Positions 1 through 64,000 of a stretch of DNA of 64,000 nucleotides are shown here, piece by piece. This DNA comes from Dehalococcoidia bacterium (GTDB lineage Bacteria > Chloroflexota > Dehalococcoidia > Tepidiformales > Tepidiformaceae). Where the stretch lies: contig PQAO01000021.1 in NCBI GenBank assembly GCA_003104995.1, positions 1 through 64,000 on the forward strand, in the 5' to 3' direction. Position numbers and translations under genes: made by a program. The notes beneath the pieces are model-generated. The model did no database searches. It saw only the letters and a program-made list of their open reading frames with translations, and was not told the DNA's origin. Numbering within the stretch: position 1 is the stretch's first letter; each line of letters begins with the position of its first letter.

Positions 1-410
1 TCCCCAAGATCTGGTCATATCTCTGCCTTGTGTTCACCAGCGCGAACGGCCTTCCCCTTCACCAGTCGAGCTTCGCGAAGGCGCTCGCACGCCACCTCGT
101 CTCGGCCGGGTTACCCCGGATTCGTTTTCACGATCTGCGGCATGGCTATGGCTCGCTCCTCGGTGACCAGAACGAGCCTCTGTCGGAAATACGCGATGCG
201 CTGCGACACGGGAGCATCCAAACGACGATGCGCTATGTGCACCCCACTCGCGCCAAGGAAGAGCGAGCCAGCCGAGTCTACCGGGCGTTGTTCGGGGCCC
301 GGATCAACCCGGCTTCGGCAGACGGAGCGGGCGAGATGGAAGCAACAATAACTGGAAATGGTCGTCAAATGGTCGTCACGGAACCTGCCCAGGGCCCGAT
401 GATCTTCTGA
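1..410 (+). CDS. Tyrosine recombinase/phage integrase, C-terminal part (5' end outside window)
   Basis: The reading frame is open from base 3 and ends at TGA 408-410, so only the last ~135 residues are present. The catalytic C-terminal motifs of tyrosine recombinases are visible in order: RFHDLRH (the HxxR box), LRHGS (the third conserved His) and MRYVH carrying the nucleophilic Tyr. The first catalytic Arg and the core-binding domain must lie upstream. The frame's annotated ATG/GTG at base 30 is internal, because the fold needs the residues before it. The gene ends 27 bp before the 3' end of a tRNA gene, the classical arrangement for an integrase beside its attachment site. Whether the enzyme is intact cannot be judged here. 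Confidence 0.85.
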   Translation, partial: PKIWSYLCLVFTSANGLPLHQSSFAKALARHLVSAGLPRIRFHDLRHGYGSLLGDQNEPLSEIRDALRHGSIQTTMRYVHPTRAKEERASRVYRALFGARINPASADGAGEMEATITGNGRQMVVTEPAQGPMIF

Positions 411-437
411 AAAACCTGCCGGCTAGATTCAGAAACC

Positions 438-514
438 TGGTAGCAGGGGGGAGACTTGAACTCCCGACCTCACGATTATGAGTCGTGCGCTCTGACCGGC
501 TGAGCTACCCTGCC
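438..514 (-). tRNA. tRNA-Met(CAU), elongator type (or tRNA-Ile2)
   Basis: On the minus strand a 77-nt cloverleaf folds with acceptor arms GGCAGGG/CCCTGCT, a D arm with AGCTCAG, anticodon stem CACGA/TCGTG around loop CTCATAA (anticodon CAU), and a T arm GGGAG/CTCCC with GTTCAAG. CCA is encoded. It lacks the three G-C pairs in the anticodon stem and the 1-72 mismatch of an initiator, so it is elongator Met or the lysidine-modified Ile2 tRNA; sequence alone does not separate them. Its 3' end faces the integrase gene. Confidence 0.93.
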
Positions 515-562
515 ACGGTCCTTCAACTTTAGCATGCACCCCGTTTGGGGAAACGCCGCGGA

Positions 563-1345
563 CTACTTCGCCCCCTCGTCCCCGGGCCGGGGATCCACAC
601 GGTGCATCCGCCAGCGCACGCCGCCTTCGTCGAAGTCAACTACCGCGGCCATGCCCGCGCGGCGGTTCGCATCGCTCAGCGGCATCGGCGCACCCGAGTA
701 GATCGCTGTGACGCCGCCGCGGCTTACGTCTGCGTGCGGCTCCCAGTGCCCAAAGGCCATGTAATCCCAGTGGCCCGCCGCGGAGGCGATCTCCGCCTCG
801 CGGATGGGCAGCGACCGGTGGGATTCGGCGCCCTCCGGGATGAAGTGCCCGTGACCCAGCGCGATGTGCCAGCGTCCGTCGATGCGTTCCGGGATCCCTT
901 CGAGGGGCTTGAAGTGCCAGTCGCTATCGAGGTAGCCGCGCCCCCAGAAGACGGCGTCCAAGCCCTCCGGCTCGATGAGTTCGCCCTTGTGTTCGCGGAC
1001 GATGGTCAGGCGCTCCGCGATCGCCTCCATGTCATGCCGCCAGTAGAGGCTGCCCGGGTCCACCGGGTCGTGGTTTCCAGGCAGCAGGAGCGTCTGGCCC
1101 TCGAACCGCCGTATCTCGGTTGCGGCGAAGACGACCGTTTCCTCCGAGACGCGGTCGTTGTCGAAAAAGTCACCGGCGATGACCAGAGCATCGGCGCCAA
1201 CAACGTTGGCCAGGTCGATGACGCGCCGGAAGGTGTCTTCCATCAACCTCCGGCGTTCCGCCCACTTCCCATCGCCGCTGCCGCTGTAGGCGCCGAGGTG
1301 CACGTCAGAGGTGTGGACGATGCGCAGCGGGCGCGCTTCAGCCAC
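563..1345 (-). CDS. Metallophosphoesterase, Mre11/SbcD-like DNA repair exonuclease family
   Basis: A 260-residue calcineurin-type metallophosphoesterase. The metal-binding motifs are all present: SDVHLG near residue 14, GDFFD at 58-62, GNHD at 90-93, then GHGHF and GHWEPH in the C-terminal half. The DVH...GDxxD...GNHD order with small spacing is that of the SbcD/Mre11 nuclease core, but the capping domain and the SbcC-binding region are missing and no SbcC ATPase is nearby. The protein may therefore act alone on nucleic acid or another phosphoester. The start is GTG and overlaps the preceding DinB gene by 8 bp, so it is the third gene of a coupled operon. Confidence 0.8.
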   Translation of the reverse strand: MAEARPLRIVHTSDVHLGAYSGSGDGKWAERRRLMEDTFRRVIDLANVVGADALVIAGDFFDNDRVSEETVVFAATEIRRFEGQTLLLPGNHDPVDPGSLYWRHDMEAIAERLTIVREHKGELIEPEGLDAVFWGRGYLDSDWHFKPLEGIPERIDGRWHIALGHGHFIPEGAESHRSLPIREAEIASAAGHWDYMAFGHWEPHADVSRGGVTAIYSGAPMPLSDANRRAGMAAVVDFDEGGVRWRMHRVDPRPGDEGAK

Positions 1346-1847
1346 CGAGCGCCTCGCGCATGGCGTTCAGCTGGCGCGCATGGTCCTTCGCGTGGATACG
1401 GAGGAAGATCAGCCACTCCCGCCAGTTCAACTCACCGAAGAACGGATGCGGCCAGGTGACCTGCAGGTTCGACTGGGGGTCCGCTTCGCTGACGTGCGCC
1501 CAGAGCGACTCCAGCGAAGCCTCCTGGGCGGCAATGAGCGTCTCCCGGTCAGCCGGCAGTTCGGGCTCGGGCTCGCCGGACCGGTCGCCGCTCAGCGCGA
1601 CGTGCAGCACGTCCTGCGCCACCTGCAGGTTCGACTGCACCGCGTGCTTCAGGCAGTCCATCGGTGACCAGTCGTCGCCCGGCGGATTCGAGGCGATGAC
1701 CGCCGCGGGGACAGACCGGGCGGACTCAATCAACTCGCCCATACCCTCCTTCACGCGCTCGAACAGCTCCGCGATGGTCTTCTCCGCGGCCTGCTGCTGC
1801 AGGTACCCACGAATGCGCTCGAACTCCTCTGCCTGTGGGTTGGTCAT
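1338..1847 (-). CDS. DinB-like four-helix protein
   Basis: A 169-residue protein of the DinB/YfiT-like metal-binding four-helix-bundle family. WSPMDCLKHAVQ and the C-terminal IHAKDHARQLNAMR supply histidines spaced as in the family's metal site. Members include bacillithiol, mycothiol and glutathione S-transferases and many of unknown function; the substrate cannot be told here. The ORF track extends 24 residues further, but the ATG at 1847 is preferred because it overlaps the upstream methyltransferase stop as ATGA. It lies between a methyltransferase and an Mre11-like phosphoesterase in one operon. Confidence 0.72.
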   Translation of the reverse strand: MTNPQAEEFERIRGYLQQQAAEKTIAELFERVKEGMGELIESARSVPAAVIASNPPGDDWSPMDCLKHAVQSNLQVAQDVLHVALSGDRSGEPEPELPADRETLIAAQEASLESLWAHVSEADPQSNLQVTWPHPFFGELNWREWLIFLRIHAKDHARQLNAMREALGG

Positions 1848-2527
1848 GCCGTGGCCTCCGCGCAATTGAGGTTGACCCGCTCGAACACCTGGAGCCGGAT
1901 GAGACGCGACGCGTGCCATGACGCCTCACGCAACACCAGCGGGGGAATGGGTGGCCACGGATGCCACGAGTGGTCCGCGATGATAACGCGCCCACCGGGG
2001 CGGACGAGGCGCGCGATCTCACGCACCGCCGGCGCCCGGAGTTCGCCCGGGAGATGCCCGACATAATGAGCAGCCACAGCCACGTCAAATGCCGCCTCCT
2101 GCGACGGGACCGCGAGGGCGTCGGCGTGGAGGAGCCGGGCTTTCCCTCGCGGGAGCCGCGCCTTCGCTCGCTCCAGCATGTATGGACTCAGGTCCAAACC
2201 GACAATCTCGGGCGCAACCTCGGCGTTCGCGAGCGCAGTCAGGAGCCTTCCCGGGCCGCATCCCAATTCCACCACTGAAGAGGGCCGCGCAGCGCGTACG
2301 CGCCTGACCAACTTGCCTACGAGGGCGTCCTCCTGACCGGCGTTGTACAGGCTTCGAATGACCCGCTCGTAACCGGCTGCACCCCGTCGCGAAAGGTACC
2401 CCTCTGGCAAGAAGTGCCAACGATGCAGGTACCAGCGGGGATACGCCATTTCCGGGTCGCTCTGTGGCGACTGCCTTGCGCGGCGTATCAACTCGATGGC
2501 CCGGCGGGTGGGAATGCGCTTCAGCAT
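1844..2527 (-). CDS. Class I SAM-dependent methyltransferase
   Basis: A 227-residue methyltransferase. Motif I is VVELGCGPGRLL, followed by VGLDLSPYMLERAK (the acidic residue that binds the ribose), LLHADAL, and LVRPGGRVIIAD after a short helix. The C-terminus has a Trp/Pro-rich segment (SWHPWPPIPP). The acceptor is unknown. The start is moved from the ORF-track Met to ATG 2527: upstream residues would overlap the divergent monooxygenase gene, and a TACTAT hexamer lies 8 nt before this ATG. It is the first gene of an operon with DinB and a metallophosphoesterase. Confidence 0.8.
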   Translation of the reverse strand: MLKRIPTRRAIELIRRARQSPQSDPEMAYPRWYLHRWHFLPEGYLSRRGAAGYERVIRSLYNAGQEDALVGKLVRRVRAARPSSVVELGCGPGRLLTALANAEVAPEIVGLDLSPYMLERAKARLPRGKARLLHADALAVPSQEAAFDVAVAAHYVGHLPGELRAPAVREIARLVRPGGRVIIADHSWHPWPPIPPLVLREASWHASRLIRLQVFERVNLNCAEATA

Positions 2528-2535
2528 CGTCCCGG

Positions 2536-2541
2536 ATAGTA
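2536..2541 (-). promoter_or_regulatory. -10-like hexamer TACTAT, candidate leaderless promoter
   Basis: TACTAT ends 8 nt before the methyltransferase ATG, and no Shine-Dalgarno sequence lies between. This places the expected transcription start at or within a few bases of the start codon. Confidence 0.5.
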
Positions 2542-2618
2542 TCGGGCCCCGCATCGATGCGCACACCCACGCATCCCTCGCGTACAATCCTGCCACATCA
2601 CTCCATGGAGCAACCGAT

Positions 2619-2921
2619 ATGATCACCGTGGTCGCCAAGCTGCAGGCAGTCGCCGGCAAGGAAGACCAGCTGCGCGCCGTCCTCACCGAGATGGTCGGCA
2701 ACGTCAAGAAGCACGAGGCCGGTAAGGTCCCTACCTACTCCCTCCACACCTCCGACGCCGACCCGACGCTGTTCATGTTTTACGAACAGTACGCGGACGC
2801 CGAGGCGTTCGCGGCTCACAGCCAGACCGACCACATGAAGGCCATGGGCGCGTCACTCGCAGGACTGCTCGCCGGCCGCCCGGTCATCGAGCGCTACACC
2901 GGCATCGCGAGCGTCAGCTAA
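2619..2921 (+). CDS. Antibiotic biosynthesis monooxygenase (ABM) domain protein
   Basis: A 100-residue single-domain protein with the dimeric alpha/beta-barrel (ABM/YgiN-like) pattern: ITVVAKLQAVAGKEDQLRAVL, HTSDADPTLFMFYEQYADAEAFAAH, HMKAMG. Relatives are cofactor-free quinol monooxygenases or heme-degrading proteins; the substrate is not evident. The ATG at 2619 has GGAG 9 nt upstream and a TACAAT hexamer at 2583-2588, so this gene appears to have a short leader. The longer ORF to 2496 overlaps the divergent gene and is rejected. Confidence 0.8.
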   Translation: MITVVAKLQAVAGKEDQLRAVLTEMVGNVKKHEAGKVPTYSLHTSDADPTLFMFYEQYADAEAFAAHSQTDHMKAMGASLAGLLAGRPVIERYTGIASVS

Positions 2922-2929
2922 TTGGGTGA

Positions 2930-2971
2930 CGGGGGCCTGCGAAGGTCCCGGTTGCCCATACCGGGCCCCCG
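2930..2971. terminator. Compound hairpin after the ABM gene
   Basis: CGGGGGC (2930-2936) can pair with GCCCCCG (2965-2971), enclosing an alternative CCCGG/CCGGG pairing. There is no T tract. It may end the ABM transcript or form a leader structure for uppP. Confidence 0.3.
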
Positions 2972-2989
2972 CCACACCTTGACCGGTAC

Positions 2990-3811
2990 ATGGACTTCGT
3001 ACGCGCGGCAATCCTCGGTATCGTCCAGGGCCTCGCCGAGTTCCTCCCTATCTCATCTTCCGGCCACCTGATCCTCGTCCCGTCGCTGTTCCGCTGGAAA
3101 GACCAGGGCCTCGCGTTTGATGTCGGGCTCCACTGCGGCACGCTCCTCGTGTTGCTGATCTACTTCTGGCGCGACTGGGTACGGATGTTCGGGACCGGTC
3201 TCAGGGACTTCAGCCGTTACCAGTTCAGATTCTCGCGGCATGGCCAGGACAGTCGCCTCCTCTGGCTGATCGCGTTCGGTTCCATCCCGGCCGCCGCCGT
3301 CGGACTGCTCTTCAACGACTGGATCGAGGAAAACGTCCGCCAACCGTGGGTGGTGGCAATCACCCTTGCCGCGTTCGGCGTGGTCATGCTGGTGGCCGAC
3401 CGGCGCACGCGTAACCTGCGCACGATGGGCTCGATCGGCCTGATCGACGTGACCTTCATTGGTCTTGCACAGGCGGCTGCGCTCATCCCGGGCGTCTCCC
3501 GTTCGGGGGCCACGCTCTGCGCTGGACTGTTCCGGGACATTCGCCGGGATGATGCGGCGCGGTTCGCCTTCCTGCTGGGCACACCCGCATTCGTGGGCGC
3601 GGCGGCGCTGACCGCGAAGGACCTCACCGGGCTCTCGGGCCGCGAGGGTCTCGAACTTGGGATCGGCTTCGTATGCTCTGCGGCCGTTGGTTTCGCGGTG
3701 ATCCATTTCCTCTTGCGGTACCTGCGGACCCGCACGTTGTTGCCATTTGTGCTCTACCGGTTCGCCGTCGCGGCCCTGACCCTGGTCATTGGTGCGTTCC
3801 GCGTGGCCTGA
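2990..3811 (+). CDS. uppP: Undecaprenyl-diphosphatase
   Basis: A 273-residue integral membrane protein of the BacA/UppP family. It dephosphorylates undecaprenyl pyrophosphate to recycle the lipid carrier of peptidoglycan and other envelope polymers. The N-terminus GIVQGLAEFLPISSSGHL holds the conserved Glu-rich motif 1 and Ser-Gly-His. Motif 2, PGVSRSGAT, is at about residue 165. Multiple hydrophobic segments span the length, which is the normal family size. It stands alone between a small monooxygenase and an SDR operon, while the carrier users (mraY, murG, WecA-like) are elsewhere in the window. Confidence 0.93.
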   Translation: MDFVRAAILGIVQGLAEFLPISSSGHLILVPSLFRWKDQGLAFDVGLHCGTLLVLLIYFWRDWVRMFGTGLRDFSRYQFRFSRHGQDSRLLWLIAFGSIPAAAVGLLFNDWIEENVRQPWVVAITLAAFGVVMLVADRRTRNLRTMGSIGLIDVTFIGLAQAAALIPGVSRSGATLCAGLFRDIRRDDAARFAFLLGTPAFVGAAALTAKDLTGLSGREGLELGIGFVCSAAVGFAVIHFLLRYLRTRTLLPFVLYRFAVAALTLVIGAFRVA

Positions 3812-3872
3812 GCAGGCCATCTCCGGGTGCCCGTATGATGGCAACCGCAATGAATCCCCCGGGAGGTACCCT

Positions 3873-4715
3873 GTGGTCCTCGAAAAACTTCGTCTCGATG
3901 GTCCGCCGCGAAAGGTAGTCATCGTCACTGGTGGCAGCCGCGGACTCGGCAAGGCCATGGCAATCTCGCTCGCCGAAGCCGGCGCCGACATCTGCATCGC
4001 CAGCCGCACGGTCAGCCAGCTCGAGTCCGCCGCCGCCGAAATCCAGGCAGCCTCTGGACGCGAACCACTCATCGTCCCCACCAATGTCCAGTCTCGGGCC
4101 GACTGCGACGCCCTCATCGAAAAGACCGTTTCCCACTTTGGCCGGCTCGATGTGATGCTCAACAACGCGGGCATCGGCGATGCGCGCGGCGCGGGCGCCC
4201 GGATCCACGACCTCGAAGACGCCGACTGGCACGACACGATCGAGGTGAACCTGCACAGCACCTTCTACTGTTCGCGTGCGGCCGTGCGGACGTTCCTGAA
4301 GCAGGACCAGGGAGGAGTGATCCTAAATGTTGCCAGCGGGACCGCCCTGCGTTCGTCGCCCCAGTCGATCGGCTACGCGGCGGCCAAGGCCGGGGTTATT
4401 TCGCTCACGAAGAGCCTGGCGGCCCAGGTCGTTGGCGAGTACATCCGCGTCAACTGCATCGTGCCCGGCTATGTCTCTCAGCGCCCGCCGCGCGATGAAC
4501 AGGAAGCAGGGATGCGTCAACAGCGTGGGCGCTTCATCACCACCCGCCGTCTTGGCGAGGCGTGGGAGCTCGGCCCGCTGGCGGTCTTCCTCTGCTCCGA
4601 CGCGTCGAGCTACGTCACCGGTGAAGCATTCGTCATCGATGGCGGCGGCCTGGCCGGAGGGATAGCGCCCACTGGCTGGGTCGTCAGCGAGCCCGCGGAG
4701 GTGTCCCGTGGCTGA
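3873..4715 (+). CDS. Short-chain dehydrogenase/reductase (SDR)
   Basis: A 280-residue classical SDR. The Rossmann motif is TGGSRGLGKA near residue 18, NNAG is in MLNNAGIGD, and the catalytic set is a Ser in ASGTALRSS plus YAAAK. The C-terminal VTGEAFVIDGGG is typical of FabG-like oxidoreductases. The GTG start at 3873 is preferred over the ORF-track Met because GGGAGG sits 6 nt upstream. The gene overlaps the next SDR by 8 bp, so the two are co-translated. The substrate is unknown; the neighbourhood suggests acyl-CoA or hydroxyacid metabolism. Confidence 0.85.
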   Translation: MVLEKLRLDGPPRKVVIVTGGSRGLGKAMAISLAEAGADICIASRTVSQLESAAAEIQAASGREPLIVPTNVQSRADCDALIEKTVSHFGRLDVMLNNAGIGDARGAGARIHDLEDADWHDTIEVNLHSTFYCSRAAVRTFLKQDQGGVILNVASGTALRSSPQSIGYAAAKAGVISLTKSLAAQVVGEYIRVNCIVPGYVSQRPPRDEQEAGMRQQRGRFITTRRLGEAWELGPLAVFLCSDASSYVTGEAFVIDGGGLAGGIAPTGWVVSEPAEVSRG

Positions 4716-5496
4716 GTGGGATCGTAAGCCCGGCTACGACCTGTCAGGGAAGCGCGCGCTGGTCGTTGGAACTGGCAATCCGGCGGGACGGGCAATCGCC
4801 CTCGGACTCGCGGAAGCCGGCGCGGATGTCGCTGTCGCTTCGGCCACGCTGGATGGCGACGAAGTCATGGAGGCAAAGCGCGTCGCGAAGGCCGTCACCG
4901 AGCTGGGCCGCAAGTCGCTTGCCCAGGGCTGGGACGTGACCCTGCCCACCAACGTGCAGGTCGGCCTGAAGCAGGTCATCAAGGAGTTTGGCTCGCCGAC
5001 AATCCTCGTCTACAACGCGGATGCGCCGCTGGCGAAGCCCATCGTGAAAGTGACCGACGCCGAGTTCGCCCGGGTCCAGGCCGTGAACCAGAGCGGGGCG
5101 TTCTACGCGGCCCGGTCGTTCATCCGCGAGTTCCCCGAGGGGCAGACCGGAAGGCTCATCTTCGTCAGCAACATCTTCGCCGAGCGCGGTGTGGAGGGGC
5201 TGGCAGCCTACACGACCGCGAAAGCCGGGATGCAGGGCCTTTCGGCAGCCCTCAGCCAGGAGCTCGGGCCTCGGAACATGACCTCCAACTGCATCTCCAG
5301 TGGCTGGATGGACTGGACCCCGGGCCGCGGGCCGGACGAGATCGGCGCGAACCTGCTGCTGCGCTTTATCCCGATGCGCCGCTTCGGGAAGGCTGAAGAA
5401 CTGGCAGCCCTTGCGGTCCTGCTTGCCTCGGATGCCGCCGGTTACCTGAACGGCCATGTGTTCCACATCGATGGCGGCGTGAGCCAGCACCTCTAG
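4708..5496 (+). CDS. SDR family protein with an atypical cofactor loop
   Basis: A 262-residue SDR. The glycine motif is VGTGNPAGRAIA instead of TGxxxGxG. The NNAG position reads VYNADAP, which keeps one Asn. The catalytic Ser (VSNIFAE) and YTTAK are retained, and it ends in LNGHVFHIDGG. The diverged loop suggests altered cofactor preference or a non-catalytic partner. It overlaps the preceding SDR by 8 bp and precedes the YbaK gene by 5 bp. A heteromeric SDR pair, as in some ketoreductases, is an inference from the coupling. Confidence 0.8.
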   Translation: MAEWDRKPGYDLSGKRALVVGTGNPAGRAIALGLAEAGADVAVASATLDGDEVMEAKRVAKAVTELGRKSLAQGWDVTLPTNVQVGLKQVIKEFGSPTILVYNADAPLAKPIVKVTDAEFARVQAVNQSGAFYAARSFIREFPEGQTGRLIFVSNIFAERGVEGLAAYTTAKAGMQGLSAALSQELGPRNMTSNCISSGWMDWTPGRGPDEIGANLLLRFIPMRRFGKAEELAALAVLLASDAAGYLNGHVFHIDGGVSQHL

Positions 5497-5501
5497 CGCG
5501 G

Positions 5502-5978
5502 ATGGCGTCGCAGAAACCACTTGCCGTCCGGATGCTCGAACAACGGAGGGTCCCGCACGAGGTCTTCGAGTTCGACGACACCATCCGCTCGGCACAGGAG
5601 GTCGCCCGTGTCACCGGGGTACCTGCAGACCAGGTGCTCAAGACGCTCGTGGTAGAGCAGGACCCACCCCGGGGGAAGCCGTACCTGCTGATGATGCCGG
5701 CGTCCCTTGAGGTCGACCTGAAAGTGCTCGCCGCATCCCTCGGGCTCAAGAAGGTCCGCATGGCCAGCCACCGTGATGCCGAACGCCACACCGGCCTGAA
5801 GGTCGGCGGAATCAGCGCTCTCGCGCTCGTGGGCAAGGCATTTCCAGTCCTCATCGAGGAGTCCGCAACGCTTTTCGATCAGGTGCTCGTGAGTGCCGGG
5901 CAGCGCGGATGGGACGTCCGGATCGCCGTCGCGGCGCTCATCGAACTGACCGCCGCGAGGACTACTCGCGCAGTCTGA
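5502..5978 (+). CDS. ybaK: YbaK/EbsC family aminoacyl-tRNA deacylase
   Basis: A 158-residue YbaK-domain protein, probably hydrolysing mischarged tRNA (Cys-tRNAPro in the best-known member). The family pattern is visible: LEQRRVPHEVFEFDD, VARVTGVPADQVLKTLVV (with the conserved Lys), and the C-terminal KVGGISALALVG loop. Length is normal. It is the last gene of the SDR-SDR-ybaK run, with a 5-bp gap to the gene before. Substrate specificity cannot be deduced, since INS-superfamily deacylases overlap in sequence. Confidence 0.85.
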   Translation: MASQKPLAVRMLEQRRVPHEVFEFDDTIRSAQEVARVTGVPADQVLKTLVVEQDPPRGKPYLLMMPASLEVDLKVLAASLGLKKVRMASHRDAERHTGLKVGGISALALVGKAFPVLIEESATLFDQVLVSAGQRGWDVRIAVAALIELTAARTTRAV

Positions 5979-6000
5979 CCGGCCTGTCCTGCGACGGTGG

Positions 6001-6006
6001 TAGTAT
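6001..6006 (+). promoter_or_regulatory. -10-like hexamer TAGTAT, candidate leaderless promoter
   Basis: TAGTAT ends 9 nt before the ATG of the hydrolase, with no purine-rich SD between. Confidence 0.5.
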
Positions 6007-6015
6007 CTCTTCGCG

Positions 6016-6816
6016 ATGCCAACGACGAATGCCAGCGGCTGGGAGATCCACTACCAGACATCCGGGTCGCCCTCGAACCCGCCCATTGTCATGATTCTCG
6101 GGCTGTCACACCGGTTGGCGCACTGGGGCCGGCTTCCAGCGATGCTGGCGGAGCGCCTCTTCGTGGTGACCTTCGATTGCCGGGGCATGGGCCAGAGCGA
6201 ACGCCGCGACGAGCCTTACGCCATTCACGACGAAGCCCGCGACGTGATCGCCGTGATGGACGCTGCGGGCGCCAGGCGTGCGGCCCTTTACGGGCGGTCC
6301 AGGGGTGGGATGCTCGCCCAGGAAGTCGCGCTTTCGCACCCGGACCGGGTCTCGGCCTTGATCCTCAGCGGCACGAGCCACCGTGGACCCGGAAGTGTTG
6401 GCTCAACCGACGCCGTGAACGCGGCTATGCGCATCACCCCCGAAATGACCCGGGAGCAGATCTTCGAAACGCAGAACGTCGCCATGGCATCGCCCGGCTG
6501 GAAAGAGCGGGACCCCGAAGCCTTTGCCTACCTGATGGGCATCGACCTCGATGCACCGCCTCGCCGGTTCGCCGTTGTCCGGCAACGGGGCGCTCTTGAA
6601 GGCTGGACATCCCTCGACCGCCTGCACCAGATTGCCTGCCCCACGCTCGTCCTGTGCGGTGAAGACGACGGCATGGTTCCACCGGAGAACAGCCGCCAGC
6701 TTGCCGCAGGCATCCCGGGGGCCCGGCTCCAGCTGATCCCACAGTGCGGCCACCTGCCGATGCTTGAAAAGCCCGCAGAGGTCGCGCGCGCCGTCGTCGA
6801 GTTCCTGCTTCCCTAA
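6016..6816 (+). CDS. Alpha/beta hydrolase
   Basis: A 266-residue alpha/beta-hydrolase fold enzyme. The oxyanion region is MILGLSHRLAHW. The nucleophile elbow is GRSRGG (GxSxG). The acid lies in CGEDDGMVPP and the His in CGHLPMLEKP, all in the expected order and spacing. It resembles the 3-oxoadipate enol-lactonase/non-heme haloperoxidase group, but that group is too varied for a substrate call. It converges on the helicase gene with a 4-bp overlap at the 3' ends. Confidence 0.85.
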   Translation: MPTTNASGWEIHYQTSGSPSNPPIVMILGLSHRLAHWGRLPAMLAERLFVVTFDCRGMGQSERRDEPYAIHDEARDVIAVMDAAGARRAALYGRSRGGMLAQEVALSHPDRVSALILSGTSHRGPGSVGSTDAVNAAMRITPEMTREQIFETQNVAMASPGWKERDPEAFAYLMGIDLDAPPRRFAVVRQRGALEGWTSLDRLHQIACPTLVLCGEDDGMVPPENSRQLAAGIPGARLQLIPQCGHLPMLEKPAEVARAVVEFLLP

Positions 6817-8543
6817 CCCAGGAACTGCGTGTACCGGCGCTTCATCCAGTCGCCCTTGTGGCGATACTCGGCCGGGGTTGAGAGCGTGCCCTTGCGGCCA
6901 GTCTCGCGTCCATAGGCGAGGTTCAGCGCCGCGTGGTGGTTCTCCCCATGACCATGCCGCTTGCCGCGTTCGCGGGCGGCCCGGTTCGTCCACGTCCGGC
7001 AGTACTCGATGGCGTCCTGCAACTCGCCCGCGATGTCGACGACTTCGACTTGCGGGGCCTGGAATGTCGCGGCCGGGCCCCGGGGGGTTGGCGCAGCCAC
7101 GCCGAACATCGTCAACTGCTGGCCTTCGATGAAGCGGCCGGTCTCGTCGAGGTAGGCGTCACCAGCTTCCTCAACATCCAGGATCTCGGCGGCGGTGCGC
7201 TCTTCTTCGTCGGGGCCCAGGATTTCCTCGTCGTCGAACAATTCGCCCGGCACGTCATCGCCGGCTACGTCCTCGGGCCGCAGCGCGACCGGCGGCGCCT
7301 CGCGCTCCAGGTGCTCGATGATGGAAGCGAGCCGCGGGTCACGCCCGATGAACACGTTCAGGATGTTCTGCGACGAGGGCAGAGCGTGGTTGTACCGCAG
7401 GCCCCGGCCGAGCTGCTGGATAACCGGTTCGCGGCTGAATACCGCATCGAGCTTGAGCAGCACGCTCACCGTCGGCGCGTCGAAACCTTCGCTCGCCTTC
7501 TTCACCTGGATGAGCAGGTCGTACTTCCCGGCGTGGAAGTCCTTCAACCGCCGGTCGTTCTCCGCGTCGCTGAGGTCTTCGCCGCTGTGGACAACCGCGC
7601 AACGAAGCGATGGATGCCACCGTCCGAAGACGCGGTTGAGGTGGTTGGCGTGCTCCGTTGTCGCAGCAAACACCAGGCCCTGGTGCTTCCCGGGCGCCAG
7701 CTCGTTCTTGCGCTGCAGGGTAAGGGCGAACTCGCGGACCAGCGGCTGAACGTAATCTTCGTTCCATCGGAGCTGTTGGCGCACGCACCGCTGGTCGAAG
7801 TCCGGGAGTTCGGCCATCTCCGAGGCGGTGAACTCGTAGACCTCGCCGTCCGCATTCCGGAGTTCAACGGCGTAGTCCTTCATCTGCATGTTCAGCCGCT
7901 TGAGGATTCCGCCTTCCTTCCATGCCTGCCGCATGGTCACGTGGATCAGCGGGTCGATGACCTGGCCCTCGAGTTCGTCGTCGTACGCGTAACGGGCGCC
8001 GGCAAGCGGGTCCCGGTCCAGCCGGACCGGCGTCGCCGAGAGAAGCAGCGTGCTGCGCACCGGGAGCTGGGCGAGCGACTGGGCCCACTGGCCGCGTTCG
8101 CCGAGGTGGTGAGCTTCGTCACACACCAGGTGGACGCGCCGGCCGCGGCACAGCCTGGCGTACCGCTGCGGGGCGGCCGCCACCTGCTGGTAGCTGGCAA
8201 CGATGAAGTTCGCGGCCGTAGCCCCGATCCGGTCGAGTGAGGCATTTTCGGCGAGAATCTTCCTGATCGGGCGCGTGCTCCCGATGACGGTCAGCGCCTT
8301 TTCGATGCCGTTGTAGACCTGGGTGCGCAGGACATCCGTGGGGGTCAGGTAGAGGCACGTATCGGCCCCGGCGATCCCCGCCGCCACCTCAAACGACCCG
8401 ACGCCGATGACGGTCTTGCCATAACCAACGGGTACGACGACCAGTTCGGAGTCCGATCCGGCGCGCAGGGCTTCGGAAAAGCGCTTCAGGGCCTCGGCCT
8501 GGCCGGGGCGAAGCCGGGGGCGGGCAGCGTTGTTGACGCTCAC
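6813..8543 (-). CDS. Superfamily 2 DEAD/DEAH-box helicase
   Basis: A 576-residue helicase. The N-terminus has LRPGQAEALKRF then the Walker A variant VPVGYGKT (residues 38-44). Motif II is CDEAHH (about 141-145), motif III is SATPVRLD, and the second RecA domain ends in motif VI QLGRGLRY. The pattern is that of the type III restriction ResIII-like branch. About 170 C-terminal residues, with an acidic stretch and a basic His-rich end (RGKRHGHGENHH), fit no domain I recognise. It starts with GTG. No nuclease or methylase partner is adjacent, so a repair or solitary defence role is open. Confidence 0.85.
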   Translation of the reverse strand: MSVNNAARPRLRPGQAEALKRFSEALRAGSDSELVVVPVGYGKTVIGVGSFEVAAGIAGADTCLYLTPTDVLRTQVYNGIEKALTVIGSTRPIRKILAENASLDRIGATAANFIVASYQQVAAAPQRYARLCRGRRVHLVCDEAHHLGERGQWAQSLAQLPVRSTLLLSATPVRLDRDPLAGARYAYDDELEGQVIDPLIHVTMRQAWKEGGILKRLNMQMKDYAVELRNADGEVYEFTASEMAELPDFDQRCVRQQLRWNEDYVQPLVREFALTLQRKNELAPGKHQGLVFAATTEHANHLNRVFGRWHPSLRCAVVHSGEDLSDAENDRRLKDFHAGKYDLLIQVKKASEGFDAPTVSVLLKLDAVFSREPVIQQLGRGLRYNHALPSSQNILNVFIGRDPRLASIIEHLEREAPPVALRPEDVAGDDVPGELFDDEEILGPDEEERTAAEILDVEEAGDAYLDETGRFIEGQQLTMFGVAAPTPRGPAATFQAPQVEVVDIAGELQDAIEYCRTWTNRAARERGKRHGHGENHHAALNLAYGRETGRKGTLSTPAEYRHKGDWMKRRYTQFLG

Positions 8544-8594
8544 AGTTTGATCACAGTTGTCCGCGGGGAGGTGCCTTCAGCCTAGGTGCGCGTG

Positions 8595-8617
8595 GGCCCC
8601 GGTGTCACCACCGGAGC
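8595..8617. terminator. Hairpin between helicase start and CHAP-like gene end
   Basis: CCGGTG-TCAC-CACCGG, extended by GGC/GCC across one mismatch, sits just past the 3' end of the minus-strand CHAP-like gene. No T tract, so terminator function is only suggested. Confidence 0.3.
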
Positions 8618-8646
8618 CGCGACAAGTCGTTATGCGAGGTACCGGC

Positions 8647-9504
8647 TCAGTCGCTCGATGCCAGCGGGATGAACGCCCGGTACTGGAACACCGGGTTCAC
8701 TCCCCCTGTGCCGCTCGGGCTGGCGGCGGCCGAAGGCTCTTTCTGCAGGTACGGTGCGGCCATCCATCCTGCCCCGCCCGGCGTCTGCACCTGGACCCAG
8801 GTTATCCCGGCCGCCGTCACGGGTGAGCCGATCACGGTGGCGGCGGTGCCGTGCGGGACACACGTGATCACGTTTCCAACCGGATCGGCACGAAGGTTCA
8901 AGCACTCGCCCGGCGTGTTCACGCGGGCCCGGTCGCCTGCCTGGAAGCTCGCGGCCGCTGGTGCTGGCTGTGGCGTCCGGGCGGTGACTGATGGCGTCGC
9001 TCCGGCCGTGATGCGGTAGATGTGGAAGTTCAGGCCGCGGGCCGAGGATAGTGCCGCCGGATCGTAGCCGGGCCTGAGCCGGACAATGCCGTCCCACAGC
9101 TGGTTCGAGTCGATCACGCCGAAGGTCCCGTCGCCGTTCGCCTCGAGGATGATCGCCGTGTGGAGGCCCGCGTAGTCCGCGTCGGGGCTCGTCCACGTGT
9201 CGCTGGCGATCTGGATGATGTCGCCCGGTCCAGCCTCGTCGAGGCTGACCTCGATCGCGCCGGCTTCGAAGTAGCCGTCGCGATAGTCGAAGCCCACCGA
9301 CTGCCCGGTTGCTTCCGAGACGACCTTCTTCATCCACTGCCAGCATTCGCCCTGCCAGGACCCGAGGTCCCGGAGGGCACGCTCCGCGATGGCGTTGGAA
9401 GGGGTGGAGGCGGTGGCTCCCTGGACGAGGCCTACCGCGGCGATGATGGCGACAAAGGCGACCAGGATGGCTGCCAGGGTCGGCCGGTGCGGGGACAACG
9501 GCAT
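8647..9504 (-). CDS. Secreted CHAP/NlpC-like protein with SH3-type domain
   Basis: A 285-residue exported protein. The signal peptide has a hydrophobic stretch at residues 10-30 ending GATAS. A cysteine-peptidase-like region follows with Cys54 in GECWQW, GPGDIIQI, and His115 in GLHTAII, the order seen in CHAP/NlpC-P60 amidases. A Pro/Ala linker leads to an SH3b-like domain (LNLRADPVGNVI...WVQVQTPGGAGWMAAPYL). A cell-wall hydrolase or wall-binding role outside the membrane is likely. The start has AGGTG 5 nt upstream. CHAP assignment is by motif spacing only. Confidence 0.65.
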   Translation of the reverse strand: MPLSPHRPTLAAILVAFVAIIAAVGLVQGATASTPSNAIAERALRDLGSWQGECWQWMKKVVSEATGQSVGFDYRDGYFEAGAIEVSLDEAGPGDIIQIASDTWTSPDADYAGLHTAIILEANGDGTFGVIDSNQLWDGIVRLRPGYDPAALSSARGLNFHIYRITAGATPSVTARTPQPAPAAASFQAGDRARVNTPGECLNLRADPVGNVITCVPHGTAATVIGSPVTAAGITWVQVQTPGGAGWMAAPYLQKEPSAAASPSGTGGVNPVFQYRAFIPLASSD

Positions 9505-9694
9505 CTAAACACCTGCTTCAGTTTTCCTGAGGGCTTGGAGCACCCTAACTGACGTTTTCGGCTCGCACAACCCGGGTTTACCCATGGGATGTCTATGAGC
9601 TGGTTCACACTCCGGACTTCTTTATGGTCGACAACACACTCGGACGCCGAAAGTGCAGGGCTTCCGGCGTTGCCCGTACAGGCGATCCGCGCCG

Positions 9695-9700
9695 TATGAT
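9695..9700 (+). promoter_or_regulatory. -10-like hexamer TATGAT, candidate leaderless promoter
   Basis: TATGAT ends 8 nt before the ATG of the CaiB fusion gene; the spacer CCGCCGCC has no SD. Confidence 0.5.
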
Positions 9701-9708
9701 CCGCCGCC

Positions 9709-12072
9709 ATGGCCGTGCCCTCCTCCCTCGCCGCACTGCGGGTTATTGAATGCGCGGGCTGGAACGGCGTGCTCGCGGGACGTCTCCTTGCGGATGCAGG
9801 GGCCGACGTGGTGCGCGTGGTCCCGCCCTCTGGCGACCCACTGGCCGCCGAGCCGCCCTTCTTCGGCGCGACAGGCCCGTCCATCCAGGCGGCCTGGTAC
9901 AACGCGGGCAAGCGTGTGCTCACCCTGGACCTCGAATCCGCGGCCGGTAGGGCTGAGTTCCTGCGGCTCGTGGCCGGGGCCGGCATTCTGATCGAGGACT
10001 GGGAGCCTGATCGCGCGGTCGTCGCGCATGCGGATCTGGAGGAAGCCAACCCCACGCTCACCCGGGTCTCGGTCACACCGATGGGGCTCGACGGACCGCT
10101 GGCCGGCTGGCGCGTCAACGACCTGGTCGCCAATGCGATGTCGGGGTCGGCATCGGTCACCGGCAACGCTTCCACACCGCCGATCTCCGGCTATGGCAAC
10201 CAGAGTCACCACACCGTCGGGCTGTATGCGGCAGTTTGCGCGCTGGCAGCCCACCGTGCCGCCGAAGCGAGCGGCAGATTCCAACACGTTGATCTTTCGG
10301 CTCACGAAGCCCTGGTGAGCTGCACCGAACAGGTGTTGATGCAATGGTTCTTTCCCGAGGGCGTCTGGAAGACCAACCTCGCCCGCCGCCAGGGCAGTCT
10401 GCACTGGAGCGGCGCCTACGAGGTCTACACCGCGGCTGATGGGCACGGTGTGATGGTTACCGCCTCGCTGAAGCTCGCCGAGGTCCTTGTCCCCTGGCTC
10501 ATCGAAGACGGGGCAGCCCAGGATCTCGGCGACCGGGAGAAGTTCCCTTCGGTCGTCTCGATGGTCCGCAATCTGCCGTACGTGATGAAGGTGCTCCGCG
10601 AATGGGTTGAAAGCCGTGACGGCGAGGCGCTCTTCTTCGAAGGCCAGCGCCGTCACCAGCCCTTCGGAGTGGTCTGGAACATCGAGGAGGCTCTCACCAG
10701 GAGCCCGCAGATCGCCGCGCGCGGTTACCTGCAGGAAAGGGAGATCCCGGGCTTCGGCGCCGTGCCCTTTCCCGGGCGCTTCCTGAAGACCTCTGCCGAT
10801 GGCCCTCACCCTTCACCCGCCACCCGGACTGCCGGGGTGGACTGGTCCACGCGTGAACGTCCTGTCGCCACCCGGCCGGTGCAGCCATCGCGTCCGCTTG
10901 AGGGCATCCGGATCATGGACTTCACGCATGTCCTGGCAGGGCCTTTCGGCACGCGCGTGCTCGGCGACCTCGGGGCGGACGTCATCAAGGTGGGCACGGC
11001 GTCGCGCGGCGGCGGCGCCAACTCCCCGGGCCATCCCTACTACGTGTGCTGGAATCGCAACAAGCGCAGCGTGACCATCGACATGGCCACCGAAAAGGGC
11101 CGCGCCGTGGCGCTCCGGCTGGCGGCGAAGTCAGATGTCATCATCGAGAACTTCAGTGCCGGCGTGCTCAAGCGCTGGGGGCTCGACCGCGAATCGCTGG
11201 CCGCCGTTAACCCGGGCGTTAGCGTCCTCTCCATGGGTGGCATGGGCCAGGACGGACCATGGAGGGACTTCGTCACGTATGCGCCCACGATTCACGCGCT
11301 CACGGGCCTCACCTACCTCACGAATCCGCCCGGCGAACACACATTGGGCTACGGCTTCTCGCTCACAGACCACCTCAGTGGCCTTGCCGGGGCCTTCGCC
11401 GCGCTCCAGGCGCTCGAGCACCGCGACAGGACGGGCTCGGGCCTCGCCATCGACCTCTCCCAGTACGAACTTGGCCTGGGGATCATGGCGCCGGCACTGC
11501 TCGATTACCTCGCCAACGGCGCGAATCCGGAGCCGTCCGGCAACCGCCATCCACTTGGCGCTTGGGCGCCGCACGGGATCTATCGGTGCGCCGGCGACGA
11601 CCGCTGGGTGGCAATTGCCGTCCGCAACGACCAGGAATGGATGGCGCTCGCCCGGGCGATGGGAAGCCCAGCGCTTGCTGCTGACCCGCGATTCGCCACC
11701 CATGCGGCGCGCATCGCCCACGAGGACGAGCTGGACGCCATGATCGAACGCTGGACTTCCTCGCTGGACCGCTACGAAGTCGCGGGCACCTGCCAGTCGC
11801 TGGGGATTGCCGCGGGTCCGGTCCAGGATGCAGCCGACCTGACCGGACGGGACCGGCAACTTGCCGCCCGGGAGTTCTTCGGCACCACCGTCGCTGAAAA
11901 CCTGGGAGAGTACGGGATCGACCGCTTCCCTGCCCGGTTCAACGGCGAACGGCCGGCCGTGTACGAAGGCGTCCGCCAGACGGGAGCAGACACCTTCGAT
12001 GTGGTCACCCAACTCCTTGGGCTGCCGGACGACGAGGTTGCGGAGCTTGTCGCGAGCGGCGCGTTGAGCTGA
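9709..12072 (+). CDS. Tandem CaiB/BaiF (family III) CoA-transferase fusion
   Basis: A 787-residue protein of two family III CoA-transferase domains (about 1-380 and 395-787), twice the usual length. The second half is canonical: GIRIMDFTHVLAGPFGTRVLGDLGADVIKV, then FSLTDHLSG, where the Asp aligns with the CoA-thioester-forming residue. In the first half the matching segment reads YGNQSHHTVG, with no Asp, so that half looks catalytically dead. The enzyme would move CoA between carboxylic acids. It has its own start, and a nitroreductase follows 72 bp later. Substrates are unknown. Confidence 0.88.
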   Translation: MAVPSSLAALRVIECAGWNGVLAGRLLADAGADVVRVVPPSGDPLAAEPPFFGATGPSIQAAWYNAGKRVLTLDLESAAGRAEFLRLVAGAGILIEDWEPDRAVVAHADLEEANPTLTRVSVTPMGLDGPLAGWRVNDLVANAMSGSASVTGNASTPPISGYGNQSHHTVGLYAAVCALAAHRAAEASGRFQHVDLSAHEALVSCTEQVLMQWFFPEGVWKTNLARRQGSLHWSGAYEVYTAADGHGVMVTASLKLAEVLVPWLIEDGAAQDLGDREKFPSVVSMVRNLPYVMKVLREWVESRDGEALFFEGQRRHQPFGVVWNIEEALTRSPQIAARGYLQEREIPGFGAVPFPGRFLKTSADGPHPSPATRTAGVDWSTRERPVATRPVQPSRPLEGIRIMDFTHVLAGPFGTRVLGDLGADVIKVGTASRGGGANSPGHPYYVCWNRNKRSVTIDMATEKGRAVALRLAAKSDVIIENFSAGVLKRWGLDRESLAAVNPGVSVLSMGGMGQDGPWRDFVTYAPTIHALTGLTYLTNPPGEHTLGYGFSLTDHLSGLAGAFAALQALEHRDRTGSGLAIDLSQYELGLGIMAPALLDYLANGANPEPSGNRHPLGAWAPHGIYRCAGDDRWVAIAVRNDQEWMALARAMGSPALAADPRFATHAARIAHEDELDAMIERWTSSLDRYEVAGTCQSLGIAAGPVQDAADLTGRDRQLAAREFFGTTVAENLGEYGIDRFPARFNGERPAVYEGVRQTGADTFDVVTQLLGLPDDEVAELVASGALS

Positions 12073-12144
12073 CCGGCGGGTGCGAGACGCCTCCCACATG
12101 GTGGGGCTTGGACACGGCGGCTCAAGTGGTATTCAATCCGCGGC

Positions 12145-12813
12145 ATGATGAACGACCCCGGCCTGTTCGAGACCATCTACACCACCCGGGCGCTGCGCCG
12201 CTTCAAGCCGGACCCCGTGCCCGATGACGTGCTTTTTCAGCTGTTCGACGCTGCCATCCGTGCCTCGTCGGGTCAGAACGCACAGGACTGGCGCTGGATC
12301 ATCATTCGCGAACCCGCGGTCAAGCGGCAGCTCCGCGAGTGGGCCCTCGAAGGGTGGGCCCGCTACTCGGCCCGCTACGGCTCGGCGGAGGAGATCGCGG
12401 CGTTGCCCCGAAACCAGCGGCTCTCGCTCAACAGCGTCCGGGACCTCGCCCACAGCCTCGACACCGTCCCGGTGATTGTCGCGGTCCTGGGCATGAAAGG
12501 CCGCCATTCGACGCCCGGCGGGAGCACCTTCCCGGCGGTCCAGAACTTCCAGCTTGCCGCGCGCGCCCTCGGACTCGGCAGCTCCATCTTCAACCTCCCC
12601 ATGCGCGACCAGCTGTACGAAATGCTCGGCATCCCCGAGAACAACCAGCTCTATTGCCTGCTGCCGCTCGGCTACCCCACCGACAGGCACGGTCCGCTGA
12701 GCCGCAAGCCGGTCAAGGCGGTCGTCTTCGACGGCAAATACGGCGCCAACTGGGCCTTTGCCGAAGACCAACCCGAACGGGGCTGGGAGGGCCGCTGGGT
12801 GAAGGACGGCTAA
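12145..12813 (+). CDS. Nitroreductase family protein
   Basis: A 222-residue FMN-dependent nitroreductase-fold protein. The N-terminus FETIYTTRALRRFKPDPVPDD holds the Arg-rich flavin-phosphate motif (R-A-L-R-R-F). SSGQNAQDWRWIIIRE matches the S-x-x-N-x-Q-x-W signature. LGLGSSIFNLP and LLPLGYP complete the FMN site. The reaction would be NAD(P)H-dependent two-electron reduction of nitro-, quinone- or enone-type substrates. It follows the CoA-transferase fusion and precedes a PPOX-type flavin protein, so a redox/xenobiotic neighbourhood is likely. Confidence 0.85.
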   Translation: MMNDPGLFETIYTTRALRRFKPDPVPDDVLFQLFDAAIRASSGQNAQDWRWIIIREPAVKRQLREWALEGWARYSARYGSAEEIAALPRNQRLSLNSVRDLAHSLDTVPVIVAVLGMKGRHSTPGGSTFPAVQNFQLAARALGLGSSIFNLPMRDQLYEMLGIPENNQLYCLLPLGYPTDRHGPLSRKPVKAVVFDGKYGANWAFAEDQPERGWEGRWVKDG

Positions 12814-12945
12814 CAACAGGGTGTTGAACAAGAAGGCAGTCTGGCCCTGCGGCGGCATGACCTAAGAGGGATTCCCCGGAAGGACGCGACACGCGCTGTC
12901 GCGAACTAGCACGATAGTCGCGAATCGAAAGCGGAGGTTGACGTC

Positions 12946-13425
12946 ATGGCCAGCTGGGACCAATTCGAAACCGACTGCCCTGACCTTGCTCACCTGGCCC
13001 GGGAACGCTTCGGCGCCAGCGAACTGGTGATGCTCGGGACGCTGCGCAAGAACGGCTGGCCTCGCATCACACCCATCGAGTACGCGTTCTGGGAGGGCGA
13101 GTTCGTCCTCGGCGGGATGTGGCAGTCCCGCAAGATGGTTGACCTGTTGCGCGACCCTCGTTGTGCCATTCACAGCACGACCACGAACAAGAACGGCCAG
13201 GAGGGAGACGTGAAACTCTACGGCCGGGCGATTCCTCTCGCTCCGGAGCGTGAGCCCGCCTACTGGCAACACATCTTCGAGACCATGAACTTCCGGCCGG
13301 CGGGCCCGGCGCACGTCTTCACGATCGACATCGAATCCGCCGGCTACGTCCGTTTCACCCCCGAGGGCGAACAGCACACGCTGACCTGGCCCGGCGGTAA
13401 GTGGCGCCGTACCCACGCGCCTTGA
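12946..13425 (+). CDS. Pyridoxamine 5'-phosphate oxidase-family (PPOX) protein
   Basis: A 159-residue split-barrel flavin-binding protein. MLGTLRKNGWPRITPIEYAFWEGEFVLGGM is the typical first strands, with the RITP phosphate contact. DLLRDPRCAIHST and the GDVKLYGRA segment follow. Family members bind FMN, F420 or heme and mostly act as reductases or oxygenases rather than true PdxH; no PdxH-specific residues are clear. The ATG has GGAGG 6-7 nt upstream, so this gene uses a conventional SD. Confidence 0.75.
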   Translation: MASWDQFETDCPDLAHLARERFGASELVMLGTLRKNGWPRITPIEYAFWEGEFVLGGMWQSRKMVDLLRDPRCAIHSTTTNKNGQEGDVKLYGRAIPLAPEREPAYWQHIFETMNFRPAGPAHVFTIDIESAGYVRFTPEGEQHTLTWPGGKWRRTHAP

Positions 13426-13498
13426 GCGCCCGGCCGGCCCTGTGACGCGACGGGGACACGCGCGCGAGGTTCCAGAGGCGGCTCGCGCCCATAGCCGC

Positions 13499-13504
13499 TA
13501 CGAT
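13499..13504 (+). promoter_or_regulatory. -10-like hexamer TACGAT, candidate leaderless promoter
   Basis: TACGAT ends 6 nt before the ATG of the aminotransferase gene, with no SD. Confidence 0.45.
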
Positions 13505-13510
13505 CCGCCC

Positions 13511-14689
13511 ATGGCCACCACCACCTCCTTCAACCCCCCGACTCGCATCCTCATGGGCCCCGGTCCCAGCGGCGCCCATCCCCGCGTCCTTAAGGCCATG
13601 ACCGCGCCCATCCTCGGCCACCTGGACCCCGAGTTCCTCCGCATCATGGACGACTGCAACGACATGCTTCGCGATGTGATGGGCACCACCAACCGCATAA
13701 CCCTGGCCACGCCCGGAACCGGCACCAGCGGCATGGAAGCGGCAGTGATGAACCTGGTCGAGCCCGGCGACAGGGTCGTCGTCGGCATCTGTGGCTATTT
13801 CGGCGAACGCATCGCGGTCATGGCCGAACGGGCCGGCGGCCAGGTCACCCGGGTGCAGACCGCCTGGGGCTCGCCGACGGACCTCGCGGGTGTGGAGGCC
13901 GCGGTCCGGGCTGCCGGCAACGTGAAGCTCCTGGGCATCGTCCATGCCGAGACGTCCACGGGGGCTCAGACTCCCGTGGAGCCGTTCGCCAAGCTTGCGA
14001 AGGAGTCCGGCGCACTCCTCCTTGTCGATTGCGTCACCTCCCTTGGCGGCGTCCCCGTGACGGTGGATGCCTGGGGCGCCGACGCCGTCTACTCCGGTAC
14101 CCAGAAGTGCCTGAGCGCGCCCCCTGGCATGGCCCCGCTCACCATGTCGCCGCGCGCCTGGGATGCCGTCAAAGCCCGGGAGGTCCCCTGCAACAGCTGG
14201 TACCTCGACCTCAGCCTCCTCGAGGCTTACTGGGACGAGCGCCGCGCCTATCACCACACCGCCCCAATCTCCATGGTGTACGCGCTTCACGAAGCTCTCG
14301 CCCTCGTGCTCGATGAGGGTCTAGAGCGCCGCTGGGCCCGTCACGAGCAGAACGGCCGCGCCCTCCAGGCGGGCCTCGAAGCCATGGGCCTCGTCCTCCA
14401 CGCCGACCCCGGCTATCGCCTTCCCGTGCTCACCACAGTGCGCATCCCGGATGGAGTGAACGACGCCGAGGTGCGCGGCGCGCTCCTGGACCGGAACAGC
14501 ATCGAAATTGGCGGCGGGCTCGGCGACCTCCGCGCCAGGGTGTGGCGGATCGGGCTCATGGGCGAAAGCTCCACGCCGGGGAACGTCCTGCTCGTGCTCA
14601 ATTCCCTCGGCAAGATCCTGCGCGAGCAAGGCTTCAAGGCCGATATCCGCGCCGCTGTCGATACCGCTGCTGCGGGACTCGACGCTTAA
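13511..14689 (+). CDS. Class V aminotransferase (serine/alanine-glyoxylate aminotransferase family)
   Basis: A 392-residue PLP enzyme. The N-terminal ILMGPGPSGAHPRVLKAM and GHLDPEF are typical of the alanine/serine-glyoxylate group. GTGTSGMEAAVMNL binds the cofactor phosphate. LLVDCVTSLGG gives the PLP Asp, and SGTQKCLSAPPGMAPL contains the Schiff-base Lys. WRIGLMGES is near the C-terminus. The ATG at 13511 is chosen over the upstream Met because the extra 23 residues are not family-like and a TACGAT hexamer sits 6 nt before. The amino donor is uncertain. Confidence 0.88.
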   Translation: MATTTSFNPPTRILMGPGPSGAHPRVLKAMTAPILGHLDPEFLRIMDDCNDMLRDVMGTTNRITLATPGTGTSGMEAAVMNLVEPGDRVVVGICGYFGERIAVMAERAGGQVTRVQTAWGSPTDLAGVEAAVRAAGNVKLLGIVHAETSTGAQTPVEPFAKLAKESGALLLVDCVTSLGGVPVTVDAWGADAVYSGTQKCLSAPPGMAPLTMSPRAWDAVKAREVPCNSWYLDLSLLEAYWDERRAYHHTAPISMVYALHEALALVLDEGLERRWARHEQNGRALQAGLEAMGLVLHADPGYRLPVLTTVRIPDGVNDAEVRGALLDRNSIEIGGGLGDLRARVWRIGLMGESSTPGNVLLVLNSLGKILREQGFKADIRAAVDTAAAGLDA

Positions 14690-14760
14690 CCTTGTTCCCT
14701 GCAGTTGAACCTTCTCGTCTTTGTCGATAGAGTTTGTCAACAATCACTGAGGGGGCGTCA

Positions 14761-15999
14761 ATGCAGGCTGGCGCAACAGCTGTCACGGCTTCGCCGCGTC
14801 TTCCCGCCAATACCTTCACCATCGCGGGGGCGCTGCTGTTCATCGTCGTGGCGGCGGTCTTCACAGGCCAGAAGGACTTCGAGCTCGGAGCGTTCTGGCT
14901 GATCGGCATCGCCTTCGGCGTCATCGTCCAGCGCAGCCGCCTCTGCTTCGCCGGCGCCTTCCGCGACCTCATCATGTCCGGCGATGGCCGCCTCATGCGC
15001 GCCATCATCCTCGGGCTCGCGGTCACCACGCTTGGTTTCGGCATGCTCATGGCCCGCTTCGTGCCAGACCCGTCGTTCAACGTGCTCCCGCCCGGCGCCC
15101 ACATCCAGCCCGTGGGGTTCGCCACCATCGTTGGCGGCGTGATGTTCGGGATCGGAATGGTCCTCGCTGGCGGCTGCGTCTCCGGCACCCTCTGGCGCAT
15201 GGGCGAAGGCTACGTCAACTCCTGGGTCGCCATGGTCGGCATCCTCTTCGGGCTCTGGGGCGCATCCAAGTCCTGGAACTGGTGGTACGACAACGACATC
15301 AGCAAGCGCGAGGCAACCTGGCTCCCGACGGACCTTGGCCTCACGGCATCCGTCCTTCTGACGCTCGGGCTGTTGGCAGTCGCCTATGTGGCGATCCTCT
15401 GGTGGGAATTCCGCTCACCCCGGTTGCCCGAACCGAAGGCGAAACCCGCTCCACCGGCCCTCACCGTCCGTGAGTACCTGCGCAACTCCTGGAACGTGGT
15501 GTTTGGCGGACGCGGCTGGACCTATACCGCGGGCGCGCTCGCACTCGGCGTGCTCAGCATCGTCGCCTATAACCTCCAGAGTCCCCTGGGTGTCACAGGC
15601 GGCCTCGCGCTCTGGGCCGACAATGCCGCCAGGGTCGCCAACGCCGGCGGCCTGCCGCTCAAAGGCGCTGATCTGCTGGCAGGGTGCTCTTCGGCCGCTG
15701 CCGGCGCGGAATGGCTCACCATCCGCACCACCACCATGACCGGTGTGGTCCTGGGGGCGTTCACCGCATCGGTCCTCTCTGGCGAGTTCAAGGTGCGGTT
15801 CTCCCGCAACACCGCCCGCTACCCCCAGCTTCTGATCGGCGGTGCCGCGATGGGGTACGCCTCCGTCCTTGCGGTCGGCTGCACCATCGGTGCGTTCTTT
15901 TCGTCCATCCCGTCGTTAGCCGTCGCAGGTTGGATTTACGCCGCCGGGCTCGCTGCCGGCGCGTTCATCGGAGTTCAGGTCATTCGCCGCCTCCCCTGA
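14761..15999 (+). CDS. YeeE/YedE family thiosulfate/sulfur-compound transporter
   Basis: A 412-residue membrane protein with the double YeeE/YedE repeat. The first half has GGVMFGIGMVLAGGCVSGTLWR. The second has LLAGCSSAAAG and AMGYASVLAVGCTIG. The Cys-bearing turns in each half are those that relay thiosulfate in characterised YeeE (TsuA) proteins. About ten hydrophobic segments are visible. The ATG at 14761 has GAGGGGG 6 nt upstream, so the longer ORF start is not used. The TusA-like gene follows by 36 bp, the same pairing as yeeE-yeeD, which supports sulfur uptake. Confidence 0.87.
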   Translation: MQAGATAVTASPRLPANTFTIAGALLFIVVAAVFTGQKDFELGAFWLIGIAFGVIVQRSRLCFAGAFRDLIMSGDGRLMRAIILGLAVTTLGFGMLMARFVPDPSFNVLPPGAHIQPVGFATIVGGVMFGIGMVLAGGCVSGTLWRMGEGYVNSWVAMVGILFGLWGASKSWNWWYDNDISKREATWLPTDLGLTASVLLTLGLLAVAYVAILWWEFRSPRLPEPKAKPAPPALTVREYLRNSWNVVFGGRGWTYTAGALALGVLSIVAYNLQSPLGVTGGLALWADNAARVANAGGLPLKGADLLAGCSSAAAGAEWLTIRTTTMTGVVLGAFTASVLSGEFKVRFSRNTARYPQLLIGGAAMGYASVLAVGCTIGAFFSSIPSLAVAGWIYAAGLAAGAFIGVQVIRRLP

Positions 16000-16035
16000 G
16001 GCGGCTATCAGACAACGGAGGAGGAGTTCCACCAC

Positions 16036-16326
16036 ATGCAAATCGATGTCCGCGGAGAGATGTGTCCCTACCCGGCCATGAAGGCGAAGGAAGCGCTCAA
16101 GAAGCTCTCCGCAGGAGACCGGCTGGAGCTCATCACTGACCACGCCCCGGCGCTTTCCACCGTCCCCTGGGAGGGCGCCAAGCTCGGGTTCCTTTCCGAG
16201 ATTGCTGGCAAGGCGCCCGGCGAGTGGGTCATCACCCTCGAAAAGGCGAACGCCCCAATCGACCAGAAACAAATCCTGACCGCCATCGCAGCCCGTGCTG
16301 CCGAACTCGCGCCCGACGAAGCGTAA
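16036..16326 (+). CDS. TusA-like sulfur carrier protein
   Basis: A 96-residue SirA/TusA-fold protein. The CPxP motif (GEMCPYPAMKAKEAL) carries the persulfide Cys near residue 9. The rest follows the two-layer fold (LELITDHAPALSTVPW). GGAGGAG lies just upstream of the ATG. Placed directly after a YeeE transporter, it is likely the cytosolic acceptor of imported sulfane sulfur (TsuB/YeeD role) rather than the tRNA-thiolation TusA, though the families cannot be separated by sequence here. Confidence 0.88.
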   Translation: MQIDVRGEMCPYPAMKAKEALKKLSAGDRLELITDHAPALSTVPWEGAKLGFLSEIAGKAPGEWVITLEKANAPIDQKQILTAIAARAAELAPDEA

Positions 16327-16345
16327 AGCCCCCAAGGAGCCAACA

Positions 16346-17335
16346 ATGAAGAGACTCAGTCTGCTCGCACTGCTCGTAGTCGCCGCCTTCACCACCATCC
16401 TGGTGGCGTGCGGCGGCGATGACGACGACGACGCCCCGGCAGCCACCGCGACGACCGCGACCACTGCGACCGCCGGGGACAGCACCCCCCAGGTCCAGGC
16501 CACGCCCACTATCGACCCGAACGCCTACACCCGTCCTCAACTCCTCGTCGAGTCCGCCCAGCTCGAAAAAGCCCTCGGCGACCCGAACCTGGTCATCGTC
16601 GACCTGCGGAAGAAGGAGTCCTACGACGCCGGCCACATCCCCGGCGCCGTCTGGTACGACCCCGCCTTCCTCAAGGACCCCGACGACAAGTTCTACGTCA
16701 TCCGCGAGGAGCTCTTCGCCGAAAAAGCCGGCGCGATCGGCGTCGACAACACCAGGACCGTCGTCGCCTACGACGATGGCAACGGCCTGCTCGCCACCCG
16801 CTTCTGGTGGGTGCTCTGGTACTACGGACACGAGGGTTCGGTCCTCAACGGCGGGTTCGCAAAATGGCAGAAAGATGGCCTCGCGCTTTCGACGGAAGCG
16901 CCGGCTGTCACGAAGGCTGTCTTCAAGGCATCCGTCAACGACGAGGTCATCTGCGCCCTCGACTACGTTGCCGAGAAATCCGACAACCCGGACCCCAACG
17001 TCGTCATCCTCGATGTGCGTTCGCCCGCCGAATACACGGGCGCTGATGTTCGGGCGGCCAAGGGCGGCCACGTCCCGAACGCGGTGAACCTGGACTGGAC
17101 GCGCTCGCTCACCGAGGCCCAACCGCAGGTCTGGAAGCCTGCCGCCGAACTCCGCAAGCAGTTCGAAGAGGCCGGCATCAAACCCGGCGCCCAGGTCATC
17201 ACCTACTGCCAGACGGGCGTTCGCGCCGCCCACTCGCTCTTCACGCTCTACCTGCTCGGTTACGACGGCCTGAAGAACTTCGACGGCTCGTGGCAGGAGT
17301 GGGGCAACAACAAGGACACCAAGATCGCCCGCTAA
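16346..17335 (+). CDS. Tandem-rhodanese lipoprotein (thiosulfate sulfurtransferase-like)
   Basis: A 329-residue exported protein. The signal peptide ends in a lipobox (ILVAC), followed by an acidic Asp run and a Thr/Ala-rich linker. Two rhodanese domains follow. The N-terminal one starts VDLRKKESYDAGHIPGAVWYD, but its active-site loop is VVAYDDGNG with Asp where Cys would be. The C-terminal one has VITYCQTGVRAAHS with the catalytic Cys. This inactive-plus-active pattern is normal for thiosulfate/3-mercaptopyruvate sulfurtransferases. The ATG at 16346 is the lipoprotein start. It closes the YeeE-TusA operon and likely acts outside the membrane. Confidence 0.88.
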   Translation: MKRLSLLALLVVAAFTTILVACGGDDDDDAPAATATTATTATAGDSTPQVQATPTIDPNAYTRPQLLVESAQLEKALGDPNLVIVDLRKKESYDAGHIPGAVWYDPAFLKDPDDKFYVIREELFAEKAGAIGVDNTRTVVAYDDGNGLLATRFWWVLWYYGHEGSVLNGGFAKWQKDGLALSTEAPAVTKAVFKASVNDEVICALDYVAEKSDNPDPNVVILDVRSPAEYTGADVRAAKGGHVPNAVNLDWTRSLTEAQPQVWKPAAELRKQFEEAGIKPGAQVITYCQTGVRAAHSLFTLYLLGYDGLKNFDGSWQEWGNNKDTKIAR

Positions 17336-17368
17336 GGTCTGGCGCTCCACCCGGGGAATCAGCAGCGA

Positions 17369-17390
17369 GGGGAGGGCATTTGCCCTCCCC
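17369..17390. terminator. Perfect hairpin between convergent rhodanese and crotonase genes
   Basis: GGGGAGGGCA at 17369-17378 is the exact reverse complement of TGCCCTCCCC at 17381-17390, with a tiny loop. It sits in the 65-bp gap between two genes meeting tail to tail, so it can serve both strands. The T tract is weak. Confidence 0.7.
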
Positions 17391-17400
17391 TTCGTCGTGC

Positions 17401-18192
17401 TTAGCGGCCCTTCCAGTTGGGCTGGCGGTGTTCAAGGAACGCCTGCACGCCCTCCGTGAAGTCCTCGCTCGCGAACATCCGCGTAAGCGCCTCCGTGCTG
17501 TCCTTCACGTGGTCCACCGCGTCGCGCGCCAGGCTCCGGTAGAGCAATCGCTTCACCTCACCCGTCGCCAGTGGCGATCCTCGCGAGACCGAGTGCGCGA
17601 ACTGCATCGAACGCTCCACCAGCTCCGCGTCCGGGACGATCTCGTGCACATAGCCGATCTCCAGTGCCCGGGTAGCACTGATGATTTCCCCCGAGTAAAG
17701 CAGGTAGGCGGCATTCTGCAGCCCGACAATCCGGGAGAGCAGCCACGTCCCGGCTGCCGTATCGGGCACCAGCCCGCGGTGTACGAACACCCACCCGAAC
17801 CGCGCCGATTCCGCTGCGATGCGGAAGTCGCACTGCAGCGTGAACTCCACGCCCAGGCCGACGGCCGCGCCGTTCACCGCTGCAACCGTCGGCTTGGCGA
17901 TTGACGCGAACGTCCATGGCGCGGGGCGCGCGCTCGCGTATGAGTTGGCGTAACTTTCGCCCCGGCCGGTCGAAGGAGGCTGGCTCGAGAGCTGCTGCAG
18001 GTCGGTCCCGGCGCTGAACGCGCGGCCCACCCCCGTGAGCACAACCGCCCGCACCCGCTCGTCGGTCCCCGCCTGCCGGATGGCATCCTCAATTTCGGCG
18101 AGCATCTCATACGTAATCGCGTTCATCTTTTCGGGCCGATTGAACCGCATCACCCCAATCTGCCCATCAACCGCGTACTCAAAATCCGCCAT
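17401..18192 (-). CDS. Enoyl-CoA hydratase/isomerase family protein (crotonase 1)
   Basis: A 263-residue crotonase. RFNRPEKMNAIT and GVGRAFSAGTDLQQL (oxyanion hole) are clear, then AVNGAAVGLGVEFTLQCDFRIA. Of the two hydratase glutamates, the first is kept (GVEFTL) and the second is replaced (FGWVFVHRG). VPD follows as in some isomerases, so hydration is doubtful. It ends in NWKGR. The ATG at 18192 has GGGAGGG 6 nt upstream; the ORF-track extension overlaps the divergent crotonase. The 5' end faces crotonase 2 across 100 bp. Confidence 0.85.
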   Translation of the reverse strand: MADFEYAVDGQIGVMRFNRPEKMNAITYEMLAEIEDAIRQAGTDERVRAVVLTGVGRAFSAGTDLQQLSSQPPSTGRGESYANSYASARPAPWTFASIAKPTVAAVNGAAVGLGVEFTLQCDFRIAAESARFGWVFVHRGLVPDTAAGTWLLSRIVGLQNAAYLLYSGEIISATRALEIGYVHEIVPDAELVERSMQFAHSVSRGSPLATGEVKRLLYRSLARDAVDHVKDSTEALTRMFASEDFTEGVQAFLEHRQPNWKGR

Positions 18193-18279
18193 GCGAACCC
18201 TCCCGATTCCCGTGGCGCCACAATACCCGTGCCGCCAACGCCGCGCACGCGGCACGGTGCGTCCTGCCGTCCGCGGCGG

Positions 18280-18285
18280 TAGGCT
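18280..18285 (+). promoter_or_regulatory. -10-like hexamer TAGGCT, candidate leaderless promoter
   Basis: TAGGCT ends 7 nt before the ATG of crotonase 2, without an SD. Confidence 0.4.
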
Positions 18286-18292
18286 ACGCTCC

Positions 18293-19060
18293 ATGCCCAT
18301 CCGCACCGAACGCCGCGACCGCACCTTGCTCATCACGCTCGACCGCCCCGCCGCCATGAACAGCATCGACCCGGAGATGTATCAGCAGCTCGGCGAAACG
18401 TGGGACGAATTCGAGCACGATGAGGCTCTGCTGGTCGCGGTCGTCACGGGCGCGGGCGAGAAGGCCTTTTGCTCCGGCCGCGACCTCGTGAAAAGCGCCC
18501 AGGATGTCTCCAACGATTGGAGCCAGCAACGCGGCGGCGGCCGTCTCACCCCTGAAGGCATCTGGAAGCCGGTCATCGCCGCCATAAACGGCCACTGCCT
18601 CGCGGCCGGGTTGGCCCTCGCCCTCGGGTGCGACCTGCGCGTTGCCAGCCCCAACGCTACCTTCGGTACCATGGCGGCGAAGCGCGGCATCGTCGCTGGC
18701 GGTGGACAGACCCAGCGCCTGGCCCGTTACATCCCCTTTGGCATCGCCATGGAGATGATCCTCTTCGCCGAGCGCATGAGTGCCGAAGACGCGCTCCGCC
18801 ACGGCCTCGTGAACCGCGTCGTTCCCCAGGACCAACTCCTGCCGTTCGCACTCGGATGGGCCGAAAGGCTCTGCGAGAACGGGCCCCTGGCTGTCCAGGC
18901 CATGAAACGGGCGGCCTATGAAGGCGGCTGGGACATGAACTTCCGCGAGGGCATGCGTCTCGAGGCCCGCCTCTACGCGGAGATCATGAAGACGGAAGAC
19001 GCCGCCGAAGGCGGCCGCGCATTCGCCGAAAAGCGCCCCGCGCGCTTCAAGGGCCGTTGA
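18293..19060 (+). CDS. Enoyl-CoA hydratase/isomerase family protein (crotonase 2)
   Basis: A 255-residue crotonase: TLDRPAAMNSID, GAGEKAFCSGRDLVKS and AINGHCLAAGLALALGCDLRVAS. Both canonical hydratase glutamates are absent (GLALAL; FGTMAAKRGIVAGGG), so it is probably an isomerase, thioesterase, lyase or another crotonase-fold reaction. The start is moved to ATG 18293, where the family homology begins. The CaiB-family gene follows by 1 bp, so a CoA-ester relay between the two proteins is likely. Confidence 0.85.
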   Translation: MPIRTERRDRTLLITLDRPAAMNSIDPEMYQQLGETWDEFEHDEALLVAVVTGAGEKAFCSGRDLVKSAQDVSNDWSQQRGGGRLTPEGIWKPVIAAINGHCLAAGLALALGCDLRVASPNATFGTMAAKRGIVAGGGQTQRLARYIPFGIAMEMILFAERMSAEDALRHGLVNRVVPQDQLLPFALGWAERLCENGPLAVQAMKRAAYEGGWDMNFREGMRLEARLYAEIMKTEDAAEGGRAFAEKRPARFKGR

Positions 19061-19061
19061 C

Positions 19062-20255
19062 ATGAACGGCCCCCTCGAAGGCATTCGCGTCCTCGATTTT
19101 ACCTGGGCTCTTGCGGGCCCGTTCGCCACGATGCAGCTGGCAGACCTCGGCGCCGAGGTGGTCAAGGTCGAATACCCCGAGACCCACGAGAAGGAGCGCG
19201 GCTTCGGCCCTTACGTCGATGGCATCTCCACCTTCTTCTTCAGCCCCAACCGCGGCAAGAAGGGCATCGCCATCGACCTGAAGGCTCCCGAGGGCAAGGA
19301 ACTCGTGAAACGCCTGGCGCGGAGCGCCGACGTGGTCACCGAGAACTTCCGCCCGGGGACGATGGACCGGCTCGGGCTCGGTTACCGCGCCCTCCGCGAG
19401 GAAAACCCCAGGCTTATCTACGCCGCTTTGAGTGGGTTCGGCCAGACCGGCCCGTACAGCTCCATGGCCGCCGTCGATGCTGTCGCCCAGGCCATGGGCG
19501 GCACCATGTCGCTCAACGGCCAGAAGGGCGGCCCTCCGATGCGCGTCGGGGTCAGCATCGGCGATATGGTTGCAGGGCTTTACCTCGCCCTCGGGATCGT
19601 CGCCGCCCTCCGCGCCCGCGACGTGACCGGTGAGGGGCAGATGCTCGATGTGGCGCTCATGGAAGCCCAGATGGCCCTCTGCGAGAACGCCATCGTCCGT
19701 CACTCCGCCTTCGATGAGCACCCAACCCGCCAGGGCAGCCGCCACGCGCTCCTCGCCCCCTTCGGCCCCTTCCCCACCAGCGACGGTTGGATTGTCATCG
19801 CCAATGTGAAGGAGTGGGAACTCTTCTGCGCGCTCCTCGGCCGCGATGACATGGCGCTCGACGAGCGCTTCGCCACCAATCGCGCCCGTCTCGAGAATGT
19901 CGACCTCCTCGAGGCGAACCTCTGCGAAGCTCTCGCCGAGAAGACCACCGAAGTATGGTTCGACCTCCTGGAACCCGCGAACGTCTGCGCCATCGGGAAA
20001 GTCAACGCCATCGCGGACCTGTTCGACGACCCCCACGTCGCCGCTCGCAATATGCTGGTCGATATCCCCATGCCCTACGGCAAGCCCGGCTCCCTCAAGC
20101 TTCCGAACTCGCCGCTCCACCTCTCTGGAACCCCCACCGTGGTCGGCCGCCCCATGCCTGAACACGGTGGCAACACCGGCGAGGTCCTCGGCGGTTGGGC
20201 AGGCATATCGGAGCCGGAAATCGCGGACCTCCGCGCGCGTGGCGTCATTAAGTAA
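19062..20255 (+). CDS. CaiB/BaiF (family III) CoA-transferase
   Basis: A 397-residue single-domain family III CoA-transferase. GIRVLDFTWALAGPFATMQLADLGAEVVKVE and VVTENFRPGTMDRLGLGY are family hallmarks, and VGVSIGDMVAG places the catalytic Asp at residue 168. Length is standard. It transfers CoA between acyl-CoA and a free acid. It is joined to crotonase 2 with a 1-bp gap. Unlike the double protein at 9.7 kb, the catalytic residue is intact. Confidence 0.9.
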   Translation: MNGPLEGIRVLDFTWALAGPFATMQLADLGAEVVKVEYPETHEKERGFGPYVDGISTFFFSPNRGKKGIAIDLKAPEGKELVKRLARSADVVTENFRPGTMDRLGLGYRALREENPRLIYAALSGFGQTGPYSSMAAVDAVAQAMGGTMSLNGQKGGPPMRVGVSIGDMVAGLYLALGIVAALRARDVTGEGQMLDVALMEAQMALCENAIVRHSAFDEHPTRQGSRHALLAPFGPFPTSDGWIVIANVKEWELFCALLGRDDMALDERFATNRARLENVDLLEANLCEALAEKTTEVWFDLLEPANVCAIGKVNAIADLFDDPHVAARNMLVDIPMPYGKPGSLKLPNSPLHLSGTPTVVGRPMPEHGGNTGEVLGGWAGISEPEIADLRARGVIK

Positions 20256-20415
20256 CGAACAGCGCTCCGCGAGCCAGCCACACTCGCTCCAGGCGCACTG
20301 CGCTATCATGGAGTTGCCAGAATCCGAGCCCACCGGCCCCCTGGGGAGTCGCGGATCACCGGCCACAAAGGAAAGGGCTTCAGCCACCGCCCATTGCGCG
20401 GAACGGAGGAGCCCC

Positions 20416-21189
20416 GTGACCAGCCCCTGGAACCCCGCCCAATACGAACGCTTCAGCAACGAGCGCACCCGGCCCTTCCTCGACCTGCTCGCGATGGTGG
20501 CGCCCGTCCCCGGCGGCCGCGTCGTGGACCTTGGTTGCGGCACCGGCGAACTCACGCGCATGTTGCACGAACACCCCGGCGCCGCTGAGACAGTCGGCGT
20601 CGACAGTTCCGAAACGATGCTTGCGAAGAGCACTCAGTTCGCCGGTGCCGGCCTTCGCTTCGAACAGGGCACCCTCGAGACATACCGGGCCGGAGCGCCG
20701 TTCGATGTCGTGTTCTCGAACGCCGCCTACCAGTGGGTACCCGGCCATGTAGCCCTCATCCCGGGGCTCACAGCGCTCGTCGCCCCTGGCGGCCAGTTCG
20801 CTTTCCAGGTCCCCGCCAACGACGACCACGCGTCTCATGTCGTCGCGCGTGAAGTCGCAGCCGAGGAGCCGTATCGCTCTGCCCTGGGAGGCTATGAGCG
20901 CACCTGGCCGGTGATGCCGCCCGAGTGGTACGCCGAGACCCTTGACGCTCTCGGGTTCGCCGCCGTGAACATCCGCATGCAGGTCTACGGCCACCACCTG
21001 GAATCGACCGCCGCGGTGGTGGAGTGGGTGAAGGGCACCTACCTCACCGACTACGCCCGCCGGATGCCCGCTGAGCTCTACGAGCGGTACCTGGTCCGCT
21101 ACCGCGAAGCGCTCCTGTCCCGGCTTGGTGAGCGCAGTCCATTCTTCTACACGTACAAACGCATCCTGGTACACGCCCGCCGGGCGTAG
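20416..21189 (+). CDS. Methyltransferase, trans-aconitate 2-methyltransferase-like
   Basis: A 257-residue SAM methyltransferase. It opens with NPAQYERFSNERTRPFLDLL, then motif I VVDLGCGTGELT, VGVDSSETMLAKS, and FDVVFSNAAYQW. The last is characteristic of the Tam group, whose E. coli member methylates trans-aconitate. The GTG at 20416 has CGGAGGA 5 nt upstream and fixes the start well inside the long ORF. The true acceptor may differ. Confidence 0.82.
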   Translation: MTSPWNPAQYERFSNERTRPFLDLLAMVAPVPGGRVVDLGCGTGELTRMLHEHPGAAETVGVDSSETMLAKSTQFAGAGLRFEQGTLETYRAGAPFDVVFSNAAYQWVPGHVALIPGLTALVAPGGQFAFQVPANDDHASHVVAREVAAEEPYRSALGGYERTWPVMPPEWYAETLDALGFAAVNIRMQVYGHHLESTAAVVEWVKGTYLTDYARRMPAELYERYLVRYREALLSRLGERSPFFYTYKRILVHARRA

Positions 21190-21192
21190 ACT
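21187..21192 (+). promoter_or_regulatory. -10-like hexamer TAGACT, candidate leaderless promoter
   Basis: TAGACT overlaps the stop codon of the methyltransferase and ends 6 nt before the GTG of the GNAT gene. No SD is present. The position inside the upstream stop makes chance more likely here. Confidence 0.3.
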
Positions 21193-21198
21193 GGCACC

Positions 21199-21672
21199 GT
21201 GGACGTGACCATCGAGCCCATCCGCTACGAGGATAAGCCGGTCCTCCGGCGCCTGGTCCAGCTCTATCTCTACGACTTCTCCGAGTTCGAACCCCTCGAA
21301 CTGAACGAGCACGGCGAGTTTGACTACCGCTACCTCGACCACTACTGGGCCCCGGACGAGGGCGAAGAGCGCCACGCGTTCTTCATCCGGGTGGACAGCA
21401 AACGGGCCGGCTTCGCTCTCGTCCGCGTCGTCAATGGCGTCAATGTCTTCGCGGAGTTCTTCGTGATGAGGTCCTTCCGGGGCGCCGGTGTGGGCGCCGC
21501 CGCGGCCAGGGCTGTGCTCACCCGGCTACCCGGCGACTGGCTGGTCCACCAGGTGCCTGCAAACCTCCCCGCCCAGGCATTCTGGCGCCGCGTTATCGCC
21601 AGCTTTACTGGCGGCAACTACCGCGAGCAAGTCGACGAGTCCGGGGTAACCCAGCGCTTCACCGTGCCCTGA
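21199..21672 (+). CDS. GNAT-family N-acetyltransferase
   Basis: A 157-residue acetyltransferase. The core beta4/beta5 region AFFIRVDSKRAGFALVRV, then FAEFFVMRSFRGAGVGAAAARAVL, shows the R-G-x-G-V-G acetyl-CoA loop, and PAQAFWRRVI is the usual motif B. GTG start. The substrate is not predictable. It follows the methyltransferase by 9 bp. Confidence 0.8.
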   Translation: MDVTIEPIRYEDKPVLRRLVQLYLYDFSEFEPLELNEHGEFDYRYLDHYWAPDEGEERHAFFIRVDSKRAGFALVRVVNGVNVFAEFFVMRSFRGAGVGAAAARAVLTRLPGDWLVHQVPANLPAQAFWRRVIASFTGGNYREQVDESGVTQRFTVP

Positions 21673-21732
21673 ACCCGGCGGTCTTGACAGGCCATTATAC
21701 TGGTCATACGCGAAGCAGCAGGAGGTGTGGTT

Positions 21733-22170
21733 GTGTACGGATTCGTCAACAGCGTGCTCGCTGAAAAGGGCCGCCAGGTCTATACCATCCCCCGGACGGC
21801 CACGGTTTCGGAGGCCGTGCGCGAGATGAACGAGAAGGGAGTCGGCTCCCTGCTCGTCATGGGCGACCGCCGCCCCGCCGGCATCTTCACCGAACGCGAT
21901 GTCCTCCGCCGGGTGGTCGATGCCGACCACGACCCGGCCCTCACCCGCGTCGGTGAAGTCATGACTCGCGACATCGCGATCATCGACCCCGCCTGGCACG
22001 TGGAAGACGCCATGCGGCTCATGACCGACCGGCGGCTGCGCCATCTCCCGGTGATGGACGGCGACGATCTCGTGGGCATGATCTCGATTGGCGACCTCCT
22101 CCGCTGGGTCACCATCAACCAGGAAGATCACATCCGCGCGATGACCGAGTACATCAACGGCCGCGCCTGA
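21733..22170 (+). CDS. Paired CBS-domain protein
   Basis: A 145-residue protein made of two CBS motifs: YTIPRTATVSEAVREMNEKGVGSLLVM...GIFTERDVLRRVV and VMTRDIAIIDPAWHVEDAMRLMTDRRLRHLPVM...GMISIGDLLRW. CBS pairs sense adenine nucleotides; no enzyme is attached. The GTG at 21733 is preferred over 21727 because GCAGGAGG lies 7 nt upstream of it. A TATACT sits at 21696, giving a short leader. Confidence 0.88.
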   Translation: MYGFVNSVLAEKGRQVYTIPRTATVSEAVREMNEKGVGSLLVMGDRRPAGIFTERDVLRRVVDADHDPALTRVGEVMTRDIAIIDPAWHVEDAMRLMTDRRLRHLPVMDGDDLVGMISIGDLLRWVTINQEDHIRAMTEYINGRA

Positions 22171-22386
22171 ATCGTCTCGCGCTCCAGGATGCCGCCGCCC
22201 CGGTTGCCAGGACACAGGCAACAGCCGGCGCCCACATGGTCGCGCGTCCGTCGCCGTCCGGCCCCGGCGCGGTTGAGGTGCGGCCCTGGATGACTCCGTC
22301 TGGCCCGCGCTCCTCGCCCGGCGGCGGCTCCGCACCGGCGGGCCGCAGTGAGGGACTGTCGCGCTGAACGACGACCAGGAAGTTCC

Positions 22387-23175
22387 CTACCGCCCCCGGA
22401 AGACCGGCTCCCGCCGCTCCACGAAGCTCATTGCGCCTTCCTTGTGATCTTCTGTCGTAAAGAGATACGCCAGCGAAGATCCGACGTACTCGCCCATCTC
22501 CTGCATCGAGGCATGGACCGACTTGCGCAGGCCTTCCTTCATGTAGCGCATCGCGATCGGCGGGTTGGCAGCGATCTTCCTCGCAATCTCCATCGCCGCC
22601 GTCCTGAGCTCGTCGGGCGGGACGACCCGCGACACCAGTCCGATCCGCTCTGCCTCCCGCGCATCGATGACGTCACCGGTGAAGAGCAACTCGGCCGCCT
22701 TCGATGGCCCGACCACGCGCGGCAACCGCCACAGCCCGCCGATGTCGGCGACCAGCCCGCGCTTGATGAACAGTTCACCGAACTTTGCGTTCTCCGATGC
22801 AATGCGGATGTCGCAGAAGAGCGTCAGGTCCATCCCCCAGCCGACCGCCGGACCGTTGACCGCCGCGATGACCGGCTTGTCGCATTCGAGTACCGCGGCC
22901 GCAGCCGGCGTGGGCCGGGGCCGCGCCTCGCGCAGCCGCGTTACGGTCTCGTCCCGCTGTTCGCCGAGCATGATCTGCTTCACGTCATCCCCCGAACAAA
23001 ACGCCCGCCCGGCGCCGGTCAGCACGACGCAACGCACTTCCGGGTCGCGATGGGCATCCCGGAACGCCTGTTCGAGCTCCGCGTACATTTCACGGTTGAG
23101 CGCGTTCATCACCTCTGGCCGGTTCAGCGTGATGGTCGCGACGTGGTTATCCAACTCGGAAGTTATGAATTGCAT
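22387..23175 (-). CDS. Enoyl-CoA hydratase/isomerase family protein (crotonase 3)
   Basis: A 262-residue crotonase: TLNRPEVMNALNREMY, GAGRAFCSGDDVKQI and AVNGPAVGWGMDLTLFCDIRIAS. The first glutamate position is Asp and the second is Phe (FGELFIKRG), with VAD in the isomerase-like position. It is near-identical in layout to crotonase 1. The ATG at 23175 is chosen because the family starts there. It follows the DUF2442 gene with a 2-bp gap, so it is part of the minus-strand run that starts at the ThDP enzyme. Confidence 0.87.
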   Translation of the reverse strand: MQFITSELDNHVATITLNRPEVMNALNREMYAELEQAFRDAHRDPEVRCVVLTGAGRAFCSGDDVKQIMLGEQRDETVTRLREARPRPTPAAAAVLECDKPVIAAVNGPAVGWGMDLTLFCDIRIASENAKFGELFIKRGLVADIGGLWRLPRVVGPSKAAELLFTGDVIDAREAERIGLVSRVVPPDELRTAAMEIARKIAANPPIAMRYMKEGLRKSVHASMQEMGEYVGSSLAYLFTTEDHKEGAMSFVERREPVFRGR

Positions 23176-23177
23176 GA

Positions 23178-23456
23178 CTACTCCCCCGACCCGTGGTCCC
23201 GGCCCCACTTCGTGTTGTCGCGGGCTCCCGCCAGCAGCCCCGCGACGCTGATGTCCTCATCAAGTTCCGGCCAGTGAATGCCCTCACCCGGCCCGATGAG
23301 TTCCCAGCGTGAGCGCGCCTCCGGCGTGCCCTGAAGCAACCTTGGGAAGTGCTTCAGGGGCACCCCAACGATCCTGCCGTCCTCAAGCTCCACCCACAGG
23401 CGGTCCTCGTCACACCACACGTTGTTCGCCAGCGGGTCAGCTACGGAAATGCTCAT
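23178..23456 (-). CDS. DUF2442 protein
   Basis: A 92-residue DUF2442-type protein (WCDEDRLWVELEDGRIVGVPLKHFPRLLQGT...WELIGPGEGIHWPELDEDISVAGLL). It overlaps the upstream DUF4160 gene by 20 bp. DUF4160/DUF2442 neighbours recur in bacteria and have been suggested as a toxin-antitoxin-like unit, with no settled function. The family call is by recognition of the GIHWPELDEDIS signature. Confidence 0.8.
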   Translation of the reverse strand: MSISVADPLANNVWCDEDRLWVELEDGRIVGVPLKHFPRLLQGTPEARSRWELIGPGEGIHWPELDEDISVAGLLAGARDNTKWGRDHGSGE

Positions 23457-23682
23457 CCCATGCCCTCCGGAAGTCCTCCGCGTGGTCCATGATAATCCTC
23501 ATTACCTGCTGCAGTTCGCGGGCCGACAGTCCGGAGGTCCGGTCAGCTACCGGCTCCGGATCAAGCCAGACCTTGGCAGTGCCCGCGCCCCGGGCCACAT
23601 GAACGTGGCGCGGCTCCCTCGGACTCCCCTCGTCGGAGTAAAAGAAGAACCGGCAGCCACGTTCTGTGCGGACCGTTGGCAT
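23437..23682 (-). CDS. DUF4160 protein
   Basis: An 81-residue DUF4160 protein. FFFYSDEGSPREPRHVHVARGAGTAKVWLDP holds the conserved E-P-x-H-x-H-V pattern, and LSARELQQVMRIIMDHAEDFRRAWDEHF is the C-terminal helix. It overlaps the DUF2442 gene by 20 bp, and the ThDP enzyme lies 6 bp upstream. Its role is unknown. Confidence 0.82.
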   Translation of the reverse strand: MPTVRTERGCRFFFYSDEGSPREPRHVHVARGAGTAKVWLDPEPVADRTSGLSARELQQVMRIIMDHAEDFRRAWDEHFRS

Positions 23683-23688
23683 GCTCGG

Positions 23689-25335
23689 CTACTTGAACTC
23701 GTAGCCGCCCTTAACGCCCGCGGGCTCGGGGTCCATGATCACGTTCACGCAGGCTGGCTTGCCGCTGTTGAACGCCCGCTCGATGGCCGCCTTTATCTGC
23801 TCCGGGTGCTCCACGAACTCACCGTGCCCGCCCAGGCCCTCCACGACTTTGTCGTAGCGCGCGTTGTCCCCCAGCATCGTCGCGGGCGTCCGGCCGGGGC
23901 CGTACTGGGCCTTCTGCCCGACATAAATCTGGTGCCAGCAACGGTCATTACCGATCACCGAGACGATCGGCATCTTGAACCGCACGAACGTGTCGAAGTC
24001 GAACCCGTTCAGCCCGAAGGTGCCGTCGCCGTTCACCATCAGCACCTTCTTGTCCGGCGCGGCCACGCTCGCGGCCATGCAGAACCCGGTCCCAACACCC
24101 AGCGTCCCGAACGGCCCCGGGTCCATCCACTGCCCCGGGTTGTTCACCGGCAGCACGCCCGCTGCCAGCGCGACGATGTCGCCCCCGTCCCCAACCACGA
24201 TGGTGTCGTCGTCAACGAACTCCGCGATCTCCTTGCAAAGCCGGAGTGGGTGGATGGGCACGCTGTCCGAGTTCATGAATACCTCGCGCTGGGCGTCAGC
24301 CTGGCCTTCGAGCCCGCGCAGGTGTTGCATCCATTCGGAGTGGCTGCCCTTGCCGATTTCGCCCGTGAGCTGCAGCAGCGCCTGGCGGATGTTCGCCTCG
24401 ATGCCGATGTCGAAGTCCCTGTTGCGCCCGATATCCCGCGGGTCCGTGTCGATCTGGATGATCTTGGCTTCCGGGTTCCAGGCAGGCGGACGGCCGTACT
24501 TCAGCCGGAAGTCGATCGGCGTCCCCAGGATGACGATCACGTCGGCCTGCGCGAACGCCGGCTTCCGTGAGAGCGAGAAGAAGTTCGGGTTGTCCTGCCG
24601 CAGCGTGCCGCGCCCCATCGCGTTCGTGTACACAGGCACGTCCGCCGCCTTCGCAAACTCGGCCAGCTCCTTGTGCGCCCGGTGCCAGAACACGCCTGAG
24701 CCGGCCATGATCATCGGCTTCGCTGCCTTGCTGATCATTTCTGCCGCCTGCTTGATCAGGTTCGGGTCACCCATGATCTCGCCGGTGGGACGGTAGCTCG
24801 TCGGCCACTCGACCGAATCCTCGTCCACACGCCCGAAGAGCACGTCCGAGGGCACCTGGAGGAATGTCGGCCCGAAGCGCCCCGTCATCGCCTCGCGGAA
24901 CGCCATCGCCATGTAGTACGGCAACCGCCGCGTCTCGTACACCGTTTGCGACCACTTTGTGATCGGCTGCATCACCCCGCCCAGCTCGATGTCCTGCAGC
25001 GAGCCCATGTCGTACTGGCGCAGCGGCGAACGGCCGCCGATCACCACCATCGGGCTGGACGCCTGGTAGGCGTTCGCGACCGCCGTCACTACGTCGGTCA
25101 CGCCCGGCCCGGCCGTCACCACGGCCACGCCTGGCTTGAAAGTGATGCGAGAGTACCCGTCGGCTGCATGGCCGGCAGACTGTTCGTGGCGCGTGTCGAC
25201 GATGCCGATGTCGTTATTCAGGCAGCCCTCATAGATGTTCTGCACGTGGCCGCCGGAGAGCGTGAAGATATGGCCAATGCCTTCCTGCTTGATCATGCGC
25301 GCGATGATTTCGCCGCCGTCGATCATGTTTCCCAT
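23689..25335 (-). CDS. ThDP-dependent enzyme, 2-hydroxyacyl-CoA lyase 2/ILVBL-like (acetolactate synthase family)
   Basis: A 548-residue ThDP enzyme. The N-terminal domain has VDTRHEQSAGHAADGYSR, where the Glu activates ThDP, and VAVVTAGPGVTDVVTAVANA. The C-terminal ThDP/Mg site is VNGDGTFGLNGFDFDTFVRFKMPIVSVIGN (GDG...N). The LSGGH...VDTRHE and AYQASSPMVVIGG wording resembles 2-hydroxyacyl-CoA lyase 2 (human ILVBL) more than biosynthetic IlvB, and no IlvN is nearby. With crotonase and CaiB genes around, a 2-hydroxyacyl-CoA cleavage role is the better inference. GAGGGA precedes the ATG. Confidence 0.82.
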   Translation of the reverse strand: MGNMIDGGEIIARMIKQEGIGHIFTLSGGHVQNIYEGCLNNDIGIVDTRHEQSAGHAADGYSRITFKPGVAVVTAGPGVTDVVTAVANAYQASSPMVVIGGRSPLRQYDMGSLQDIELGGVMQPITKWSQTVYETRRLPYYMAMAFREAMTGRFGPTFLQVPSDVLFGRVDEDSVEWPTSYRPTGEIMGDPNLIKQAAEMISKAAKPMIMAGSGVFWHRAHKELAEFAKAADVPVYTNAMGRGTLRQDNPNFFSLSRKPAFAQADVIVILGTPIDFRLKYGRPPAWNPEAKIIQIDTDPRDIGRNRDFDIGIEANIRQALLQLTGEIGKGSHSEWMQHLRGLEGQADAQREVFMNSDSVPIHPLRLCKEIAEFVDDDTIVVGDGGDIVALAAGVLPVNNPGQWMDPGPFGTLGVGTGFCMAASVAAPDKKVLMVNGDGTFGLNGFDFDTFVRFKMPIVSVIGNDRCWHQIYVGQKAQYGPGRTPATMLGDNARYDKVVEGLGGHGEFVEHPEQIKAAIERAFNSGKPACVNVIMDPEPAGVKGGYEFK

Positions 25336-25436
25336 GGATGGGGTCCCTCGCGATTCACTGGAAATGTGGCCCGAGTATAGCGGCGGCGCGCCCGGGCGTC
25401 CGGGTCCTCTCTGTGGTAGGCTCTGGTCGGAAGGTT

Positions 25437-25456
25437 GGTCATACTATGGGTCATAC
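25437..25456 (+). repeat. Direct repeat GGTCATAC over the antitoxin start
   Basis: GGTCATAC occurs at 25437-25444 and again at 25449-25456, exactly 12 bp apart, straddling the antitoxin ATG at 25446. RHH antitoxins often bind short tandem sites of this kind, so autoregulation is a possible reading. Confidence 0.45.
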
Positions 25457-25730
25457 GAAGCTTGCTATCTCGCTTCCGGACGAAATCTTCGGGCGCCTCC
25501 GGCAGTATGCCGAGGAACACGAGTTGCCAAGGAGCACAGTCGTGGCGCAAGCCCTCGCTGCGTATTTCGGCAAGCGCGACGCTGACGAATTCACCCGTCG
25601 GATGGATGAAGCGTGGTCGCAGCTTTCGGAGGCCGAAATCGAGGATGAGCTCGGCCCGCTGCGCGTTGCCGGCCAGCAGATGCACCGCCGCCTTGCTGCT
25701 ATGGAGCCTTTGCCGTGGGAGACGAACTAA
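25446..25730 (+). CDS. Ribbon-helix-helix antitoxin (MazE-type partner)
   Basis: A 94-residue protein. The N-terminus TKLAISLPDEIFGRLRQYAEEHELPRSTVVAQALAAYF is a CopG/MetJ-like RHH DNA-binding domain. The C-terminus (about 45-94) is acidic and should wrap the toxin. The ATG at 25446 is set by homology. It overlaps the MazF-type gene by 16 bp, the usual antitoxin-first order. Confidence 0.82.
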   Translation: MGHTKLAISLPDEIFGRLRQYAEEHELPRSTVVAQALAAYFGKRDADEFTRRMDEAWSQLSEAEIEDELGPLRVAGQQMHRRLAAMEPLPWETN

Positions 25731-26077
25731 AGCAGGGCGAGCTCTGGTGGATAGACGACTCGGAGCCGCGAGGCTCAGAGCCGGGGTACCGGCGTCCGTG
25801 GCTGGTTGTCCAGAACGACCGGGCTAACGCCACGGCCATTCGTACCGTGTTGATGTGCCCACTCACAACGAATCTGCGCCTCGCCCGTGCCCCCGGCAAC
25901 GTTCGCCTCGGCGACGGTGAGGCTGGTCTCCCGCGCGAAAGCGTGGTGGTCGTCTCGGGTCTAAGCGCCCGCGACCGCCAGCAGCTGGACCAGCGGATTG
26001 GGCAACTCAGCCGAGCCCGCCTTGCCCAGGTACTGTCGGGTATTGTCCTGCTGCTCGACCCGTCTGAGGTGCTCTGA
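25715..26077 (+). CDS. MazF/PemK-type toxin (putative endoribonuclease)
   Basis: A 120-residue MazF-fold protein: QGELWWIDDSEP...RRPWLVVQNDRAN, then TVLMCPLTTNLRLARAPGNVRL and GLPRESVVVVSGLSARDRQQL, matching the PemK/MazF strands with the P-x-x-V-x-Q-N and C-P-L-T-T motifs. Members cut mRNA at short sites. The GTG start overlaps the antitoxin. Target sequence unknown. Confidence 0.88.
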   Translation: MGDELKQGELWWIDDSEPRGSEPGYRRPWLVVQNDRANATAIRTVLMCPLTTNLRLARAPGNVRLGDGEAGLPRESVVVVSGLSARDRQQLDQRIGQLSRARLAQVLSGIVLLLDPSEVL

Positions 26078-26081
26078 ACGG

Positions 26082-26801
26082 TCACAGCTTCGCCCGGAGC
26101 CACTCCTCTGCCGCGCGGACAACATCAGGGCCGATCTCGAAGTGTCCCCCCGGGAGCCACCGGATGTCCTTCTCCCCCTCGATCGCGTTGTAGAGCGCTT
26201 CGGTCCGCTCCCGTGGAATGAGTTCGTCCTGGAGCTTGCCCACGATTCGGACCGCGACGGACGACAACTTCGGGACATCCGCCTCCGGCCCCTCGATCCG
26301 GCCCACCAGGCCGCCCTCGCCCACAAGGCAGAACGCCGCAGCCTTGAACCGCCCGTCGCGCGCCACTGCCGGGATCCCGAGCATGCTCCCCATGGAGTAT
26401 CCGGCGAACCCGATCCGTGTCATATCCACCGGCAGAGCTTCGGCAAGAAGGTCGATCATGCGCGAGACCTCCGCCGCGAATTGTGCCCTGATCGCCGGGT
26501 GCCGCTCCGGCTCCCGGAACAGCGACATCGGGTCGTGCGATGCCCGCTCGCCGTGCAGCGGCGCATCGAGGCCCACGCAGATCCAGCCACGCTTCGCCCA
26601 CCCCCGGCCCACCTCAGCGACGAAGTAGTCCTCCTTGCTGCCCATCCCCGGGTGCTGGATGAGGACGAGCGGCATCGGGTCGGTCGCCCCCGTAGGCAGG
26701 TAGGCCAGCCCCGGCACCGTCTCCCCGGCGATGTCGAAGCTGAAAACCAGCTCCCGCAGGTCCCCCAGGAGCGTCTCTCGAACGTGTAATGCACTGGTCA
26801 T
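26082..26801 (-). CDS. Dienelactone-hydrolase-like alpha/beta hydrolase
   Basis: A 239-residue alpha/beta hydrolase. LVLIQHPGMGSKEDYF is the oxyanion segment, GYSMGS is the nucleophile elbow (GxSxG), and GGHFEIGP carries the catalytic His. The acid in the DELIPRER region is likely. It resembles prolyl-oligopeptidase/dienelactone-hydrolase-type esterases. It converges on the MazF gene with a 4-bp gap. The ATG 26801 has a TAGATT hexamer 9 nt upstream and no SD. Confidence 0.8.
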   Translation of the reverse strand: MTSALHVRETLLGDLRELVFSFDIAGETVPGLAYLPTGATDPMPLVLIQHPGMGSKEDYFVAEVGRGWAKRGWICVGLDAPLHGERASHDPMSLFREPERHPAIRAQFAAEVSRMIDLLAEALPVDMTRIGFAGYSMGSMLGIPAVARDGRFKAAAFCLVGEGGLVGRIEGPEADVPKLSSVAVRIVGKLQDELIPRERTEALYNAIEGEKDIRWLPGGHFEIGPDVVRAAEEWLRAKL

Positions 26802-26810
26802 GTCCGGCTC

Positions 26811-26816
26811 AATCTA
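26811..26816 (-). promoter_or_regulatory. -10-like hexamer TAGATT, candidate leaderless promoter
   Basis: TAGATT ends 9 nt before the minus-strand ATG at 26801; the spacer GAGCCGGAC has no clear SD. Confidence 0.4.
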
Positions 26817-26929
26817 CAGCCGGAAAGGCCCCCCTGTCGTGTATCTCGACTCTGCCCCATCAGTTTGTCCGCGTGGGTGCTGAGTGATTTCGGCACGGTG
26901 ACGCAGCGCTCCACGCCGGTGCGCGACTG

Positions 26930-27982
26930 TCACTTCGACAGGGGTTCCGCTGGTTCGCTGATAAGGGGTTGCACTTTTTCCACCCGCACCCGGATCTCGT
27001 CGCCTTCGGCCATCCCGGCTGGCGCGGTTTGCATGGGAAACTCCAGCCTTCCGGCCGTTGTGTCGATGACGAGCCGTGTCAGCCCGCCCAGGAACACCCG
27101 GGCCACCACCAACCCGCGGACCACATTCGGCCCATCGGCTTCGACGACGGCCGAACCCTCGGTGCGAAGCAGCAGCCGCACTGCCCCGGGAGGACCGGCG
27201 ACAGGGCCGAAGACACCCGCTGAAGTTGCGATCATTCCTTCCCTGTCCCGCACCCCATCGACGATATTGTCCATACCCAGGAACCGCGCCACGAACTCAG
27301 TGCCCGGTTGGCCATGGACATCACCGGGAGCCCCCACGCGCACCACCCGGCCATCCCGCATAATCGCCAGTTCATTGGCCACCGTGAACGCTTCGAACTG
27401 ATCGTGCGTGACATAAATCGCCGGGATCGCCAGGTGGCGCAGGATCTCCCTGATCTCTACCACCAGGTGCTCACGCAAACCCCGGTCGAGTGATCCCAGT
27501 GGCTCATCGAGCATGAGCAGCCGCGGTTCCGGCGCCAGGGCGCGGGCCAGCGCGACTCGCTGGCGCTCGCCCCCCGAAAGGCCCTCCAGCGTCCGCTTGC
27601 CGAACCCGCCCAGCCCAACGGTCTCCAGCAGCTCGCCCACCCGCCGGTCGCGCCGCTCCGCTGCCCAACCCAGCCGCCGCAGCCCGAAGTCCACATTCCG
27701 CTCAACGTCCATGTGTGGGAAGAGCGCGTGTTCCTGGAACATCAATCCAAAGCCGCGCCGGTGGGGCGGAATCCCCCCAACATCCTCGCCGTCGAAGAGG
27801 ATTTGCCCCGCGCTGAGCCGTTCGAGCCCGGCGATCACCCGGAGCAGCGTCGTCTTCCCGCAGCCGCTCGGTCCGAGCAGCGCGATCGTCGTCCCCGTGC
27901 CTGCGCGCAGGTCTGCTCCACGGAGGATGTGCGCCGGCCCGGCGCGGAACTCGACGTTGCGCGCATCCAGTCCGTCAGTCAC
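26930..27982 (-). CDS. thiQ: Thiamine ABC transporter, ATP-binding protein
   Basis: A 350-residue ABC ATPase. Walker A is LGPSGCGKTTLLR (about 33-45), the Q-loop is GLMFQEHALFPHMDVERN, the signature is LSGGERQRVALARAL, and Walker B is LLMLDEPLGSLDRGLRE. About 110 further C-terminal residues look like a TOBE-type regulatory domain, making it longer than E. coli ThiQ and closer to FbpC-like ATPases. Its place as the last gene behind thiB and thiP under a TPP riboswitch makes thiamine uptake the best call. The gap to thiP is 32 bp. Confidence 0.85.
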   Translation of the reverse strand: MTDGLDARNVEFRAGPAHILRGADLRAGTGTTIALLGPSGCGKTTLLRVIAGLERLSAGQILFDGEDVGGIPPHRRGFGLMFQEHALFPHMDVERNVDFGLRRLGWAAERRDRRVGELLETVGLGGFGKRTLEGLSGGERQRVALARALAPEPRLLMLDEPLGSLDRGLREHLVVEIREILRHLAIPAIYVTHDQFEAFTVANELAIMRDGRVVRVGAPGDVHGQPGTEFVARFLGMDNIVDGVRDREGMIATSAGVFGPVAGPPGAVRLLLRTEGSAVVEADGPNVVRGLVVARVFLGGLTRLVIDTTAGRLEFPMQTAPAGMAEGDEIRVRVEKVQPLISEPAEPLSK

Positions 27983-28014
27983 TGGGCAGCTCGCTTCCCG
28001 GCACTCGCAATGTC

Positions 28015-29691
28015 CTAGAACCCTCCGTACTCACGGTAACGGAGCCGGTCGATAATGAAGAACCCGGCGGCGGTCACCGCCATCAGGATGGTGGCCATCG
28101 CCAGCGCCTGCCCGTAGTTCACCGCGCCCGGCTGCCCAAGGTAGCGGAAAATCGCCAGCGGGATCGTCGGGTACTCCGGCCGCGCGATCAGCAACGTTGC
28201 TCCAAACTCCCCCATCGAGATCGCGAAGGCGAAAACCCCCCCTGCCAGCATTGACCGCCACGTGAGCGGCAGGTCGATTGCGACGAACGCCCGCAGCGGG
28301 CTCGCGCCGAGCATCGCCGCCGCTTCGCGCAGCCGGGGGTCCAGCGATCGCAGCTGCGCCGCAACGGTCCGCGCTACAAACGGCATCGCCACGAGGGTGT
28401 GCGCGATCACCACCATCGCCGGGCTGCCGCGCAGGTCCAATGGCGGCCGGTTGAACGTGATGAGGAACCCCAGCCCGAGAGTCACGCCGGAAACCCCGAG
28501 TGGCAGTTGCACGACCGCCTCCGCCAGCGACGACCGCAGCCGCACCGCCCCATGCGCTGCCAGCGTCCCCAGTGGCAGCGCCACCAGCATCGTCAAGAGC
28601 GCGAAGCTCACCGAGTTCCGCACCGCCGTGATTGGAGCCACGAACAGCACCTGCTGGCGCACGTTGTCGTCCAGCCGCCGGTAGGACTCCAGCGTGTAGC
28701 CGGCGTCGCCGTGCACCGAACGTTCCGCCAGCGCCACGAGCGGAACGATGGTGACTACCGCGATCGTGCTGACGATCGCCGCGACCGTGAGCCGCCGCCC
28801 CGTGGTCCATGCCAGGGAGCGGCGTCGCATGGCGCCGGGCTGCGCCGTCTGCCTCTGCAACGCCGCGTTCACCCACATCGCGCCAAACGTGGCGATCAGC
28901 TGCACGATGGCGAGTGTTGCCGCCACCGGCAGGCGGAACAGGAAGAGCGTCTCCCGGTAGATCTCGGTCTCCAGCGTCCCGTACTGCGGTCCGCCGAGGA
29001 TGAGTACCACACCAAAACTCGTGAAACAGAACAGGAACACGAGCGAGGCCGCCGCCAGGATCGGTGTGCGAAGTAGCGGCAGGGTGACGCGCAGGAACGC
29101 CGTCCCCTTCCCCGCGCCGAGCATCGCCGCTGCGTCTTCCAGCCGTGTGTCTAATCGCGCCCACGACACGGAGATGATTCGCGCCGCGAGTGCCACGTTA
29201 TAAAAGACGTGAGCAATCAGGATCGCCCAGAGCGTATTGAGTAGCCGCACCGGGGGCTCGTCCAGGTTGAACACCGCCTGGAGTGCCCCATTCACAACGC
29301 CCTGTGGACCCAGCAACGCCGTAAATGCCACAGCCACAACGATCGTCGGGAGCACGAAAGGGACCGTGATGAGCGCTTCGAGCGCGGCCTTCCCCCGGAA
29401 TTCGTAGCAGGCAAGCACATATGCCACCGGCAGGGCCAGTACGAGCGTCAGTCCGGCCGAGACCGTCGCCTGCCAGGCCGTGAACCACGCCCGCTCCAGG
29501 AAGTACGTGTCTTCGGTCAGCGGCCCGAAGCCACCTTCTTGCGTGAACGACTCCCGCAGGATCCCCTGCAGTGGGTATGCCAGGAACACAGCGAGAAAGA
29601 GCAGCGCCGGCGCGAGAAGCGCCAGGGCTGCCCGCCGCTCCCGGAACGCGCTGCTCAGCGGAGCACCGCCTTCGTCCAATCGTCGATCCAC
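28015..29691 (-). CDS. thiP: Thiamine ABC transporter, two-domain permease
   Basis: A 558-residue membrane protein with two binding-protein-dependent permease domains. The EAA loops are LEDAAAMLGAGKGTAFLRVTLP and LREAAAMLGASPLRAFVAIDLP, and about twelve hydrophobic segments are visible. This tandem layout is that of ThiP/FbpB. The GTG at 29691 would overlap thiB by 37 bp; an in-frame CTG at 29658 overlaps the thiB stop as CTGA, so the true start is uncertain. It moves thiamine or TPP across the membrane with ThiB and ThiQ. Confidence 0.87.
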   Translation of the reverse strand: MDRRLDEGGAPLSSAFRERRAALALLAPALLFLAVFLAYPLQGILRESFTQEGGFGPLTEDTYFLERAWFTAWQATVSAGLTLVLALPVAYVLACYEFRGKAALEALITVPFVLPTIVVAVAFTALLGPQGVVNGALQAVFNLDEPPVRLLNTLWAILIAHVFYNVALAARIISVSWARLDTRLEDAAAMLGAGKGTAFLRVTLPLLRTPILAAASLVFLFCFTSFGVVLILGGPQYGTLETEIYRETLFLFRLPVAATLAIVQLIATFGAMWVNAALQRQTAQPGAMRRRSLAWTTGRRLTVAAIVSTIAVVTIVPLVALAERSVHGDAGYTLESYRRLDDNVRQQVLFVAPITAVRNSVSFALLTMLVALPLGTLAAHGAVRLRSSLAEAVVQLPLGVSGVTLGLGFLITFNRPPLDLRGSPAMVVIAHTLVAMPFVARTVAAQLRSLDPRLREAAAMLGASPLRAFVAIDLPLTWRSMLAGGVFAFAISMGEFGATLLIARPEYPTIPLAIFRYLGQPGAVNYGQALAMATILMAVTAAGFFIIDRLRYREYGGF

Positions 29692-30701
29692 TTCTGCCGG
29701 TTCGCTGCCATGTCTGCCGCGCTCACCTCAGCCAGGGGCACGGTCACTTCCGAAAACCTGCTGAACGCCTCCGGGACCTTCGCCTCCGGGTTAACCGGGT
29801 ACACCGCCATCTGCCCCGGGATGTCTTCTTGCACCGGCACGCTCAGGAGGAAGTCGATGAACTTCCGGGCGAGGTCCTGCTTCTTCGTGCCCTTCAGTAT
29901 CCCCGCGTACTCGATCTGCCGGAACACGCCCTTCGGCGGCAGGATATTCGCGGTAGGCGAGTCTTCCCGCGGCGGATCCGCGAAGATCTGCTCGAAAGCC
30001 GGGCTCGTGGCGTAGCTCAACACGATCGGCTGCTCGCCGCCCTGCAACGAGAAGTTCGTGTAGTACGCCGTCTCCCAGCCATCAACCACCACCAGGCCGT
30101 TCGCACGCATCGCTCGCCACCAGTCCAGGTAGCCGGCTTCGCCGAAGTACGCCACCGTGGCCGCCAGGAACGCCAGCCCCGGCGACGACGATGCGGGGTT
30201 TTCGACCACCGTCATCCCGCGATACTTCGCCGTCGCGAGGTCTTCCAGCGTCTTCGGCGGCTCGACCCCTTTGGCTTTCAGTGCCGCGATGTCGTAGTTG
30301 AAGTTCACGTACCCGTAGTCAATGGGCGTCACGAACCCCGCTCCTTCCGCACGGAACTCCGCCGGGATCTTGCCCACAAGCGGCGACTCGTACGCCTCGA
30401 AGACACCCGCGTCGAGGGCGCGTGAAAGGAAGGTATTGTCCACCCCGAACGCGACATCCCCCTCCGGCCGGTCTTTGGTCAGCACGAGGCTGGTGGTCAT
30501 GGAGCCGGCGTCGCCTTTCGGAAGCAGCTTCACGGTGGCGTTGTGTTCCTCTTCGAACTCCCGGATCAGGTCCTCGGTCAATTGGAAGGAGTCGTGGGTG
30601 ACGACGGTGATGGTGGTCTGGCCTTCGTCTCCGCCGCACGCGGTGGCAAGCATGCCGATGACAACTATGAGCCCGATGAGGAGGGCGATGCGCGTATGCA
30701 T
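29655..30701 (-). CDS. thiB: Thiamine ABC transporter, substrate-binding lipoprotein
   Basis: A 348-residue extracellular binding protein. The signal peptide ends in a lipobox (LATACGG). The mature part follows the ThiB family closely: TVVTHDSFQ, DVAFGVDNTFL, PIDYGYVNFNYD, SSPGLAFLAATVAYFG, VVVDGWETAYYTNF, VLSYATSPA, QMAVYPVNPEAKVPEAF. It captures thiamine outside the membrane. It is the first gene of thiBPQ and sits behind a TPP riboswitch, which supports the substrate. Confidence 0.92.
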   Translation of the reverse strand: MHTRIALLIGLIVVIGMLATACGGDEGQTTITVVTHDSFQLTEDLIREFEEEHNATVKLLPKGDAGSMTTSLVLTKDRPEGDVAFGVDNTFLSRALDAGVFEAYESPLVGKIPAEFRAEGAGFVTPIDYGYVNFNYDIAALKAKGVEPPKTLEDLATAKYRGMTVVENPASSSPGLAFLAATVAYFGEAGYLDWWRAMRANGLVVVDGWETAYYTNFSLQGGEQPIVLSYATSPAFEQIFADPPREDSPTANILPPKGVFRQIEYAGILKGTKKQDLARKFIDFLLSVPVQEDIPGQMAVYPVNPEAKVPEAFSRFSEVTVPLAEVSAADMAANRQKWIDDWTKAVLR

Positions 30702-30753
30702 CGAACTTGTTCCTTCCGCCGCCGGGTTGGCAGGGGCGCCTCCCCGGGCAACG

Positions 30754-30780
30754 AAAAGGAGCCCGGAAAGACCGGACTCC
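30754..30780 (-). terminator. Riboswitch-controlled intrinsic terminator
   Basis: On the minus strand GGAGTCCGG and CCGGGCTCC form a 9-bp stem (one U-G) around a short loop, followed directly by TTTT. It lies between the TPP aptamer and thiB. An upstream CGGAC could pair with GTCCG of the stem as an anti-terminator, which fits transcriptional control. Confidence 0.75.
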
Positions 30781-30809
30781 GTGCATCAAATGCCCGGTGT
30801 CCGAATCGC

Positions 30810-30880
30810 TTTCCTCCGCACGTATGAACGTGGTCAGGTTCAAGGGGTCTGTTCTCAGCCCGGCGAGGGCACCCCCAGCG
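30810..30880 (-). promoter_or_regulatory. TPP riboswitch (THI element) upstream of thiB
   Basis: The minus strand reads GGGGGTGCCC, then GGGCTGAGAAC, then ACCCCTTGAACCTGA, then GTGCGGAGGAAAGC. GGGUGCC, CUGAGA, ACCC.UUGAACCUGA and the closing GGAGGAAA are the conserved blocks of the TPP aptamer in the right order and spacing. Bound TPP would favour the terminator at 30754-30780. The rest of the 366-bp gap 30702-31066 holds no gene; a GATAAT at about 31019 may serve the GGDEF gene. Confidence 0.95.
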
Positions 30881-31066
30881 ATCCCGAACAGCTATGAAAT
30901 GATCGTGCTCTACGCTACACCCCCTCCCGGCCCCCTCGCAATGGGATGATTCACCATCACGTCACGCGACATACACGCGTATTCACCCCTCCTCGACCCT
31001 CCCCAGCTTTGGCATCGCCGATAATTCCCCCGAACGCTCACGCGTACCTGCCCTGGTCCGGAGAGC

Positions 31067-31948
31067 ATGAAGAGAGTCCTCCTACGGTGGCTTGGTGGTC
31101 GCATAAGCTGGCCCGCCGGCGAAAGTCGCCGGGTGGCAGTCATGCGCCGCGCGGCCCTCGCCCTGGCCGTCATCCTCTTCTTTGGCGAAGTTGTTGTCGC
31201 CGTCCGCTATTCCGGCAACGTCGGCACCCTCATGATCGTTTCCACGGCGGGGCTCGGCGCCGTCCTCTACCGTGGGCTGCAGTCGATCTCCGCCGTCAAC
31301 GCCGATGATGGCGACAACCTGCGGGCCCCGCTGGTAGATTCCGAAACTCGCCTCCCCACCCGGCCGCACCTCATCGATACGCTCGCCCGCGATATCGCCC
31401 GCTCCCAACGATACTCACACTCGCTCACGCTTGCCGTCGTCCGCATCAGCCAATACGACGAACTCAAGGGTTCCTGGGGGGCAGGCACGGCGACCCAGGC
31501 CGTCCACCACGTCGCTGACACCCTCCGCCGCGTGACCCGCGCCAGCGACTTCCTCGCCCGTCTCGATGAGGGACGGTTCGCCGTTGTCCTCCTCCAATGC
31601 AGCGGCCGCCAGTCCGCGCTCTTCGCCGACCGCCTCACCCTGGCGGTCAGCAACCGCCCCCTGAAGTCCACCGCGAACGTCAAGGTCCCCCACTATGTGG
31701 GAGTCGAGGTGAGCGCGCTCGAATACGATGCGACCCGCTATCGCGGGCCCCTCGAGTTCCTGAGTCTCGCCGGCGGTGACGTGGTCACCGAACGGCCCCG
31801 CGCTGTGCCCGGTCGCCGCGCCGCCATGGCGGCCGACCCGCGCAGCCTCCGTGAACAACTCGTCCACGACTACTACCCCAACGGTGAGGTCAAGGACTTC
31901 GCCGACGCCTACCGCGAAGCCCGGAGCCGTAACCGCCACACCGGCTGA
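31067..31948 (+). CDS. Membrane protein with degenerate GGDEF-like domain
   Basis: A 293-residue protein. Two hydrophobic segments lie at about 25-65 (ALALAVILFFGEVVVAV, LMIVSTAGLGAVLY). The cytoplasmic part matches a GGDEF domain: DSETRLPTRPHLIDTLARDIARSQRYSHSLTLAVVRISQYDEL and ASDFLARLDEGRFAVVLLQ. The active-site GGDEF is LDEGR, and the substrate Asn/Asp positions are altered, so it is unlikely to make c-di-GMP. It may be a receptor or structural remnant. A GGAGAG SD precedes the ATG. Confidence 0.72.
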   Translation: MKRVLLRWLGGRISWPAGESRRVAVMRRAALALAVILFFGEVVVAVRYSGNVGTLMIVSTAGLGAVLYRGLQSISAVNADDGDNLRAPLVDSETRLPTRPHLIDTLARDIARSQRYSHSLTLAVVRISQYDELKGSWGAGTATQAVHHVADTLRRVTRASDFLARLDEGRFAVVLLQCSGRQSALFADRLTLAVSNRPLKSTANVKVPHYVGVEVSALEYDATRYRGPLEFLSLAGGDVVTERPRAVPGRRAAMAADPRSLREQLVHDYYPNGEVKDFADAYREARSRNRHTG

Positions 31949-31957
31949 CCCTGCGCC

Positions 31958-32848
31958 TTACGGGTTGGGGCGCCCCAGGATCCGGTTCTTTGCCGTCCGC
32001 AACGAATACGACACCGCGTGAATGCAGAATCGTCCGCCGATCGCCCCGGCTGTCAGGAGATCCAGTGCCAGGTTTCCGCGCATGTGGCGCCGGTAGTACC
32101 GCCACATCCCCAGGTGGTGAGCTGCCATCGCCCGGTAAACCGCGTGCTTCGAGCTTCCCCCCACCCGGTGGCGCACCGTCGTCATGGGGTAGTACACCAC
32201 CGAGAGCCCCGCATCCCGTACTCGCCGGCAATAGTCCACGTCTTCGATACTGAAGAAATACCCTTCGTCGAGCGGCCCTACAGCCTCGATGGCCCGCCGG
32301 TGGATCAGCATGAACGCCCCGGAGACCCAGTCCACGTCACGTACCTCGTCGTGCGCCCAGTCCGTCATCAAATAGCGGCTCGACCACCGGTTGCCAGGGA
32401 AGAGCTTCGTCGTCAGCGAGTGGCGGTTGAAGAACGCGTTGAGGTGCGACGGGAATGCCCGCGCGCTGGGCTGGAGCGACCCGTCCTCATTGACGATCCG
32501 CCCGCCGAGCACGCCGATCTCCGCATGCACGTCCAGGTACCTTGCCGCTTCGACGGCGTTCCCGTCGAGCAGCACGCTGTCGGGGTTCAGCAGGCACACC
32601 ACCGTCGGTTCCGGCAGCGCCGCCAGCCCTGCGTTGACCGCTGTGGCAAATCCGGCGTTGCGCTGGTTCTCCACGACGCGGACCGCCGGGAACGCCCCCC
32701 GGATGGCCTCGGCCGTACCGTCGCGCGAGTCGTTGTCGATGACGACGGTGCTCGCCAGCGCACCAGGCGCATGTCTCGCGATCGATTCGAGGCACGTCAG
32801 CGCGAGCTCGCGGCAGTGGAAGGTGACGATCACGATGCCGAGGCTCAC
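31958..32848 (-). CDS. Family 2 glycosyltransferase
   Basis: A 296-residue GT-A enzyme. GIVIVTFHCRELALTCLESI and VVIDNDSRDGTAEAIR are the GT2 N-terminus. LLNPDSVLL holds the metal-binding Asp, and VSGAFMLIHRRAIEAVGPLDEGYFFSIEDVDYCRR is the acceptor/catalytic ED region of rhamnosyltransferase-like members. The start is a GTG that overlaps the upstream GT4 gene stop (GTGA). Next to rmlA/rmlB across the divergent promoters, it probably transfers a dTDP-sugar, perhaps rhamnose. Confidence 0.88.
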   Translation of the reverse strand: MSLGIVIVTFHCRELALTCLESIARHAPGALASTVVIDNDSRDGTAEAIRGAFPAVRVVENQRNAGFATAVNAGLAALPEPTVVCLLNPDSVLLDGNAVEAARYLDVHAEIGVLGGRIVNEDGSLQPSARAFPSHLNAFFNRHSLTTKLFPGNRWSSRYLMTDWAHDEVRDVDWVSGAFMLIHRRAIEAVGPLDEGYFFSIEDVDYCRRVRDAGLSVVYYPMTTVRHRVGGSSKHAVYRAMAAHHLGMWRYYRRHMRGNLALDLLTAGAIGGRFCIHAVSYSLRTAKNRILGRPNP

Positions 32849-33945
32849 CTGGCAAGCTCCCGATACACTGCGACCGTCTCCTCGGCCACCCGCTTCCACG
32901 AATACGTAGCTGCCAGCCGCAGCGACATTGCCGAAATGTCCGCACGCCTGGCCGCGTTACCCATCAGATCGCTCGCCGCGGCAGCAATCGCGCCCGGGTC
33001 GCGCAACGGCACGAAGATTGCTGCCCCGGAAAGCACGTCGTCCATCGCCGGCGCCTGTGCCGCGATGACCGGTGTCCCGCAGGCCATCGCCTCGAGCGGC
33101 GGCAACCCGAACCCCTCGAACAGCGATGGGAACACGAGCGCCTCGGCTCCCGTGAAGAGCGCCGCCAGGTCTTCGTCGGGCACGTATCCCAGGAACTTCA
33201 CCGCGCCGGCTACGCCAAGGCGTGCAGCCTCAGAGGTGAGCGCTTTCGAGAGCCTGCCCGGGTTCCCCGCAAGTGCCAGCAGGGCGGACGGGTGGCGCTC
33301 CCGCACGGAAGGCAGTGCGCGGATGGCGTCGACAGCGCGCTTGCCCGGCTCCGCCGTGCCCAGGCATAGCAGGTACGGCTGCTCCAGGCCGAGCCGCGCC
33401 CGCAACCCCGCGACAGCCTCAGTAGGCGCTGGCCCGAGCTCCGGACGCGGCGCCTCAGGAATCACGCGGATTCGCCGCGGCGCCAGCCCCAGGTACCGCA
33501 CGGCGTCGGTCGCCACCGCCCGCGATGGCACAATGACCCGCTCGGCCCACCGTGCCGTTTGCGCGATGCCCCGGTAGTACTTGCGATGCGCGGAGCCGTA
33601 TCGCTTCGGCATCCGGTAGAACGTCAGGTCGTGGATGGTCGCCACCCGTGGAACATCCAGCCTTCGCGGTGTGTAGAAGTGCGTCCCGTGGTACACATCG
33701 GCGCCGGCTCGTTCGGCCGCCTCGCCCAGGCGGCGGAGCTCCCAGGCGAAGCGTAGTGCGGGTCCGCCGGCGGGGACCCGCACCTGCTCGATGCCCGCGA
33801 TTGGCCGCGGCGCCGCAACTGTTACCTCCACCCCGGCGTGCGCCGCCAGCGCCATGGCAAGCTCCACGGCGTACACGCCTGCCCCCGCCGGCCGCTCCGG
33901 CAGCGAAGATGCGTTCAGGAATACTCGGATGGGCCGCGCATGCAT
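32845..33945 (-). CDS. Family 4 (GT-B) glycosyltransferase
   Basis: A 366-residue GT-B enzyme. The N-terminus has VFLNASSLPERPAGAGVYAVEL, then DVYHGTHFYTPR and ATIHDLTF. The donor domain has LLCLGTAEPGKR and FPSLFEGFGLPPLEAMACGTPVI, the EX7E motif. It is coupled to the GT2 gene (4-bp overlap) and divergent from rmlA. A TAGGAT hexamer lies 7 nt before the ATG with no SD. Confidence 0.9.
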   Translation of the reverse strand: MHARPIRVFLNASSLPERPAGAGVYAVELAMALAAHAGVEVTVAAPRPIAGIEQVRVPAGGPALRFAWELRRLGEAAERAGADVYHGTHFYTPRRLDVPRVATIHDLTFYRMPKRYGSAHRKYYRGIAQTARWAERVIVPSRAVATDAVRYLGLAPRRIRVIPEAPRPELGPAPTEAVAGLRARLGLEQPYLLCLGTAEPGKRAVDAIRALPSVRERHPSALLALAGNPGRLSKALTSEAARLGVAGAVKFLGYVPDEDLAALFTGAEALVFPSLFEGFGLPPLEAMACGTPVIAAQAPAMDDVLSGAAIFVPLRDPGAIAAAASDLMGNAARRADISAMSLRLAATYSWKRVAEETVAVYRELAR

Positions 33946-33952
33946 CCGGGCG

Positions 33953-33958
33953 ATCCTA
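33953..33958 (-). promoter_or_regulatory. -10-like hexamer TAGGAT, candidate leaderless promoter
   Basis: TAGGAT ends 7 nt before the GT4 start codon. It is back to back with the rmlA hexamer at 33973, so the two divergent promoters share their upstream DNA. Confidence 0.55.
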
Positions 33959-33972
33959 GAGAAGCTGCGACC

Positions 33973-33978
33973 TATAAT
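33973..33978 (+). promoter_or_regulatory. Consensus -10 TATAAT, candidate leaderless promoter of rmlA
   Basis: A perfect TATAAT ends 8 nt before the rmlA ATG. The spacer CCCGCCTC contains no SD. Confidence 0.65.
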
Positions 33979-33986
33979 CCCGCCTC

Positions 33987-35045
33987 ATGAAGGGCATCGT
34001 GCTCGCAGGCGGGGTCGGCAGCCGCCTCCGCCCGTTTACCTACTCCGGCGCGAAGCAACTCGTGCCGGTCGCGAACACGCCCGTCCTCCACTTCGCCGTG
34101 CGTCAGCTTGTCGATGCCGGTATCACTGAGATCGCCCTCGTTGTCGGTGAGACCGAAGCCCAGATCCGCTCGGCCATGGGTGACGGCAGCCAGTTCGGCG
34201 CCCGGTTTACCTACGTCCGCCAGCCTGCCCCCCTCGGCATCGCCCACGCCGCCGGAATGTGCGGTGAGTTCGTCGGCGACGACGGTTTCGTCCTCTACCT
34301 GGGCGACAACGTGCTCATCGGTGGCATCACGGGGTTCGTGGATGCATTTCGCCAGTCCCGGGCCGCCGCCTCTGTCGTGCTGAAGGAAGTTCCCGACCCT
34401 CGTGCCTTCGGTGTCGCCCTCATCGACGGCGAACGGCTGGTGCGCGTCGTCGAAAAGCCCGCCGACCCTCCATCGAACCTCGCCGTTATCGGCGTCTACG
34501 CCTTCGGGCCGCCGGTGTTCGACGTCATCGCCCACCAAACCCCGAGTGCTCGCGGCGAGCTCGAAATCGCCGACGCCATCAATGGCCTCCTCGACCGCGG
34601 CCTCCGCGTCGATACGTCTGTGACCACCGAACACTGGATCGACACGGGCAAGATGGAGGACATCCTGGCGGCGAACCGCACGGTCCTCGCTACCTTCGCC
34701 TCCAGCCTCGATCCTGCTGCCACCATTTCCGCCAGCACCGTCGAGGGGATGGTCCAGGTGGGCCCCGGTGCCTCGCTCGATTCATGTTCCGTGCGTGGCC
34801 CCGTCGTCATCGGCACGGGCGCCCGGCTCTACCGGTGCGCCATCGGCCCATACGTCGCCGTCGGCGATGGCTGCCAGATCGCGGACAGCGCGCTCACCAA
34901 CACCATCGTCATGGAGCAATCTGTCGTCCGCTCCTCGCCGGGTATCCGTGATTCGATGATCGGCCGGTTCGCCGTGGTCACCGGTGCCCCCGCGGGGGCT
35001 CGCCTCACCCTGGGCGATCACTCCCGTTTCGAGGCCGGCACATGA
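33987..35045 (+). CDS. rmlA: Glucose-1-phosphate thymidylyltransferase, long form
   Basis: A 352-residue nucleotidyltransferase: GIVLAGGVGSRLRPFTYSGAKQLVPVANTPV is the signature, followed by YLGDNVLIGG, EKPADPPSNLAVIGVYAF and WIDTGKMEDILAANR. Beyond about residue 235 hexapeptide-like repeats form a C-terminal left-handed helix, as in the longer StrD-type enzymes. It makes dTDP-glucose from dTTP and glucose-1-phosphate. The rmlB gene overlaps it by 4 bp. A UDP- or other nucleotide-sugar use is less likely given that neighbour. Confidence 0.9.
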   Translation: MKGIVLAGGVGSRLRPFTYSGAKQLVPVANTPVLHFAVRQLVDAGITEIALVVGETEAQIRSAMGDGSQFGARFTYVRQPAPLGIAHAAGMCGEFVGDDGFVLYLGDNVLIGGITGFVDAFRQSRAAASVVLKEVPDPRAFGVALIDGERLVRVVEKPADPPSNLAVIGVYAFGPPVFDVIAHQTPSARGELEIADAINGLLDRGLRVDTSVTTEHWIDTGKMEDILAANRTVLATFASSLDPAATISASTVEGMVQVGPGASLDSCSVRGPVVIGTGARLYRCAIGPYVAVGDGCQIADSALTNTIVMEQSVVRSSPGIRDSMIGRFAVVTGAPAGARLTLGDHSRFEAGT

Positions 35046-36052
35046 AGGCACTCGTCACCGGAGGTTGCGGGTTCATCGGAAGCCACCTCGTTCGTGGCCT
35101 CCTCGCCGACGGCTGGCAGGTCACGAACCTCGACAAGCTCACCTACGCCTCGAACCCCGCCAATCTCGGCCCCGACGCCAGCCATCCCGCACTCACCATG
35201 GTCCAGGGCGACATCTGCGACGCGACACTCGTTCGCGAACTGTCCGAGGGGGTCGACGTCGTCTTCAACTTCGCCGCCGAAACCCACGTCGACCGCTCGC
35301 TCCTCGACCCTGGCGTCTTCGTCCGCACCGATGTCGAAGGCGTTGTCTCCCTGCTCGAGGCCGTCCGGGATCGCCCTGGAGTCGCCCTGGTCCACATGTC
35401 GACCGACGAGGTGTTCGGCTCCCTCCAGGCCCCCACCGAGGCCACCGAGGACTTCCCCTTCGCACCTAGCTCACCCTACTCCGCCAGCAAGGCAGCAGCC
35501 GAACTCATGGTCCGCGCTTACTCCGAAACCTATGCGATGCCGGTCACGGTCATCCGCTGCTGCAACGTTTACGGCCCGAACCAGCACCTGGAGAAGTTCA
35601 TCCCGCTGTTCACGACACGTGCGCTCGCCGGCGAGGCCATGCCGCTCTACGGTGACGGCCTCCAGGAGCGCGAGTGGCTCTTCGTCGAGGACCTCGTTGC
35701 GGCCGTTCGCGTGGTCATCCGGCAGCTGCCCGCGGCGCCCGGCGTCCAGGCGGTTCACGTCGGCTCCGGCGAACGCGTCGCCAACATCCACGTCGCCCGG
35801 CAAATCTGCAACCTCACCGAACGCCCCCTGGACCTCGTCCGCCCCGTGACGGACCGCCCCGGCCACGACCGCCGATACGCACTTGATTCATCGCGGCTAC
35901 GCACGATGGGCTGGTCTCCCCGGATTCGGTTCGAGGACGGGCTCGCAGCCACGGTCCGCTGGTACGCCGAGAACGCGGAGACCTGGTCCGTGGCGGCGGG
36001 CGAGGACTTCGGTGGCTACTTCGCCCGCCAGTACGGCGATCGCCTGGCCTGA
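35042..36052 (+). CDS. rmlB: dTDP-glucose 4,6-dehydratase
   Basis: A 336-residue extended SDR. The NAD motif is TGGCGFIGSH, NFAAETHVDRSLLDP is the RmlB signature, MSTDEVFGSL contains the catalytic Asp-Glu pair, and SPYSASKAAAE has YxxxK. It converts dTDP-glucose to the 4-keto-6-deoxy sugar. It overlaps rmlA by 4 bp. rmlC and rmlD are not in the window, so the final sugar is not fixed. It ends tail to tail with moeA, 2 bp apart. Confidence 0.92.
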   Translation: MKALVTGGCGFIGSHLVRGLLADGWQVTNLDKLTYASNPANLGPDASHPALTMVQGDICDATLVRELSEGVDVVFNFAAETHVDRSLLDPGVFVRTDVEGVVSLLEAVRDRPGVALVHMSTDEVFGSLQAPTEATEDFPFAPSSPYSASKAAAELMVRAYSETYAMPVTVIRCCNVYGPNQHLEKFIPLFTTRALAGEAMPLYGDGLQEREWLFVEDLVAAVRVVIRQLPAAPGVQAVHVGSGERVANIHVARQICNLTERPLDLVRPVTDRPGHDRRYALDSSRLRTMGWSPRIRFEDGLAATVRWYAENAETWSVAAGEDFGGYFARQYGDRLA

Positions 36053-36054
36053 CT

Positions 36055-37338
36055 CTACGGAGCGTGCTCCCAGTCGAGCATCATCACGTCGATCTCGTCG
36101 CCGGGGTTCGCGGCGGGCAGGTCCTCGGGGATCACCGTCAGCCCGTTCGCCGCGCTCATGCTGGTCAGGATCCCGGAGCCCTGAGGGCCAGTCAGGTCGG
36201 CGTACCAGCGCCCATCTTCGCCTTTTGTCACGATGCAGCGGGCGAAAAATCGCCGCCCGTCGGTGTTCGCCACACGGTCGCGCGTGATCGCTCGAACCAT
36301 CGGCCGCTCCCAATCGTGCCGCCCGAGCATCGTGAAGATCGCTGGCCGCCCGAACAGCTCGAACGACACCATTGAGCTCACCGGGTTCCCCGGCAGCCCA
36401 AGGTGGCCCACCCGCCGCCCGTCGGGGGCGGTGAACGCGCCGAACGCCAGCGGCTTGCCGGGCTTCATCCGCACGGTCCAGAAGTCGATGGCGCCCTCAC
36501 GGGCGAGCACGTCCTTCACCACGTCGAAATCCCCGCGAGACACCCCCGCGCTGGTGACGAGCATGTCGGCATCCAGCCCTTGGTGGATCTTGCGCGTCAG
36601 GTCCTCCACGGTGTCCTTGGCAATCCCCAGCAGCCGCGGGATGCCCCCGCATTTCCGCACCATCGCCGCCACGCTGTGAGCGTTCGAGTCGTAGATCCGG
36701 CCCGGGAGCAACGGTTGTCCCGGCTCCGTGATCTCGTCGCCCGTCGACAGGATGGCGACCACAGGACGGCGGTAGACCGGGACCTCGCTCAGCCCCAGGC
36801 TCGCCAGTACACCAACCTCCGAAGGCCTCAGCACACGGCCCGCCGGGATCACGGGTGTGCCCTCCCGCACGTCCTCGGCCCGGAAGCGGATGTTCGCATG
36901 GACGGCTGCCGACTTCAGGATGCGTACGGTGGCCCCTTTCTTGGGCGCCTGGTTGGGGCCGCGCAGGGGCTCGTCGGTCTCCTCGAATGGCACCACCGCG
37001 TCGGACCCCGGTGGCATCGGGGCCCCGGTCATGATGCGCACAGCCTCGCCCGGTCCGATCGCTGTGTCATGTACGTACCCGGCCGCGAGGTCGGCCACCA
37101 CCCGCAGCTCCACCGGCGCCGACTCCGAGGCGCCGGTCGTATCGGCTGCGCGGACCGCGTACCCGTCCATTGCCGTGTTATCCAGTGGCGGCACATCGAA
37201 CGGGGCGACGATGTCCTCCGCCAGTACCTGGCCGAGCCCATCGAGCAACGGCCTTCGTTCCACCGGCAGGCGGTCGAAGAACGCCAGGATGCGTTGGCGG
37301 GCCTCATCAACGCTGAGCATTCCGGAGGTGGTGGCCAT
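36055..37338 (-). CDS. moeA: Molybdopterin molybdenumtransferase
   Basis: A 427-residue MoeA. DEARQRILAFFDRL leads to DNTAMDGYAVRA, MTGAPMPPGSDAVVPFEE and ILSTGDEI. TSAGVSRGDFDVVKDVL and LPGNPVSSMVSFELF are the MoeA/MogA fold signatures, and there is a C-terminal domain IV. It inserts molybdate into adenylylated molybdopterin. A GAGGG SD precedes the ATG. The partner adenylyltransferase-type gene is at 51.0 kb, not adjacent. Confidence 0.93.
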   Translation of the reverse strand: MATTSGMLSVDEARQRILAFFDRLPVERRPLLDGLGQVLAEDIVAPFDVPPLDNTAMDGYAVRAADTTGASESAPVELRVVADLAAGYVHDTAIGPGEAVRIMTGAPMPPGSDAVVPFEETDEPLRGPNQAPKKGATVRILKSAAVHANIRFRAEDVREGTPVIPAGRVLRPSEVGVLASLGLSEVPVYRRPVVAILSTGDEITEPGQPLLPGRIYDSNAHSVAAMVRKCGGIPRLLGIAKDTVEDLTRKIHQGLDADMLVTSAGVSRGDFDVVKDVLAREGAIDFWTVRMKPGKPLAFGAFTAPDGRRVGHLGLPGNPVSSMVSFELFGRPAIFTMLGRHDWERPMVRAITRDRVANTDGRRFFARCIVTKGEDGRWYADLTGPQGSGILTSMSAANGLTVIPEDLPAANPGDEIDVMMLDWEHAP

Positions 37339-37482
37339 CTGTTCGCCCTCATTCCAGCGTCGCCGGGCCGATCGGGGCTCCGGCGAGCGCCCTTGGTTTT
37401 CGTGGTCCGATCAGCGTACAGGGCCAAACGGCCGCAGGGCACCCGGCCGGTGCCCTGCGTTCAAGATCGTGGGGGCGTTCGG

Positions 37483-37734
37483 TCAGGCCAGGCGGACAGC
37501 GAGGCAGGTCGTGGTGCGCTGCACGCCCGAGACCTTCTGCACGGCCTCGGTGATGGCGTTGCCCAGTCGGTCCAGGTCATCCGCTTCGAGCTGCACAATC
37601 ACGTCGTACGGCCCGGTCACTGTGTCCACGACCACCACGCGCGCGCCGGGGTACGTGAATTCCTGGATGGCCGCACTCACAGCCTTCGCCTTGCCAACAT
37701 CGGTTTCGATCAGGACGTAGCCGCGGACGGCCAT
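37483..37734 (-). CDS. Stand-alone Lrp/AsnC ligand-binding (RAM) domain protein
   Basis: An 83-residue protein that is only the RAM domain: VRGYVLIETDVGKAKAVSAAI, VDTVTGPYDVIVQLEADDLDRLGNAI, VQKVSGVQRTTTCLAV. The DNA-binding half of Lrp is absent. Such proteins form small oligomeric rings that may bind amino acids and modulate partners. A GGAGGGG SD precedes the ATG. No partner is adjacent. Confidence 0.85.
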   Translation of the reverse strand: MAVRGYVLIETDVGKAKAVSAAIQEFTYPGARVVVVDTVTGPYDVIVQLEADDLDRLGNAITEAVQKVSGVQRTTTCLAVRLA

Positions 37735-37804
37735 GGGGCTTCCCCTCCAAGGTAAAGTACGGCGTCATCATAACGCATCGCGCAACGGAATCCGCCCCCG
37801 TGGC

Positions 37805-39868
37805 TCAGCTTGTCACCGCGGGCAACTCGAACGCCACCAGTACTTCGGATTGCGACGACAGTGGCGTCACTTCCACCGGCACATTGAGTTCGAATACCCC
37901 GATAAAGCACAACGCCTCAGCGCCCGACCGGCAATAATACGCCGAGACCGTCGCCGTCAGCGCCGCGCGCCCGTCGCTCAACACCACCGGCACCGGGAAT
38001 GTCACCTCAGTCTCGTCTGAGGACCACGTAACCGTACGTTCACCCAGCTCAACCACCGAGCCGTTCGATGTCGCCAGGTCCAGCCTCGAAGGCGCCGAAC
38101 CGTTGAGGTGGAACTCCGCTGGAGCGGAAATGGTCACCCGCAGATTGGTCGCTCCCGGCGCCACGCGCTGCGACGGAAGGTCGACCTTCGTCACCCGCCC
38201 GGGCGTCCCCACCGCAATCGCCGAAAGGTTCGTGAGTGTCAACGTCGAGACCGACCCGTCGGCAGGGTTGTAGACGCGTACCAGGTGGTTGTTTGTATCG
38301 GCGATGTACAACAGTCCGCCCGCCCCTGAGAGCCCGCCCGGCTCGTCGAACTTCACCGTCCCGGCAACCCCGTCGGACCAGCCGCGCTCCGAACCCGCTG
38401 CCGTACCGACCTCCTTCGAGATCGGCTCATAGACACGGATGCGGTGGTTGTAGGTGTCCGCAACGTACAGGGCGTCGTCGAGCAGCGCCACGCCCTGGGG
38501 ATGCTGCAGTTGCGCTTGCTTCCCGCGGCCATCCCGGTCGCCGTAGTCGAACAGCCCCGTGCCGACGAGCGTCTCCACGTCCCCATCCCCTCCGGCGGGC
38601 ACCCGCCGCAGCGCGCTCGACTCCGGGTCGACCCAGTAAAGCGTCTCACCGTCGATCGCGAGTCCGGAGGGCTGGGCGAGCGTTGCCATTGTCAGTCGGG
38701 GGCCGTCGTCGATGCCCTCCCGGCTCGTCCCCGCGAACACCGAAATGCGCCCGGTCAACAGGTCAAGCGACCAGATCTGGTGGATCCCGGCCATCGAAAC
38801 AAACAGCCGCCCGTCCGCGACGGCGACGTCCCACGGCGAGGCCAATGCGGTTTCCCGCGCCGGCGCCTCGCCTGCCGGCAACCGTTGCAGTTGCAGCCCG
38901 GTCCCGGCGATCGTGGTCGTCTCGCCCGAGGCGAGGTCGATCGCGCGCACGGCATGGTTGCGCGTGTCGGCCACGTACAGCGTCCGCCCGTCAACCGAAA
39001 GCGCGAGGCCCTGTGGCTGCCGGAACGTGGCCTCACCCGGAGCGCCATCGGCGAAACCTTCCTTGCCGCTCCCGAACGCCCGCACCAGTGAGCCGTCGAG
39101 CGTCGCCTCCAGCACGCGGTTGTGCCCGGAGTCGGCGATGTACAGCCGGTTGCTGGCTTCGTCCGCCAGCACATTCCCCGGGTACGACAGTACGGCCGTT
39201 GCTGGCGCGGCGGTCAGTGAGATCGGCAGCGGACTCGGCGCCAGCAGCCCCTTTTCGCCGAACTCGGCCACCAGCGATTCGAGGATCGGCTGGAAGAGCG
39301 GGTACACCCCCTCTCCCGCGTGGCCGCCCACCAGGTTCCCGGCAGGGTCGATCAGCACCAGCGTGGGCCAGGCGCTCGCCCCAAACGTCCGCCAGACCAC
39401 GAAGTCGGGATCATTGATCACCGGGTGCTCGATGCCGAACCGCCGGACGGCTTCGAGGATGCTTTCGTCATCGTGCTCGGTCGCGTACTTGCCCGAATGC
39501 ACGCCGATCACCAGAAGGTTATCGCCGAACTCGGCCTCCAGCCGCTTCAGGTCCGGGATGATGTGCTGGCAGTTGATGCACCCCAGCGTCCAGAAGTCGA
39601 GCAAGACCATCCGGCCCTTCAGCTCCTCAAGCGTGAGCGGCCGCTTCACGTTGAACCAGGCCACGTCGCCGGGAATCGGTGGCGATGGCTCCGTGCCCGC
39701 CCAGGAACGCTTCGATTGGGGTTGGTCCGACACGTCAGTCCCTCCGGCCGGTGCTGAGCGAGAGCCGTCGCCGCTGCAAGCGAAAGCGATGAATGCGATG
39801 GCCGTGACGAGGCATGCACCCATGATACGGAGCGCGGGCGCTGAGGTGGGCCGCCGGAATCCGAACAT
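37805..39868 (-). CDS. Thioredoxin-like/NHL-repeat lipoprotein (NHLRC2-like)
   Basis: A 687-residue exported protein. The signal ends in lipobox FACSG. A thioredoxin domain follows with LLDFWTLGCINCQHIIPDLK (CxxC as CINC) and the cis-Pro in ASAWPTLVLID. NHL beta-propeller repeats occupy about 250-560 (YIADSGHNRVLEA, YVADTRNHAVRAID, YVADTYNHRIRVYEP, YIADTNNHLVRVYNP), then a beta-rich end. This is the layout of NHLRC2-type proteins. The ATG at 39868 (not 39889) gives a clean lipoprotein signal and has TACGAT 7 nt upstream. Surface redox function is inferred. Confidence 0.88.
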   Translation of the reverse strand: MFGFRRPTSAPALRIMGACLVTAIAFIAFACSGDGSRSAPAGGTDVSDQPQSKRSWAGTEPSPPIPGDVAWFNVKRPLTLEELKGRMVLLDFWTLGCINCQHIIPDLKRLEAEFGDNLLVIGVHSGKYATEHDDESILEAVRRFGIEHPVINDPDFVVWRTFGASAWPTLVLIDPAGNLVGGHAGEGVYPLFQPILESLVAEFGEKGLLAPSPLPISLTAAPATAVLSYPGNVLADEASNRLYIADSGHNRVLEATLDGSLVRAFGSGKEGFADGAPGEATFRQPQGLALSVDGRTLYVADTRNHAVRAIDLASGETTTIAGTGLQLQRLPAGEAPARETALASPWDVAVADGRLFVSMAGIHQIWSLDLLTGRISVFAGTSREGIDDGPRLTMATLAQPSGLAIDGETLYWVDPESSALRRVPAGGDGDVETLVGTGLFDYGDRDGRGKQAQLQHPQGVALLDDALYVADTYNHRIRVYEPISKEVGTAAGSERGWSDGVAGTVKFDEPGGLSGAGGLLYIADTNNHLVRVYNPADGSVSTLTLTNLSAIAVGTPGRVTKVDLPSQRVAPGATNLRVTISAPAEFHLNGSAPSRLDLATSNGSVVELGERTVTWSSDETEVTFPVPVVLSDGRAALTATVSAYYCRSGAEALCFIGVFELNVPVEVTPLSSQSEVLVAFELPAVTS

Positions 39869-39875
39869 CTCCAGC

Positions 39876-39881
39876 ATCGTA
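39876..39881 (-). promoter_or_regulatory. -10-like hexamer TACGAT, candidate leaderless promoter
   Basis: TACGAT ends 7 nt before the ATG at 39868. This supports that start over the ORF-track GTG at 39889. Confidence 0.45.
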
Positions 39882-39944
39882 GCTCTCACGCAGGAACGCT
39901 CGCGTAAGGCGCGCTGGCGAACGGACGCTTAGCACCCCAGACCG

Positions 39945-39950
39945 TATACT
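39945..39950 (+). promoter_or_regulatory. -10-like hexamer TATACT upstream of pheS
   Basis: TATACT ends 10 nt before the pheS ATG. A GAGG lies in the spacer, so either a very short leader or leaderless start is possible. Confidence 0.5.
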
Positions 39951-39960
39951 TCGAGGTCCC

Positions 39961-41019
39961 ATGCCTGATGTAGATCCGCGAATCGAGGGCCTGCGCACGG
40001 AGGCGCTGGCAGCGCTCGCCTCGGCTTCCGATGAAGCCGGGCTTGAACAGTGGCGCATCACCTTTTTTGGCCGCCAGGATGGCCGCGTTTCGGCCCTTCT
40101 GCGCTCGATCCGGGACGTGCCCGCCGACCAGCGTGCCGCCTTCGGCGCCGCCGCCAACGCGGTCAAGGCCGAACTCGAAGGCGCCCTCGAGGCCCGCCAG
40201 GAAGGCCACAAGTCCGCTGCCCTCAAGACCCTCACCACCGAGGCTGCCCTCGACGTCACCCTCCCAGGCCGCCCCCAGCCGCTCGGACGCCTCCACCCGG
40301 TCACCCAGACCATGCGAGACTGCCTCGCCGCCTTCAAAGAGATGGGCTTCCGCGTGGCCGAAGGCCCGGAAGTCGAGTGGGCCCGCTACAACTTCGATGC
40401 GGCGCGCATCCCCGAAGACCACCCCGCCCGCGACATGTGGGACACCATCTGGGTCAACACGCTCATTGATGGCGAGCGCAACATGCTGCTCCGCACACAC
40501 ACCACCCCGAACCAGGTGCGCGTCATGGAGCGTACGCCCGAGCCTCCCGTCCGCGTCGTCGTTCCCGGCAAGTGCTACCGCCAGGAAGCAACCGATGCCA
40601 CGCACGAGTGGATGCTCACCCAGATCGAAGGTCTCGCCGTCGACGAGGGCGTTCGCATGACCGACCTCAAGGGCGTCCTCTACGGTTGGGCCCGCAAGAT
40701 GTTTGGCGCCGACCGCAAAATCATCTTCCACCACAGCTACTTCCCCTTTGTCGAGCCGGGAGTCGAAATGGCTATCGACTGCTTCATCTGCCGCGGCAAC
40801 GGCAGTGCTTGCCACACGTGTCACGGCACCGGCTGGATCGAGATCCTCGGCGCAGGCATGGTTCACCCCGAGATCATCGAGAACGCCGGCTACGACTCCG
40901 CGAAGGTCACAGGCTTCGCCTTCGGCCTCGGCGTCGAGCGCGTCGCCCTCCTCCGCTGGGGCATCGAAGACATCCGCAACTTCTACGCGAACGACCTGCG
41001 CTTCTTGAGCCAGTTCTAG
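39961..41019 (+). CDS. pheS: Phenylalanyl-tRNA synthetase, alpha subunit
   Basis: A 352-residue class II synthetase subunit. The N-terminal coiled-coil precedes LGRLHPVTQTMRDCLAAFKEMGFRVAEGPEVEW. Motif 2 is VVPGKCYRQEATDATHEWMLTQIEGL, and motif 3 is FAFGLGVERVALLRWGIEDIRNFYANDLRFLSQF. The CRGNGSACHTCHGTGWIE insert is a normal PheS segment in many bacteria. It charges tRNAPhe with the beta subunit. The pheT gene follows, but a small gene bounded by inverted repeats lies between them. Confidence 0.97.
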   Translation: MPDVDPRIEGLRTEALAALASASDEAGLEQWRITFFGRQDGRVSALLRSIRDVPADQRAAFGAAANAVKAELEGALEARQEGHKSAALKTLTTEAALDVTLPGRPQPLGRLHPVTQTMRDCLAAFKEMGFRVAEGPEVEWARYNFDAARIPEDHPARDMWDTIWVNTLIDGERNMLLRTHTTPNQVRVMERTPEPPVRVVVPGKCYRQEATDATHEWMLTQIEGLAVDEGVRMTDLKGVLYGWARKMFGADRKIIFHHSYFPFVEPGVEMAIDCFICRGNGSACHTCHGTGWIEILGAGMVHPEIIENAGYDSAKVTGFAFGLGVERVALLRWGIEDIRNFYANDLRFLSQF

Positions 41020-41024
41020 GAGCT

Positions 41025-41050
41025 GTTGGCCGTTAGCTATTGGCCGTTGG
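41025..41050 (+). repeat. Left inverted repeat of the S23-like insert
   Basis: GTTGGCCGTTAGC followed by TATTGGCCGTTGG (26 bp) matches the reverse complement of 41454-41479 at 24 of 26 positions. It begins 5 bp after the pheS stop. The unit is itself made of two copies of a TTGGCCGTT word. Confidence 0.85.
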
Positions 41051-41064
41051 TAAGGAGCACCCCT

Positions 41065-41511
41065 ATGCGACCGTTTCGGGAACTTAGAGTCTGGGACGAA
41101 TCCCATCAGCTCACACTTGATGTGTACCGCGTAACGGGTTCTTTCCCCAACGACGAGCGCTTCGCACTGACGAATCAGCTGCGCCGTGCTGCATACTCGG
41201 TGCCGTTTAACATCGTCGAGGGCACATCGAGGGGAGACGCGGAATGCCGTCAGTTTCTCAGAATTGCCCTCGGTTCTGCGGCCGAACTGGAGTACGGCCT
41301 TCTCCTTGCGCGCGACCTTGGCTACCTCCCCGACGCAGAACACGAATCCCTGAGTGCAAGGATCACGAGTGTCAAACGCATGCTGAACGCATTCATCGCC
41401 CGGTTGAATGCGACCATTGAGTCGCGCACCAACAAGCCTCCAGTGCCCGGTCGCCAACGGCCAATGGCCAACGGCCAACGGCCCGGCATGCAGGAGCCGG
41501 AGGCACCATGA
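41065..41511 (+). CDS. Four-helix-bundle protein, 23S rRNA-intervening-sequence (S23) family
   Basis: A 148-residue helical protein: FRELRVWDESHQLTLDVYRVTGSFPNDERFALTNQLRRAAYSVPFNIVEG then FLRIALGSAAELEYGLLLARDLGYL and ITSVKRMLNAFIARLNATI. The F-x-x-L-x-V-W-x-x-x-H start, LTxQLRRAAxSVPxNIxEG and GSAAELEYxLxLAxDLGY are the TIGR02436 family signature, related to Avd proteins of diversity-generating retroelements. The ATG at 41065 has AAGGAG 7 nt upstream; the upstream in-frame GTG lies inside the repeat. Its C-terminal tail is coded by the right repeat, and its TGA overlaps the pheT ATG. Role unknown. Confidence 0.88.
   Translation: MRPFRELRVWDESHQLTLDVYRVTGSFPNDERFALTNQLRRAAYSVPFNIVEGTSRGDAECRQFLRIALGSAAELEYGLLLARDLGYLPDAEHESLSARITSVKRMLNAFIARLNATIESRTNKPPVPGRQRPMANGQRPGMQEPEAP
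41454..41479 (-). repeat. Right inverted repeat of the S23-like insert
   Basis: The partner of 41025-41050. It lies inside the S23-like ORF and encodes part of its low-complexity C-terminal tail (RQRPMANGQRP). Confidence 0.85.
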
Positions 41512-43928
41512 AACTCTCCCTCAACTGGCTTCGTGAGTTCGTCGATGTCGATCTTCCCGTGCCCGAGCTCGCCCGGCGCCTCATCGACGCCACCGCCGAG
41601 GTCGAAAGCTGGGAGACCATCGGCGCCAATTGGGAGCCGGACAAGATCCGCGTCGCCCGGGTGCTGTCGGTTGAGCCCCATCCGAACGCCGACCGCCTCC
41701 GCCTCGTCACCGTCGATGCGGGCAGCGGCACGCAGCAGGTGGTCTGCGGCGCCCCAAATGTCGCCCCGGGCCAGAAAGTCGCCTTCGCAACCGAGGGCGC
41801 CCGCCTGCGCGATGGCCACACCGGCGAATCCACCGTCCTCAAGCTCCGGCCCATCCGCGGCGTCGAATCGGCGGGCATGGTCTTGAGCGAAAAAGAGCTT
41901 GGCCTGAGCGACGAGCACGAAGGCATCCTTGTCCTCCCCGATGACGCCGTTGTCGGCCGCCCTCTCGTGGAGGTCCTCGGCGACGTTGTCTTTGATATCT
42001 CGACCTGGGCGAACCGCGCGGACCTCCTCGGCGTCCTTGGCTTCGGCCGCGAGACCGCCGCCCTCACCCGCAAGGTGCTCCGCGAGCCGGACCGCACCTA
42101 CACCGAGTCTGGACGCAACGTCGCCGAACTGGTGTCCGTCACCATCGAAGCACCAGACCTCTGCCGGCGCTTCACCGCGTCGGTTATCGAAGGCGTCACC
42201 ATCGGGCCCTCCCCCGCCTGGATGCAGGAGCGCCTCCAGAAGGTCGGCATGCGCCCCATCAACAACGTGGTCGACATCACCAACTACGTGATGCTCGAGA
42301 CCGGCCAGCCGCTTCACGCCTTCGACTATGACCTCGTACGCGGCAAGCAGATCGTGGCCCGGCGGGCCGTGCCCGGCGAAAAGCTCGTCACCCTCGATGG
42401 CATCGAGCGCGAGTTCGACGGCGAGATGCTCCTGATTTCCGATGGCGGCGGCCCCGTCGGTATCGCCGGCATCATGGGTGGCGGCAACAGCGAAGTCAGC
42501 GAATCCACGAAGAACGTGCTCCTCGAAGTCGCCAACTTCCGCGCGGGCTCCATCCGCCGCACTTCCACCCACCTCAAACTTCGCACCGAGGCCTCGCTCA
42601 GGTTCGAAAAGGGCATCGGCCCGGAGATGGCCGAGTACGCCCAGCGGCGCGCGCTCCACCTCTTCGAGCAATTGACCGGCGGCGCGGTGGCGAAGGGCCT
42701 GGTCGACGTCTACCCGGGAAAGCAGCCCCGTCCGGCCATCATCGTCGAAGACGAACGGATCGCCCGCGTCCTCGGCATCCAGGTCCCGGTCGAAGATGTC
42801 CGCCGCATCCTCACGGACCTGGGTTTCGTCTGCCACTTCGTCCCGCCCGGACGCTACAGCGTTCAGCCCCCGGACTGGCGCCCCGATGTTGAGATCGCCG
42901 ACGACGTGATCGAAGACATCGGCCGCATCTACGGCTACGATAAGCTTCCCGCGACCATGCTCCGCGGCAAGCTCCCCGAACCTGAACCAACCCCGCTCAT
43001 GGACCTGCGCGAACGCGCGCGCGACCTGGCCGTTGCGGCGGGCTTCCAGGAAGTCATTACCTACACCCTCACCGAGATGGCGAAGCTCGAGCGCGTCGTT
43101 CCGCCGTCTGACACCGTGAGGATGGCGCCCCTCGCCGTGGTGAATCCGGTCGCCTCACAGCACACGTATCTCCGCACCAGTGTTAGGCCGTCAGTGCTCG
43201 AAACGTTCGCCGCAAACAGGCGGCATGCCGAGGCGGAACTCCGGCTTTTCGAGATCGGTGTTGAGTATTTGCCCACCGAAGCCGACCTCCCCCACGAGCG
43301 GCCCGTCCTGTGTGCCGTCCTTGGCGGCCCTCGCGAGACCCGCTGGGGCCGCCCCGGTTCCGATCGCCTCGACTTCTTCGATGCGAAAGGCGCCGTGGAG
43401 GCGATCTTCGACCACCTGGGCATTCGACCGACCTTTGCCCCCCGCACGGAATTCGGCCTGCTCGAAGGCCACACCGCTGAGGTCCGCGCCGGCAAGGAGG
43501 TCCTCGGCATTGTTGGTCAGGTCCACCCGCAGACCGCGGCGGCCTTCGATATCGCCGAGCCGGTCTTCCTCGTGGAGCTCTGGCTCGAAGACATGGTCCG
43601 CCACCTCCCGGAGCGGCCCGAATACTCCGCACCCTCGAAGTTCCCCGAAGTGCGCCAGGATCTCGCGCTGGTGCTCGATGGCGCTACTCCCGCCGGCCGC
43701 GTCCTCGAAATCGTCCGCTCCCACCGCAGTAGCGGAGTCCGCATCCGCGCCGACGTGTTCGATGAGTATCGCGGCCCCGGCGTTCCCGAAGGAAAGAAGT
43801 CCCTCGCTCTCCGGCTGCGCTTCCAGGCCGAGGACCGCACGCTCACCGATAACGATGTCGCGAAGATCCAGCAGGGTCTGGTGGTGCGCCTGGGCAAAGA
43901 GATCGGTGCGGTCCTGCGCGGCGGGTAG
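41508..43928 (+). CDS. pheT: Phenylalanyl-tRNA synthetase, beta subunit
   Basis: An 806-residue PheT of normal length. MKLSLNWLREFVDVDLP is the N-terminus. The EMAP/tRNA-binding-like domain (VLSVEPHPNADRLRLVTVDAG...VVCGAPNVAPGQKVAFA) follows, then B3/B4 with RPINNVVDITNYVMLETGQPLHAFDYD, the B5 region, and the C-terminal anticodon-binding ferredoxin-like domain (PSKFPEVRQDLALVLD). GGAGGCACC is the SD. Its ATG overlaps the stop of the small S23-like gene (ATGA), so pheT is now coupled to the insert rather than to pheS. Confidence 0.97.
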   Translation: MKLSLNWLREFVDVDLPVPELARRLIDATAEVESWETIGANWEPDKIRVARVLSVEPHPNADRLRLVTVDAGSGTQQVVCGAPNVAPGQKVAFATEGARLRDGHTGESTVLKLRPIRGVESAGMVLSEKELGLSDEHEGILVLPDDAVVGRPLVEVLGDVVFDISTWANRADLLGVLGFGRETAALTRKVLREPDRTYTESGRNVAELVSVTIEAPDLCRRFTASVIEGVTIGPSPAWMQERLQKVGMRPINNVVDITNYVMLETGQPLHAFDYDLVRGKQIVARRAVPGEKLVTLDGIEREFDGEMLLISDGGGPVGIAGIMGGGNSEVSESTKNVLLEVANFRAGSIRRTSTHLKLRTEASLRFEKGIGPEMAEYAQRRALHLFEQLTGGAVAKGLVDVYPGKQPRPAIIVEDERIARVLGIQVPVEDVRRILTDLGFVCHFVPPGRYSVQPPDWRPDVEIADDVIEDIGRIYGYDKLPATMLRGKLPEPEPTPLMDLRERARDLAVAAGFQEVITYTLTEMAKLERVVPPSDTVRMAPLAVVNPVASQHTYLRTSVRPSVLETFAANRRHAEAELRLFEIGVEYLPTEADLPHERPVLCAVLGGPRETRWGRPGSDRLDFFDAKGAVEAIFDHLGIRPTFAPRTEFGLLEGHTAEVRAGKEVLGIVGQVHPQTAAAFDIAEPVFLVELWLEDMVRHLPERPEYSAPSKFPEVRQDLALVLDGATPAGRVLEIVRSHRSSGVRIRADVFDEYRGPGVPEGKKSLALRLRFQAEDRTLTDNDVAKIQQGLVVRLGKEIGAVLRGG

Positions 43929-43940
43929 TACGCCGCTGGT

Positions 43941-45029
43941 TTACACCCGCTCTTCGGCGCCCGGGTGGCGTCCGCGCAGGCTCAGTATCCGGGCGGAGTT
44001 CCACATCGACGATCCGTAGCCGAGAACGAGGATGAGGAGGAGCGCGAAGACCACCACCCCGGCCCCCACCGCCGCTGATCCGGCGCTCTTGTACCACGTG
44101 TGCGCCAAAACGGCGCCAGCACAGAACACCGCCGTGAGGACATAGGTCACCAGGGTCACCTGCAGGCGCGAGAGCTTGAGCATCCGCTCGATCCGGTCGT
44201 GAAAGTGGTCGTGGTCAGCGAGGAACGGGTGCTTGTTGTCGAGGACTCGCCGCACGAACGCCACGCCTGTGTCGAGGACAGGCAGCCCGAGCGCCACGAG
44301 AGGGATGTACAGCGGCACGCGCCCTGTCGAGTCCAGCGCTCCGTTGACACTCAGCCCCGCGATGGTGAATCCCAGCAGGTAGGCGCCAGAATCGCCAAGG
44401 AAGCGGCTCGCACGCGTCAGGTTGAACGGCAGGAAGCCCAGCGACGCTCCCGCCAGTGCGGCGAACAACATCGCGATCAGGTCGTGGCCCAGGTCCCAGG
44501 CGATATATGACATGGTCCCGGCGACCAGCACACCCACCCCTGCCGCTACACCGTCGTAACCGTCGATCAGGTTGATCGCGTTGGTGACCAGCACAATCCA
44601 GAGCACCGTCACAACCGGGTCGAGCAGCCCCAGCTCGACGTTACCGCCTCCCGGCAGGGTCATCTCCCCTATCCGGAACCCGCTGATGTAGAGCACCACC
44701 GCTGCGCCGAAGTGCGCGCTCATCTTGATCCGCCAGTCGATGTCCCGGAAGTCGTCTCGCGCCCCAACCGCGCACACCACCGCGCCCGTGCCAGCCAGCG
44801 CCAGGAACGCCTTGAAGTCGCCACTCACGAAATCGCGCGCTTTATCGGAAAAGAGCGCCATCACGAATGGCGCCGCCACGAACGCGGCGAGGATGCTCAG
44901 CCCGCCTATCTTGGGGATGAGTTCGCCGCGCCGCCCGGCCTTTGTCGGCAGCCGCAAGAGCGCCGTCAGGGGGAATGCAACCAGGAATGCAACCGCGGCG
45001 GTCCCAAGTTCGAGCCCCAAGGAGCCCAT
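43941..45029 (-). CDS. Undecaprenyl-phosphate GlcNAc-1-phosphate transferase-like (WecA/TagO family)
   Basis: A 362-residue polytopic membrane protein of the polyprenyl-phosphate sugar-1-phosphate transferase family. NAINLIDGYDGVAAG carries the Asp-rich catalytic motif, FLGDSGAYLLGF is the nucleotide-binding loop, and LADHDHFHDRIERM is the HIH-type loop of WecA/TagO/RgpG enzymes rather than that of MraY. It would load a sugar phosphate on the lipid carrier for teichoic acid-like or O-chain polymers. mraY is separately present in the dcw cluster. Confidence 0.88.
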   Translation of the reverse strand: MGSLGLELGTAAVAFLVAFPLTALLRLPTKAGRRGELIPKIGGLSILAAFVAAPFVMALFSDKARDFVSGDFKAFLALAGTGAVVCAVGARDDFRDIDWRIKMSAHFGAAVVLYISGFRIGEMTLPGGGNVELGLLDPVVTVLWIVLVTNAINLIDGYDGVAAGVGVLVAGTMSYIAWDLGHDLIAMLFAALAGASLGFLPFNLTRASRFLGDSGAYLLGFTIAGLSVNGALDSTGRVPLYIPLVALGLPVLDTGVAFVRRVLDNKHPFLADHDHFHDRIERMLKLSRLQVTLVTYVLTAVFCAGAVLAHTWYKSAGSAAVGAGVVVFALLLILVLGYGSSMWNSARILSLRGRHPGAEERV

Positions 45030-45080
45030 CCTGCGGCAATTGCGCCGTGGCAGGCATCCTACTCGCTTTTCGGCTGAGGG

Positions 45081-45779
45081 TCAGCCTGATGCAGCCAGCT
45101 TGCCGCGGACGTTCAACTCACCGTCGTGCATCTCGATGATCCGGTCGGCCAGCTCTGCCATGGCCATGTCGTGCGTGACCATCAGGCCGAGTTTCCCCCG
45201 GCTCTTCACTTCCTGGATGAGTGACTCGACCACCTGGCGCCCCCGGGCAGAGTCCAGGCTCGCCGTCGGTTCGTCCACGAGCACCAGTTCCGGGTCATTC
45301 ATCAATGCCCGGCCGATCGCCACCCGTTGGCGTTCGCCGCCGCTGAGTTCAGTCGCGACGGCGTTGGCCCGGTTCGTCAGCCCGAGCTCCTCCAGGAGCT
45401 GGTCGGCTCGCTGGCGGGCTGCGCGGCCGTTGGCGCCGGTGATCCGGCTGATCATCTGCAAGTTCTCCCGGGCAGTCAGGAACGGCAGAAGGTTGTTCGC
45501 CTGGAACACGTAGCCGACCGATTCCCGCCGGTAGGCGGCCTGCTGCCCGGCGTTGAGCCCGGCGATGTCTCGGCCGTTCACTTCGATCGTCCCGCTTGTC
45601 GGCGTCAGCAGCCCGCCGACCATTGCCAGCAGGGTCGTCTTCCCGGATCCGCTGGGACCGACCACCGCCACGAACTCCCCGGGCTCGGTCGAGAAGCTCG
45701 CGTTCCGGACCGCCCGGACGGCCTGTTCGCCGTGGCCGTAGGTCTTCGAAAGGTCGCGGACCTTCAGCGTGACGCTCAT
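45081..45779 (-). CDS. ABC transporter ATP-binding protein (MacB/LolD type)
   Basis: A 232-residue ATPase. Walker A is VVGPSGSGKTTLLAMVGGLL, signature LSGGERQRVAIGRALMNDP, Walker B LVLVDEPTASLD, and VTHDMAMAELADRIIEM ends the domain. The T-S-G-x-I-x-V-N-G start and permease partner are as in LolD/MacB mechanotransmission exporters. It is the last gene behind a FtsX-like permease (10-bp gap) and TetR. Confidence 0.9.
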   Translation of the reverse strand: MSVTLKVRDLSKTYGHGEQAVRAVRNASFSTEPGEFVAVVGPSGSGKTTLLAMVGGLLTPTSGTIEVNGRDIAGLNAGQQAAYRRESVGYVFQANNLLPFLTARENLQMISRITGANGRAARQRADQLLEELGLTNRANAVATELSGGERQRVAIGRALMNDPELVLVDEPTASLDSARGRQVVESLIQEVKSRGKLGLMVTHDMAMAELADRIIEMHDGELNVRGKLAASG

Positions 45780-45789
45780 CGAATGCTCC

Positions 45790-46893
45790 TCATTGCTGCT
45801 GGCCGAGCGCGATAATCGGGTCGACCTTCGCCACCTGCCGTCCTGAGAACATGGCGCCCACCATCGCCATCAGCACCAGCAGCACTGAAGTCGTGATGAA
45901 CGTCCCGTTGGTGAACGCGATCGGCACGGGGTTCGGTGCCTGCTGGATCGCGCGATTGGTCAGCCACGTCAGCGGGATGGCCACCGCTACACCGGCGACG
46001 CTGATACACAGCACTTGCACCATCACCTGCCGGAACACGAAGAACGAGCTCGCTCCCACCGCCTTCATCATCCCGATCTGCCCGATCTTCTGTAGGGTCA
46101 GGACGTAGAAGAACACCCCTATCACCAGCCCCCCGATCAGGTAGCCGAAGGCACGCAGCGCCTGCACCGTCGATTGCTGGCCCGAGACGCCCTCGATGTT
46201 CGCGAACGCCGTGCTCTTCGAGACAGCCTGCCAGCCCGGGCCACTGGCCCCGGCCAGGCCCTTGCCCTCCAGCAGCACGATGGAGGCGACCGGCGTCGAT
46301 GCATCCACATTCCCATACTTCAGCTCCTGCCAGGTGCTCCTCAACAGGTACACCGAAGGCTGGAAGAAGAACGCGCCCTCATCGGTTTCGCCCACGATCC
46401 GGAAGTCCCGCTCCACCAGCCGCACAGAGATAGTCACCGTGTCGCCCACGTCCAGCCCCGAATACCGCAGGAAGCTCTTGTCCACCAAGAGCCCGTCGGC
46501 GTCTTCCTCCGTCAGCATGCGCCCGTCCACTACTTTGGGCTCGGCAATCGTCCCCGGGTCAAACGCCAGGAACGCGGCCGATTCAACGCCGCCGTTGTCC
46601 TTCAGGTAGTTCGCGGCCATGTACCCGAGCGGAGCGCTTGCTTTCGCGTCCGTTTCAACCGTGATTCGGTCGACCTGTTCCTGGCTCAGTTCGGAGCGGA
46701 TCACACTCAGCCCGGCCTTGTCCGAATAGGCGATCGCGTCCGCATCGAAGTTGCGCAGGGCGCTCCCTGCCTGGTCGTTCAGACCAACCCCGAGGCCGTT
46801 GATCATCAACACCAGGTAGCTGATCAGCGTGACGATGAGTGCGATTAATGCGAACTGGAACTTCCGGCGCCGGATTTCGAGCAGCCCAATCAC
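45790..46893 (-). CDS. ABC transporter permease, FtsX/MacB-like (DevC type)
   Basis: A 367-residue permease. One membrane segment lies near the N-terminus (FALIALIVTLISYLVLMI), then a large extracytoplasmic loop (about 40-240) and three segments at the C-terminus. LQKIGQIGMMKAVGASSFFVFRQVMVQVL is the typical FtsX-domain coupling region. The pattern is that of DevC/MacB exporters. It overlaps TetR by 4 bp and the ATPase lies 10 bp downstream. The substrate is unknown; a membrane-stress or drug-export role is possible. Confidence 0.88.
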   Translation of the reverse strand: MIGLLEIRRRKFQFALIALIVTLISYLVLMINGLGVGLNDQAGSALRNFDADAIAYSDKAGLSVIRSELSQEQVDRITVETDAKASAPLGYMAANYLKDNGGVESAAFLAFDPGTIAEPKVVDGRMLTEEDADGLLVDKSFLRYSGLDVGDTVTISVRLVERDFRIVGETDEGAFFFQPSVYLLRSTWQELKYGNVDASTPVASIVLLEGKGLAGASGPGWQAVSKSTAFANIEGVSGQQSTVQALRAFGYLIGGLVIGVFFYVLTLQKIGQIGMMKAVGASSFFVFRQVMVQVLCISVAGVAVAIPLTWLTNRAIQQAPNPVPIAFTNGTFITTSVLLVLMAMVGAMFSGRQVAKVDPIIALGQQQ

Positions 46894-47495
46894 CCTGCGT
46901 CTCCTTCTCGTTTACTTGCGCCCAGGCCCTCGATCATGATCTTCAGGTACATGGCAACTGACTCCTCCGGCCGTAGTGGGAACCGCTCCGGCGTCATCTG
47001 GTGGAGCATCCCGTGGGCGAAGATGGCGGAGAGCAACGCCTGCGCTGCCACCACGTGGTCGACATCTGTCCGGATGAGTCCCCGCTCCTGCGCCGCGACC
47101 AGGTACCGCTCAACCTCGTTCGAGACATAACGACTCGTCCCGGACAGGCGGTCGTCCAGCACCGGGCGGTGGCCCCACTCCCCCAGGCTCGTGCGCACCG
47201 CCTGGTGGGCCGCCATGAATCCAAACAGGGTCGCCGTCAAGAACCGCCGAAGTTCCCCCGCGACGTCCACGGGCTCGGCCGGGAGCGGTGAGCGCTCCAG
47301 CATGGTGATCGAGGCTTCCACCTGCCGGTCCACAGCCGCCGCCACCAGTTCTTCCTTGCTGGCGAAATGACGGAACAGCGTCACTTCGTTTACGCCCGCG
47401 CGCGCTGCGATCTTTCGCGTTGTCGCCCCGCGAAAGCCTTCCTCGGCAAACACCGCGTGAGCCGCCTCGATCAGCCGATCGTGCACGCTTTCCAC
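46890..47495 (-). CDS. TetR-family transcriptional regulator
   Basis: A 201-residue repressor. The HTH is GFRGATTRKIAARAGVNEVTLFRHFASKEELVAAA near the N-terminus, and the C-terminal ligand domain is divergent. The GTG at 47495 is chosen because the family begins there. It is the first gene of the exporter operon, and a palindrome typical of TetR operators lies 16 bp before its start, so it probably represses its own operon and perhaps the divergent phosphatase. Confidence 0.88.
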   Translation of the reverse strand: MESVHDRLIEAAHAVFAEEGFRGATTRKIAARAGVNEVTLFRHFASKEELVAAAVDRQVEASITMLERSPLPAEPVDVAGELRRFLTATLFGFMAAHQAVRTSLGEWGHRPVLDDRLSGTSRYVSNEVERYLVAAQERGLIRTDVDHVVAAQALLSAIFAHGMLHQMTPERFPLRPEESVAMYLKIMIEGLGASKREGDAG

Positions 47496-47511
47496 GCCCC
47501 CGAGCGTACCG

Positions 47512-47527
47512 AAGCAAGTGCTTGCTT
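47512..47527. promoter_or_regulatory. TetR-type operator palindrome AAGCAAG-TG-CTTGCTT
   Basis: A perfect 7-bp inverted repeat with a 2-bp centre, located between the divergent tetR and phosphatase genes and 16 bp before the TetR start. Confidence 0.75.
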
Positions 47528-47553
47528 GCAATGACGCCGCCCACACCCCCGGC

Positions 47554-47559
47554 TACCAT
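47554..47559 (+). promoter_or_regulatory. -10-like hexamer TACCAT, candidate leaderless promoter
   Basis: TACCAT ends 8 nt before the GTG of the phosphatase gene and 27 bp from the TetR palindrome. Confidence 0.4.
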
Positions 47560-47567
47560 GAAGTCGC

Positions 47568-48074
47568 GTGCTCGAAGAATCGTCGCTCCAACTCCGTACC
47601 CCACACGATGTTCCCCGCGCCAGCCTGGTGCTTGCCGCCGGCGAGGCCGGCAACCCCCACACCGAAGTTTGGATGGGCGGCGCCCGGAGTTACATCGGCG
47701 ATCATGTGTCCGAATCCCTGGTCAGCGCCTCCTGGCTTGTCGATTGCGCCGGCGACATGCCGGCCGCTCACCGCACGGCTGCCGGTCTCTGGGTTGCCTG
47801 CGTCTTCGCCGACCACGATGGACCGCTACCGCCGTCCCTCCGCCTCGACCAGGTGGTCGCCGACGCCGCCCACGCTGCCCGCGGTGAGCATCCGGAACCT
47901 CCGCGCCGTATCTACGTCATGTGCACCCACGGGATGAATCGCAGCGGGCTGGTCACCGGGCTCATCCTTCGCTCGCTCGGGATCGGAGCACCGGAAGCGG
48001 TCGACCGCATCCGCCTCGCCCGGCCCGGCGCGCTCTCCAACCTCCACTTCCGCGACATGCTCCTCTATTCCTGA
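47568..48074 (+). CDS. Dual-specificity phosphatase-like protein
   Basis: A 168-residue protein. The phosphatase loop [16 protein letters not shown] (C-x5-R-S) is intact, and [20 protein letters not shown] precedes it as in DSP-type enzymes; the general-acid Asp may be in the [10 protein letters not shown] segment. The GTG start is divergent from tetR. It could act on phosphoproteins or lipid/RNA phosphates. Its 3' end overlaps trmD by 10 bp. Confidence 0.75.
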
Positions 48075-48760
48075 GGCCCGTCACCGCGCAGCAGGTCTGG
48101 CCGCCGCTCCCGGGTCCGCGTCAGCCGCTGTTCCATCTTCCACTTCTCGATCTTCGCGTGGTGCCCGCTGAGCAGCACCTCGGGCACCTCCCAGCCGCGA
48201 TACTCCGCCGGGCGCGTGTACTGCGGGTGCTCCAGCAGCCCCCCCGCGAACGACTCCTCCTCCGGCGAGACCTCGTCGCCCAGCGCCCCGGGGATGTGCC
48301 GCGCCACCGCGTCGATCAGGACCATCGCCGGCAGCTCCCCGCCGGTCAGGATGTAGTCGCCAATCGAGATCTCGCGGTCCACGCAGTGCTCCACGAACCG
48401 CTCATCCACACCCTCGTACCGCCCGCACACCAGCACCAGCCGCTCGTTTCGCGCAAGCTCGCGCACCAGCCGGTCGCTCAGCACCTCGCCCTGGGGCGAG
48501 AGGTAGACCACCAGTCCCGGCGGCCCATCCTGCTCCTGCACGAACTGGAGCGCCCGGTCGAGCACGTCCACCCGCATCACCATCCCCTGCCCGCCGCCAA
48601 ACGGGTAGTCGTCGACGGACTTGTGCCGGTCGGTCGCGTGTTCGCGGATGTCGTGGATCTGGAGGTCCAGCAGCCCATCCTCGCGCGCCCGCTTGATGAT
48701 CGAGACATCCAGTGGCCCACGGAAGGCATCGGGAAACAGGGTCAGGACGTCGATTCTCAC
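48065..48760 (-). CDS. trmD: tRNA (guanine37-N1)-methyltransferase
   Basis: A 231-residue SPOUT methyltransferase. [24 protein letters not shown] opens it, [18 protein letters not shown] and [12 protein letters not shown] follow, and the trefoil knot is [26 protein letters not shown]. The C-terminus has [34 protein letters not shown]. It modifies G37 in tRNA to keep the reading frame. rimM and rplS, its common neighbours, are not here. GTG start. Confidence 0.96.
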
Positions 48761-48817
48761 GGCACAGCCACCATTGCCGATCCACGATTCAGCGGCAAGG
48801 GCGGAGCGCAGGGCCGC

Positions 48818-49378
48818 TCAATCTCCAGGCGCCACCACGAAGCCAGTCACGCCCTCGACGAACGCTGCGGGCGCCGTCGCGCCGCAACCGAGTTCCACGA
48901 GCACCACCTTCCCCGGCGACCGCACCCACGCCGCCCGCCCGTCCCCATTGCCGTCAACGAACACGACCCGGTACGTCTCGCCGAAGATGTCATCGATGCC
49001 GCGATACACGGCGTAGAGCTTCCAGTCGTTCCCCGCGCTCCCTGCCCCAAAGAACGCCTCCGCCACCTCGCCGAACTGTTCGGCCGCCCGGTACTCGGCG
49101 TGGCAGCCCGTCACCTGGAACACCCGGGCGGTGGCGCCCGTTGTGCCTTCCGGGCAGGGCAGTTCGCCCACGTCCGTGGTCCCGGCCGGCTTGCATTGGC
49201 GCTCCACCGCTTCGAGTGAGTCGCGGAATGCGTCGCGGTCGCCGTCCAGTACCAACCGGATCGTGGCATCGACCGCCGCGTCGCCGGTCCAGTCGTCGCG
49301 CTCGTCTCCGCCGCACGCCACGGCAGCAATCGCCATCGCCAGAAGCACGCTGTTCGTCACCCAGAATGAGCAGTGCAT
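48818..49378 (-). CDS. Putative lipoprotein of unknown function
   Basis: A 186-residue exported protein. The signal peptide ends in a lipobox (IAAVACGG). The mature part has paired cysteines (ERQCKPAGTTDVGELPCPEG) and an alpha+beta pattern with DATIRLVLDGDRDAFRDSLEAV. I do not recognise the family. The ATG at 49378 has AAGGAGGG 4 nt upstream, so the longer ORF-track start is dropped. It lies beside trmD but has its own SD. Confidence 0.65.
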   Translation of the reverse strand: MHCSFWVTNSVLLAMAIAAVACGGDERDDWTGDAAVDATIRLVLDGDRDAFRDSLEAVERQCKPAGTTDVGELPCPEGTTGATARVFQVTGCHAEYRAAEQFGEVAEAFFGAGSAGNDWKLYAVYRGIDDIFGETYRVVFVDGNGDGRAAWVRSPGKVVLVELGCGATAPAAFVEGVTGFVVAPGD

Positions 49379-49511
49379 AAGCCCTCCTTCGGCGAGCGCG
49401 CTGGCTAACCACCTGCAGTGACATGCCACAGGCCCGCGCTGACGCCAGCAGTGTACTTGGACTCTCCGCTCTCGGCGTCCTCAATTCTTGGGAATCTCGG
49501 GATCTGGCGTC

Positions 49512-49934
49512 CTATAACTGTAACGCCAGGGACACACAACTCCCTCCGAGCAGACTGTACGTTGGCACCAGGCTCCTGAGGCCGGTATGCCTTCGTGAAG
49601 GGAAACACCCGCATCGGCCAGCGGGAGTCCATCGTCTCACAACCAACTGGACGCCCACACCGGCGGAGAAGAATGTGACGAAGGCCGCAGTCGCCCACAG
49701 AACCCCTCGCTCGGCCTGCCACAACACCATAGCGACCGAGGTAAGCGAAAGAACCAACTCAGTCGACACGATCACCCTGGATAGCGCGAGGACGCGATCC
49801 GGATGTACAAGTCGCCAGGAGTACAAGGCAAACAAGAAGTCTCTTCGTTGTCTAAGTTTCGTGGTAGAACCGAATAAAAGTACGCCTGAATCTATAAGCA
49901 AGACGATTTCTGGTATCATGGTCTGTTGCCTCAA
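49512..49934 (-). CDS. MauE-like membrane protein
   Basis: A 140-residue protein with about four hydrophobic segments. LLFGSTTKLRQRRDFLFALYSWRLVHPDRVLALSRVIVSTELVLSLTSVAMVL and AGRCGCFPSR resemble the DoxX/MauE membrane family, whose CxCF loop is thought to take part in disulfide chemistry. The gene's bases are visibly less GC-rich than the neighbours. Either Met1 or Met6 could be the start. No methylamine genes are nearby. Confidence 0.65.
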   Translation of the reverse strand: MRQQTMIPEIVLLIDSGVLLFGSTTKLRQRRDFLFALYSWRLVHPDRVLALSRVIVSTELVLSLTSVAMVLWQAERGVLWATAAFVTFFSAGVGVQLVVRRWTPAGRCGCFPSRRHTGLRSLVPTYSLLGGSCVSLALQL

Positions 49935-50119
49935 TGTGATTATCTAGCAATTTGGAACGATACGCACTTAGAGCCCATCCCCAAATTGAGGGATGCACAG
50001 GCGAGGACGACATTGATACTCGATTTTAGGGGCGCACAGCTTCGACCGAAAGAGCAATCGTTGATGTGCGGATACGTTTTGCAGCGCTGCACCAATACTG
50101 CGGTCCGCAGGAGGTTTTC

Positions 50120-50641
50120 ATGTTTGCAGCTATCGGATGTGGCGTAAGCGGAGCGATCACAAGCACATGCCCTGGACACCAAGTGTGGATCCTCGGTTCA
50201 AATTCCGTTGCGATCGACATTGGCGCGTCCGCAGGCTCTGCGGTTCAGTTCAATGTACAGTCTGGATACACCGTGCGAGGTGTCGTCTCAGGTATCCAGT
50301 CGTCGTGTGGGGGGCTTGCCGGCTCGACGGTCATCATCGACATCGAACTATATGGCACGGATCTCAACCCCTACGATTGGGTTCCCGTGGGGCAGGTGTC
50401 GTACACGCACATCTCCCCGAGCGTTTCGTTGGGGAACGTCCTCTCCGCTGGAGCCACAGTCGGTACGGTCGGCAACTACAGCGGTAATGCGAATGGCAGC
50501 GGCCATGGGCACCCTAGCAATTGGGTCTGCTACGGCTCTGCGCATCCGTGCTGGACCGGAGCTCATGTCCACCAAGAGTGGAAGTCGTATTACTACTCTG
50601 TGAGTTGTTCGAACAGTTGCCCTTGGCCTGGCCAGATCTAG
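50120..50641 (+). CDS. M23/lysostaphin-fold protein with incomplete zinc site
   Basis: A 173-residue protein. AIDIGASAGSAVQFNVQSGYTVRGVVSGI matches the M23 start (GIDIAA..GTPV), but the His that should precede it is Ser, so one zinc ligand is missing. The second part (SYTHISPSVSLGNVLSAGATVGTVGNYSG and AHVHQEW) fits the M23 end, with the H-x-H kept. GCAGGAGG precedes ATG 50120. No signal peptide is visible; eight cysteines are present. It may be a wall- or protein-binding remnant. It lies in the AT-richer island. Confidence 0.65.
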   Translation: MFAAIGCGVSGAITSTCPGHQVWILGSNSVAIDIGASAGSAVQFNVQSGYTVRGVVSGIQSSCGGLAGSTVIIDIELYGTDLNPYDWVPVGQVSYTHISPSVSLGNVLSAGATVGTVGNYSGNANGSGHGHPSNWVCYGSAHPCWTGAHVHQEWKSYYYSVSCSNSCPWPGQI

Positions 50642-50665
50642 GTCCTTCAGGCCTCCAATAGCCCC

Positions 50666-50692
50666 GGGGGCGGGAACTTAGGTCCCGCCCCC
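50666..50692. terminator. Strong hairpin after the M23-like gene
   Basis: GGGGGCGGGA and TCCCGCCCCC form a 10-bp perfect stem around a 7-nt loop, 25 bp after the stop. The T tract is absent. Confidence 0.6.
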
Positions 50693-50770
50693 AACGTTCC
50701 CTAAAATGCGGCTTGTGGTCGCTCGGCGTAGTCGCGAATATGCCTCATGCGCCCCTGGAGCGGAGATCTG

Positions 50771-51037
50771 ATGACTATCGATCCAAGGCACACCCTGGAA
50801 AATGAGCACTGCCGAGAGTTGACGACGGCGGAGCGGGAGGTCGTCGTGCTTCTCACCGAGGGCCTGACCGTCGTCGAGGTGGCGTGCCGGCGCGTTGTGG
50901 AGGAATCGACCGTGCGGTCTCACATCAAGCATGTGCATCAGAAGCTGGGCACCCACCGGCTGGCCCAAATCGTCCGCTTCGGGTTCCGTCACCGCGAGTG
51001 CTGTCTGGGTGGGGAACGCCCCGGTTGGGAGTTCTAG
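50771..51037 (+). CDS. Short LuxR/GerE-type HTH protein
   Basis: An 88-residue protein that is essentially one LuxR-type HTH: LTTAEREVVVLLTEGLTVVEVACRRVVEESTVRSHIKHVHQKLGTHRLAQIVRFG. No receiver or ligand domain is attached. The ATG at 50771 follows GCGGAGA. It ends tail to tail with the mogA-type gene (4-bp overlap). Could be an orphan effector or remnant of a larger regulator. Confidence 0.82.
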   Translation: MTIDPRHTLENEHCRELTTAEREVVVLLTEGLTVVEVACRRVVEESTVRSHIKHVHQKLGTHRLAQIVRFGFRHRECCLGGERPGWEF

Positions 51038-51525
51038 CCCGCGCTATCGTGCTCCAGCGGACCCTCCAACAACTCCGCCACGTGACCCAGCAGCGGCAAG
51101 AGCACGTCCATCCCCTGCCCTGCCGCCTTCGGGCTCCCTGGCAGGTTCACGATCAGCGTCCGCCCACGCGTGACCGCCACGCCCCGGGTCAGCGCTGCAT
51201 AGGGCGTGTGCCTCAACCCGTTCTCGATGAGCGCAATCGGGATCCCGGGCACATCCCGCTCCGCGATGTCGCGGGTAGCCTCCGGTGTCTGGTCCCGCGG
51301 TGTCAGCCCTGTTCCTCCTGTGGTCAGGATGACGTCGCAAATCTCCGCGTCGGCCCAGACCCGCAGGTGCTCGGCGATGAGCGCCCGGTCGTCCGCGACG
51401 ATATCGTGGCGGACCACCTCGTGCCCGGCTTCGATCAGCATCCGCGCGATCGTTTGGCCCGAGACATCCTCCCGTTCGCCGGCCGCGCCCTTGTCCGATG
51501 CCGTGAGGATTGCGATTCGTGCCAT
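51034..51525 (-). CDS. Molybdenum cofactor biosynthesis protein, MogA/MoaB family
   Basis: A 163-residue MPT-binding protein: ILTASDKGAAGEREDVSGQTIARML, ILTTGGTGLTPRDQTPEATRDI and VNLPGSPKAAGQGMDVLLPLLGH are the family hallmarks. It adenylylates molybdopterin before MoeA inserts Mo. The ATG has TAGGAT 7 nt upstream and no SD. It is not next to moeA (36 kb). Confidence 0.9.
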   Translation of the reverse strand: MARIAILTASDKGAAGEREDVSGQTIARMLIEAGHEVVRHDIVADDRALIAEHLRVWADAEICDVILTTGGTGLTPRDQTPEATRDIAERDVPGIPIALIENGLRHTPYAALTRGVAVTRGRTLIVNLPGSPKAAGQGMDVLLPLLGHVAELLEGPLEHDSAG

Positions 51526-51532
51526 GGGGGCG

Positions 51533-51538
51533 ATCCTA
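51533..51538 (-). promoter_or_regulatory. -10-like hexamer TAGGAT, candidate leaderless promoter
   Basis: TAGGAT ends 7 nt before the mogA-type ATG, the same hexamer and spacing as the GT4 gene at 33.9 kb. Confidence 0.5.
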
Positions 51539-51626
51539 CCTCAGGTCGCCCCATTCCTCCCCACTGTTCCCCCGCAGCCCTCGTAAGGGCTTTCCCGGAC
51601 TCTCGATAACTTGTCAAGAAAAACCG

Positions 51627-51656
51627 TTGACACGCTCTCCACCCTGCCCATAGTAT
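51627..51656 (+). promoter_or_regulatory. Sigma70-type promoter of the dcw cluster
   Basis: TTGACA (51627-51632) and TAGTAT (51651-51656) are 18 bp apart, about 95 bp before mraZ. The start would place the MraZ boxes at the very beginning of the transcript. Confidence 0.65.
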
Positions 51657-51662
51657 GGCGCG

Positions 51663-51687
51663 TGGGGTGAAATGGGGTGAAATGGGG
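51663..51687 (+). promoter_or_regulatory. Three MraZ boxes, exact 10-bp phase
   Basis: TGGGG occurs at 51663, 51673 and 51683, separated each time by TGAAA. This is the known MraZ operator layout (TGGGN repeats, 10-bp spacing), just downstream of the -10 element, so MraZ autoregulation is likely. Confidence 0.85.
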
Positions 51688-51749
51688 CAAGCGCCCTTGC
51701 TCTCCCAATTTCGGGGCCAGCCGGCCCACACCCCGGAAGGGTTCGGGGG

Positions 51750-52178
51750 ATGCGATTCGTAGGCACCTTCGATTACGTGCTCGACGACCGGAACCGGGTC
51801 CCAATCCCGCCGGTCTATCGTGGCGCGTTCGACGAAGGCGGCTATATCGCCACCGGCACCGAGCCCTGCCTGGTTCTCCACACCCTCGACTCGTTCGCCC
51901 GCGCGTCCGAGATCATCGAGGCCATCCCAGAAGAGACGAAGGAAGGCGAGGATGCCCGGCGCGACTTCTATGGCAAGGTCTGGCCCTTGCAGAAGGATGC
52001 CCAGGGCCGCGTCACCATCCGCGAGGACCTTGCGAAGTTCGCCGGGCTCACCAAGGACGTCAAAGTTGTTGGCGTCGGCCGGCGCATGGAGGTCTGGGAC
52101 AGCGCCACCTTCGACTCGCGTGAAGAGGCTCGCCAGGCCGCCCGAGTCACCGCAGTCCAGAGAGCTCAGGAGGGGTAA
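51750..52178 (+). CDS. mraZ: Transcriptional regulator MraZ
   Basis: A 142-residue protein with the double AbrB-like repeat. FVGTFDYVLDDRNRVPIPPVYRGAF is the first unit and FYGKVWPLQKDAQGRVTIREDLAKFAGL the second. It represses its own operon by binding the TGGGN repeats seen upstream, and heads the dcw cluster. RsmH follows immediately. Confidence 0.95.
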   Translation: MRFVGTFDYVLDDRNRVPIPPVYRGAFDEGGYIATGTEPCLVLHTLDSFARASEIIEAIPEETKEGEDARRDFYGKVWPLQKDAQGRVTIREDLAKFAGLTKDVKVVGVGRRMEVWDSATFDSREEARQAARVTAVQRAQEG

Positions 52179-52179
52179 C

Positions 52180-53142
52180 GTGGTTGTTATGACAGCTCCA
52201 GCGCCCGTCCACATCCCGGTGCTCCTCCGTGAGGCGCTCGAACTGCTCGACGTCCGTGACGGCGGCAGCTACATCGATTGCACCACCGGCCTCGGTGGGC
52301 ACAGCGAAGCGATCGCCCGCGCCATGGGCGAAACCGGCCGGCTCCTGTGTCTCGACCAGGACCGCGAAGCGCTGGAGTTCGCGCGCACGAGACTGGCGCC
52401 GTTTGGGAGGCGGGTCAGATTCGTCCACGCGAACTTCCGTGAACTCGCGGATGTCGCGGCACAGGAAGGTTTCCAGGAAGTCGATGGCATTCTCATGGAC
52501 CTCGGCGTCTCGTCATTCCAGATGGGCACGGCTGAACGCGGCTTCGCGTTCGCGCTCGAAGGTCCCCTGGATATGCGCATGGACCCGGGTTCCGGCGGCC
52601 TCACCGCCGCCGGCATCGTCAACACCTGGGACGAAACGTCGCTCGCAGACCTCATCTATGAATACGGAGAGGAACGGCAGTCGCGCCGGATCGCCAGGGC
52701 GATCGTGCGCAACCGGCCGCTGCGGACGACCTGGGATCTAGCCAGATCTGTCGAGCAGGCTGTGGGGGGTGCCAGGAGACACACCCAAATTCACCCCGCC
52801 ACCAAAGTCTTCCAGGCGCTCCGGATCCGCGTGAATGGCGAACTCGACAGCCTTCGCGCGGCCCTCCCGCTCGCCCACAGCCTGCTCGGCTCTGGAAACT
52901 CGCACGGCGGCCGCCTGGCCGTCATCAGTTTCCATTCTCTCGAAGACCGCATCGTGAAGCAGTATTTCCGCCGCGAATCGACTGGCTGCATTTGCCCGCC
53001 AGAACTGCCGATCTGCCGCTGTGGCCATGTGGCAACCCTCCGCGAACTCACCCGGCGCGGCATCCGGCCAGGCGAGGCCGAGGTTGCCGCGAACCCACGT
53101 TCGCGAAGTGCTGTCCTTCGGGCGGCGGAACGGGTCCACTGA
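52180..53142 (+). CDS. rsmH: 16S rRNA (cytosine1402-N4)-methyltransferase
   Basis: A 320-residue enzyme: HIPVLLREALELLDVRDGGSYIDCTTGLGGHSEAIA, LDQDREALEFA, GILMDLGVSSFQM..ERGFAF and PLDMRMD are the RsmH (MraW) signatures. The end has FHSLEDRIVKQYFR and CGHVATLRELTRRGIRPGEAEVAANPRSRSA. It methylates C1402 of 16S rRNA. GTG 52180 has AGGAGGGG 4 nt upstream; ATG 52189 is an alternative. Confidence 0.95.
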   Translation: MVVMTAPAPVHIPVLLREALELLDVRDGGSYIDCTTGLGGHSEAIARAMGETGRLLCLDQDREALEFARTRLAPFGRRVRFVHANFRELADVAAQEGFQEVDGILMDLGVSSFQMGTAERGFAFALEGPLDMRMDPGSGGLTAAGIVNTWDETSLADLIYEYGEERQSRRIARAIVRNRPLRTTWDLARSVEQAVGGARRHTQIHPATKVFQALRIRVNGELDSLRAALPLAHSLLGSGNSHGGRLAVISFHSLEDRIVKQYFRRESTGCICPPELPICRCGHVATLRELTRRGIRPGEAEVAANPRSRSAVLRAAERVH

Positions 53143-53143
53143 C

Positions 53144-53575
53144 ATGGCAGCCATCAATCATCCCCTCGGTAGGGCCGGACGCGGGCTTCCACTGCGGAAC
53201 CCGGCCGGCGGCCTAAATTGGACGCTGATCGGTGCCGTCGCCCTCGTGGCGCTGACGGCCATGCTCCCCGTCATTCAGAACAGTGCGGCGACCAGCCAGG
53301 GGTTCGATATCCAGGCAATCCGTCAGCGCGAAACTGCTGTTAACGGCGAAATCTCACTGCTCGAAAGCGATGTCGCGCGCCTCACGTCGCTCAACCGCAT
53401 CGAGCGGCGCGCCCAGGATATCGGGATGGTCCACGCGGCCAACCCCATCTTTGTTTCAGTGAACGAGCCCGGCCCCGCGCCGGCGAAGCTTCCCGCGGAG
53501 TATCTCCCCCGGCGCACCCCCGAACAGGATGCGCCAGCTCCCTGGTGGAAGCCGCTCGTAGGCTGGCTGCCCTGA
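53144..53575 (+). CDS. ftsL: FtsL-like septum-formation protein
   Basis: A 143-residue bitopic membrane protein. A short cytoplasmic part, one membrane segment (TLIGAVALVALTAMLPVI, about 27-45) and a coiled-coil stretch (AIRQRETAVNGEISLLESDVARLTSLNRIERRAQDIGM). This is the FtsL/DivIC pattern, and the position between rsmH and ftsI fits FtsL. Sequence identity is low, as usual for the family. Confidence 0.75.
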   Translation: MAAINHPLGRAGRGLPLRNPAGGLNWTLIGAVALVALTAMLPVIQNSAATSQGFDIQAIRQRETAVNGEISLLESDVARLTSLNRIERRAQDIGMVHAANPIFVSVNEPGPAPAKLPAEYLPRRTPEQDAPAPWWKPLVGWLP

Positions 53576-53629
53576 CCGGGTAGCCCAAGTGTGCCCGCCC
53601 TTCGGGGCAGGCGTGGAGGCGCGTTTCGG

Positions 53630-55372
53630 ATGTCGCACCCAAAGGCGCGGCCTACTCGCCGTGTGTGGCTGCCGGCCTTCTTCTTCGGGGCCTTTGCCCT
53701 CGTTATCTGTGCGCGTCTCGTCCAGCTCCAGGTTATCGAACACGATACATACGCGGCCCGCGCGAAGGCCGAACTTTCTGGAAGCCAGACCATCTACGCC
53801 CGCCGCGGTGCCATCCTCGACCGAAACGGCGCCGTCCTCGCCACCAGCGTCGAGACCTGGGACATCTATGTAAGTTCCCGCTCCTGGCGCGACCCTAGCA
53901 CCGCCGCCACGGCATCCGCCGAACTGGCCAGGCTGCTCAAGGCCGACCCGGCCGCGCTTCGGGCAGAGGTCGCCACTTCGGAACTCGTCGATGTACCCAT
54001 CCGAAAGAAAGTCGACTACGAGACCGGCCTGGAGATCGTCAACAAAGGGCTCCCGGGCATCATCGCCTTGCCTAATACCGGCCGCGTGAACCCCGAAGGC
54101 GATGTCGCCGCTTCAGTGCTCGGTTTCATTGGCACCGACAACACCGGCCTCGCAGGCATCGAGGCGGCCTACAACGAGGTGCTCCAGGGGCAGCCTGGAA
54201 AGGCGATCTACGAACGTGACACGAGCGGCGAGCCCATCCCGTACGGGCACTATGTCGCTACCGAGCCCCGGCCCGGCGAAGACATCGTCCTCACCATCGA
54301 CCGCTACCTCCAGCAGATGGCCGAAGAACGCCTGGCCGCTGCCATCAAGGACCACCGCGCCGTGGGCGGCTCGATCATCATGATGGACCCAGCCACCGGC
54401 GAGATTCTCGCCCTCGCCACCTCTCCCGGCCTGGTCTTCAGTACCCTCGATCTCAACGACCCGCAGGTCCTGGAGTTGCTTCGCAACCGCGCCGTGACCG
54501 ACCTGTACGAGCCGGGCTCGGTCATGAAGATCGTCACCGCTGCGGCCGCCATCGACGCCGGCGCGGTCACCCCCGACACCACCTACTACGACAGTGGAAT
54601 CGCGCTCATCTACGACGTACCCATCAAGAACTGGGACGACAACGTCTACGGCGAGCAGACCATGACAGGCGTGCTTCAGAACAGCATCAACACCGGCGCC
54701 ATCTTCATGATGCAGGCCCTGGAAGCGAAGGACCCCGGCGGCTTCCAGCGTTACCTCGATGCATTCGGATTCGGCAAGCCCACGGGGATCGACCTGCAGG
54801 GCGAGGCGACGGGCATCATCCGCCGGACCACCGATCCCGACTATTCGCCAGTCGACCTGGCCACCCAGGCCTTCGGGCAGTCCATCAGCGTCACTCCGGT
54901 CCAGATGCTGACTGCCGTCGCGGCCGCCATCAACGGGGGCAACGTCATGCGGCCGCACCTGGTGAAGGCCTACATCGGCCAGGATGGCTCCCGCCGCGAG
55001 GTGGGCCCCGAAGTCGTTGGGCGGGCTGTCTCGGCCGAGACCAGCGCCACCGTCCGTGGGATGCTCAACAAGGTGGTCGATTCGGACTTGAACATCCACC
55101 CCGGCAACCCGAAGTTCTACACCGCCGGCGGCAAGTCCGGTACCGCCAACGTCCCCGTCCCCAACGGTTACGACGACACCCAGATTGCCTCGTTCGTCGG
55201 CTTCGCTCCTCTGGATCAGCCCGAAATCCTGGTCCTGGTCAAGATCGACGAGAACCAGGACGGCCTCACGGGCACGGCCGCGGCCGGCCCCATCTTTGCC
55301 TCCCTGGCCGACGATGCCCTGCGCTACATGAACATCCGGCCCGATAAGGGCGCCTACGTGAGCCAGCGATGA
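53630..55372 (+). CDS. ftsI: Class B penicillin-binding protein (FtsI/PBP2-like)
   Basis: A 580-residue transpeptidase. One N-terminal membrane anchor (FFFGAFALVICARLVQLQ) precedes the dimerisation module with YARRGAILDRNGAVLA. The transpeptidase motifs are YEPGSVMKIVTA (SxxK), NSINTGAIF (SxN) and GGKSGTANV (KSG). It cross-links septal peptidoglycan. The start at 53630 has GGAGG 11 nt upstream, so it is not firmly fixed. No PASTA repeats are present. Confidence 0.93.
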   Translation: MSHPKARPTRRVWLPAFFFGAFALVICARLVQLQVIEHDTYAARAKAELSGSQTIYARRGAILDRNGAVLATSVETWDIYVSSRSWRDPSTAATASAELARLLKADPAALRAEVATSELVDVPIRKKVDYETGLEIVNKGLPGIIALPNTGRVNPEGDVAASVLGFIGTDNTGLAGIEAAYNEVLQGQPGKAIYERDTSGEPIPYGHYVATEPRPGEDIVLTIDRYLQQMAEERLAAAIKDHRAVGGSIIMMDPATGEILALATSPGLVFSTLDLNDPQVLELLRNRAVTDLYEPGSVMKIVTAAAAIDAGAVTPDTTYYDSGIALIYDVPIKNWDDNVYGEQTMTGVLQNSINTGAIFMMQALEAKDPGGFQRYLDAFGFGKPTGIDLQGEATGIIRRTTDPDYSPVDLATQAFGQSISVTPVQMLTAVAAAINGGNVMRPHLVKAYIGQDGSRREVGPEVVGRAVSAETSATVRGMLNKVVDSDLNIHPGNPKFYTAGGKSGTANVPVPNGYDDTQIASFVGFAPLDQPEILVLVKIDENQDGLTGTAAAGPIFASLADDALRYMNIRPDKGAYVSQR

Positions 55373-56745
55373 GCCAACACCTCACCACTGCCATTGTCGC
55401 CGGGGAGATGGCCCGCCGCGGTTACCGCGTGCTCGCCGGGCCGGCCGTCGAGGTCACCGGCGGCGCGGCCGACTCCCGCCTCGTCCAGCCCGGCGACCTC
55501 TTCTGCGCCTTCCCGGGCGAGGAGACCGATGGAAACCTCTACGTCGCCAGCGCCCTCCGGGCCGGGGCCGTGGCCGCCATCTGCTCACGTCTGCCGGAAG
55601 GCGAATGGCCTGGCAAGACCATCGTCGTCGCCCCGGACACCACCCGGGCGGTCGGCGAACTTGCCCACGCCTGGCGCAAGACCTGTGACCCTCAGGTCGT
55701 CGGCATCACCGGGACGGTGGGCAAGACGACCGCGAAGGAGATGACCGCGGCGACTCTCGCCGACCGCTTCCGCACGCACCGCAGCGCGGGCAACCTGAAC
55801 TCTCGCGAAGGCCTGCCGCTCGCGCTCCTGAGCCTCCGCCGCGACCACGAGGTCTCGGTCCTGGAGATGGCCATGGATAGCCCCGGTGAGATCGGCGACC
55901 TCTGCGAGATCGCCGAACCGCGGATCGGTGCGGTGCTGAATGTTGGGCTTACCCATATCTCGAAGTTGGGCAGTATCGAGGCTATCCAGCGCGAGAAGCT
56001 GGATCTCGCCCGCAATCTCCCCTCGGATGGTTGCGCCATCCTGAACGCCGATGACCCCCGCGTCGTCTCCGTCGTGCCCGAGCTGAAGTGCCAGGTGATG
56101 ACGTTCGGCGAGGACGAGTCCGCAACGCTCCGGCGGGGCCCGGTCACCGAGAACGGGCTCTTCGGTACCTCGTTCGATGTCACCTTCGCCGACTCGACCG
56201 AGCGCGTCACTGCGCCCCTGCCCGGCGCCCACACCGTCCCGGCGGTTCTGACCGCGATGGCCGCGGCCATCTCCCTGGGGCGGACTCTCCGTGGCGCCGC
56301 CTCCGCCGTCTACCACGCGAACGTCGAAGGCCGGGCCCACGTCCTCAAGGCCGCCTCCGGCGCCACGATCATCGACGACCGCTACAACTCGAGCCCCGCA
56401 TCGCTCGCCGGCGCGCTGATGATGCTCCGCGGCCTTTCCGGTCGCCGGATCGCCTTCCTCGGGCGCATGGCCGAGCTCGGCGAGCACGAAATCGGGGAAC
56501 ACCGCAGGGCTGGCGAAATCGCCGCCGCTTCTTGCGACATCCTCTTCTGCGCGGGCGAGACCTGCCGCACCCTCGCCGAAGCCGCCCGCGCTGCCGGCCA
56601 CACCGACGTGCGCTGGTTCCACACGCGGGACGAGGCCGCCGCCGAAGCCGCGGCCATCCTCCGGGACGGCGATGTCGTGCTGGTGAAGGCGTCCCGCGGC
56701 GAGGCTTTCGAGGCTGCCATCCCTCTGCTGGAGGGCCGGCCGTGA
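55369..56745 (+). CDS. murF: UDP-N-acetylmuramoyl-tripeptide--D-alanyl-D-alanine ligase
   Basis: A 458-residue Mur ligase. VVGITGTVGKTTAKEMTA is the P-loop, SAGNLNSREGLPLALLSL follows, and VLNVGLTHISKLGSIEAIQREKLDLARNLP and DDRYNSSPASLAGALMML are MurF traits. It adds D-Ala-D-Ala to the UDP-MurNAc-tripeptide. It overlaps ftsI by 4 bp. MurE, which normally lies before it, is not present between ftsI and murF. Confidence 0.92.
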   Translation: MSQHLTTAIVAGEMARRGYRVLAGPAVEVTGGAADSRLVQPGDLFCAFPGEETDGNLYVASALRAGAVAAICSRLPEGEWPGKTIVVAPDTTRAVGELAHAWRKTCDPQVVGITGTVGKTTAKEMTAATLADRFRTHRSAGNLNSREGLPLALLSLRRDHEVSVLEMAMDSPGEIGDLCEIAEPRIGAVLNVGLTHISKLGSIEAIQREKLDLARNLPSDGCAILNADDPRVVSVVPELKCQVMTFGEDESATLRRGPVTENGLFGTSFDVTFADSTERVTAPLPGAHTVPAVLTAMAAAISLGRTLRGAASAVYHANVEGRAHVLKAASGATIIDDRYNSSPASLAGALMMLRGLSGRRIAFLGRMAELGEHEIGEHRRAGEIAAASCDILFCAGETCRTLAEAARAAGHTDVRWFHTRDEAAAEAAAILRDGDVVLVKASRGEAFEAAIPLLEGRP

Positions 56746-57710
56746 TTCACGCGCTCTTCTCTGGCGTCGCTACGTTCTTCCTCGCCCTGGCTCTCGGCGA
56801 ACCGATCGTCCGCTACCTCCGCCGCAAGAACATCGGCAAGGAAGTCAGCGAACACCTCCCCGAACACCAGAAGAAGGCCGGCACGCCCACGTTCGGCGGG
56901 TTCATGATCTGGCTGCCCACCTTCATCGTCACTGCCGTCGCGGTCGATTGGTGGAACCACCAGTCGATCTTGCTCCCGCTCGGCATGATCGGCATCACCA
57001 TGGCCGCGGGCTTTGTCGACGACCTTGGCACGCTCCAGTATCGCTCACAGAAGGGTCTCTCCTGGCGCTTCAAGATCGCCTTCACCTCGCTTTTCGCGCT
57101 GGGCGCGGCCATCGTCCTCTACCGATTCATCGAGGTTGAGTCGATCAACATCCCGTACGTCGGGAGCTACGCGCTCGGGCTGTTCTACATCCCCCTGGCG
57201 ACGATCGTCATCGTCGCCACCACCAGCGCGGTCGCGGTCAGCGACGGTCTCGACGGCCTCGTTGGCGGCACCACCCTCATTGCCTTCATCGCCTACGGGA
57301 TCATCGGGTTCATCCAGGGCCAGGAATTCGTCGCGACCTTCGCCTTCATCATCGCCGGCGCGAACCTCGGGTTCGTCTGGTACAACGCCCACCCGGCCCG
57401 CGTGTTCATGGGCGATACGGGCGCCCTTGCCCTCGGCTCGTCGCTGGCAGTCGTCGCGCTCATGACCGGCCAGTGGCTGCTGCTCCCGCTCATCGGCATC
57501 GTCTTTGTCGCCGAGGCTGGCAGCAACATCCTCCAGATCGGCTACTACAAGATCAGCGGCGGCAAGCGCATCTTCCGGCGAGCGCCATTCCACCACCACC
57601 TCGAACTCATCGGCTGGGCCGAGACCCAGATCGTCACCCGCTTCTGGCTCATTTCCATTGTCGCCGCGATGGCCGGTGTCGCACTTGCTTTGGAGGTGCC
57701 GGAGAAATGA
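56742..57710 (+). CDS. mraY: Phospho-N-acetylmuramoyl-pentapeptide-transferase
   Basis: A 322-residue polytopic enzyme. HQKKAGTPTFGGFMIW is the N-terminal loop, VAVSDGLDGLVGGTTL the Asp-rich active site, VFMGDTGALALGSSLA the nucleotide loop and RRAPFHHHLELIGWAE the HHH motif. It makes lipid I. GTG 56742 overlaps the murF stop as GTGA, and this start is well inside the long ORF. It joins the pentapeptide precursor to the carrier recycled by UppP. Confidence 0.95.
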   Translation: MIHALFSGVATFFLALALGEPIVRYLRRKNIGKEVSEHLPEHQKKAGTPTFGGFMIWLPTFIVTAVAVDWWNHQSILLPLGMIGITMAAGFVDDLGTLQYRSQKGLSWRFKIAFTSLFALGAAIVLYRFIEVESINIPYVGSYALGLFYIPLATIVIVATTSAVAVSDGLDGLVGGTTLIAFIAYGIIGFIQGQEFVATFAFIIAGANLGFVWYNAHPARVFMGDTGALALGSSLAVVALMTGQWLLLPLIGIVFVAEAGSNILQIGYYKISGGKRIFRRAPFHHHLELIGWAETQIVTRFWLISIVAAMAGVALALEVPEK

Positions 57711-59113
57711 CAGCCACCAACGGCGCCCTCCTCTCCACCCCATTCGATGTCCGTGGCAAGCGAGTGCTCGTCTATTCGCTCGGGATCGAGGGCCGCGACC
57801 TCGCGCGCTGGATGCTCGGCCAGGGCGCACGGGTGACCGTCAGCGATACCCGCTCAGATGCAGCGCTCGCCGCGGCCGGTGCCGGCGCCCCCGAGGGCCT
57901 TGACCGCCTGGTGACCGGGCAGGACTTGCTTGACCCGGCAGGGTTCGACCTGGTCGCCGTCTCCCAGTCCGTGTTGCGCTACGACCGTGCGCTCGGCCGA
58001 GCGCGCGAACTCGGCATCCCGGTCACTTCGCAGATGCGCCTTTTCCTGCAGCTTTGTGCGGGCAAGGTCATCGGCATTACCGGCTCAAGCGGGAAATCCA
58101 CGACCACCGCTCTCGTCGGCGCGATCGCTGCCGAGACTGGCCTGCCGTTCATTGTCGGTGGAAATATCGGCGAGGCGCTTCTCGGCCGTCTCGACGAGAT
58201 AACACCCGAGACTAACGTCATCCTCGAAATCAGCCACACCCAGCTCCAGTACACCGACCGGTCGCCCGCAATCGCGGCGGTCACCAACATCACGCCGAAC
58301 CACCTCGATCAGTTCAGCTGGGACGAGTATGTCGGCCTCAAGCGCAACATCATCGCCCACCAGCTTCGCGAAGACGTCGCCGTCCTCAACGCCGACGACC
58401 AGACCAGCCGCGCGCTCATGGCCTCGGTCCGCGGCCGGCTCGTCCGTACCTCAATCAACTCCGAGGTCGAAGGCGACGGCGCATGGCTCGATCATGACGA
58501 GGTTGTGCTGCGCCACGGCGCCCGGGTTGTCCCCGCTGTGAACAAAGCCGACATCCGCCTGCGCGGCGCCCACAACCTCTCGAACGTCGTGATGGCCTGT
58601 GCGATCGCAGCCGAGGCCGGGTTCGCGCCCGAGGCCATGGCCCGTGGTGTGCGGGCGTTCCACGGCGTTCCGCATCGCCTCGAGATAGTCGGACGGGTGA
58701 ATGGGGCGACCTGGGTGAACGATTCCATAGCGACAAGCCCTGAACGCACCATCGCCGGGCTGCGCGCATTCCACGAGCCGGTGGTGCTGCTCCTCGGCGG
58801 CCGCGAAAAGAACCTCCCGCTCGACCAGCTCCAGGATCTCGCCCGCGAGCGCTGCCGGGCCGTCATCTGTTTCGGCGAGGCGGGCCCACTCTTCCACGAT
58901 GCGATGGCAGGCGCGGTTGCCGGCGCCCGCCTGGTGGCCACCATGGAGGACGCCGTGGCCGTGGCCGCCGGTGCGGTCCAGCCCGGTGACGTGGTCCTCC
59001 TCTCGCCTGCCGGCACCAGCTTCGACGCCTACCCCAACTTCGAAGCCCGTGGAGAGACGTTCCGCCGCCTGGTGGCGGCACTCCCCCAGTTCACGCGGGA
59101 GGTGTCGCCATAG
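57707..59113 (+). CDS. murD: UDP-N-acetylmuramoylalanine--D-glutamate ligase
   Basis: A 468-residue Mur ligase. The N-terminal Rossmann-like domain has RVLVYSLGIEGRDLARWM, the P-loop is VIGITGSSGKSTTTALVG, VTNITPNHLDQF and VNDSIATSPERTIAGL are MurD features. It adds D-Glu to UDP-MurNAc-L-Ala. The ATG overlaps the mraY stop (ATGA), and its own stop TAG (59111-59113) lies at the probable FtsW start. Start at 57707 agrees with the SD GGAG. Confidence 0.93.
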   Translation: MTATNGALLSTPFDVRGKRVLVYSLGIEGRDLARWMLGQGARVTVSDTRSDAALAAAGAGAPEGLDRLVTGQDLLDPAGFDLVAVSQSVLRYDRALGRARELGIPVTSQMRLFLQLCAGKVIGITGSSGKSTTTALVGAIAAETGLPFIVGGNIGEALLGRLDEITPETNVILEISHTQLQYTDRSPAIAAVTNITPNHLDQFSWDEYVGLKRNIIAHQLREDVAVLNADDQTSRALMASVRGRLVRTSINSEVEGDGAWLDHDEVVLRHGARVVPAVNKADIRLRGAHNLSNVVMACAIAAEAGFAPEAMARGVRAFHGVPHRLEIVGRVNGATWVNDSIATSPERTIAGLRAFHEPVVLLLGGREKNLPLDQLQDLARERCRAVICFGEAGPLFHDAMAGAVAGARLVATMEDAVAVAAGAVQPGDVVLLSPAGTSFDAYPNFEARGETFRRLVAALPQFTREVSP

Positions 59114-60294
59114 CCGCCGCACAGGGAACCGGAAAGTGGACGCCGGGACGGCCCGACTACGCCCTCCTCGCGCTCACAACCATCTTCACCATCACTGGCA
59201 TGGTCGCCGTCTACAGCTCGAGCTTCGTCATCGCGCTCGCGAAATTCGGCGACCCCTACTACTTCGTTATCCGCCAGGCGATTTGGGGCGCCATGGGCGT
59301 CATCCTCCTGGTTGCTCTTGCCCGGACCGACTACCGCCGCCTCCGTCCCCTGGCCGTGCCGATCATGGTGCTCACCATCGGTGCGCTGCTGGCTGTGCTC
59401 GTCGTTGGCGTCGAAGGCGGTGGAGCCCGGCGCTGGCTCGGCGTTGGCGAACTGACCGTCCAGCCTGCTGAGTTCGCCAAGCTCGCCGTCATCATCTACC
59501 TGGCCGCGTGGCTCGCTTCCAAGGGCGAATCCGTCCGCTCGCTCGAACACGGGCTCATGCCGTTCGTCATCATCATCGGTGCGGTCAGCGTCCTCATCAT
59601 GCTCCAGCCCAACCTCGGGACTACCGTCATCATCCTCGCGATCACGGTCACCATGTTCTGGGTTGCAGGCGCCTCCTTCCTGCAAATGCTCGCCCTTGGG
59701 GTCACCGGTCTTGGCAGCCTCGCTGTCCTGGCCACCATGGCTGGCTACCGGGCGGATCGCCTCTCGGCCTTCTTCAGCGCCGAGACCGACCCGCTCGGCA
59801 ACGGCTTCCAGACCCTCCAGTCGCTCATCGCCATCGGCAACGGCGGCATCCACGGGCTGGGTCTCGGGGCCAGCCGCGCCAAGTTCTTCTACATCCCTGA
59901 AAGCCACACCGACGGCGTGTTCGCCATCATCGGCGAGGAGATGGGCCTGCTCGCGACCATCCCCCTCCTTCTCCTCTACATGATCCTCATGTTCCGGGGC
60001 TTCCAGGTCGCCCGCCGCGCTCGCGACGATTTCGGTCAGCTCATCGCCACGGGTATCACCACCTGGATCACCGCCCAGGCGCTCCTCAATATCGGTGGCA
60101 TCACCCGCGTCATCCCTTTGACCGGGGTGCCGCTGCCCTTCTTGAGCTACGGCAGCAACGCCCTCGCCGCCGTGCTCCTCGCGATGGGCGTCCTCATCAG
60201 CATCTCCCGCTACGGAAACGACCGCGGTGGCTACATGGACTCGCACCCTGTCGAAAAGCGGCGCGTGGTGAAGAAGCGGGAGCCACGATCATGA
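59110..60294 (+). CDS. ftsW: Septal peptidoglycan polymerase FtsW, with an ATA start candidate
   Basis: A SEDS glycosyltransferase; with a start at 59110 it has 394 residues. VEGGGARRWLGVGELTVQPAEFAKLAVI and NGGIHGLGLGASRAKFFYIPESHTDGVFAIIGEEMG are SEDS hallmarks. From ATG 59200 the first membrane segment would be cut (YALLALTTIFTITGMVAVYSSSF runs across it). In-frame upstream there is no ATG, GTG or TTG, only ATA at 59110, overlapping the murD stop (ATAG) and 7 nt after GGGAGG. A non-canonical start is therefore likely. Confidence 0.85.
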   Translation: MAAAQGTGKWTPGRPDYALLALTTIFTITGMVAVYSSSFVIALAKFGDPYYFVIRQAIWGAMGVILLVALARTDYRRLRPLAVPIMVLTIGALLAVLVVGVEGGGARRWLGVGELTVQPAEFAKLAVIIYLAAWLASKGESVRSLEHGLMPFVIIIGAVSVLIMLQPNLGTTVIILAITVTMFWVAGASFLQMLALGVTGLGSLAVLATMAGYRADRLSAFFSAETDPLGNGFQTLQSLIAIGNGGIHGLGLGASRAKFFYIPESHTDGVFAIIGEEMGLLATIPLLLLYMILMFRGFQVARRARDDFGQLIATGITTWITAQALLNIGGITRVIPLTGVPLPFLSYGSNALAAVLLAMGVLISISRYGNDRGGYMDSHPVEKRRVVKKREPRS

Positions 60295-61382
60295 GGCTCG
60301 CGTTGACCGGCGGCGGCACCGGGGGCCACATCTTCCCCGCCCTGGCCGTGCTCGAAGCTGTGCGCGCCGAACCCAGCACGCCCATCGAGGTGTGCTTCTT
60401 CGGACCCGAAAACCGCGGTGAGCGTTCACTCGTCGAGTCCGCCGGCGTCCCCTTCGAAGGTGTACCGTCCGCGGGCCTGCGGGGGCGTGGGCCTCTTGGA
60501 CTTGTCAAGAGCGCGTGGGCCCTCCTGTCCGGCGTCGTCACCGCGGTCCGCAAGCTTCGCCGCTTCAAGCCCGACGTGGTCTTCAGCACGGGGGGCTATG
60601 GCAGCTTCCCCGGCAGCCTGGCCGCCCGCCTCCTCCGCCGTCCGCTCGTCGTCTACCTGCCAGACGTCCACCCGGGCTGGGCCGTCAAGGCCGAACGCCT
60701 GCTCGCCACGCGGATGACCACGACCACCGATGCCGCCCTCGAGTTCCTCCCGGCGAAGAAGACCGTGGTCACCGGCTACCCGGTCCGCGAGACGTTCTTC
60801 ACGCTCACGCGTGACGACGCGCGCGCTCAACTGGGCATCGCGCCCGATGAGCGAGTCGTTGTCATTGCGGGCGCTTCCCAGGGCGCGCGCGTCATCAATA
60901 GCGCGGTGTTTCATGGGCTCCTCACGCTTTGCCGGACGGCCACCGTCGTGCACATCACCGGTGAAGCCGGCCTCGGGGCCGCCATCGATGTACGGGAAGC
61001 ACTCCCCCCGGACCTTCGCGACCGCTACCAGCCGTCTCCGTTCCGCTCCGACCTGCCCGCGCTCATGCTCGCGGCAGATGTCGGGGTCTTCCGGGCAGGT
61101 GCATCCGTCCTGGGCGAAATCCCTGCCGCCGCTCTCCCGTCCATCCTCATCCCCGGCACGTTCGCCGGGGGCCACCAGCGCAACAACGCCCGCTGGCTCG
61201 CGAACAACGGCGCCGCGGTCATTCTCGAGGAGGAGGGGCTCGAAGCTTTCGGGGCCCGGGTCAGGGAACTGCTGGATGACGATGTCCGCCGCGAAGCCAT
61301 GCGCGTGGCCGCCCGCGCACTCGCCCGCCCCGATGCCGCAGCGGCCATCGCGAAGGTCGTGATGGAGGTGGCGCGCAAATGA
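60291..61382 (+). CDS. murG: UDP-N-acetylglucosamine--N-acetylmuramyl-(pentapeptide) pyrophosphoryl-undecaprenol GlcNAc transferase
   Basis: A 363-residue GT28 enzyme: TGGGTGGHIFPALAVLEAV opens it, VFSTGGYGSFPGSLAARLL and ITGEAGLGAAI follow, and RAGASVLGEIPAAALPSILIPG is the C-terminal donor site. It converts lipid I to lipid II at the inner face of the membrane. ATG overlaps ftsW by 4 bp. Confidence 0.95.
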   Translation: MRLALTGGGTGGHIFPALAVLEAVRAEPSTPIEVCFFGPENRGERSLVESAGVPFEGVPSAGLRGRGPLGLVKSAWALLSGVVTAVRKLRRFKPDVVFSTGGYGSFPGSLAARLLRRPLVVYLPDVHPGWAVKAERLLATRMTTTTDAALEFLPAKKTVVTGYPVRETFFTLTRDDARAQLGIAPDERVVVIAGASQGARVINSAVFHGLLTLCRTATVVHITGEAGLGAAIDVREALPPDLRDRYQPSPFRSDLPALMLAADVGVFRAGASVLGEIPAAALPSILIPGTFAGGHQRNNARWLANNGAAVILEEEGLEAFGARVRELLDDDVRREAMRVAARALARPDAAAAIAKVVMEVARK

Positions 61383-62752
61383 CCGAACTTCGCGGCCCGG
61401 TGCACCTGGTGGGGATTGGCGGCATGCACATGTCGGCCATCGCCCTGCTTCTGCGCGCCCGAGGCATCGAAGTCAGCGGGAGCGACCTCCGCCCGTCGGC
61501 AATGACCGAGAAGGTCGAGGCCGCCGGCGCTCGCGTCGTCACCGGCCATGCGGCCGAAAACGTCCCCGCTGGCACCGCCCTCGTCGTCACCACCGCTGCC
61601 GCCTCGGACGACAACCCCGAACTCGCTGAGGCGCGCAGTCGAGGGATCCCCATCCTCCTCCGCGCGGAAATGGTGGCTCGCCTCATGGAGGGCAAGCGGG
61701 TCGTCGCCGTCGCCGGCGCCCACGGCAAGACCACCACTTCCAGCCTGATCGCCCACATCCTGGTCCAGGCAGGGCGCCAGCCGATGTACCTGCTCGGTGG
61801 CGAGAGCCTTGACCTCGGGGGTCATGCCGCCTGGGGCGAGGGTGACATCTGCGTCGTGGAAGCCGACGAATACAAGCGGGCCTTCATCGAGTACACGCCA
61901 GAGATCGCGGTCATCACCAACGTCGAGCCCGACCATCTCGACTACTACGGCACGCCCGAGGCCTACCGCGACGCATTCATCCAATTCGGCCGCAAGGTGA
62001 AGCCCGGCGGCATCATCCTCGCCTGTGCCGATGACCCCGGCGCCCGCTACATCAGTGACGTGCTCGGCGACGACCCTCTCCGCCACGAGACTTACGGCAC
62101 CGAGGGCGTCCGCTATTGGATGGCCAGGGACATCGCCCTGTCTGACCGCGGTGTCGACTTCACGGTGATGCGTGGCGGCGTGCCTCTCGGTTCCATCCAT
62201 GCCCCGGTGCCCGGCATCCACTTCGTCCGTAACGCCCTCGCGGCCGTGGCCGTGGCACTCCACTTCGACGTGCCCTTCGAGACCATTCGCGACGCGGTCG
62301 CCTCCTTCCGCGGGGCGCGGCGGCGCTTCGAGACCGTCGGGGAAGCCGGCGGCGTGCTTGTGATGGACGACTATGCCCACCACCCGACCGAAGTCCGCGC
62401 GACCATCGCCGCCGCCCGCGAAGCGTTCCCGGAGCGCCGGCTCATCGGCGTGTACCAGCCCCACACCTACTCCCGCATCGCCTACCTCTGGGATGACTGG
62501 CTCACCTGCTGGCAGGGCCTCGACGAACTCATCGTGCTCGAAACCTACGCCGCCCGCGAGGCGCCCCTCCCCGGCCGCTCGGCCGCCGACCTCGCCACTG
62601 CCATCACCAGCCCCCGCGCGACCTACGCCAGGGACTTCGATGACGCCGCACGACAAGCTGCCCAACTCGCGAACCCCGGAGATGTGGTCTTCACCATCGG
62701 CGCGGGCGATGTGGTCGAAGTTGGCCCAAAGCTGTTGGAGGCGCTGCGATGA
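61379..62752 (+). CDS. murC: UDP-N-acetylmuramate--L-alanine ligase
   Basis: A 457-residue Mur ligase. VHLVGIGGMHMSAIALLLRARGIEVSGSD is the UDP-binding start, VAVAGAHGKTTTSSLIAHIL the P-loop, ITNVEPDHLDYY and MDDYAHHPTEVRATIAAAR (ATP/Mg) are MurC features. It adds L-Ala to UDP-MurNAc. Overlaps murG and murB by 4 bp each. Confidence 0.95.
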   Translation: MTELRGPVHLVGIGGMHMSAIALLLRARGIEVSGSDLRPSAMTEKVEAAGARVVTGHAAENVPAGTALVVTTAAASDDNPELAEARSRGIPILLRAEMVARLMEGKRVVAVAGAHGKTTTSSLIAHILVQAGRQPMYLLGGESLDLGGHAAWGEGDICVVEADEYKRAFIEYTPEIAVITNVEPDHLDYYGTPEAYRDAFIQFGRKVKPGGIILACADDPGARYISDVLGDDPLRHETYGTEGVRYWMARDIALSDRGVDFTVMRGGVPLGSIHAPVPGIHFVRNALAAVAVALHFDVPFETIRDAVASFRGARRRFETVGEAGGVLVMDDYAHHPTEVRATIAAAREAFPERRLIGVYQPHTYSRIAYLWDDWLTCWQGLDELIVLETYAAREAPLPGRSAADLATAITSPRATYARDFDDAARQAAQLANPGDVVFTIGAGDVVEVGPKLLEALR

Positions 62753-63663
62753 CCGCCCTCGACCAGCTTGCCAGCAGCCTCGCCTCCCACGGTGAACTCC
62801 GCCGCGGGGAGAATCTCGCCCGCCACACCACGTTCGGTATCGGTGGCCCCGCCGACCTCTTCCTCACTGTCCGGTCCGCCGGCTCACTCGCCATCGCGAC
62901 CAATGCGGCCCACGATGCCGATGTTCCGCTCTTCATCCTTGGCAGTGGCAGCAACATCCTGGTCGCCGATGCGGGCATTCGCGGCCTCGTCATCGACAAC
63001 CGCGCCCGCGCCGAGCAGCCCGACTCCACGGGACTGACGGTTCGCGTCGAGAGCGGGGCAAGCTTCGCCGCCTTCGCTCGCAAGATGTGCCGCCTCGGCC
63101 TCGACGGGCTCTCGTGGGCCGTCGGCATCCCCGGCACCCTCGGCGGCGCGGTCGTCTATAACGCGGGAGCCTACGGAGGCTGCCTCGCCGATGTCCTGCG
63201 GCGCGTCCGCCTGCAGCTGCCGGGCGGCGGCGATGAGTGGGTCGATGCCGCCGACCTCGGCCTCGTCTACCGCGGCAGCGTCTTCACCCGCGGCCAGTTC
63301 ACCGGCAAGGCGGTCCTCGAAGCCGAGGTCGAGCTGGCGCCCGGCAATGCCCGCGAATTGCTCGCGCGCGCAGCCTCCCATGATGAGAAGCGCCTGGCTG
63401 CCCAGCCGCGCGGCCGGAACGCCGGTTCCACCTTCAAAAACCCGCCCGAGTCGCCCGCATGGAAGCTCATCGAAGCGGTTGGCATGCGCGGGATGCGACG
63501 TGGCGACGCGGCCATCTCCGAAAAGCACTGCAACTTCTTCGTGAACGAAGGCAACGCCACCGCGGCCGATGTCGCCTGGCTCATCGCCGAGGCCCGGCGC
63601 CGCGTCAAGGAACAGTTCGGCGTCACGCTCGAACGCGAAGTCGAATTCGTGGGGGCGTGGTGA
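62749..63663 (+). CDS. murB: UDP-N-acetylenolpyruvoylglucosamine reductase
   Basis: A 304-residue flavoenzyme: NLARHTTFGIGGPADLFL, FILGSGSNILVADAGIRGLVI (FAD), GLSWAVGIPGTLGGAVVYNAGAYGG and YRGSVF, then RNAGSTFKNPP with the catalytic Ser and a C-terminal Glu (LEREVEFVGAW). It reduces UDP-GlcNAc-enolpyruvate to UDP-MurNAc. Overlaps murC by 4 bp. Type is the short MurB without the type I extra loop. Confidence 0.94.
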   Translation: MTALDQLASSLASHGELRRGENLARHTTFGIGGPADLFLTVRSAGSLAIATNAAHDADVPLFILGSGSNILVADAGIRGLVIDNRARAEQPDSTGLTVRVESGASFAAFARKMCRLGLDGLSWAVGIPGTLGGAVVYNAGAYGGCLADVLRRVRLQLPGGGDEWVDAADLGLVYRGSVFTRGQFTGKAVLEAEVELAPGNARELLARAASHDEKRLAAQPRGRNAGSTFKNPPESPAWKLIEAVGMRGMRRGDAAISEKHCNFFVNEGNATAADVAWLIAEARRRVKEQFGVTLEREVEFVGAW

Positions 63664-64000
63664 TGGCGAGACAGCGCGTCGCAGTACTGCTTGGCGGCCG
63701 CTCCGGCGAACACGAGGTTAGTGTTGTGAGCGCCCGCAGCGTCATGGCCGCCCTCGATCCCGAGCGCTGGGAAGTGGTGCCGATCGGTATCGCGAAGTCG
63801 GGCGCCTGGCTCTCACCCGGCGAAACGCGCGCCGAGCTCGAAGCTGGCGCCCGCGCATTCGAAGGCTCGGGCACACCCGTCCTCCGGGCCAACGAAGCGC
63901 TCGAGGCCCTCGATTCCTGCGCTGTCGCCTTCCCGCTCATCCACGGCACAAACGGCGAGGACGGCACGCTCCAGGGCTTCCTGGAAATCGCCGGGAAGCC
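63663..64000 (+). CDS. ddl: D-alanine--D-alanine ligase, N-terminal part (runs off window)
   Basis: This frame is missing from the ORF track because it runs off the end. ATG 63663 overlaps the last base of the murB TGA. The first 112 residues read RVAVLLGGRSGEHEVSVVSARSVMAALDPERWEVVPIGIAKSGAWLSPGE and AFPLIHGTNGEDGTLQGFLE, the Ddl N-terminal signature including the G-E-x-G-T/x-x-Q loop. It supplies the dipeptide for MurF. Confidence 0.93.
   Translation, partial: MARQRVAVLLGGRSGEHEVSVVSARSVMAALDPERWEVVPIGIAKSGAWLSPGETRAELEAGARAFEGSGTPVLRANEALEALDSCAVAFPLIHGTNGEDGTLQGFLEIAGK

Follow-up and report, generated by a model that had tools for sequence, protein, structure and literature searches.

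Sulfur entry into the cytoplasm through YeeE-type transporters is poorly understood (PMC11582611). A known system is the thiosulfate-uptake pair TsuA-TsuB (YeeE-YeeD) of E. coli and Spirochaeta thermophila (structures 6leo and 8k1r), in which a transporter with three pore cysteines is encoded next to a TusA-family partner; partners of the TusA type work on the inner side of the membrane and may be joined to the C-terminus of YeeE in a single polypeptide (PMC11073785). For the SoxT YeeE-like transporters, it has been proposed that proteins on the outer side (SoxYZ, SoxS and DsbA-like proteins) deliver sulfur, which the transporter then moves into the cell (PMC11582611). Sulfur disproportionators and cable bacteria have a YTD cluster (YeeE-TusA-DsrE), in which YeeE and TusA are found together with DsrEFH-like proteins and which does not include the rhodaneses described there (PMC13047784). 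A 2026 review describes a YeeE/YedE selenoprotein only with the motif GUxSG, exemplified by WP_012471001.1 (PMC13188914).

The locus analysed here lies in a 64,000-nucleotide stretch of a Dehalococcoidia genome (contig PQAO01000021.1), referred to below as the window, in which three forward-strand genes (14761-17335) encode a YeeE-family transporter, a TusA-family carrier and a tandem-rhodanese lipoprotein (Table 1). It shares with TsuA-TsuB the transporter fold, the three pore cysteines and the neighboring TusA-family gene. However, its YeeE is 24% identical to E. coli TsuA and has an additional predicted outer loop, in which a fourth cysteine is conserved or, in some relatives, apparently replaced by selenocysteine (Sec), and its operon includes a predicted exported rhodanese, an outer partner unlike those of SoxT. 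The YeeE-TusA module is already known; the new elements are the cysteine C309 in the outer loop and a Cys-to-TGA change at its site. A literature search of open-licence papers found no description of the YeeE-TusA-rhodanese-lipoprotein trio, which we interpret as a probable sulfur-import unit.

The three genes form a conserved unit

The initial annotation had reported a YeeE protein, a TusA carrier and a rhodanese lipoprotein at this locus, and open reading frames and Pfam matches place all three there. Gaps of 36 and 19 bases separate the genes, and Shine-Dalgarno-like purine-rich stretches lie 5' of TusA (ggaggag) and of the rhodanese (aaggag). The transporter matches PF04143 over profile positions 1-310 with 205 bits (cut-off 27), which places it in the family, as the PF01206 match and CPxP motif do for the carrier. 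The latter is the sole TusA above cut-off in a search of the window's own genome and falls below the curated cut-off of the TsuB/YeeD model NF041048 (28.7 of 147.5 bits).

Table 1. Features of the YeeE-TusA-rhodanese locus (positions in the window) and loci of Sec-form YeeE genes in relatives.
Feature	Position	Strand	Remarks
YeeE-family (PF04143) sulfur transporter, 412 aa	14761..15999	+	ATG 14761, stop 15999; Pfam 2.1e-60
C62 codon	14944..14946	+	aligns with C22 of S. thermophila TsuA; invariant in relatives
C139 codon (GGCVSG)	15175..15177	+	aligns with C91 of S. thermophila TsuA; invariant in relatives
C309 codon	15685..15687	+	extra cysteine, predicted extracytoplasmic loop 273-320
C374 codon	15880..15882	+	aligns with C293 of S. 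thermophila TsuA; invariant in relatives
TusA-family sulfur carrier, 96 aa, CPYP	16036..16326	+	PF01206 5.6e-16
TusA C10 codon	16063-16065	+	motif MCPYP
Tandem-rhodanese lipoprotein, 329 aa	16346..17335	+	two PF00581 stretches, TST fold
Lipobox cysteine C22 codon (LVAC)	16409..16411	+	invariant in 15-row alignment
Catalytic cysteine C288 codon, loop CQTGVR	17207..17209	+	invariant in 15-row alignment
Sec-form YeeE	L038:5401-6747	-	
Sec-form YeeE	L039:5112-6308		
Sec-form YeeE	L103, L104, L105, L106, L107, L108		

Relatives of the transporter were found in 58 of 400 Chloroflexota genomes searched and, in a search restricted to the window's own class, in 65 of 393. The YeeE tree contains 81 non-redundant loci, at 65 of which a rhodanese gene adjoins YeeE, in keeping with the view that the trio is one conserved unit. 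The order YeeE-TusA-rhodanese was seen in most of the loci that we read around YeeE relatives. Dozens of Chloroflexota genomes in many families have these genes side by side, which is far from what chance would give. The genes flanking the trio in the window are retained only at same-genus loci, which indicates that the trio itself is the unit; on these grounds we rejected the upstream aminotransferase and the downstream enoyl-CoA hydratase as members. The trio is patchy even within the genus, the transporter being absent from 2 of 4 other members sampled.

Conservation of the trio led us to reject chance neighbours, and we regard adjacency with no functional link as extremely improbable. Such a reading can draw on five genomes of one family (f48), where the lipoprotein gene is unlinked, and on several genomes where no such lipoprotein was found. 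Against it, linkage is kept at those 65 loci, the association survives rearrangement (TusA-rhodanese-YeeE at L119, L121, L122 and L127; YeeE, a gap, then TusA-rhodanese at L124 and L126), and in the Sec clade described below YeeE also has a rhodanese lipoprotein for a neighbor, here one of a single domain. Linkage of the trio therefore holds in most relatives and fails in the five f48 genomes, where the lipoprotein is encoded elsewhere. Two further YeeE relatives (L130 and L133) are permuted, their two halves being read in one frame but with the C-terminal half first, and have an overlapping or adjacent TusA gene.

The rhodanese is a predicted exported lipoprotein

The rhodanese has the tandem fold of Azotobacter vinelandii RhdA (1e0c) and the T. 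thermophilus rhodanese (1uar), which were also the PDB matches of its structural model (pLDDT 86.8), and it has a CQT active-site loop as in RhdA. It is of the tandem TST/MST type: domain 1 has an aspartate (D143) in place of the catalytic cysteine and domain 2 carries C288, both residues being invariant. It differs from these enzymes in its lipoprotein leader and in its place in a transporter operon.

The signal peptide ends in LVAC|GGDDDDD. In a 15-row alignment the lipobox cysteine is invariant while the remainder of the signal peptide varies and includes RR-type leaders; this conservation within divergent signal peptides agrees with the annotated extracellular lipoprotein. The protein is thus predicted to be exported and to sit at the outer face of the cytoplasmic membrane. 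In a wider census, almost all adjacent tandem copies whose N-terminus is complete had a lipobox. Those without one are copies truncated at a contig end, two distant relatives (L030 and L031) that have an N-terminal membrane anchor instead, and the second copy at L113:2730-4582, where two tandem rhodaneses follow TusA in succession and the first has a lipobox. In most relatives, then, the rhodanese is neither cytosolic nor separated from its partners. A cytosolic location was rejected on the basis of these lipoboxes.

The unlinked rhodanese in the five f48 genomes is a lipoprotein with the same type of loop (CQTAVR), and none of the other unlinked rhodaneses examined had a credible lipobox; a regular-expression match at L147 falls a long way 5' of the domain, where the reading frame merely stays open. 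Export is predicted in most relatives; in ten further genomes that have a C309-type YeeE and TusA, none of the copies inspected was a predicted exported tandem rhodanese. Cytosolic paralogs in related genomes mostly have CRIGERS or CQGGVR loops, have no lipobox and fall mainly on separate branches, and an AU test of all exported rhodaneses as a single clade gave p = 0.46.

The transporter has a fourth cysteine in a predicted outer loop

The window YeeE has nine core helices and one extra N-terminal helix, and its AlphaFold2 model (pLDDT 79.7) has the TsuA/YeeE structures 8k1r and 6leo as best Foldseek PDB matches. By model score, it is not a TsuA ortholog, falling far below the curated cut-offs of NF052577 (147.4 of 400 bits) and NF041049 (86.2 of 645 bits), and it is also below cut-off for the selenium-transport YedE models NF033796 and TIGR04112 (153 of 350 and 56 of 200 bits). 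Of its four cysteines, the total in the protein, three (C62, C139 and C374) correspond to those of the TsuA pore, and C309 lies in a stretch missing from E. coli TsuA. C309 is nearly invariant in the subfamily, being displaced by one residue in three copies and absent from one (L025).

Three membrane helices follow C309 in the AlphaFold model (321-339, 353-370 and 388-410). Because these precede a C-terminus that should be cytoplasmic, given TusA-type docking and fusion there (PMC11073785), C309 should face outside. The mean net charges of the loops agree with this topology (+0.7, 0, +2.4, +2.8 and +1.8 for inside loops; -0.9, 0 and -1.6 for outer loops). In that orientation, C309 would be exposed on the face of the membrane to which the rhodanese is predicted to be lipid-anchored. 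Elsewhere, the same genome encodes a separate DUF6691 half-transporter-like protein (G000:C14:16759-17139).

Selenocysteine apparently replaces the outer-loop cysteine in two families

In eight genomes from the sister families f4 and f26 (G066, G368, G615, G658, G682, G706, G621 and G632), the YeeE gene has a single in-frame TGA (PG[TS]-U) at the C309 site, adjoining the Cys column, and the half downstream of the TGA is intact, C374 included. These Sec forms make up one clade nested within the Cys forms of the YeeE tree, indicating a single change. None has an adjacent TusA gene, TusA being encoded elsewhere in the same genomes, and wherever downstream sequence is available the next gene is a single-domain rhodanese with a lipobox-like leader. 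No NCBIfam model matched the Sec-form YeeE above cut-off.

A SECIS-like hairpin (CC[AG]GGTC-AGTT-GACCTGG) begins 18 bases from the start of the TGA, at a constant distance, and has 7 perfect pairs in 7 of the 8 genes. For comparison, across 2000 synonymous recodings the number of genes with at least 7 pairs anywhere in the stretch averaged 2.2, with a maximum of 6. Third codon positions are almost frozen inside the hairpin and variable before it. Since 16 of 89 Cys genes have hairpins of at least 7 pairs too, though in no fixed position, the constant position and the silent-site conservation are the stronger evidence. SelB was above cut-off in all eight genomes, and a tRNA-Sec gene was seen in three (G066, G368 and, at L107, G621). 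The features expected of a bacterial selenoprotein gene, namely a TGA aligned with Cys, a SECIS-like hairpin and SelB, are thus found together in f4 and f26, where the outer-loop cysteine of YeeE has apparently been replaced by Sec.

The TGA could instead be a sequencing error, the mark of a pseudogene or an ordinary stop, which we consider very unlikely. In its favor, the Sec forms are known from genes alone, the hairpin matched no Rfam family, and at L038 it has just a 5-bp perfect stem with one mismatch. However, the same codon recurs in eight genomes of two families, the pore cysteine and helices downstream are preserved, SelB is universal among these genomes, and TGA still terminates genes at L039, L106 and L107, the last of which has a tRNA-Sec gene (L107:3602-3692, reverse strand) about 1.8 kb from the Sec-form YeeE.

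Like the GUxSG protein of the review, the Sec forms are PF04143 proteins with one Sec. Compared by motif only, the printed GUxSG fits the pore site GCxSG (C139 here), whereas the f4/f26 form (PG[TS]-U) lies in the predicted outer loop; a sulfur transporter with Sec there would add a selenoprotein site missing from that review (PMC13188914).

A sulfur hand-off at the outer face is the favored reading

The sequences show the order of the genes, the export signal, active sites that are intact, the four conserved transporter cysteines and the Cys-to-TGA replacement, and from these we infer a hand-off of sulfur, its direction, the chemical form carried and an assimilatory purpose. In the proposed mechanism, the rhodanese, lipid-anchored at the outer face of the cytoplasmic membrane, would use its domain 2 to load sulfane sulfur from thiosulfate or from per- or polysulfide onto C288. 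C288 would hand this sulfur to C309 of the YeeE outer loop (Sec in f4 and f26), from where it would pass the pore cysteines C139, C374 and C62 and be taken up by C10 of TusA at the inner face. We give an import unit with this hand-off a probability of roughly 55%. What strengthens the case for a hand-off is a Cys or Sec of the transporter, predicted to face outward as a hand-off would require and missing from TsuA.

Replacement of Cys by Sec normally marks a residue that does chemistry. With Sec at this outer-loop residue and an exported rhodanese beside it wherever the DNA has been sequenced, C309/Sec is the best candidate acceptor of the rhodanese sulfur, and we therefore favor the path from C288 through C309 and the pore cysteines to C10 of TusA. 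The unit offers both a defined outer partner and a defined, mutable outer-loop Cys or Sec.

A strict form of this reading, in which the membrane is crossed not by thiosulfate ions but by sulfur atoms, moved by protein-to-protein persulfide transfer from the rhodanese through the outward Cys/Sec to TusA, is more tentative, and we place it at somewhat below even odds. In TsuA, about 7 A separates one pore cysteine from the next (PMC11582611), a spacing that makes a strict covalent relay questionable and calls for caution; the data would fit equally well if HS- or polysulfide were set free into the pore. Counting against the import unit with its hand-off are the ten genomes with C309-type YeeE and TusA in which no exported tandem rhodanese was detected, the Sec forms that have no adjacent TusA, and the copies in which the fourth cysteine is shifted (three) or missing (L025).

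The main rival is transport of whole thiosulfate by YeeE, in the manner of TsuA, with cleavage by TusA inside the cell. The outer rhodanese would then run in reverse, feeding the transporter with thiosulfate made from persulfide and sulfite, or would hold thiosulfate near the pore, and C309 would be a gate or redox switch, not a relay. Thiosulfate chemistry is established for TsuA/TsuB (PMC11073785), all three TsuA cysteines have counterparts here (C62, C139 and C374), and periplasmic rhodaneses that promote thiosulfate formation and so feed YeeE have been proposed for cable bacteria (PMC13047784). On its own, however, this rival leaves the retention of the outer-loop cysteine, its change to Sec and its absence from TsuA unexplained, and we judge it rather unlikely.

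Sulfur and selenium physiology of genomes with the unit

A search of 20 genomes with the trio, four of them Sec-form genomes in which YeeE and the rhodanese have no adjacent TusA, gave no match to either PAPS reductase or sulfite/nitrite reductase in 10, including the window's genome (91% complete). One or both reductases were found in the remaining half, and the control searches were positive in 11 of 14 genomes for each enzyme. The missing reductases fit assimilation of reduced sulfur, and the unit may be a sulfur route for uncultured Chloroflexota that have no sulfate assimilation genes. About half of the trio genomes also have PAPS reductase, so replacing sulfate assimilation is not its sole role. 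A SoxY search gave no match in the 20 trio genomes, but gave none in the control genomes either.

The unit could alternatively serve defence against, or disposal of, reactive sulfur (or selenium or tellurium) rather than nutrition, with the rhodanese as a detoxifying enzyme on the outside and YeeE-TusA moving its product. Rhodaneses can use many sulfane donors, and the selenium-linked YedE/FdhT and YedF are among the closest NCBIfam models, although they score far below cut-off. We regard this as improbable, as the trio is present where sulfate assimilation genes are absent, which favors nutrition, and it also occurs in genomes with no SelD match (G226, G146, G507 and G488) or no SelB above cut-off (G226, G146, G098 and G202), so that it is not tied to selenium use. 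The four genomes with no SelD match also led us to reject dedicated selenium uptake.

The window's genome has SelB and tRNA-Sec, yet its YeeE gene encodes cysteine at C309. Outside the window, this genome has a selD gene with one in-frame TGA (G000:C21:74792-75727), presumably encoding a Sec-containing SelD. In G066, two adjacent half-size YeeE genes resembling PmpA/PmpB (L040:4435-5450, contig C14) have one in-frame TGA each (AGUYVGN and HAAUGLV, in presumed outer loops), and the pair is possibly a second selenoprotein transporter. The second gene is followed by a strong hairpin with the loop GGTCT, which we take to resemble the classic SECIS of E. coli fdhF.
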